Shown here piece by piece: positions 1-21,446 of a DNA stretch of 21,446 nucleotides. Position 1 is the first letter of the stretch; the number at the start of each line of letters is the position of its first letter. Under the pieces are notes generated by a model. It made no database searches. It worked only from the letters and a program-made list of their open reading frames with translations, and was not told where the DNA came from. The position numbers and the translations under genes are program-made. This DNA is from a virus, in the IMG/VR virus record IMGVR_UViG_3300044613_004029, positions 1 to 21,446 of that record. One strand, 5' to 3'.

Positions 1-2
1 CT

Positions 3-1064
3 AATTCTGTTTTTGCAGGTAATGAGCCAAAGTTCAATGGTGAGCTCACTAATTTGGACTTAATGAAAACTTTATCTTGGTATGCTCAAAATAAAGTTAC
101 AAAAGATTCATACAAATATGCTTCGGACTATTTTAAGAAAAAATTAAAACTAAATGCTGAAGATGCTTTAGATGGAAAATCTCCAACTTTTGGTTTTGTT
201 TGTAGAATACTTTTGAATGGGGGCGAATTACCAATTCAATACAGAAATTGGTTTCAGGATGAGGTTGAAAGTGTAAAGAAAAAACTTGAACAAAATAAAG
301 TTAAGGTAATTGTCAAGGTCGATGATTCAAATAAAGTGACCATTCAAGACCGAATAAAAGAAAAATCTTCTGAATGTATTGCTGAGTTGGAATCACAAAT
401 CGATCAATTAATCGAAACAGATTTTAAAGCAAATGTTTCACCTTATGCTGTGATGAACACCCTTGATATAAAATCGGTTCATGTTAAAATGATTCTTGAA
501 GAGTTCAAGAAAAAAAGAAATGAATTTGATGAAGTGATGAATACCGATGATAAGGATTTAAAAGAAGGTTATTCTAACTTCACAAAAACACAATTAAAGA
601 AGCTAATTGCTTATTGTGACCAAATTATTCTAGATTGTGGTAAAGTTACTGGTGAAGCAGCTAAGACTAGAAAGCCTCGAAAGAGAAAAGTAAAAACTGC
701 TGAACAGCTTGTCGGTAAAATGAAGTATTGTGCTGAGTTTGAAGAATTAAAGATTAAATCTGTTGAACCTAAATTGATTGTTGGTGTTATGCAACTTTGG
801 GTGTATAATACGAAAACAAGAAAACTAGGTTGTTATCATGCAGAAGATGCTGGTGGTTTAACTGTAAAAGGTTCCACGATACAAAATTTTAACGAAACAA
901 AATCTATTCAGAAAAAGCTTAGAAAACCCGAAGTGACGATACCAGAGGTTATGTCTGGTGGTAAAGTTTTTCTTCGGAATGTAATTGACGGAATCAAAGC
1001 TGTTCCTTCTGCTTTGACTGGAAGAATAAACGAAGATACTATTTTATTAAAGGTAAGCAAATGA
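3..1064 (+). CDS. Conserved-looking phage protein, 5' end outside window
   Basis: The reading frame is open to the left edge of the window, so the true start is not visible. A TTG at 54 and an ATG at 63 are possible internal starts, but the upstream codons read on as plausible protein. At least 354 residues are present. The protein is rich in Lys and Glu, with a basic patch (RKPRKRK, encoded near 670-690) between a helical N-terminal half and a C-terminal half richer in beta-type sequence. I recognise no enzymatic motif. The stop overlaps the next gene's start by ATGA, so the two are translationally coupled. It resembles uncharacterised proteins of T4-like phages from memory only; function unknown. 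Confidence 0.8.
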   Translation, partial: NSVFAGNEPKFNGELTNLDLMKTLSWYAQNKVTKDSYKYASDYFKKKLKLNAEDALDGKSPTFGFVCRILLNGGELPIQYRNWFQDEVESVKKKLEQNKVKVIVKVDDSNKVTIQDRIKEKSSECIAELESQIDQLIETDFKANVSPYAVMNTLDIKSVHVKMILEEFKKKRNEFDEVMNTDDKDLKEGYSNFTKTQLKKLIAYCDQIILDCGKVTGEAAKTRKPRKRKVKTAEQLVGKMKYCAEFEELKIKSVEPKLIVGVMQLWVYNTKTRKLGCYHAEDAGGLTVKGSTIQNFNETKSIQKKLRKPEVTIPEVMSGGKVFLRNVIDGIKAVPSALTGRINEDTILLKVSK

Positions 1065-1912
1065 AAATCGCTGTCTGTTCCGACCTTCATTTGGAATTTG
1101 GAGATTTAGACTTTCATAATGATGAGGGTGCTGATGTATTGGTTCTGAGTGGAGATATTTTAATTGCCTCTGAGCTAACCGATTTCGTATATGATGAATA
1201 CGAAAGTGCAATTATTCCTGCAACACAAAGTGTTCGTGAACGTGCAAAAAAATATTATGATTTTGTAGTTCGTTGTTCGGAAAGATTCCCTCATGTAATT
1301 CTTATCATGGGTAACCATGAACATTATCATGGAGACTTTCAGAAAAGTGCTAAGACTATTCGTGGGACTTTTGGTGATCTTCACAATGTGTATTTCCTAG
1401 ACAAAGAATGGACTATCATTAATGGTATTCTTTTCTTTGGTGGTACATTATGGACTGATATGAACCGTGAGGATCCAATTACACTTGCACAGATTCGTTT
1501 TACAATGAACGATTTTAATTGTGTTAAAAATGGTATTAAAACTGATGATAAGGATTATATCAATTTCATACCAGAGGATTCTGTGGAAGACCATAAAGCT
1601 TTTCTCAGTAAACTGGATGAGATTTTAGAATTGAATCCTAATTTGCCTGTTGTTGTTTGTGGCCACCATGCTCCGAGTAAAGCAAGTACACATCCTCGAT
1701 ACAAAAGTGAGTTTATCGTAAATGGTGCATACAGTAGCAATTTGGATGAGTATATTCTTGACCGTAGGCAGATTAAATTATGGACTCATGGCCATACGCA
1801 TGAGAGTTTCGACTACATGATTGGCACAACCCGCATTGTTTGTAATCCAAGAGGATACATAAACTATGAAGCTCGTGCTGATGAATTTAAACTAAAATAC
1901 GTGGAGATTTAA
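1061..1912 (+). CDS. Calcineurin-like metallophosphoesterase
   Basis: A 283-aa protein with the full set of calcineurin-type phosphoesterase motifs: D8-x-H10 in a SDLH start, G31-D32, GNHE at 84-87, a GHH box at 201-203, and GHTH at 244-247. These residues bind a di-metal centre that hydrolyses phosphomono- or diesters. Substrate cannot be read from sequence; phage relatives are usually annotated simply as metallophosphatases, and cyclic nucleotide, nucleotide or protein phosphate targets are all possible. There is no signal peptide, so it acts in the cytoplasm. The start overlaps the upstream stop by 4 nt, and the stop directly abuts the next ATG, indicating one transcript. Confidence 0.9.
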   Translation: MKIAVCSDLHLEFGDLDFHNDEGADVLVLSGDILIASELTDFVYDEYESAIIPATQSVRERAKKYYDFVVRCSERFPHVILIMGNHEHYHGDFQKSAKTIRGTFGDLHNVYFLDKEWTIINGILFFGGTLWTDMNREDPITLAQIRFTMNDFNCVKNGIKTDDKDYINFIPEDSVEDHKAFLSKLDEILELNPNLPVVVCGHHAPSKASTHPRYKSEFIVNGAYSSNLDEYILDRRQIKLWTHGHTHESFDYMIGTTRIVCNPRGYINYEARADEFKLKYVEI

Positions 1913-2344
1913 ATGATATATCTTGATGATGAACGTGACTATTCTCCGATGATTGAAGAGTGGGTTCGTTACTTTTACAATACGATGGATGGTGAATGGT
2001 TTGAACCTGGTGATGATTCTGGGTTTTCTCCATTTGGTGTCAAAATCATATTTGATGGTTACGGATATGATGAAGATACCAATGAAGAAAACTCGAATCC
2101 AAATATGATGTCTTTTGCCGTTTTTATACATAAGAATTCTTTGACGGAAGAGTTTCCACCACATGAACTAACTCCTTGGGCTCTGATACATAGACCAAAG
2201 GAAGAAGTTTGCATTTGGGCTTGGTACGATTTAGAAAACGATGAAGTGGAAGTTATCCCATTTGAAGATAACAATTCTACCGAATTAGATCATGGGTTTA
2301 TATACAATCTAATAACAGAAATACATAAAAAAACATACGAATAA
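1913..2344 (+). CDS. Small acidic protein of unknown function
   Basis: A 143-aa, strongly acidic protein with many Asp, Glu and aromatic residues and no recognisable motif, signal peptide or membrane segment. The ATG follows the phosphoesterase stop with no gap, so it must be translated from the same message. The gene ends just before the promoter of the RNase H gene, making it the last gene of the first transcription unit seen here. I do not recognise a family. Confidence 0.75.
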   Translation: MIYLDDERDYSPMIEEWVRYFYNTMDGEWFEPGDDSGFSPFGVKIIFDGYGYDEDTNEENSNPNMMSFAVFIHKNSLTEEFPPHELTPWALIHRPKEEVCIWAWYDLENDEVEVIPFEDNNSTELDHGFIYNLITEIHKKTYE

Positions 2345-2369
2345 TATTGCCTCTTTATCATTAAAATAG

Positions 2370-2378
2370 TGATATAAT
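2370..2378 (+). promoter_or_regulatory. Extended -10 promoter for RNase H, possibly leaderless
   Basis: TGATATAAT is a perfect extended -10 element (TGn plus TATAAT at 2373-2378). No good -35 lies at 16-18 nt; TTGCCT at 2347-2352 is 20 nt away. Only 6 nt separate the -10 from the ATG at 2385, so transcription would begin at or next to the start codon. Confidence 0.6.
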
Positions 2379-2384
2379 TTCCTC

Positions 2385-3233
2385 ATGATAATTTTCGATT
2401 TCAACCAAGTTGCAATTTCCAATCTCATGGAACAGATTGGTTCCTCAAAAACACAAGTTGAAGAGAACCTTGTTCGCCACATGATTTTGAATACCATTCG
2501 AACTTATGTAAAAAAGTTCAAAGAATCTCATGGGCCAGAAGTTGTCATTGCCTGCGACAACAAAAAATACTGGCGCCGTGAGATTTTTCCTAATTATAAA
2601 GCAAGTAGAAAAAAAATTCGTGAATCATCTGGTCACGATTGGGCTACGATCTTTGACTGTCTTGCCAAAATCAAACAAGAGCTAAAAGATTATTCTCCAT
2701 ACAAAGTGATTGATGTTGATACATGCGAAGCGGATGATATCATTGCTGTTTTGACGATGAAATATTCTGCTTCACAGAAAGTTATGATTCTTTCTTCAGA
2801 TAAGGATTTTGCTCAACTACAAAAGTTTCCTAATGTTGAACAATTTTCTCCTATTCTGAAAAAATATATCAAAGAACCCTTTCCTGCCGCACAACTTAAA
2901 CAATTGATTATTCGTGGTGATAAAGGTGATGGTATTCCAAACATTCTCTCAAACGATGATGTTTTTGTTTCTGGTGGCCGACAACGACCAATTACTGAGG
3001 AAAAAATTATCAAGTGGATGAATCAAGCACCAGTAGATTTTTGTAATGAAGAAATGCTTCGTAATTTTTCACGTAATGAAACGCTAATTGATTTAACTAA
3101 AATACCCGGAAGTCTGAAAGAATCGATACTAGATAGCTTTGAAAACACAAAGGCTAATTCTAAACAGAGGTTCATGACCTACATGATTGAAAACCGCCTA
3201 AAAAACTTAATTGAAGTGATTGATGAATTCTAA
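2385..3233 (+). CDS. rnh: RNase H, T4-type 5'-3' exonuclease (FEN-1 family)
   Basis: A 282-aa protein closely following T4 RNase H from end to end, as judged from remembered sequence. This enzyme removes RNA primers and flaps from Okazaki fragments, working with gp32. Conserved acidic metal ligands are visible: D5 in the opening beta strand, D58 (ACDN), the E116-D117-D118 cluster, D139 and D141 (SSDKD), and D179 and D182 (RGDKGDG). It is slightly shorter than T4 RNase H (about 305 aa), mainly at the N-terminus. It has its own promoter and no visible Shine-Dalgarno. The stop shares a base with the next ATG (TAATG). In T4 rnh sits beside dsbA; here dsbA is about 15 kb away. Confidence 0.92.
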   Translation: MIIFDFNQVAISNLMEQIGSSKTQVEENLVRHMILNTIRTYVKKFKESHGPEVVIACDNKKYWRREIFPNYKASRKKIRESSGHDWATIFDCLAKIKQELKDYSPYKVIDVDTCEADDIIAVLTMKYSASQKVMILSSDKDFAQLQKFPNVEQFSPILKKYIKEPFPAAQLKQLIIRGDKGDGIPNILSNDDVFVSGGRQRPITEEKIIKWMNQAPVDFCNEEMLRNFSRNETLIDLTKIPGSLKESILDSFENTKANSKQRFMTYMIENRLKNLIEVIDEF

Positions 3234-3655
3234 TGCTAAAAAATAAATTATATACCGAAATCCTACAAGAGTTTGATGAAGCTAAAACTCGAGCGGATAA
3301 AATTGCAGTATTGAGAGAATATGGTCACGAAAGGTTCCGTGAATTTCTTAGATATTGTTTCGACCCACAAATAGAGTTTGATGTTGTTTTACCAGAAAAA
3401 TACAGGCCGGCGCCAGAACCCGCTGGTCTGAATTATTCTTACCTACATATCGAAGTTCCAAAACTATACAAGTTTATCAAGAATCATCCAAAAAGGCCGG
3501 CTGGTTATACTGGGAAAAAACAAACACAAGATATTCTTGTCTTACTGGAATCTTTACACAAAGATGAAGCAATTCTCTTGGTTAAGATGATTAAGAAAGA
3601 TTTGAGTATTAAATTTCTCACCGAAAAAATCTTAGAAGAAGCATACGGAAAATAA
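3233..3655 (+). CDS. DUF6433-like conserved phage protein
   Basis: A 140-aa protein that I match from memory to the DUF6433 family of T4-like phages. Characteristic segments are REYGHERFREFLRYCFDP near residues 28-45, a Pro-rich EKYRPAPEPAGLNY stretch, and KKQTQDILVLLESLHKDEA in the C-terminal half. It is small and helical, with no catalytic motif. The function is unknown. It is coupled to RNase H by a TAATG overlap and followed after one base by the nucleotidylyltransferase, so it probably shares the RNase H transcript. The assignment rests on remembered similarity and not on a search. Confidence 0.75.
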   Translation: MLKNKLYTEILQEFDEAKTRADKIAVLREYGHERFREFLRYCFDPQIEFDVVLPEKYRPAPEPAGLNYSYLHIEVPKLYKFIKNHPKRPAGYTGKKQTQDILVLLESLHKDEAILLVKMIKKDLSIKFLTEKILEEAYGK

Positions 3656-3656
3656 A

Positions 3657-4097
3657 ATGAAAATTGTCATTGTTTCTGGTGGTTTTGATCCTGTACATTC
3701 TGGCCACATAGCACTTTTTCGTGAGGCAGCTGGTCTTGGTGACAAACTCATTGTTGGTGTAAATTCAGATGAATGGTTAACCCGCAAAAAAGGTAAACCA
3801 TTCATGCCACTAAAAGAAAGAAAAGTTGTTCTAGAATCAATCAAATGGATTGATGAAGTGTGGGAATTTGATGATTCTGACGATAGCGCTTGTGAATTAA
3901 TCGAATCGGTTATGGGACACTACAAAAAAATTATGCCGATTTATATTCCTTTAGAAATCATTTTTGCAAATGGTGGAGATAGAAACGAATCGAACAATGC
4001 AGAAATAAAAGTTCAGGGAGTTAAGTTTGTATATGGAGTTGGTGGCAGTGACAAAAGAAATTCATCATCTTGGTTATTGAGGAAATGGAATGAATGA
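3657..4097 (+). CDS. Cytidylyltransferase-like nucleotidyltransferase
   Basis: A 146-aa protein with the nucleotidylyltransferase signature GGFDPVHSGH at residues 8-17; its HxGH motif binds the triphosphate of CTP or ATP. A later NSSSWLL segment replaces the usual ISSTxI motif. The family (glycerol-3-phosphate cytidylyltransferase, HldE C-terminal domain and relatives) activates small phosphorylated sugars or alcohols by transfer of NMP. Length is normal for a stand-alone domain. It is followed by a glycosyltransferase and two sugar epimerases, so activation of a sugar precursor for glycan synthesis is a reasonable inference. The exact substrate and nucleotide cannot be determined. Confidence 0.85.
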   Translation: MKIVIVSGGFDPVHSGHIALFREAAGLGDKLIVGVNSDEWLTRKKGKPFMPLKERKVVLESIKWIDEVWEFDDSDDSACELIESVMGHYKKIMPIYIPLEIIFANGGDRNESNNAEIKVQGVKFVYGVGGSDKRNSSSWLLRKWNE

Positions 4098-4239
4098 TGG
4101 TGGAAAAGGTTCAAAACCTAGACCTATTGAAATACCCCGTGAAAAATTCAACGATAACTGGGATAAAATTTTTGGTAAAAAGGTGAAAAATGAAAGTAGC
4201 AGTAGTAACTCCAACAATCGGAGCAAAGACACTAAGTGA
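4090..4239 (+). CDS. Small conserved phage protein (MNDGGKGSKPRP family)
   Basis: A 49-aa protein starting at the ATG overlapping the end of the nucleotidylyltransferase. It begins MNDGGKGSKPRP and continues to NWDKIFGKK. Short proteins with this GGKGSxPRP start and a WDxIFG segment are, as I recall, common in T4-like phages. The last 50 nt overlap the glycosyltransferase gene out of frame, giving a low-complexity Ser/Asn tail. The GT start codon and ribosome-binding region therefore lie inside this gene. Function unknown. Confidence 0.7.
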   Translation: MNDGGKGSKPRPIEIPREKFNDNWDKIFGKKVKNESSSSNSNNRSKDTK

Positions 4240-4942
4240 TTGTATTCAATCTGTTGATTCGCAAACACATGAAGATTTAGTTCATTATCTTTTTCTTGAT
4301 GGTAGAGAATATGAAAGTAAAATTTGGCATCAACTTGAAGGCGCATCAAAGATCAAAACGATCCGTCTTGAAGAAAATGTTGGAAAAGGTTGGTATGGTC
4401 ATCGTGTATATGCTGCATGTAGCTTTCTTGTTAATGCTGATGTTATATGTTATCTCGATGAGGACAATTGGATCGAGCCTAATCATGTTGAGAACCTTGT
4501 ACAGAAGATTCAACAAGGAAATGACTGGGCATACTCTTTAAGAAAAATCTATGATAAAGATGGTAACTACATTTGTGAGGACAACTGTGAATCGCTTGGT
4601 AAATGGCCTGTATATTTTAATGATTCGGTATTCCATATTGATACCTCAAGTTTTGCTATTCGTCGTGATGTTGCTGTTAGGATTGGGCATGCTTGGTACG
4701 GCCAGTGGGGCGCCGATAGACAGTTTTTCCAAACATTAAAAACACACTTCACCCGATATGATTGCACAAATAAACATTCTTTGTGTTATCGTTTAGATGG
4801 AAATCCTAATTCTGTAAATAAAGAATTTTTCGACAACGGAAATTCTGTTATGCAAGAAAAATATGGAGAAGATTTTCCTTGGAAAAAAGAAAGTAATTAC
4901 ACTAAGGTAGAGATTGCTCCTGGTCTAAGAATTTTGAAATGA
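4190..4942 (+). CDS. Family 2 (GT-A) glycosyltransferase
   Basis: A 250-aa protein with GT-A fold hallmarks: an N-terminal strand and loop VAVVTPTIGAKTL, a QSVDSQTHEDL helix, and an acidic DxD-type motif LDED at residues 89-92 that would hold metal and the nucleotide sugar. Aromatic segments such as WYGQWGADRQFF near 190-200 are likely acceptor-site elements. It transfers a sugar from a nucleotide donor to an unknown acceptor, possibly lipopolysaccharide, a virion protein or modified DNA. There is no membrane segment. It overlaps the next gene by ATGA at 4939-4942. The neighbouring RmlC-like and GalE-like genes suggest that the phage makes its own donor sugar. Confidence 0.88.
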   Translation: MKVAVVTPTIGAKTLSDCIQSVDSQTHEDLVHYLFLDGREYESKIWHQLEGASKIKTIRLEENVGKGWYGHRVYAACSFLVNADVICYLDEDNWIEPNHVENLVQKIQQGNDWAYSLRKIYDKDGNYICEDNCESLGKWPVYFNDSVFHIDTSSFAIRRDVAVRIGHAWYGQWGADRQFFQTLKTHFTRYDCTNKHSLCYRLDGNPNSVNKEFFDNGNSVMQEKYGEDFPWKKESNYTKVEIAPGLRILK

Positions 4943-5436
4943 TAGTTGAAGATACTGAAATATCTGGTGTTAAATTAATTAAGCCAGTTGTGCATGAAGA
5001 TTTTCGTGGCACAAACTTTGAATCGTTCAATAAGTTTGAATATCATCATGATGGTATAACAGAATCTTTTGTGGTAGATAGTATTTCAACTTCTCGTAAA
5101 CATGTGCTTCGTGGCATTCATGGAGATTCTAGAACAACTAAATTGATATCGTGCTTGTATGGAACTATTTACTTTGTTGTTCTTGATAAAAGAGAAGATT
5201 CCAAAACATTCAATCAATGGATATCTTTTACTTTATCAGATCGAAACAAACACCAAGTTTTAGTTCCACCTGGATGTGGTAATGCTCATTTGGTAATGTC
5301 TGATGAATGTGTATTCAGTTATAAACTGGACGCTCATTATGAAAGGTCAACACAGTTTACCATCAAGTGGAACGATGATAGATATGGAATATACTGGCCG
5401 ATAAAACATCCAATATTATCTGAACGTGATGGCTAA
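4939..5436 (+). CDS. dTDP-4-dehydrorhamnose 3,5-epimerase-like protein (RmlC family)
   Basis: A 165-aa cupin-fold protein with the RmlC pattern: D21-FRG near the start, the LRGIHGD motif with the catalytic-type H61, VPPGCGNAHLV at 109-119, and a C-terminal IKWNDDRYGIYWP followed by LSERD. RmlC enzymes invert C3 and C5 of a 4-keto-dTDP sugar. The protein is a little shorter than bacterial RmlC (about 180 aa). A related 3-epimerase or non-catalytic cupin activity is possible. It overlaps the glycosyltransferase upstream and the epimerase downstream, so the three are clearly co-expressed. Confidence 0.88.
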   Translation: MIVEDTEISGVKLIKPVVHEDFRGTNFESFNKFEYHHDGITESFVVDSISTSRKHVLRGIHGDSRTTKLISCLYGTIYFVVLDKREDSKTFNQWISFTLSDRNKHQVLVPPGCGNAHLVMSDECVFSYKLDAHYERSTQFTIKWNDDRYGIYWPIKHPILSERDG

Positions 5437-6382
5437 ATCAAAATCTGCTTTCGTGACCGGAGGTTTCGGTTATCTTGGTTCTCATCTATGCAAGATGTTA
5501 ATTGAAAATGGATGGACTGTTTCCGTTTTTGATATTAAGAAACCTACCCATCCATACTGGAATCATTCCTTTTGCGGTGATGTTTGTAACAAAAAGGAAT
5601 TAACTCATTCTTTCTGGTTGGCTCCAGATGTTGATGTGGTTTTTCACCTTGCTGGTTTAATAGACATAGCAGAATCCGTTTCTTTTCCATCAAAGTATTT
5701 TTTAAACAACGCTGCAGGAACCTCTGTCGTTTTAGAGGTGATGAGAAACTTCAAAGTCGATAAAATAATTTATTCATCAACTGCTGGATTGTACAGATCG
5801 AGTGAAGAACCACTCACTGAAAAATCTCCACTAAATCCAGATAACAATCCCTATGCGGCTAGTAAATACTGCTCAGAAATATCAATTCGAAATTCAGACA
5901 TCAAACATGTGATATTCAGATATTTCAATCTAGCTGGCGCTGATGAATCTGGTTTAATAGGTGAAGATCACGAACCAGAAACACATCTGATTCCAAAAAT
6001 ATTGCAAAATCTAAATATGATTAAGATATATGGAAACGATTACAATACACCAGATGGGACCTGTATTCGTGATTATGTGCATGTAAACGATGTATCAACA
6101 GCGCATTTGAAAGCGGCTGAATACCTTTTTGAAGGAAAAGATTCAATTACTATGAACCTAGGAACAGGTAAAGGTCAATCCGTTTTGGAAGTAGTAAACA
6201 AGGTAAAAGAACTTACAAAAGAAAACATAAAAATCAATTTTCACTCTCGCCGCCCAGGCGACCCTCCCAGGTTAGTAGCCGACATATCGTTAGCAGAACA
6301 AACTATTCAATATCAACCAAAATATACTTTAACCGACATAATTCAAACGGCGAGACTTTGGCACAAAAATGAAAAAGGATGA
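5429..6382 (+). CDS. NAD-dependent sugar epimerase, GalE-like (extended SDR)
   Basis: A 317-aa extended short-chain dehydrogenase. The Rossmann motif GGFGYLG lies at residues 11-17, SST at 116-118, and the catalytic Y142-x3-K146 pair follows. RYFNLAGAD, GEDHEPETHLIP and GTCIRDYVHVNDV are typical of UDP-glucose 4-epimerase. It most likely interconverts UDP-glucose and UDP-galactose or an N-acetyl analogue using bound NAD. A GTG at 5426 directly precedes the chosen ATG and could also serve as start. It overlaps the RmlC-like gene by 8 nt and the ClpP-like gene by 14 nt. Confidence 0.92.
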   Translation: MAKSKSAFVTGGFGYLGSHLCKMLIENGWTVSVFDIKKPTHPYWNHSFCGDVCNKKELTHSFWLAPDVDVVFHLAGLIDIAESVSFPSKYFLNNAAGTSVVLEVMRNFKVDKIIYSSTAGLYRSSEEPLTEKSPLNPDNNPYAASKYCSEISIRNSDIKHVIFRYFNLAGADESGLIGEDHEPETHLIPKILQNLNMIKIYGNDYNTPDGTCIRDYVHVNDVSTAHLKAAEYLFEGKDSITMNLGTGKGQSVLEVVNKVKELTKENIKINFHSRRPGDPPRLVADISLAEQTIQYQPKYTLTDIIQTARLWHKNEKG

Positions 6383-6929
6383 TGATTCGATAGGTGTTGT
6401 GGAAAAAATTCAAAACACTCTTTTAAAAAATCACATACATTATCTTTACGGCGATATAGATGAACAAAACACAGCCGAAGTGATAAAGTGGATAATACAT
6501 GAGAATCTTTCTGGTACAAATAAAGAACTTCAATTGATGATTAATTCCAACGGAGGCAATTTGCCAGACGCTTTTGCTTTAATTGAAGTTATGAAAAAAT
6601 CTAACAATCCTATTACAACTATTGGAATAGGTTCTGTTTGCTCTTCTGCATTTTTGATTTTTGCAGCTGGTCATAAAGGAAAAAGATTGATTGGTAAAAA
6701 TACAACTATTTTATGCCATCAGTTTAGTAATGAACATTCCGGAAAATACCATGACCTTAAAGCATCAATTCGTGAAAATGAATTGGTGAATAATAGAATG
6801 ATTAAAATCTTGGAAGAGTGTACAGAGTTGGATGCAAGAACAATCAAAAGTAAGCTTTTATGTCCTACTGATGTTTGGCTTACGGCTGATGAACTTGTAG
6901 AATTGGGTGTCGCTGACGATATCTTTTAG
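6369..6929 (+). CDS. ClpP-like serine protease
   Basis: A 186-aa ClpP/crotonase-fold protease. The triad is placed as in ClpP: nucleophile S92 in GSVCSSAF, H117 in LCHQF, and D168 in CPTDVW. The oxyanion-loop SNGGN lies at 60-64 and the C-terminal LTADELVELGVADDI is typical. There is no ClpP propeptide and the length is close to mature ClpP. ClpP forms tetradecamers that degrade substrates delivered by ClpX or ClpA. A phage copy could replace or reprogramme host ClpP, or act in prohead maturation. The window contains no Clp ATPase, so it would need the host's. It shares the sugar-cassette transcript by overlap. Confidence 0.9.
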   Translation: MKKDDDSIGVVEKIQNTLLKNHIHYLYGDIDEQNTAEVIKWIIHENLSGTNKELQLMINSNGGNLPDAFALIEVMKKSNNPITTIGIGSVCSSAFLIFAAGHKGKRLIGKNTTILCHQFSNEHSGKYHDLKASIRENELVNNRMIKILEECTELDARTIKSKLLCPTDVWLTADELVELGVADDIF

Positions 6930-6938
6930 AGGGAGCGT

Positions 6939-7088
6939 ATGTTTACTGGCGGTAAAAAAATAGAAAAGACACAAAAAACTAAATTTAGAAAGAACCAAGA
7001 ACGTGAAGGTCAAGGTTCTAAAAAACAAAAGCACCACGATAAATCTTTTTATCGTTTGATGCGAGAGGAGAAAGAAAATGTCGTATAG
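6939..7088 (+). CDS. Small basic protein (49 aa)
   Basis: A 49-aa protein starting at ATG 6939 behind the GGGAG Shine-Dalgarno at 6931-6935. It is highly basic and charged (MFTGGKKIEK...), with a central run of Lys, Arg, Gln and His, and no hydrophobic segment. Such composition suggests nucleic-acid or ribosome binding, but that is inference. It follows the ClpP-like gene by 9 nt and overlaps the next small gene by 11 nt in another frame. No family recognised. Confidence 0.6.
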   Translation: MFTGGKKIEKTQKTKFRKNQEREGQGSKKQKHHDKSFYRLMREEKENVV

Positions 7089-7254
7089 AGATCAAATCAA
7101 AAAACGAATCATTGAGCTAGAAGCAAAGATAGCTGAGTCCAATATCGATAAGGTTCAATTAGACAGCCTACGCTCAGAATTAGCACGTTTAAATTTACAG
7201 GATTTTGAGGAAGATATGCGTACTGAAAGTAGCCAACAATTGTTGAAGGGATAA
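7078..7254 (+). CDS. Small coiled-coil protein (58 aa)
   Basis: A 58-aa protein beginning at ATG 7078 behind a GAGGAG ribosome-binding site. Residues 8-50 show heptad-like spacing of Ile/Leu with charged residues (IIELEAKI, LRSELARLNL), predicting a coiled coil. It ends directly at the first operator-like palindrome (7255-7272), so it is the last gene of the upstream unit. Function unknown. Confidence 0.65.
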   Translation: MSYRDQIKKRIIELEAKIAESNIDKVQLDSLRSELARLNLQDFEEDMRTESSQQLLKG

Positions 7255-7272
7255 TGTTGTAAAAATACAACA
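7255..7272 (+). promoter_or_regulatory. Operator-like palindrome, copy A
   Basis: TGTTGT-N6-ACAACA, a perfect palindrome that also extends by one base pair inward. It ends 6 nt before the -35 box at 7279. It lacks a following T-run, so an intrinsic terminator is unlikely. It belongs to a family of four such sites in this window. Confidence 0.65.
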
Positions 7273-7278
7273 GCCCCC

Positions 7279-7306
7279 TTGACAATGCCATTGGTTAGTG
7301 TACAAT
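7279..7306 (+). promoter_or_regulatory. Sigma70 promoter for SWIM protein, leaderless geometry
   Basis: TTGACA at 7279-7284 is a perfect -35 and TACAAT at 7301-7306 a good -10, with a 16-nt spacer. The ATG at 7313 lies only 6 nt beyond the -10, so the transcript would begin at or beside the start codon. Confidence 0.8.
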
Positions 7307-7312
7307 AGTGGC

Positions 7313-7729
7313 ATGTTTAAAATTCTACAGGAAGTTACGGACTGGTCAGGTTGCGATTATCAAGTTTGCAATCATACCTATTTGATAAGTCCGAAAAACA
7401 AGGTTATCGCCTTTGCAAATGAAACAACAGGCGAAATTGTCAAATTGAAAAATGGTTGGGATTTTGATAAGCGTTATCGAAAGTTTATCGAAGTTAAAAA
7501 TCCTGCATTATCAAAATTGATACCAAAAGATTATCAAGAAGAAAAGTTGCAGAAACCGCAACTTGTCAAATCCGCAAATATACGTAATTTCAAAGTCTTA
7601 TCAAAAGGTAAAGAATATTACGTTTCTTACAACATTTCAGGAAATTTCTATAATTGCAATTGTACGGGTTTTGGATATCGCAGGACTTGTTCACATGTTA
7701 AGGCTGTTGCAGAAAAACAACAGGCTTGA
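7313..7729 (+). CDS. SWIM zinc-finger protein
   Basis: A 138-aa protein with a C-terminal SWIM-type zinc finger: C115-x-C117-x8-C126-x-H128 (NCNCTGFGYRRTCSHVKA). SWIM domains bind DNA or proteins and occur in recombination-associated factors and ATPases; here no partner domain is attached. A GTG at 7298 lies within the promoter, so ATG 7313 (MFKILQE) is the better start. There is no Shine-Dalgarno. The last codons carry palindrome copy B and the -35 of the next promoter. Role probably regulatory or DNA-linked, by inference. Confidence 0.82.
   Translation: MFKILQEVTDWSGCDYQVCNHTYLISPKNKVIAFANETTGEIVKLKNGWDFDKRYRKFIEVKNPALSKLIPKDYQEEKLQKPQLVKSANIRNFKVLSKGKEYYVSYNISGNFYNCNCTGFGYRRTCSHVKAVAEKQQA
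7705..7722 (+). promoter_or_regulatory. Operator-like palindrome, copy B
   Basis: TGTTGC-N6-ACAACA, one mismatch from the family consensus, with the outer base pair C7704/G7723 also complementary. It ends 3 nt before the -35 at 7726. It lies inside the end of the SWIM coding sequence. Confidence 0.55.
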
Positions 7730-7753
7730 CATTCCTGCCTAAATCTGTATAAT
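7726..7753 (+). promoter_or_regulatory. Sigma70 promoter
   Basis: TTGACA at 7726-7731 and TATAAT at 7748-7753 are both consensus, with a 16-nt spacer. The -35 overlaps the stop codon of the SWIM gene. It drives the gene at 7784 and the following unit. Its sequence is nearly duplicated at 8783. Confidence 0.88.
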
Positions 7754-7783
7754 GGTCTTTGTTGATTGATTAGAGAGCGAATT

Positions 7784-7984
7784 ATGTGGAATCTTGAAGG
7801 TATGCAAGTTGTCGGAATGTATATGAATGACATTACTGTTTCTGGTACGGTAGACCTTTCAAGGGTCAAATATGGTGGAGAGGTTTCGCATCATGTAGTA
7901 TTAGACAGCCCGATTAATGTTTACGGAGCCATCCGTGAACGGGTTATTTTGAATCATTCTGAAATTGTTCAAGTGAGAGGTTAA
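7784..7984 (+). CDS. Small conserved phage protein (66 aa)
   Basis: A 66-aa protein starting at ATG 7784 behind a GAGAG Shine-Dalgarno (7773-7777); an upstream TTG at 7766 is too close to the promoter to be preferred. It is beta-rich (GMYMNDITVSGTVDLSRVKYGG, then VVLDSPINVYGAIRERV). Proteins of this pattern recur beside LPD29-like genes in phages as far as I recall, but no function is known. It is the first gene of a unit of small proteins. Confidence 0.78.
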   Translation: MWNLEGMQVVGMYMNDITVSGTVDLSRVKYGGEVSHHVVLDSPINVYGAIRERVILNHSEIVQVRG

Positions 7985-7986
7985 TT

Positions 7987-8373
7987 ATGGCTTACGTTTC
8001 TCAAGATTTGAAGGCAAGTCTGGCACCTAAGATTAAGGCAATCTGCAAAAAATATGGCGTAAAAGCCAGCCTTGCAGTCCGTAACAATATGACATTGGTG
8101 CTGAATGTAAAATCTGGTAAAGTGGATTTTATTAATGATTACGGTGATACACCAGAAGCTCGTGCTGATGCTGAGAAATTCGGAATTCAAGTGAATCCAT
8201 ATCATTACAAAAACCACTTCAATGGTGAAGCATACCACTTTTTGAGTGAAGTGATTCCAGCAATGAATGAAGGTAACTGGGATAAGTCTGATATTCAGGT
8301 CGATTATTTCAATGTCGGTTGGTATATCGATGTAAACATTGGTAAGTGGAACAAGCCGTATCAATTATCATGA
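7987..8373 (+). CDS. LPD29-like phage protein
   Basis: A 128-aa protein matching, from memory, the LPD29 (large polyvalent-protein associated) domain. Key segments are an N-terminal helix LAPKIKAICKKYGVKASLAVRN, a central HFNGEAYHFLSEVIPAMNEGNWDKSDIQVDYF, and the C-terminal GWYIDVNIGKWNKPY. The family occurs free-standing in phages or inside giant conjugative or phage polyproteins; its function is unknown and counter-defence roles have been proposed for polyvalent proteins in general. It follows the 66-aa gene by 2 nt and overlaps the next by ATGA. Confidence 0.8.
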   Translation: MAYVSQDLKASLAPKIKAICKKYGVKASLAVRNNMTLVLNVKSGKVDFINDYGDTPEARADAEKFGIQVNPYHYKNHFNGEAYHFLSEVIPAMNEGNWDKSDIQVDYFNVGWYIDVNIGKWNKPYQLS

Positions 8374-8720
8374 TAATTTACACCAATCAACGGTCGAAAA
8401 AGAAAAATAAGACCAAAAAGGAAATCGAGGAATACCAAAAATGGCTCGATAGCGTAGGGTCGCAAAAAACGACCTTCGCTATCAAGAAACTTGGCGGTTT
8501 CAAAAAATCTACCAAAATGCCAAAGTTGGAGATTCCTGAAGCAAGGAATCCTAAAAATTATCCTAGCGTTGACAGTGGTAAAGGTTCGGCGACAAAGCCT
8601 GTGTATGGCAAAGTTTACACTGGTACGAAAATGAAGGGTATCGGAACCTTGCATAAAAGTAATGCTGTTCCCATTTTCACTGACCAGGAAGCCAAAGACC
8701 AGGCAGCCATGCGGAGATGA
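8370..8720 (+). CDS. Conserved phage protein of unknown function (116 aa)
   Basis: A 116-aa basic protein. The chosen ATG at 8370 overlaps the upstream stop (ATGA); a GTG at 8346 would give an unlikely 24-nt overlap. The N-terminal third is Lys/Arg-rich with a KKEIEEYQKWLDS helix. The C-terminus, KGIGTLHKSNAVPIFTDQEAKD, is a pattern I recall from many phage proteins. No catalytic motif is seen. It is the last gene before a promoter region. Confidence 0.75.
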   Translation: MIIYTNQRSKKKNKTKKEIEEYQKWLDSVGSQKTTFAIKKLGGFKKSTKMPKLEIPEARNPKNYPSVDSGKGSATKPVYGKVYTGTKMKGIGTLHKSNAVPIFTDQEAKDQAAMRR

Positions 8721-8761
8721 CAACATTTTCAAAAATGCAACTTTGTTATCAAAAAGAAAAC

Positions 8762-8779
8762 TGTTGTATTTTCACAACA
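8762..8779 (+). promoter_or_regulatory. Operator-like palindrome, copy C
   Basis: TGTTGT-N6-ACAACA, perfect, ending 3 nt before the -35 at 8783, the same distance as copy B. The intergenic stretch just upstream (8716-8750) also holds a weak imperfect hairpin, GATGACAA pairing with TTGTTATC. Confidence 0.65.
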
Positions 8780-8782
8780 CGC

Positions 8783-8810
8783 TTGACATTTGCCGTGGAA
8801 TCTGTATAAT
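8783..8810 (+). promoter_or_regulatory. Sigma70 promoter for GP88 gene
   Basis: TTGACA at 8783-8788, 16-nt spacer, TATAAT at 8805-8810. It shares GCTTGACATT, AATCTGTATAATGGT and TGATTGAT with the promoter at 7726. Confidence 0.88.
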
Positions 8811-8841
8811 GGTTCCTGTGATTGATAAGGCGATATAAATT

Positions 8842-9591
8842 ATGAAACTTCTTTCTACTGGTAACCCAAAAGTGTTAAAAGGAATGAAACAAGGTTATAA
8901 CACCTACATTCTACACTTAGCACCCGCTAATGTTTCTGGTTTTGAAACATGTCCAAAACGTACAGCGGGCTGTACCGCTGCTTGCTTGAATACAGCAGGT
9001 CGTGGCGGTATGTTCAAAAAAGGCGAATCTACTAACGTAATTCAAGAAGCCCGCAAGCGCAAAACGCTATTCTTTTTCGAAGAGCGAGCTGGTTTTATGG
9101 AGTGGTTGGTTGCTGATATCGAATTGGCGATTAAACAATCTGCCAAGAAAAATCTGATTCCGGTTTTCCGCTTGAACGGTACTTCCGACCTAGCGTGGGA
9201 AAAATATGAGGTTGTTCGTAAAGGTATTGTTTACAAAAATATCTTTGCGGCTTTTCCTGATGTTCAATTTTACGATTACACCAAAATTCTTGGTCGCAAA
9301 GTAAAAGATATTCCAAATTATCACTTGACCTTTTCGGCAGCTGATGGTAATGATCTGGATGTTCTCCGTGCAATTGCTGAAGGTTTGAATGTAGCAACGG
9401 TGTTCGGTTTGAAAAAAACAGAAGCGATGCCTGAATCGTACAACGGTCGGCCTGTGTTTAATGGTGATGATTCTGACTTGCGATTCCTTGATCCAAAAGG
9501 TGTGGTTGTTGGTCTGTATGCAAAGGGTAAAGCCAAAAAAGATACTTCTGGCTTTGTAAAGTTTCCTACAATTATGATGAAGGCGGCTTGA
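8842..9591 (+). CDS. GP88-family phage protein
   Basis: A 249-aa protein matching, from memory, the phage gene-product-88 family. It opens with MKLLSTGNPKVLKGMKQGYNT and has a cysteine cluster C37-x6-C44-x3-C48 (ETCPKRTAGCTAACLNTAGRG), followed by PVFRLNGTSDLAWEK and a C-terminal GLYAKGKAKKDTSGFV. The cysteines could bind zinc or an iron-sulfur cluster. The family's biochemical role is unknown. It has its own strong promoter and heads a unit of small genes running to 10484, with a 1-nt gap to the next. Confidence 0.85.
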   Translation: MKLLSTGNPKVLKGMKQGYNTYILHLAPANVSGFETCPKRTAGCTAACLNTAGRGGMFKKGESTNVIQEARKRKTLFFFEERAGFMEWLVADIELAIKQSAKKNLIPVFRLNGTSDLAWEKYEVVRKGIVYKNIFAAFPDVQFYDYTKILGRKVKDIPNYHLTFSAADGNDLDVLRAIAEGLNVATVFGLKKTEAMPESYNGRPVFNGDDSDLRFLDPKGVVVGLYAKGKAKKDTSGFVKFPTIMMKAA

Positions 9592-9592
9592 T

Positions 9593-9826
9593 ATGAATAT
9601 TGTGCAAAAAATTCAAGAAGAAATTATGATTGGTGATTTATCGTTTCAAGAAATTGCTGAAAAGTTTAATGTGCCTTATGCTGATGTAAACTTAATTGCG
9701 GATGAAATGGCAATCCAAGATTCTTATGATGAATCAATGGATGGTGATTTTGATTCTGCTATGACTTCTGCTGGTTTCGGCACCGATGAAGATTATGGTT
9801 ATTATGGAGATGAATCTTATGCTTAA
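9593..9826 (+). CDS. Small protein with N-terminal HTH-like segment
   Basis: A 77-aa protein. Residues 1-40 (IMIGDLSFQEIAEKFNVPYADVNLIADEM) read like a helix-turn-helix with the usual xxEIAxxFxVPxxxV spacing. The C-terminal half is very acidic and Gly/Tyr-rich (GTDEDYGYYGDESYA) and probably disordered. It could be a small DNA-binding or adaptor protein; this is inference. Its end overlaps the next gene by 8 nt. Confidence 0.72.
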   Translation: MNIVQKIQEEIMIGDLSFQEIAEKFNVPYADVNLIADEMAIQDSYDESMDGDFDSAMTSAGFGTDEDYGYYGDESYA

Positions 9827-10055
9827 GGAATGGGAAAATATTCGTGATTCTTTCGATACTCGCCACGGAGGTCCATTTGATCGTGGCTCTGCTGATAGTT
9901 ACTACCATCGTCCTCGAAACCCGCATTACTTTAAGGGTGATACCTATAATTCCGAGGAAGTAAAAAAAGAACAAATGAGTTTCGCTGAAATCTTAGCTTA
10001 CAATGCAGGTTATGATTACAATGAAAAGTTTGGCGACAAAAAAGATTGGGGTTAA
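9819..10055 (+). CDS. Conserved phage protein (RHGGPFDRGSADSYY family)
   Basis: A 78-aa protein starting at ATG 9819 behind GGAGA (9807-9811); upstream ATGs give an implausible long overlap. The TRHGGPFDRGSADSYYHR and AYNAGYDYNEKF segments match, by recollection, a small protein found in many phages that carry GP88-like genes. It is polar, rich in Tyr, Arg and Asp, with no catalytic motif known to me. Function unknown. It is followed after one base by the next gene. Confidence 0.78.
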   Translation: MLKEWENIRDSFDTRHGGPFDRGSADSYYHRPRNPHYFKGDTYNSEEVKKEQMSFAEILAYNAGYDYNEKFGDKKDWG

Positions 10056-10056
10056 T

Positions 10057-10281
10057 ATGACCATCGTGAGGAAAAAATTAGCCACAGGTAAGTTTACAAT
10101 TGACCTGACGGGCCCTCAAGGCAATGCCTTTGTTCTGATGGGATATGCTAAAACTTTTAGTAAACAATTGAATCTCGATTATGAAAAAATCACCGAAGAA
10201 ATGCGTTCTGGTGATTATGATAATTTGATAAATGTTTTTGATAATTATTTTGGTGATTATGTTATTTTAGAAAAAGGCTAA
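10057..10281 (+). CDS. Conserved phage protein (DLTGPQGNAFVLMGYA family)
   Basis: A 74-aa protein starting at ATG 10057, one base after the previous stop. A core FTIDLTGPQGNAFVLMGYAKTF followed by EEMRSGDYDNLINVFDNYFGDYV is a pattern I recall from many T4-like and other phages. It is alpha/beta and cytoplasmic, of unknown function. Its stop shares a base with the next ATG (TAATG). Confidence 0.78.
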   Translation: MTIVRKKLATGKFTIDLTGPQGNAFVLMGYAKTFSKQLNLDYEKITEEMRSGDYDNLINVFDNYFGDYVILEKG

Positions 10282-10484
10282 TGGAGATGACTATGCAATG
10301 GACTGAAACCTCAAGAAAAGAGTGGCGATTACCTGGATCCGAAGAAACAAAATTTGTTGATACTACAGAGGACAATATTTTTGAATTTTATTTGGATGCT
10401 TGGTTCTACTGCAAAAGAAATAAAATTCCGTTTGATAAGATCAAACGGAAAACTTTCAAGCTTTGGAAAATAGAAAGTGTATAA
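10281..10484 (+). CDS. Small phage protein of unknown function (67 aa)
   Basis: A 67-aa protein. Three in-frame ATGs (10281, 10287, 10293) are possible; 10281 couples to the upstream stop, while GGAG at 10283-10286 favours 10293. It has an acidic middle and a basic C-terminus (KRNKIPFDKIKRKTFKLWK). No family recognised. The stop lies within the loop of the inverted repeat 10461/10498. Confidence 0.65.
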   Translation: MEMTMQWTETSRKEWRLPGSEETKFVDTTEDNIFEFYLDAWFYCKRNKIPFDKIKRKTFKLWKIESV

Positions 10485-10498
10485 TTCTTTTTCCAAAG
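10461..10498 (+). repeat. 10-bp inverted repeat spanning the stop codon
   Basis: CTTTGGAAAA at 10461-10470 is complementary to TTTTCCAAAG at 10489-10498, with an 18-nt loop that contains the stop of the 67-aa gene. No T-run follows, so it may protect an mRNA 3' end or act as a weak terminator. Confidence 0.45.
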
Positions 10499-10500
10499 TT

Positions 10501-10518
10501 TGTTGTGCCCAAACAACA
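10501..10518 (+). promoter_or_regulatory. Operator-like palindrome, copy D
   Basis: TGTTGT-N6-ACAACA, perfect, 28 nt upstream of the -35 at 10547. An alternative overlapping stem, GCCCA 10507-10511 with TGGGC 10525-10529, is also possible in RNA. Confidence 0.6.
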
Positions 10519-10537
10519 GATGAATGGGCAATTGTGG

Positions 10538-10562
10538 CAGGTGACCTTGACAATGTGACCTG
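10538..10562 (+). promoter_or_regulatory. 25-bp imperfect palindrome centred on a -35 box
   Basis: Centred at 10550, ten of the twelve base pairs are complementary (outer arms CAGGT and ACCTG). It covers the whole -35 element, so a bound protein would block or modulate the promoter. Confidence 0.5.
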
Positions 10563-10575
10563 TTTGTGTTACACT
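10547..10575 (+). promoter_or_regulatory. Sigma70 promoter, extended -10
   Basis: TTGACA at 10547-10552, 17-nt spacer, TACACT at 10570-10575 preceded by TGT (extended -10). It drives the gene at 10607. Confidence 0.8.
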
Positions 10576-10606
10576 GACTTTCCTTTTAACAATAGGAGTT
10601 TTTATT

Positions 10607-11002
10607 ATGGCTCGTGGTAAATCTATTAAACTTAAACCTTTTCAAAAAATTCTTACACTGTTAATCAGTGGTAAGCCTGTCTCCATTCAGGAGATTGACG
10701 ATGCATTTGGCTCAGAGATTCAAATGTATCGCTTGTCCACTTATATGTGGCATATTAAAACCAACGCTGAAGGCGTCATTCGACCTATCAAAGATGGTCG
10801 CAAAGTGACAGCATATCAGCTGGTCAATGTTTCTGAAGTGAAGAAATATATGGACCGTGTTGGTGTTACTCAAGCTGCAGCAACGCCTGCAACAAAAGAA
10901 ACCAAGGCTAAGAAAGTTTCTAAACTCAAAGACCTTGATGCACAACCTGTTGTAGCACCAGTTGTTGAAGAAGTTGTTGTTACCGAAGTTGTTGATGCTT
11001 AA
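10607..11002 (+). CDS. Conserved phage protein with winged-helix-like N-terminus
   Basis: A 131-aa protein with ATG at 10607 behind AGGAG (10594-10598). Residues 1-80 are compact and basic: FQKILTLLISGKPVSIQEID, then MYRLSTYMWHIKTNAEGVIRP and KDGRKVTAYQLVN, compatible with a winged-helix fold. Residues 90-131 are a low-complexity Ala/Thr/Lys then Val/Glu tail. I recall close relatives in T4-like marine phages, all uncharacterised. It is monocistronic, lying between its own promoter and a hairpin terminator. DNA binding is inference. Confidence 0.8.
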   Translation: MARGKSIKLKPFQKILTLLISGKPVSIQEIDDAFGSEIQMYRLSTYMWHIKTNAEGVIRPIKDGRKVTAYQLVNVSEVKKYMDRVGVTQAAATPATKETKAKKVSKLKDLDAQPVVAPVVEEVVVTEVVDA

Positions 11003-11013
11003 TCAAAAAAGTC

Positions 11014-11039
11014 CTCCGCCAGTTCGCCTGGCGGAGTTT
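11014..11039 (+). terminator. Probable intrinsic terminator
   Basis: CTCCGCCAG (11014-11022), loop TTCGC, CTGGCGGAG (11028-11036), then only TTT. The nine-pair GC-rich stem is strong but the T-run is short, so termination may be partial; the next gene's Shine-Dalgarno follows at once and no new promoter is seen. Confidence 0.65.
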
Positions 11040-11050
11040 AAGGAGTTCTT

Positions 11051-11497
11051 ATGAAATCATTTGTGGTTAAACTTGAAGAAGATGGAAATGGTGATTTGAT
11101 TCTTCCATTGCCTCAAGAAATGCTAGATGATTTGGATTGGTCTGAAGGTGATACTTTAGATTGGAAAGATAATTTAGACGGATCATATTCTCTTTGCAAA
11201 GTGGAACCCGAAACAGAATGGGTTCTGGTAGAAACCGTTCAGATGTTTCGCCATCGATACTGTGTCGAAGTACCAAAAGGCAAAGCTGAGTGGGCTCTTG
11301 ATACTGTTGTATGTGGAGAAGCCAAAGAATTTAGTCAACAACATTTAGATGAAATCATTACAAATCACCGTGTTGTTGACCTTGAGGAAGCAATTAAAAT
11401 TTGTGATGGAGATAATGACTATCTAAAATCATGGCCTAAAGAAAAAAAGATAGAAACTTTATTTACTAAAATTGGTGAAAAGGTGAATTTAAAATGA
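11051..11497 (+). CDS. Phage protein with AbrB/MazE-like N-terminal segment
   Basis: A 148-aa acidic protein behind an AAGGAG Shine-Dalgarno. Residues 1-50 (GDLILPLPQEMLDDLDWSEGDTLDWKDN then GSYSLCKV) resemble the swapped-hairpin AbrB/MazE/SpoVT pattern, normally a DNA-binding dimer. The remainder (WVLVETVQMFRHRYCVEVPKGK) resembles a second small domain found in phage proteins. The function is not known and DNA binding is only inferred. No promoter precedes it, so it depends on read-through of the upstream hairpin. Its end overlaps the lipoprotein gene by ATGA. Confidence 0.75.
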   Translation: MKSFVVKLEEDGNGDLILPLPQEMLDDLDWSEGDTLDWKDNLDGSYSLCKVEPETEWVLVETVQMFRHRYCVEVPKGKAEWALDTVVCGEAKEFSQQHLDEIITNHRVVDLEEAIKICDGDNDYLKSWPKEKKIETLFTKIGEKVNLK

Positions 11498-12030
11498 AAC
11501 TTAAATTTTTAGTTGTCTCTTTGGCTGTTCTGCTCTCTGCTTGCTCAACATTTTCAAGTAAGAAAGATGAACCTAAGGTAAACACTGAGTTTATGGGTGG
11601 AAGTATCAAAGTAAGTTATACACTTTCGGGTGATTTAGAATCTGTAACGTCAAGTGGTGTGGCAAAAGTAACAAGTACCTTGCCTTCAGCGCCTGATGAA
11701 GCTTATCTTGTTGCTACACTTCAGGCTCGAAAGCAACTGGTTGAGTTTATGAAAGTAGAACTTGAAAGCACTAGCTTTGTTACTGCTGTATCAAAGACTT
11801 TGCAAGATTCTGAAAGTGAATCGGACAAAACAGTTAAGTCGAATGTATCAGCGAAGATTGCTTCAGATGTTCAGGATAATATTCGACAAAACAGTAAGGC
11901 CTTGTTGAAAGGAACTTATGTTGAAAGTAAAACATACGACCCCTCAACTCGCACGGTAAAAGTGATTGTAAAAACAAGCCTGCGTGACTTGGATACCTCT
12001 AAACAGTTGGCACGTATGATGGGTAATTAA
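11494..12030 (+). CDS. Predicted lipoprotein, LPP20-like
   Basis: A 178-aa protein with a clear lipoprotein signal peptide: basic MKLK, hydrophobic core to residue 14, and lipobox L14-S-A-C17, giving a lipid-anchored Cys17. The mature part is Ser/Thr/Lys-rich with a repeated beta-alpha feel; APDEAYLVATLQARKQLVEFMK and the C-terminal TRTVKVIVKTSLRDL resemble the LPP20/FlgT-like fold, as judged by eye. Residue 18 is Ser, which suggests outer-membrane sorting if the host uses the Lol pathway. In a phage it may alter the envelope (superinfection exclusion, for example), but this is inference. It is coupled to the next exported protein by TAATG. Confidence 0.8.
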   Translation: MKLKFLVVSLAVLLSACSTFSSKKDEPKVNTEFMGGSIKVSYTLSGDLESVTSSGVAKVTSTLPSAPDEAYLVATLQARKQLVEFMKVELESTSFVTAVSKTLQDSESESDKTVKSNVSAKIASDVQDNIRQNSKALLKGTYVESKTYDPSTRTVKVIVKTSLRDLDTSKQLARMMGN

Positions 12031-12992
12031 TGCGTAAACTATTATTAAGCCTGATTTTAGTATCAAATCAGGCTTTTGCTCAGATTACTTTGACCCCTTT
12101 GGACTATATCAGTATAGTTTATCAAGGGGTCAAATTTTTTGCCTCTGAACCTGTGCCTAAAGAAATAAGTGTGACCGCTAAAGGCTCTGGAAAAACTAGA
12201 GAGCAAGCTATTGAAAATGCTTTAACTGAAGCTGTCCAGAAAGGTATTGGTGTCTTGGTCATTTCCGATCAAACAGTATCAAATGATAAAGTTGTTAGGA
12301 ACTTGTCGGCACAATATGCCTCTGGTGTAGTTAATAGTTATAATGTTGTTCAATGTAACACTTTTGAGCCTATTACTTGTGAAATAAAAGCTAAAGTGGC
12401 GCCATGGAAATTTATTCGTAAACTTGAGGGTAATTCTAATTCCGTCAAAGTGAATGGAAACGATTTTTATGCTCAAGACGCTACTGCCAGAAATGTCATG
12501 TATCAAAGACAAAGGGTAATGGAATATTACCTCTTTCAAGTTAGGCAATCTGGAATAGAGGCAAAGATTAAGAAGGTTGAAGTAGTACCCACAACTGAAA
12601 AGTTTGCTTCAATACTTGTTGAATATGAGATAAAATGGAATGAAGAATTCAAAAAAGAGTTCATTCGTTTCCTGAAAAAAATGGAGAAAGATACACAAGT
12701 TGATGCTCCACACCAAATTCATGTACAATGGGATACAACTGGTTTATTCGAAAATAAAGTTACATTTAATACACATGATGAAAAATTTTACCAGATGGTA
12801 AGAAAAAGTATGCATCAACCAACATATGTCAAGTTTAATGAATTCAAAGTTTGTGACAATTTGAATATTGACTTTAGTATTTTTGCTATTGATATTTACG
12901 GTGTTTCAAGGCAAAGAGTTCTCAAAATCGAACGTGAAAAATTGAAATCGATTCAAACTATTTCTATGACGGTATCAACTGAGTGTGACTAA
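12030..12992 (+). CDS. Predicted periplasmic protein with LPP20/FlgT-like domain
   Basis: A 320-aa protein with an N-terminal Sec signal peptide (MRKLLLSLILVSNQAFAQ, likely cleavage after AFA). Residues 45-135 (AKGSGKTREQAIENALTEAV, GIGVLVISDQ, then VVQCNTFEPITCEIKAKV) follow the pattern of LPP20/FlgT N-terminal domains involved in envelope assemblies. The rest is not recognised. It pairs with the lipoprotein immediately upstream and both enter the envelope. The first about 110 nt of coding sequence carry two terminator-like hairpins, so expression may be attenuated. Function in the phage is unknown. Confidence 0.78.
   Translation: MRKLLLSLILVSNQAFAQITLTPLDYISIVYQGVKFFASEPVPKEISVTAKGSGKTREQAIENALTEAVQKGIGVLVISDQTVSNDKVVRNLSAQYASGVVNSYNVVQCNTFEPITCEIKAKVAPWKFIRKLEGNSNSVKVNGNDFYAQDATARNVMYQRQRVMEYYLFQVRQSGIEAKIKKVEVVPTTEKFASILVEYEIKWNEEFKKEFIRFLKKMEKDTQVDAPHQIHVQWDTTGLFENKVTFNTHDEKFYQMVRKSMHQPTYVKFNEFKVCDNLNIDFSIFAIDIYGVSRQRVLKIEREKLKSIQTISMTVSTECD
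12047..12077 (+). terminator. Terminator-like hairpin inside coding region (first)
   Basis: AAGCCTGATTT (12047-12057) pairs perfectly with AAATCAGGCTT (12065-12075) across a 7-nt loop; the T-run is 12074-12077. It lies within the signal-peptide codons of the 320-aa protein. Confidence 0.5.
12089..12140 (+). terminator. Terminator-like hairpin inside coding region (second)
   Basis: TTTGACCCCTT (12089-12099) pairs perfectly with AAGGGGTCAAA (12124-12134), followed at once by six T. The loop holds an inner perfect hairpin ACTATA-TCAG-TATAGT (12103-12118). It has intrinsic-terminator architecture but is inside an open reading frame. Confidence 0.6.
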
Positions 12993-13559
12993 ATGAATAT
13001 ATTTTATCTAGATAAAGATCCTAAAAAATGTGCTGAAATGCACCTTGATAAACATGTGGTGAAAATGATTATCGAATACGCTCAGCTTATGTCAACGGCG
13101 CATCGTATTTTAGATGGCGAAGAATATACCGATTTAACGGCTAATGGCCGAAGAATCAAGCGTTGGCGTTTGAATGATGATCGTGAAGGTAGATTGATGA
13201 AAGCTTCACACATTAATCATCCTTCAGGTATCTGGACTCGAGCTTCTGATTCGAATTATACTTGGTTGTTTAGTATGTGGTGGTGCCTATTAACCGAATA
13301 TACTCATCGTTACGGTAAGGTTCATTCTTGCGCTAGATTGCTAAATGATTTGATGGTTTTGCCAAAAAATATTTCTGAAAAACCATTTTCTGAACCAACA
13401 CCAGCAATGCCTGATGATCGAAAAATTCCCGGCGATTCTTTGAAGTCTTATCATCAATACTATATACATAATAAGAACCACTTTGCTAAGTGGACAAAAC
13501 GTGAAATACCTGAATGGTATACTGAAGGACTAAAGCATGCCAACCTACACTCTGCGTAA
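12993..13559 (+). CDS. Conserved phage protein (LDKHVVKM family)
   Basis: A 188-aa protein with an N-terminal MNIFYLDKDPKKCAEMHLDK, then HVVKMIIEYAQLMSTAHR and, further on, NHPSGIWTRASDSNYTWLF. Uncharacterised proteins with this His-rich helical pattern are, in my recollection, widespread in large phages. Several His, Trp and Tyr residues are clustered as in an enzyme active site, but the reaction is unknown to me. It starts directly after the previous stop and overlaps the next gene by 23 nt. Confidence 0.82.
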   Translation: MNIFYLDKDPKKCAEMHLDKHVVKMIIEYAQLMSTAHRILDGEEYTDLTANGRRIKRWRLNDDREGRLMKASHINHPSGIWTRASDSNYTWLFSMWWCLLTEYTHRYGKVHSCARLLNDLMVLPKNISEKPFSEPTPAMPDDRKIPGDSLKSYHQYYIHNKNHFAKWTKREIPEWYTEGLKHANLHSA

Positions 13560-13830
13560 TAAAGAAACTGGTGATATTTTTGAAGAGAGTATGAGAATAT
13601 CCGTTTATGAGCAATACATGGTGGATAATCCACACATTGAAAGATATCACACTCCTACCGGAATCGTATCAATGCAAGGAAGTCTGGACTCAAAAACAGA
13701 CAGCACTTGGAAAGAAGTTTTATCTAAAGTAGCAGAAGCTCACCCATCAAGTCCTGTTGGTGAAAGATACGGTAAAAAAACAATCAATCAAATTAAGACA
13801 AAGGAGTTAATTAAAAAACACATAGGATAA
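13537..13830 (+). CDS. Small phage protein with FmdB-like start
   Basis: A 97-aa protein beginning MPTYTLRNKETGDIFEE, which resembles the start of FmdB-type putative regulatory proteins but lacks the zinc-binding cysteines. It has a central PHIERYHTPTGIVSMQGSLD and a C-terminal GERYGKKTINQIKTKELI. T4-like phages carry similar cysteine-less versions by my recollection. It overlaps the upstream gene by 23 nt in another frame, which is long for this genome but supported by the MPTY start. Function unknown. Confidence 0.75.
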   Translation: MPTYTLRNKETGDIFEESMRISVYEQYMVDNPHIERYHTPTGIVSMQGSLDSKTDSTWKEVLSKVAEAHPSSPVGERYGKKTINQIKTKELIKKHIG

Positions 13831-13859
13831 TTGTGAGAAAATTTTTGTCATGATAACTT
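13831..13859 (+). promoter_or_regulatory. Possible weak sigma70 promoter
   Basis: TTGTGA at 13831-13836, 17-nt spacer, TAACTT at 13854-13859 preceded by TGA (extended -10). It sits in the short gap before the 54-aa gene. Confidence 0.35.
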
Positions 13860-13876
13860 GCTGTAAAGGAGAATAT

Positions 13877-14041
13877 ATGGCGAAAACTAAAGATGTTACC
13901 AAGCGAATTGCATTAATTCAAAGATATTTTGGTAAATCAACAGCAACAGCAAAAAAAATTATGAGAAAAGAATTAAATGAGATATATCGAAGTGAAGAAA
14001 ACATGGGAGAAAAAATGGGATCGCCACCCAGAATAGTATAG
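13877..14041 (+). CDS. Small basic protein (54 aa)
   Basis: A 54-aa basic protein, start ATG 13877 behind AAAGGAGA (13866-13873). An in-frame ATG at 13850 lies within the putative promoter and lacks a ribosome-binding site. Helical segment KRIALIQRYFGKSTATAKKIMRKELNEIYR. No family recognised. It is followed after one base by the nuclease gene. Confidence 0.65.
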   Translation: MAKTKDVTKRIALIQRYFGKSTATAKKIMRKELNEIYRSEENMGEKMGSPPRIV

Positions 14042-14042
14042 A

Positions 14043-14714
14043 ATGAATTTTAATCACATAAAACTTGAATCTCTCAATTTCGATTTGGAATCAGAGACAA
14101 CAGAAAAGGGTAGGACATATAAAACGAAGGAGGGTAGGTCCTACCCATCAATCACTACAGTTCTTTCAGAGTACAATAGAAAGGCCATTTTTGAATGGCG
14201 TCGAAGAGTTGGTGAAGAAGAAGCTAATAGAATATCCAAAAAAGCTTCTGGTAGAGGAACAAAGCTTCATAATGTTTGTGAAAAATATCTGCTAAATGAA
14301 ATGTCAGATATGAAAATTAGCATGATGATGCCAGATACAAAGGAACTCTTTTTAAAGATACGACCGTTACTTGATAAAAATATTGAAGATGTTTACGGTA
14401 TAGAACAACCACTTTACAGTGATAAGTTAAGAATAGCAGGCCGTTGTGACTGTATTGCTGAGTGGGATGGTGTTCTTTCTATTGTTGACTGGAAAACAGC
14501 AAACTACAAAAAAGAAAAAGACCATATTGAAAATTACTTCATGCAAGCGGCGGGTTACGCTGTCATGTTTGAAGAAATAACTGGTATAGCAATTGACCAA
14601 ATTGTAATCGCCATTGCTGTAGAGAATGAAGATCCACAAGTTTTTATTGAACAAAAGGGTGACTATTTGCCTGGTTTAAAGGCGTACATTGATAAATATT
14701 TCTTGACAAAGTGA
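14043..14714 (+). CDS. RecB/MGME1-like PD-(D/E)XK exonuclease
   Basis: A 223-aa single-domain nuclease of the PD-(D/E)XK superfamily. Visible motifs are SITTVLSEY at 37-44, GRGTKLHNVCE at 70-80 with H76 and E80, E121, D136 (GRCDCIAEWDG), D149-x-K151 (VDWKT), and the RecB-family Q168-x3-Y172 (QAAGY). Such enzymes degrade DNA from ends or process flaps using Mg2+. T4-like marine phages carry similar proteins, which would serve recombination, host DNA breakdown or repair. The start ATG 14043 follows the upstream stop by one base. A promoter for the next gene overlaps its stop. Confidence 0.9.
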   Translation: MNFNHIKLESLNFDLESETTEKGRTYKTKEGRSYPSITTVLSEYNRKAIFEWRRRVGEEEANRISKKASGRGTKLHNVCEKYLLNEMSDMKISMMMPDTKELFLKIRPLLDKNIEDVYGIEQPLYSDKLRIAGRCDCIAEWDGVLSIVDWKTANYKKEKDHIENYFMQAAGYAVMFEEITGIAIDQIVIAIAVENEDPQVFIEQKGDYLPGLKAYIDKYFLTK

Positions 14715-14731
14715 AATTATTCTGTTATGAT
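14703..14731 (+). promoter_or_regulatory. Sigma70 promoter, extended -10
   Basis: TTGACA at 14703-14708, 17-nt spacer, TATGAT at 14726-14731 preceded by TGT. It starts the unit containing two small genes and could also transcribe the tmRNA, for which no separate promoter was seen. Confidence 0.85.
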
Positions 14732-14748
14732 CGATCAAGGATATTTAA

Positions 14749-14943
14749 ATGTTTTACGCTCTTTTCGTAACAGTAATAATTGCCGGAAGTTCTCCGACCG
14801 AAACAAAATGGAAAACTTACGATAGGTTTGAAGAGTGTTTAGAGGCAGCAACAATACTGGTAAGAGGTAGAGACAACATCACCGCAAGATGTGTGAGAGT
14901 TGAAAGTAAAAATAATGGAGTGAACAATGACAAAAGCATGTAG
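14749..14943 (+). CDS. Small protein with hydrophobic N-terminus (64 aa)
   Basis: A 64-aa protein with an N-terminal hydrophobic stretch (MFYALFVTVIIAGS) that may be a signal peptide or membrane anchor. It is followed by a polar domain with two cysteines (EECLEAA and ARCVRVE) that could form a disulfide outside the cytoplasm. Start ATG 14749 has AAGGA at 14737-14741. Similar short secreted-looking proteins are common in phages; function unknown. It overlaps the next gene by 17 nt. Confidence 0.68.
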   Translation: MFYALFVTVIIAGSSPTETKWKTYDRFEECLEAATILVRGRDNITARCVRVESKNNGVNNDKSM

Positions 14944-15394
14944 AGTGGTATTAAGAGCCGGAAAATTTTGTGATCCTGAGTGGGCTGAACCATGGCTTAT
15001 CACTGTAGACAATGGTGGATGTCCAACAGATGAAGATGGTACAACAGAATGGGGAACTTGTCATGAAAAAGTTGGGTATAATGATAGCACCCGATGGTGG
15101 TGGTCAAAAAGAAATGACAATGTATGGGGTGATGTAGACGGACAAATTCTTGAACAAGGAAAATACATTGTATCTTTTTCCGTTTTTAATCCATCTATGG
15201 GATATCCAATAGCTTTGATTAATGACGGTGGTATGGGAACTGCTGCATTTGATGAAACGAAATATGACTCCGTTCGTTTGAGTGAAGGTGAATCTCATTC
15301 ATGGAATGTTAATGGAACTATACATACAATAAAAAGATTATCTGATACAGATAATAAAGAATTTGAGTTTTGGGTAGCAGTTGATAAGGTTTGA
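14927..15394 (+). CDS. Unknown protein preceding the tmRNA (155 aa)
   Basis: A 155-aa acidic, Trp- and Gly-rich protein, with TRWWWSKRNDNVWGDVDG near residues 55-72 and a beta-rich remainder (KYIVSFSVFNP, SHSWNVNGTIHTIKR). The composition suggests an all-beta fold, such as a binding or virion-associated domain, but I recognise no family. The start is ATG 14927, overlapping the upstream gene. The gene ends about 10 nt before the first element of the tmRNA, so both may be co-transcribed. Confidence 0.72.
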   Translation: MTKACRVVLRAGKFCDPEWAEPWLITVDNGGCPTDEDGTTEWGTCHEKVGYNDSTRWWWSKRNDNVWGDVDGQILEQGKYIVSFSVFNPSMGYPIALINDGGMGTAAFDETKYDSVRLSEGESHSWNVNGTIHTIKRLSDTDNKEFEFWVAVDKV

Positions 15395-15403
15395 ATTGTT
15401 GTA

Positions 15404-15459
15404 ATCCCTTCAAAGTGAAGGCATTCTGGACGTGGGTTCGACTCCCACCTGGTCCACCA
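15404..15459 (+). ncRNA. tmRNA acceptor piece (3' part of the mature molecule)
   Basis: It begins with a possible hairpin CCTTCA/TGAAGG (15407-15421), then a strand that can partly pair with the coding piece as P2 (TTCT 15424-15427 with AGAA 15582-15585). The T stem is 15432-15436 with 15444-15448, loop TTCGACT. It ends with acceptor strand 15449-15455, A15456 and CCA 15457-15459. The 5' boundary is a guess. Confidence 0.85.
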
Positions 15460-15546
15460 GAAGTGTTGTTTAGGGTGATATGTAAGAGTTTAACAAGACT
15501 CTGAGGATTGGAATTCCCGACCTGTGAACAGCAGGACACTTCTGAT
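15460..15546 (+). other. Intervening segment removed from permuted tmRNA precursor
   Basis: These 87 nt separate the mature 3' end from the mature 5' end. AGAAGTGT (15459-15466) pairs with ACACTTCT (15536-15543), extending the acceptor stem in the precursor. Cleavage at both ends by host tRNA-processing enzymes (RNase P at 15546/15547) is expected. No tRNA or ORF was found inside. Confidence 0.75.
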
Positions 15547-15716
15547 GGGCCAGACATGGTTTCGACAGGGTGAGATAGTGGAGAAGGCAACACGAAAGGC
15601 GACGGACGTAATCCGAGCAAAACAAGTAAACGCAAACGATGAGCGTTACGCTCTAGCTGCCTAAAATAGCTAGATGAGGGTTCGCAAGGTGTGCCTTATA
15701 ACCAAAACACCTTGCA
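15547..15716 (+). ncRNA. tmRNA coding piece (5' part, with tag ORF)
   Basis: Mature 5' end G15547. A small hairpin CGGA/TCCG (15603-15615) lies before the tag, where PK1 is expected. The resume codon GCA is 15632-15634 and the tag codons encode A-A-N-D-E-R-Y-A-L-A-A when the alanine from tmRNA is counted first; the stop TAA is 15662-15664. P5 is CTAGCT (15653-15658) with AGCTAG (15668-15673), stop in its loop. The 3' pseudoknot is GGTT (15679-15682) with AACC (15700-15703), and GCAAGGTGT (15684-15692) with ACACCTTGC (15707-15715). A T-run follows at 15720-15724. Confidence 0.9.
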
Positions 15717-15740
15717 TCATTTTTGTAAGTGAGATAAATT

Positions 15741-16109
15741 ATGAGACTTGACGGTAAAGTTAAAAAAGGTTGGGGTCACGAAGAAATTTGGTGCACCAAC
15801 GACAAATACTGTGGTAAGATGATGCATTTCAATGAGGGTGCTAAGTTTAGTATGCATTTTCATGCTGAGAAAGATGAAACTTGGTATATTCTATCTGGAG
15901 AATTTCAAGTAAACTGGATAGATACTAAAACTGCCGAAGTGAAAAGTTCCAGATTAACACCAGGAATGACTTGGCACAATCCTCCTTTATTTCCTCATCA
16001 ACTCATTTGTTTTGTAAAAGGAACAGTAATAGAAGTTTCCACTCCCGATTCTGTTGAAGATAATCATCGGGTTTTTCCTGGAGATTCTCAAGTTAATCAC
16101 AAGGTATAA
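15741..16109 (+). CDS. Single-domain cupin protein
   Basis: A 122-aa cupin with typical metal ligands H39, H41, E46 (MHFHAEKDETWYIL) and H86 (FPHQL). Close in style to the cupin domain of mannose-6-phosphate isomerase/GDP-mannose pyrophosphorylase or to small sugar-binding cupins. It may isomerise a sugar phosphate or simply bind a metabolite. The sugar cassette at 3657-6382 makes a carbohydrate link attractive but unproven. The Shine-Dalgarno is weak (GTGAG, 15727-15731). It is the first gene after the tmRNA and is followed by a GTG start after 2 nt. Confidence 0.85.
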   Translation: MRLDGKVKKGWGHEEIWCTNDKYCGKMMHFNEGAKFSMHFHAEKDETWYILSGEFQVNWIDTKTAEVKSSRLTPGMTWHNPPLFPHQLICFVKGTVIEVSTPDSVEDNHRVFPGDSQVNHKV

Positions 16110-16111
16110 AA

Positions 16112-16780
16112 GTGAAAGTCTATTCGTCAAATTATCGTAATCATTGGATTTCTCCATATACAATACTGGAGAAAGTTTTCTTTTGGCGTGAAATTGATTA
16201 TGATGAGCCAATCATCAAAAAACTCTCAGATATTCTTCACCCGTTTTCTAACGCATGGATGAAGTTTCTTGACTTTGTTCATCCACGAATTCAATATGTT
16301 AAGATTGATTATTGGGATGTGTGGAATATGGATCACACACTCTCACCAATCATTCTTCCGATGTTGAAGAAACTCAGAGAAACAAAACATGGTTCTGGCT
16401 TTGTTGATTTAGAAGATGTACCGCCACATCTTCGTTACACAACAAAAGAAGATTGGGATTCACAAAAATCATTTGATTTCTATAGTGAACATGAAATCAA
16501 AGAAGGTGAAGCAGATATTCATGCACGTTGGAACTGGGTACTTGATGAAATGATTTTTGCCTTTGAGCATCTTGTTGATGATTCATGGGAACAAGAATAT
16601 AGTTCGGGTGAAATTGATTACAAGTTTGTCAAGAATGAAGATAATCCACACTCGTCTACTATGGAATATGGACCTAATCACACATATGTTTGTGACTATG
16701 ACGGTTTACGCAAGGTGTATGAGCGTATAGATAATGGACTGCGTTTGTTTGGCAAATACTACCGTAACTTGTGGGATTGA
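16112..16780 (+). CDS. Conserved T4-like phage protein of unknown function
   Basis: A 222-aa protein with a GTG start. The centre and end, VKIDYWDVWNMDHTLSPIIL, LKKLRETKHGSGFVDLEDVP, WNWVLDEMIFAFEHL and IDNGLRLFGKYYRNLWD, match a protein I recall from many T4-like phages, including cyanophages, annotated only as hypothetical. It is rich in Trp and Asp, with no signal peptide or catalytic motif. Strong conservation across distant phages suggests a core role. It is followed by a 77-nt leader region with its own structure. Confidence 0.87.
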   Translation: MKVYSSNYRNHWISPYTILEKVFFWREIDYDEPIIKKLSDILHPFSNAWMKFLDFVHPRIQYVKIDYWDVWNMDHTLSPIILPMLKKLRETKHGSGFVDLEDVPPHLRYTTKEDWDSQKSFDFYSEHEIKEGEADIHARWNWVLDEMIFAFEHLVDDSWEQEYSSGEIDYKFVKNEDNPHSSTMEYGPNHTYVCDYDGLRKVYERIDNGLRLFGKYYRNLWD

Positions 16781-16857
16781 ACGAATAAAATCACTAAATA
16801 TATGTACTGGCACCACACACACTTCGCCAGTAAACACACACAACACAGGAGAAGCAA
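16777..16857 (+). promoter_or_regulatory. Leader with possible promoter, stem-loop and CA-rich tract
   Basis: TTGAAC 16777-16782 and TATATG 16799-16804 (16-nt spacer) form a weak promoter candidate. TACTGGC (16805-16811) pairs with GCCAGTA (16826-16832). The loop and downstream stretch are CA repeats, leaving AGGAG (16848-16852) unpaired before the ATG at 16858. Confidence 0.4.
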
Positions 16858-17130
16858 ATGAGTAATCTGACACCGTTCGAGATTCGTCTTGAACTTCTAA
16901 AAATGGCAAAAGACCTTTTGTTGGAAGAGTATCACTCCAACAAAGATCGCCTAATCAATGAATGGCAAGTAAAGGTAGAGTCCGCTAAACTAAACGGGCA
17001 AGCAATACCTGAACATCCAGCCTTTCCAACTTATCCCTCAGAAAACGATATCATTACCAAAGCAATGTCTTTGAATGGATTCGTTTCGAACATTACAGCA
17101 GAAAAATCACAGAGCAAAAAATCTGCCTGA
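16858..17130 (+). CDS. Small conserved phage protein (90 aa)
   Basis: A 90-aa protein, start ATG 16858 behind AGGAG. The N-terminal half is a helix (PFEIRLELLKMAKDLLLEEYH, then DRLINEWQVKVE), followed by a Pro-rich EHPAFPTYPSENDII and a basic Ser/Lys tail. I recall similar small proteins in T4-like marine phages; function unknown. A hairpin separates it from the endolysin gene, but no promoter is seen there. Confidence 0.78.
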   Translation: MSNLTPFEIRLELLKMAKDLLLEEYHSNKDRLINEWQVKVESAKLNGQAIPEHPAFPTYPSENDIITKAMSLNGFVSNITAEKSQSKKSA

Positions 17131-17137
17131 TGGGACC

Positions 17138-17157
17138 GAGTGTGCTCCGGCACACTC
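17138..17157 (+). other. Intercistronic hairpin
   Basis: GAGTGTGC (17138-17145), loop TCCG, GCACACTC (17150-17157): eight perfect pairs with a stable tetraloop but no T-run. Likely an mRNA processing or stability element, or a weak terminator, between the 90-aa gene and the endolysin. Confidence 0.55.
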
Positions 17158-17176
17158 CTAACTTATAGGAGAAAGT

Positions 17177-17728
17177 ATGCGTTACATCACACTATTACTT
17201 TGTAGTATATTTGCGGCATTTATTCTTTATGTTGGTCACGCCGCAGCGCAAATAAACATACCAGTTGATCCAAAAGTTCAACTAGAAGATTTATCACCGC
17301 AAGCAAGATCGGAAGTCGAATGTCTTGCACAGAACATGTATTTCGAAGCCGGTCTAGAACCAAGACTTGGACAAATCGCCGTAGCATTTGTTACACACAA
17401 TCGTATGCAATCTGGAGTTTTTCCAGACACATACTGTGGCGTAGTAAAACAAAAAGTCGGTACAGTTTGCCAGTTCTCATGGGTGTGCGAAAATCGCCCA
17501 AAGGATATGATGCGAAAAGGACTCTTGACAACTGAGACTAATTCGTTGTATAATAGTGTAACTGAATTAGCGTTGTCGTTCTACCTTTATACTGAAAAGT
17601 TTAAAGATCCAACAAGAGGAGCTTTATTCTTTCACGCTAACTATGTGAAACCGGGTTGGAATAATATGAGATACACTACACAGATAGGTAGACATTTATT
17701 CTACAACAAGGTAAAGAAAAGTTCGTAA
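17177..17728 (+). CDS. SleB-type cell-wall hydrolase, signal-peptide endolysin
   Basis: A 183-aa protein with an N-terminal Sec signal (hydrophobic residues 4-20, AHAAA region near 20-25) and a SleB/Hydrolase_2 domain: CLAQNMYFEAGLEP at 49-62 with the likely catalytic E57, GQIAVAFVTHNRM at 65-77, FPDTYCGVV at 82-90, and CQFSWVCEN at 98-106. The family cleaves peptidoglycan glycan strands (lytic transglycosylase type). As a phage protein it is most likely the endolysin, exported by the host Sec system and hence not fully dependent on a holin. Start ATG 17177 has AGGAG (17167-17171). A small membrane protein follows. Confidence 0.88.
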   Translation: MRYITLLLCSIFAAFILYVGHAAAQINIPVDPKVQLEDLSPQARSEVECLAQNMYFEAGLEPRLGQIAVAFVTHNRMQSGVFPDTYCGVVKQKVGTVCQFSWVCENRPKDMMRKGLLTTETNSLYNSVTELALSFYLYTEKFKDPTRGALFFHANYVKPGWNNMRYTTQIGRHLFYNKVKKSS

Positions 17729-17754
17729 TTTTATCAAGTGAAAAGGAGAAAGTG

Positions 17755-17988
17755 ATGGAGAAAGGATTGAGTAGTATAACCACAGTATCAATTGCTATGA
17801 TTTCGATTACTTTGGTTTTACTTTCAATCGTTGCAGCTGTTTGTATTTACGGCCTTAACGAGCGTAAACTTATGGCAGCAAACATTGAAAATGCTATTGC
17901 AAAAGGGGTGGATCCCCTTTCTGTTAGATGTTCATACGCTAAAAGTGATGACATTGTTTGTATAGCTCATGCTTCTAATCGTAAATAA
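17755..17988 (+). CDS. Small single-pass membrane protein
   Basis: A 77-aa protein with one transmembrane helix (about residues 9-34, SIAMISITLVLLSIVAAVCIYG), then NIENAIAKGVDPLSVRCSYA and a C-terminal DIVCIAHAS. Similar short membrane proteins with a KGVDPxxVRCxYA motif are, as I recall, frequent in marine T4-like phages. Position directly after the endolysin raises a lysis role (holin, antiholin or pinholin-like), but this is inference from context. GTG at 17752 is an alternative start; AAAGGAG spacing fits ATG 17755 better. Confidence 0.78.
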   Translation: MEKGLSSITTVSIAMISITLVLLSIVAAVCIYGLNERKLMAANIENAIAKGVDPLSVRCSYAKSDDIVCIAHASNRK

Positions 17989-18000
17989 AGGAGATATATT

Positions 18001-18273
18001 ATGGCAGTTCAGCAGTTATCAGTTAATGTGTTATCCAATCCAAAAGATCGAGAAAGCCTTCTTACTGCATTAAAAGAGTGCTCTGATTCTATGGTCAGGA
18101 TGGAAGCAGAAAAAGAATTTATTCGTGAAGTTGTTACGAATACTTCCAAAAATTTGCAACTACCAAAAAAGATTGTATCTAAGATGGTTAAAGTATATCA
18201 TAAACAAAACTATGATGAAGAAGTTGCTACACATGAGCAATTCGAAACTCTTTACGAAACGGTGGTAAAATAA
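18001..18273 (+). CDS. dsbA: DsbA-like double-stranded DNA-binding protein
   Basis: A 90-aa protein that aligns by eye with T4 DsbA (89 aa), notably in the C-terminal half: LPKKIVSKMVKVYHKQNYDEE and ETLYETVVK versus the T4 LYHKDNRD and LYDTVF segments. T4 DsbA binds double-stranded DNA near late promoters and aids late transcription. It sits two genes upstream of gp33, consistent with that role. AAGGAG Shine-Dalgarno at 17988-17993. Its stop shares a base with the next ATG. Confidence 0.82.
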   Translation: MAVQQLSVNVLSNPKDRESLLTALKECSDSMVRMEAEKEFIREVVTNTSKNLQLPKKIVSKMVKVYHKQNYDEEVATHEQFETLYETVVK

Positions 18274-18641
18274 TGCCTAAATTCTATCTTGAATGTGAAA
18301 GTTGGGATGGTTTCAAAAATACTGTAACATTTGAAGCCGAATTTCTCGAAACTATTAGAGAAAATGTTGACCTGTTTCTCAAAGGTGCAGGATTTGTTCT
18401 TGATGAAAACATTGATGAAAATGAAAACTTAGAAGATGAAATCTACCTTGAACCAGAATATAATCCAGATGTATTCTCTCATATGGTAAACGATCTGTCC
18501 ACAAATCCAATTACGATGGACAAAATTGATGGTGAAACTTTCATTCTGGATGATGATCCTGTTTGCCCTGTTTGCAAATTACCAAAAGAAGTCATGAGCC
18601 GTCATAAGTGCTTTGAAGAAAACTGTGGATTAAACGGATAA
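18273..18641 (+). CDS. Acidic protein with C-terminal zinc-ribbon-like motif
   Basis: A 122-aa very acidic protein. The N-terminal half is beta-rich (FYLECESWDGFKNTVTFEAEF). The C-terminus has C98-x2-C101 and C113-x4-C118 with H111 nearby (CPVCKLP ... RHKCFEENCG), likely binding one zinc. Lying between dsbA and gene 33, joined to both by TAATG overlaps, it may belong to late transcription or replication, but I recognise no T4 counterpart. Confidence 0.75.
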   Translation: MPKFYLECESWDGFKNTVTFEAEFLETIRENVDLFLKGAGFVLDENIDENENLEDEIYLEPEYNPDVFSHMVNDLSTNPITMDKIDGETFILDDDPVCPVCKLPKEVMSRHKCFEENCGLNG

Positions 18642-18865
18642 TGCCAACAAGAGAAGAAATGGCTAAATTCGCCAAGGCTATCGATTCTTTGGTTGCCAGA
18701 ACAGACTATAATTATATTGAAGCTATAGTTGAATATTGTAAAGAAACAGGACTTGAACTTGAAGTTGCTGCCACTCTTGTCAATCAAAATTTGAAAGCTA
18801 AGATTGAGAATGATGCTATGGATAATAACATGCTAAAAGAGAAAGGGTCTAGATTGCCAATATGA
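18641..18865 (+). CDS. 33: gp33-like late-transcription coactivator
   Basis: A 74-aa protein whose core (YNYIEAIVEYCKETGLELE ... NLKAKIENDAMDNNML) follows T4 gp33 (SYLEATTAFLEENSI ... IIEKIQSEAIDENLL). gp33 bridges RNA polymerase and the gp45 sliding clamp to activate late promoters. It is shorter than T4 gp33 (112 aa), lacking much of the N-terminal region, as in other marine T4-like phages by my recollection. It ends in a hydrophobic RLPI where T4 has its clamp-binding tail. It overlaps gene 59 by ATGA, an adjacency also found in T4. Confidence 0.78.
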   Translation: MPTREEMAKFAKAIDSLVARTDYNYIEAIVEYCKETGLELEVAATLVNQNLKAKIENDAMDNNMLKEKGSRLPI

Positions 18866-19455
18866 CGGGATACGAAACATTCGGTTTATATCAAGCAATC
18901 AAACTCCACTTTTCTCAAGAATCTTATGACTTCTTCAAATATAATGGTAAGTCTAATGTCAGTTTAAATTCCTTTGATAATCGTAAAGACAAATATCATT
19001 TTCATAAATTATCTCGGCGTTACTCGGATAAAGATGATATGATTGAGTTTATTGTGTCTAACTTTGTCGAGAATGAAAAAACTTGGGTCGGCTCGCTTCT
19101 ACAAGATGAAGCTGAAATGAACTATCGAAAACATCAAAAGGTAGTTCAATCACTTTCATACATGTTTGAAAACGATTGTAAAAGTATTTTCGAAGGCATA
19201 GAAGATCCAAATGTTGTATTAAAAACTGACGGTGATTATCCTATTCTTTTGAAGAGTGCCTTGAGAAAAGAAATTCATATTGAGAGTCTTTGCTTGTTGA
19301 ACAATATTTTAAACTTTATACCTGTTTGGTCAAAGAAAATCAATGATACGATTCATTGGCCAAATTTCAGGATTAAAGTTTTAAAGTATACTCCTTTTTT
19401 ACCAAAAGACGCCACAAAGTATAAACTAATATTGAAGAAAGTAATTGATAAATGA
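18862..19455 (+). CDS. 59: gp59-like helicase loader
   Basis: A 197-aa protein aligning by eye with T4 gp59 (217 aa) across its length: GLYQAIKLHFSQESYDFFKYN, then RKDKYHFHKLSRRYSDKDDMIEFIVSNFVENEKTWVG, and C-terminal segments IHWPNFRIKVLKY and ATKYKLILKKVI. gp59 loads the gp41 helicase onto gp32-coated single-stranded DNA at forks and recombination intermediates. Its location between genes 33 and 32 supports the call. It overlaps the HAD gene by ATGA at 19452-19455. Confidence 0.9.
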   Translation: MTGYETFGLYQAIKLHFSQESYDFFKYNGKSNVSLNSFDNRKDKYHFHKLSRRYSDKDDMIEFIVSNFVENEKTWVGSLLQDEAEMNYRKHQKVVQSLSYMFENDCKSIFEGIEDPNVVLKTDGDYPILLKSALRKEIHIESLCLLNNILNFIPVWSKKINDTIHWPNFRIKVLKYTPFLPKDATKYKLILKKVIDK

Positions 19456-19958
19456 AAATAACTAAGATTTATTTGGACATGGATGGAGTTCTTTGTGATT
19501 TTGAAGATAGGTTCATAGAACTATTTGGAAAAGGTGCCTATGGTATGGGTATGAGAGACAGGAAAAACTTTAATGAAAATTGGCCAAACTTTATCCATCA
19601 GGGTGAGTTTAAAAATTTGAATTGGTTTCCTGGCGGTAAAGAATTGATTGAATTTTTAAAAAAATATCCACATGTCAAGGTTGAAATACTTTCTTCCTCT
19701 GGTGGAGAAAAATATCATGAAGAGGTCAAAAAGCAAAAAAAATATTGGCTCAAAAAACATGGAATCAATTATCAAGCAAATATTGTTCCAGGTAGAAGTT
19801 TAAAAAAGAACTATGCCACTCCGACAACAATTCTTATCGATGATACCGAAGATGTAATCGATGGGTTTGATTTAGCTGGTGGCATCGGCATACTTCACAA
19901 AGATATAAAGAAAACTCTGGAAAAGTTGAAAGTTCTGCTTGACAAAGACACTAAATAA
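19452..19958 (+). CDS. HAD-family 5'(3')-deoxyribonucleotidase-like phosphatase
   Basis: A 168-aa HAD hydrolase with motif I D9-M-D11-G-V (nucleophile and acid/base), motif II serines near 81-83 (ILSSSG), a lysine region around 118-119, and motif IV D130-D131 (LIDDTED). The DMDGVLCDFEDRF start is typical of the NT5C/YorS-type nucleotidases that dephosphorylate deoxynucleoside monophosphates. A role in nucleotide pool balance during replication fits its place between genes 59 and 32. Its end holds the -35 of the gp32 promoter. Confidence 0.85.
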   Translation: MKITKIYLDMDGVLCDFEDRFIELFGKGAYGMGMRDRKNFNENWPNFIHQGEFKNLNWFPGGKELIEFLKKYPHVKVEILSSSGGEKYHEEVKKQKKYWLKKHGINYQANIVPGRSLKKNYATPTTILIDDTEDVIDGFDLAGGIGILHKDIKKTLEKLKVLLDKDTK

Positions 19959-19967
19959 GTTTATATT
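19939..19967 (+). promoter_or_regulatory. Sigma70-type promoter for gene 32
   Basis: TTGACA at 19939-19944 inside the end of the HAD gene, 17-nt spacer, TATATT at 19962-19967. It predicts a start near 19974 and an untranslated leader of about 57 nt. Confidence 0.7.
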
Positions 19968-19984
19968 ATGTTTTTGTGGATAAG

Positions 19985-20017
19985 TCGTTTTATACTACGT
20001 TAATACATCGTTTATAC
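19985..20017 (+). repeat. Direct repeat in gp32 leader
   Basis: TCGTTTTATAC (19985-19995) and TCGTTTATAC (20008-20017) differ by one T and lie 12 nt apart, just upstream of the AGGAAG ribosome-binding site (20021-20026). A possible autoregulatory site, since T4 gp32 represses its own mRNA through the leader. Confidence 0.45.
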
Positions 20018-20030
20018 GAAAGGAAGTAAT

Positions 20031-20921
20031 ATGTCTAGTTTTGCAAATCTCAAGCGCAATCGCAGCTCTCTCGAAAAACTCTCCAAAGCAGTCGAAGCAA
20101 CACAATCTTCCGGCGAGGGGTCAAAAGACGATAATCGTTTTTGGCAGCCAGAAGTTGATAAAGCGGGTAACGGTATGGCGATCATTCGTTTCTTGCCAGC
20201 ACCTGGTGTTGATGGTGATGACGCTCTTCCCTGGGTTAGAGTATTCAGCCACGGTTTTCAAGGACCAGGCGGATGGTTCATTGATAACTGTCTGACAACC
20301 TTGAATGATAAGTGTCCTGTTTGTGAACATAATAACACTCTTTGGAATTCTGGTATCGAAGCTAACAAAGATGTTGCACGTAAACAAAAGCGTAAGCTAT
20401 CTTATGTTGCTAACATTCTTGTCATCTCTGATCCAAGTAATCCAGAAAACGAAGGTCAAATCAAACTATTCAAGTTTGGCAAAAAAATCTTCGATAAGAT
20501 TACTGAAGCTATGAATCCAGAATTTGCTGATGAAACTCCCGTTAACCCATTTGATCTATGGGAAGGCGCTAACTTCAAACTGAAGATCCGTAATGTTGAA
20601 GGTTATCGTAATTATGATAAATCAGAATTTGCAGATAAGTCTGCACTCTTTGATGGTGATGATGAGAAACTTGAATCTCTTTGGAAAAAGGAATATTCTC
20701 TCAAAGAATTCACTGACAAGAAAAACTTTAAACCATACGACCAATTAAAGTCGAGATTGGATAAAGTTCTTGGTTTTGATGGTGCACCTGTTGCTAAAAC
20801 AAAAGCTGAAGATTTTGTTCCAACTCTTTCGCCTGACCTCGAAGATACTCCATTCGATGCAGCAAAATCAAGTGGTGATGACGAGTTAGATTACTTTAAA
20901 TCACTAGCAGAATCAGATTAA
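20031..20921 (+). CDS. 32: gp32-like single-stranded DNA-binding protein
   Basis: A 296-aa protein matching T4 gp32 (301 aa) throughout, as judged from remembered sequence. The basic N-terminal LKRNRSSLEKL is the cooperativity (LAST-like) region. DKAGNGMAIIRFLP is at 43-56. The zinc site H74-x12-C87-x7-C95-x2-C98 matches T4's H-x12-C-x9-C-x2-C with a shorter middle gap. PENEGQIKLFKFGKKIFDKI and WEGANFKLKIRNVEGYRNYDKSEF are core OB-fold segments. The C-terminus is acidic (DDELDYFKSLAESD) for partner binding to gp59, polymerase and RNase H. It has its own promoter, leader repeat and terminator, consistent with high expression. Confidence 0.95.
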   Translation: MSSFANLKRNRSSLEKLSKAVEATQSSGEGSKDDNRFWQPEVDKAGNGMAIIRFLPAPGVDGDDALPWVRVFSHGFQGPGGWFIDNCLTTLNDKCPVCEHNNTLWNSGIEANKDVARKQKRKLSYVANILVISDPSNPENEGQIKLFKFGKKIFDKITEAMNPEFADETPVNPFDLWEGANFKLKIRNVEGYRNYDKSEFADKSALFDGDDEKLESLWKKEYSLKEFTDKKNFKPYDQLKSRLDKVLGFDGAPVAKTKAEDFVPTLSPDLEDTPFDAAKSSGDDELDYFKSLAESD

Positions 20922-20925
20922 TTTT

Positions 20926-20949
20926 AAACCCCGCTTCGGCGGGGTTTTT
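20926..20949 (+). terminator. Strong intrinsic terminator after gene 32
   Basis: CCCCGC (20929-20934), TTCG loop, GCGGGG (20939-20944), then five T; AAA before the stem pairs with the T-run. It overlaps the stop codon of the convergent - strand gene and may limit transcription in both directions, though the - strand T-run is weaker. Confidence 0.92.
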
Positions 20950-21446
20950 ATATAGCTCTTGCTACTAAGTTAGCAAACAAATCATCATATACAGAAGCAC
21001 TAGCAGTTGCACCAGAACCTGATGACGATCTAACATTGTTGTTTGTGATATTAGTTATATTTGCTGGTGTTTCTTTGGCTATTGTTTTTGCTTCAGCAAC
21101 TCGAACTGTTCCATCTGATACTTCTTTTCCTGAAGATGGTGTAAGTGGGAAAGTCATCGAAGCTGTTTGAACAGGTTTCTCAACTTTCTTGCCCGGTGTT
21201 TCTTTTGCTGGTGTTGGAGATTGAGCCATTTGAGTCGGCGCTTCCATCACTCCACCACCAAATAATGTGGATTCTTTTAATCTTCGTGTATCAAGACCTG
21301 CAAGATATTTTCCACCAGAAGTTTTCCATCCTTTTTCATAAATTATTTTTGAAGCGGCAGCATTATCACCTTTGAGAATAGCATCTCTTAATCCTTGTTT
21401 AACCAAATAATTGATTTGGCCAGGACCACCGTTATACGCTAGTGAT
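20948..21446 (-). CDS. Lysozyme-like virion protein, C-terminal part
   Basis: The frame is open to the right edge, so the N-terminus lies outside the window; a TTG at 21406 is not a likely start. The visible 165 residues begin LAYNGGPGQINYLVKQGLRD, then NAAASKIIYEKGWKTSGGKYLAGLDTRR. This resembles the C-terminal lobe of lysozyme/muramidase domains (NGGPG, WKTSGG, AGLxxRR). About 100 residues of Pro/Thr/Ser/Lys-rich linker follow, ending with TNNNVRSSSGSG and YDDLFANLVARAI. It is probably a tail or baseplate protein with a muralytic domain. It is the only - strand gene here and converges on gene 32, marking a module border. Confidence 0.65.
   Translation of the reverse strand, partial: SLAYNGGPGQINYLVKQGLRDAILKGDNAAASKIIYEKGWKTSGGKYLAGLDTRRLKESTLFGGGVMEAPTQMAQSPTPAKETPGKKVEKPVQTASMTFPLTPSSGKEVSDGTVRVAEAKTIAKETPANITNITNNNVRSSSGSGATASASVYDDLFANLVARAI

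Follow-up and report, generated by a model that had tools for sequence, protein, structure and literature searches.

A helically phased palindrome upstream of early promoters in T4-like phages, a candidate operator for a host activator of outer-membrane genes

The window analyzed here is the entire IMG/VR record IMGVR_UViG_3300044613_004029, 21,446 bases in length. A scan of its sequence found exact copies of the palindrome TGTTGT-N6-ACAACA at 7255-7272, 8762-8779, and 10501-10518, and a fourth copy, TGTTGC-N6-ACAACA, with a single mismatch (T6 to C) at 7705-7722. All four putative operators have a sigma70-type promoter 3 to 28 nt downstream, the gap to the TTGACA hexamer being 6, 3, 3, and 28 nt in order of position, and the spacers between -35 and -10 being 16, 16, 16, and 17 nt. 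These promoters, with zero to two mismatches to consensus, are strong by sequence. Features of the region are as follows.

7255..7272, no strand assigned: operator 1, TGTTGTAAAAATACAACA; sequence scan
7279..7306, plus strand: promoter 1, TTGACA, 16 nt, TACAAT; gap 6; promoter scan
7313..7729, plus strand: predicted operator 1-controlled gene with a SWIM-like product; SWIM match under the curated cut-off
7705..7722, no strand assigned: operator 2, TGTTGCAGAAAAACAACA, within the 3' end of the preceding gene; sequence scan
7726..7753, plus strand: promoter 2, TTGACA, 16 nt, TATAAT; gap 3; promoter scan
7766..7984, plus strand: predicted operator 2-controlled gene, 72 residues, function unknown; open reading frame
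8762..8779, no strand assigned: operator 3, TGTTGTATTTTCACAACA; sequence scan
8783..8810, plus strand: promoter 3, TTGACA, 16 nt, TATAAT; gap 3; promoter scan
8842..9591, plus strand: predicted operator 3-controlled GP88-family gene; Pfam PF17338, E 4.7e-39
10501..10518, no strand assigned: operator 4, TGTTGTGCCCAAACAACA; sequence scan
10547..10575, plus strand: promoter 4, TTGACA, 17 nt, TACACT; gap 28; promoter scan
10607..11002, plus strand: predicted operator 4-controlled winged-helix gene; AlphaFold2 model

A first-pass annotation had reported the four copies, their constant 6-nt spacer, and their distances to TTGACA, all of which our measurements reproduce. Its expectation that such sites should be rare by chance also holds: with up to one mismatch allowed, four sites are observed where 0.175 would be expected, and the maximum in any of 200 first-order Markov sequences was two. 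As that annotation had also noted, the promoters at 14703 and 19939 are without the palindrome, none being present within 70 bp at up to two mismatches; the promoter at 2370 fell under the promoter cut-off used for this comparison.

The first operator-controlled gene most likely begins at ATG 7313, not at GTG 7298. Because this ATG lies only 7 nt past the -10 hexamer TACAAT (window 7301-7313), the gene is probably leaderless. The same layout from -10 to ATG is common to several relatives. A stretch resembling TGTTGATTGA / TTGAGTGAGA occurs soon after the -10 at window positions 7757-7766 and 8819-8828 and at many related phage promoters, and may represent a conserved beginning of the early transcripts.

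Relatives of the window, 80 viral contigs totaling 1.25 Mb, were gathered through the GP88-family gene at 8842-9591. Exact sites in this collection number 94 with the 6-nt spacer, and from zero to four with each other spacer from 0 to 20 nt. A promoter lies downstream in the direction of the gene at 151 of 169 distinct sites, while the count for the opposite direction, 30, is near the 16% background. Orthologous places keep their operators: one is found upstream of 51 of 77 gp88 orthologs, and for the gene at 7313 the count is 25 of 34 orthologs, with none before 18 ssb genes or 32 exonuclease genes. The proposals that the palindrome is conserved in relatives and that it marks a set of promoters are both supported. 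Individual phage records have up to 11 operators, and the genes they control are mostly small and of unknown function. The named phages XacN1, RAS14, DC31, and Melnitz have no sites, and a literature search on the motif returned nothing relevant.

The distance between operator and promoter is not arbitrary. Among 131 sites less than 70% identical to one another, the gap to the -35 hexamer peaks at about 6, 15-16, and 27-28 nt, and the best period among those tried is 10.5 bp (R 0.51), with a Rayleigh p of about 1e-15 that is only indicative because the sites are related. A second scan, for the operator plus TTGACA in all viral contigs without selection on gene content, and with a few contigs shared with the first sample, gave 72 sites with a broad peak at 10.5-11.5 bp (R 0.43-0.45, p about 1e-6). 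Within single phages the gap may be nearly constant, as in G009 (15-16), G047 (7 and 16-17), and G044 (mostly 5-6). The operator sequence and its phasing are well supported. A 68-kb phage contig, G042, has a gap of 10 at all four of its operators (L397-L400), a helical phase unlike that of the T4-like group; the phase is displaced by 2-4 bp in this contig and in part of the second scan.

For 250 site-promoter pairs in which the promoter is at most one mismatch from consensus, the phage phase at 10.5 bp is 7.3. The site lies 24-56 bp before the -10 in 224 pairs, and in only two does it fall between 24 bp before and 40 bp after the -10. This is not the arrangement of a steric repressor. If a standard start site is assumed, the phage operators are centered near -50, -60, and -71. 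The sites show the arrangement of class-I-type activator sites, upstream of the -35, clear of the promoter core, and at distances that differ by whole helical turns.

The same operator occurs in bacteria. A scan of genome contigs for the operator with a -35 and a loose -10 returned 62 scattered stretches, among which only the leads in Nitrosomonas and Anaerolineae were useful. Nitrosomonas has a single conserved operator promoter, with a gap of 16-17, before an acyl-AMP ligase gene (L294, L303, L304, L316, L336, L344, L345, L348, and others). Anaerolineae/Chloroflexi have a small operator-promoter set, several of its members before AAA-ATPase genes (L306, L310, L317, L318, L323, L334, L338, L341, L350, L352, L354), and the gaps in that set, mostly 5-7, 16-17, and 26-27, are those of the phage phases.

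In most of 399 Burkholderiales-order genomes the bare operator is near background. Small genomes of this order, 1.28-1.35 Mb, have the operator with phage-like spacers. The family to which these small genomes belong, represented by 150 genomes, has 130 exact sites, whereas the reversed control occurs 23 times; in its members up to 1.7 Mb the corresponding counts are 69 and 4. Any one host genome has zero to four exact copies. The host sites precede genes for several kinds of porin, OprO/P-like porins, TonB receptors, MlaA, and OmpA-like proteins, all names being read from sequence; in another small host genome the operator stands before an acyl-AMP ligase gene, as in Nitrosomonas. At OprO/P-like porin genes, repeats of 11 bp that resemble PhoB boxes lie between operator and gene (L413, L417, L419, L420, L434, L441). 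Distances from host operator to best -10 cluster at 29-30, 49-50, 56-62, and 69-70, with eight outliers, and the host phase at 10.5 bp is 7.3, equal to that of the phages. As one would expect of promoters that depend on an activator, the host genes have weak -35 hexamers (TTGCTA and similar). No autoregulated regulator gene was recognized among the host sites.

The family is most likely Methylophilaceae, judging from genome size, published genome data, and the methylotrophy marker Fae, which is found in larger members of the family and not in the small ones. Ca. Methylopumilus, with genomes of 1.28-1.31 Mb and 37% G+C (PMC10872708), fits in both size and composition. CRP/FNR proteins (PF13545) above the cut-off are present in two Nitrosomonas genomes and in none of 16 streamlined site-bearing genomes, a result that removes this family as a candidate binder in those hosts. 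As a separate observation on hosts, a T4-like site-bearing phage contig, G036, encodes an IscU (G036_43) that is 80-88% identical to Burkholderiales IscU among the matches listed, which makes Burkholderiales-order hosts likely for such phages; the marker indicates the order and no single family, and G036 is a related phage, not the window itself.

We consider it reasonably likely that the operator belongs to a host activator of outer-membrane genes, acting in the class I manner, and that early promoters of T4-like phages have captured it. Each 18-bp operator would be bound by a dimeric protein that occupies a single face of the helix, at a distance of one to several turns before a sigma70 promoter, and that touches RNA polymerase as class-I-type activators do. 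The binder, most likely host-encoded, would activate genes for porins, OprO/P-like porins, TonB receptors, MlaA, and OmpA-like proteins in Methylophilaceae and their relatives. T4-like phages of such hosts would have placed the operator before strong early promoters, and a regulator already active in the growing cell would thereby turn on small early genes immediately. The operator sequence, its fixed spacer, its phasing and conservation, the host gene set, and the phase common to phages and hosts come directly from computation; we infer that one protein serves both the phage and the host sets, that this protein is a host factor which activates and does not repress, and that the phage in the window infects a host of this kind. 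Several observations weigh against the host-activator reading. Melnitz, a phage of Methylophilales, is among those with no sites; the phage promoters, being near consensus, may work without an activator; CRP gives only weak activation of sigma70 promoters from near -50, the position most used by the phages; some phages, such as G042 with its gap of 10, use another phase; and a regulator of the phages' own could recognize the same sequence. We would further suggest, as a speculative and rather doubtful extension, that replicating phage operators, besides driving early genes, titrate the activator so that less of it reaches the genes for porins and receptors, which would alter the cell surface and lead to superinfection exclusion.

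The study that described Melnitz found no recognizable middle promoters in that phage or in other marine T4-like phages, perhaps because such promoters have diverged beyond detection (PMC9004378). The operator promoters offer a defined, testable promoter class for Melnitz-related phages, and are a candidate for an additional layer of control in them. The host-activator reading also predicts an undescribed regulator of outer-membrane genes, with its regulon, among abundant bacteria with streamlined genomes, and suggests that a captured host activator can set the timing of early phage genes. Operator sequence and phase together may serve as a clue in matching uncultured phages with their hosts.

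Comparison with known systems gives partial likenesses. In E. coli, the class I sites of CRP similarly place a dimer palindrome upstream of the -35 of sigma70 promoters, on one helix face, at -61.5 or further upstream (PMC2859248), to which the second phage position, near -60, is close. CRP differs in the sequence of its site, in its absence above cut-off from the streamlined hosts, and in position; the commonest phage position is near -50, where CRP works weakly on sigma70 promoters (PMC2859248), so the geometry of contact would differ from that of CRP. The TyrR box, TGTAAA-N6-TTTACA, supports class I activation from one DNA face (PMC4374768), and resembles the operator in its two 6-bp arms, its 6-nt spacer, its TGT...ACA ends, and the G-N14-C pattern also present here. 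The inner triplets, however, are AAA/TTT in TyrR boxes and TGT/ACA here, and the targets here are outer-membrane or phage early genes. We regard the likeness to TyrR boxes as a lead. The P2 Ogr and P4 Delta site, TGT-N12-ACA, is a dyad upstream of phage promoters (PMC3931495) into whose consensus the operator fits, but the P2 promoters are late and depend on a phage zinc-finger activator, and a search of 12 records for an Ogr_Delta protein (PF04606), with E values up to 1 accepted, found none; membership in that system was rejected. Like T4 MotA middle promoters, these form a promoter class of T4-like phages with an element of its own. Here, however, a palindrome lies upstream of an intact TTGACA, which all four window promoters keep, and the -35 position is not occupied by a MotA box, TGCTTtA (PMC9004378), so membership in the MotA class was likewise rejected.

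A regulator encoded by the phage itself, for example the winged-helix product of the gene at 10607, might instead switch the early genes and regulate its own gene through operator 4, a possibility we regard as unlikely. In a first comparison of nine site-bearing genomes plus the window with two site-free genomes, the 10607 family was the sole fit, being present in all 10 site-bearing records and in neither of the site-free ones. Its AlphaFold2 model is a confident winged helix (helix-helix-helix-strand-strand-helix, pLDDT about 90) whose nearest shapes are of the MarR/ArsR type, with no strong match (E not below 3.9e-3), and an operator precedes a gene of this type in the window, G007, and G014. 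However, neither G040 (345 kb, 11 sites) nor G047 (9 sites) has a member of the family, the site-free contig G017 does have one, and only 8 of 61 orthologs have an operator upstream; the presence of the family does not follow the sites, and we rejected it as a general binder. Nor does any other phage gene family track the sites, by profile HMMs in 21 genomes and the window, although absence of a family is uncertain because some records are fragments. With the same operator also present in the same phase before host genes, a host factor is favored over the phage products at 9593, 10607, and 11051 that the first-pass annotation had named as candidates, a suggestion that found no support.

It seems improbable that the bound protein, of host or phage origin, is a repressor that shuts the early promoters off or keeps them in reserve. 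Such a role would suit phage promoters as strong as these, and a repressor too can touch polymerase from upstream. Against it, overlap of a site with the -35, -10, or start is very rare, the site-bearing host promoters are weak, and activators commonly act from phased positions as far away as about -90.

Direct binding of the alpha subunit of polymerase to an A-tract resembling an UP element is very improbable. Many spacers are rich in A/T, and the copies closest to the promoter occupy UP-element positions, but it is the arms that are conserved and not the spacer, spacers with G+C occur (GCCCAA in operator 4), and sites are found near -71 as well, with host sites also at about -81 and -91. The arm consensus is TGTTGY / RCAACA, in which variation is confined to position 6 (T or C), position 13 (A or G), and, to a lesser degree, the outermost base. 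Joint counts at positions 6 and 13 (T-A 188, C-A 49, T-G 33, C-G 10) show the two to be independent, and the stem covariation expected of an RNA hairpin is absent. This pattern supports interpretation of the palindrome as a DNA operator, putatively for a dimeric regulator as originally proposed. That it is instead an intrinsic terminator or other RNA hairpin that ends the upstream gene can be practically dismissed, for although the palindrome is often at the end of the preceding gene and site-free relatives have hairpins at the equivalent place, no T-run follows the palindrome at the relatives' sites, the pair-breaking C-A is more frequent than U-G as the closing pair, and the distance to the next promoter is phased at 10.5 bp.

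The hairpins just mentioned are found in two operator-free T4-like contigs, G004 (L118-L126) and G006 (L127-L135), which have variable CCCTAC...GTAGGG hairpins directly upstream of early promoters, in the usual place of the operator. We considered these palindromes as an alternative operator and rejected them, since they are variable and several are followed by T-runs, and they look like ordinary terminators.
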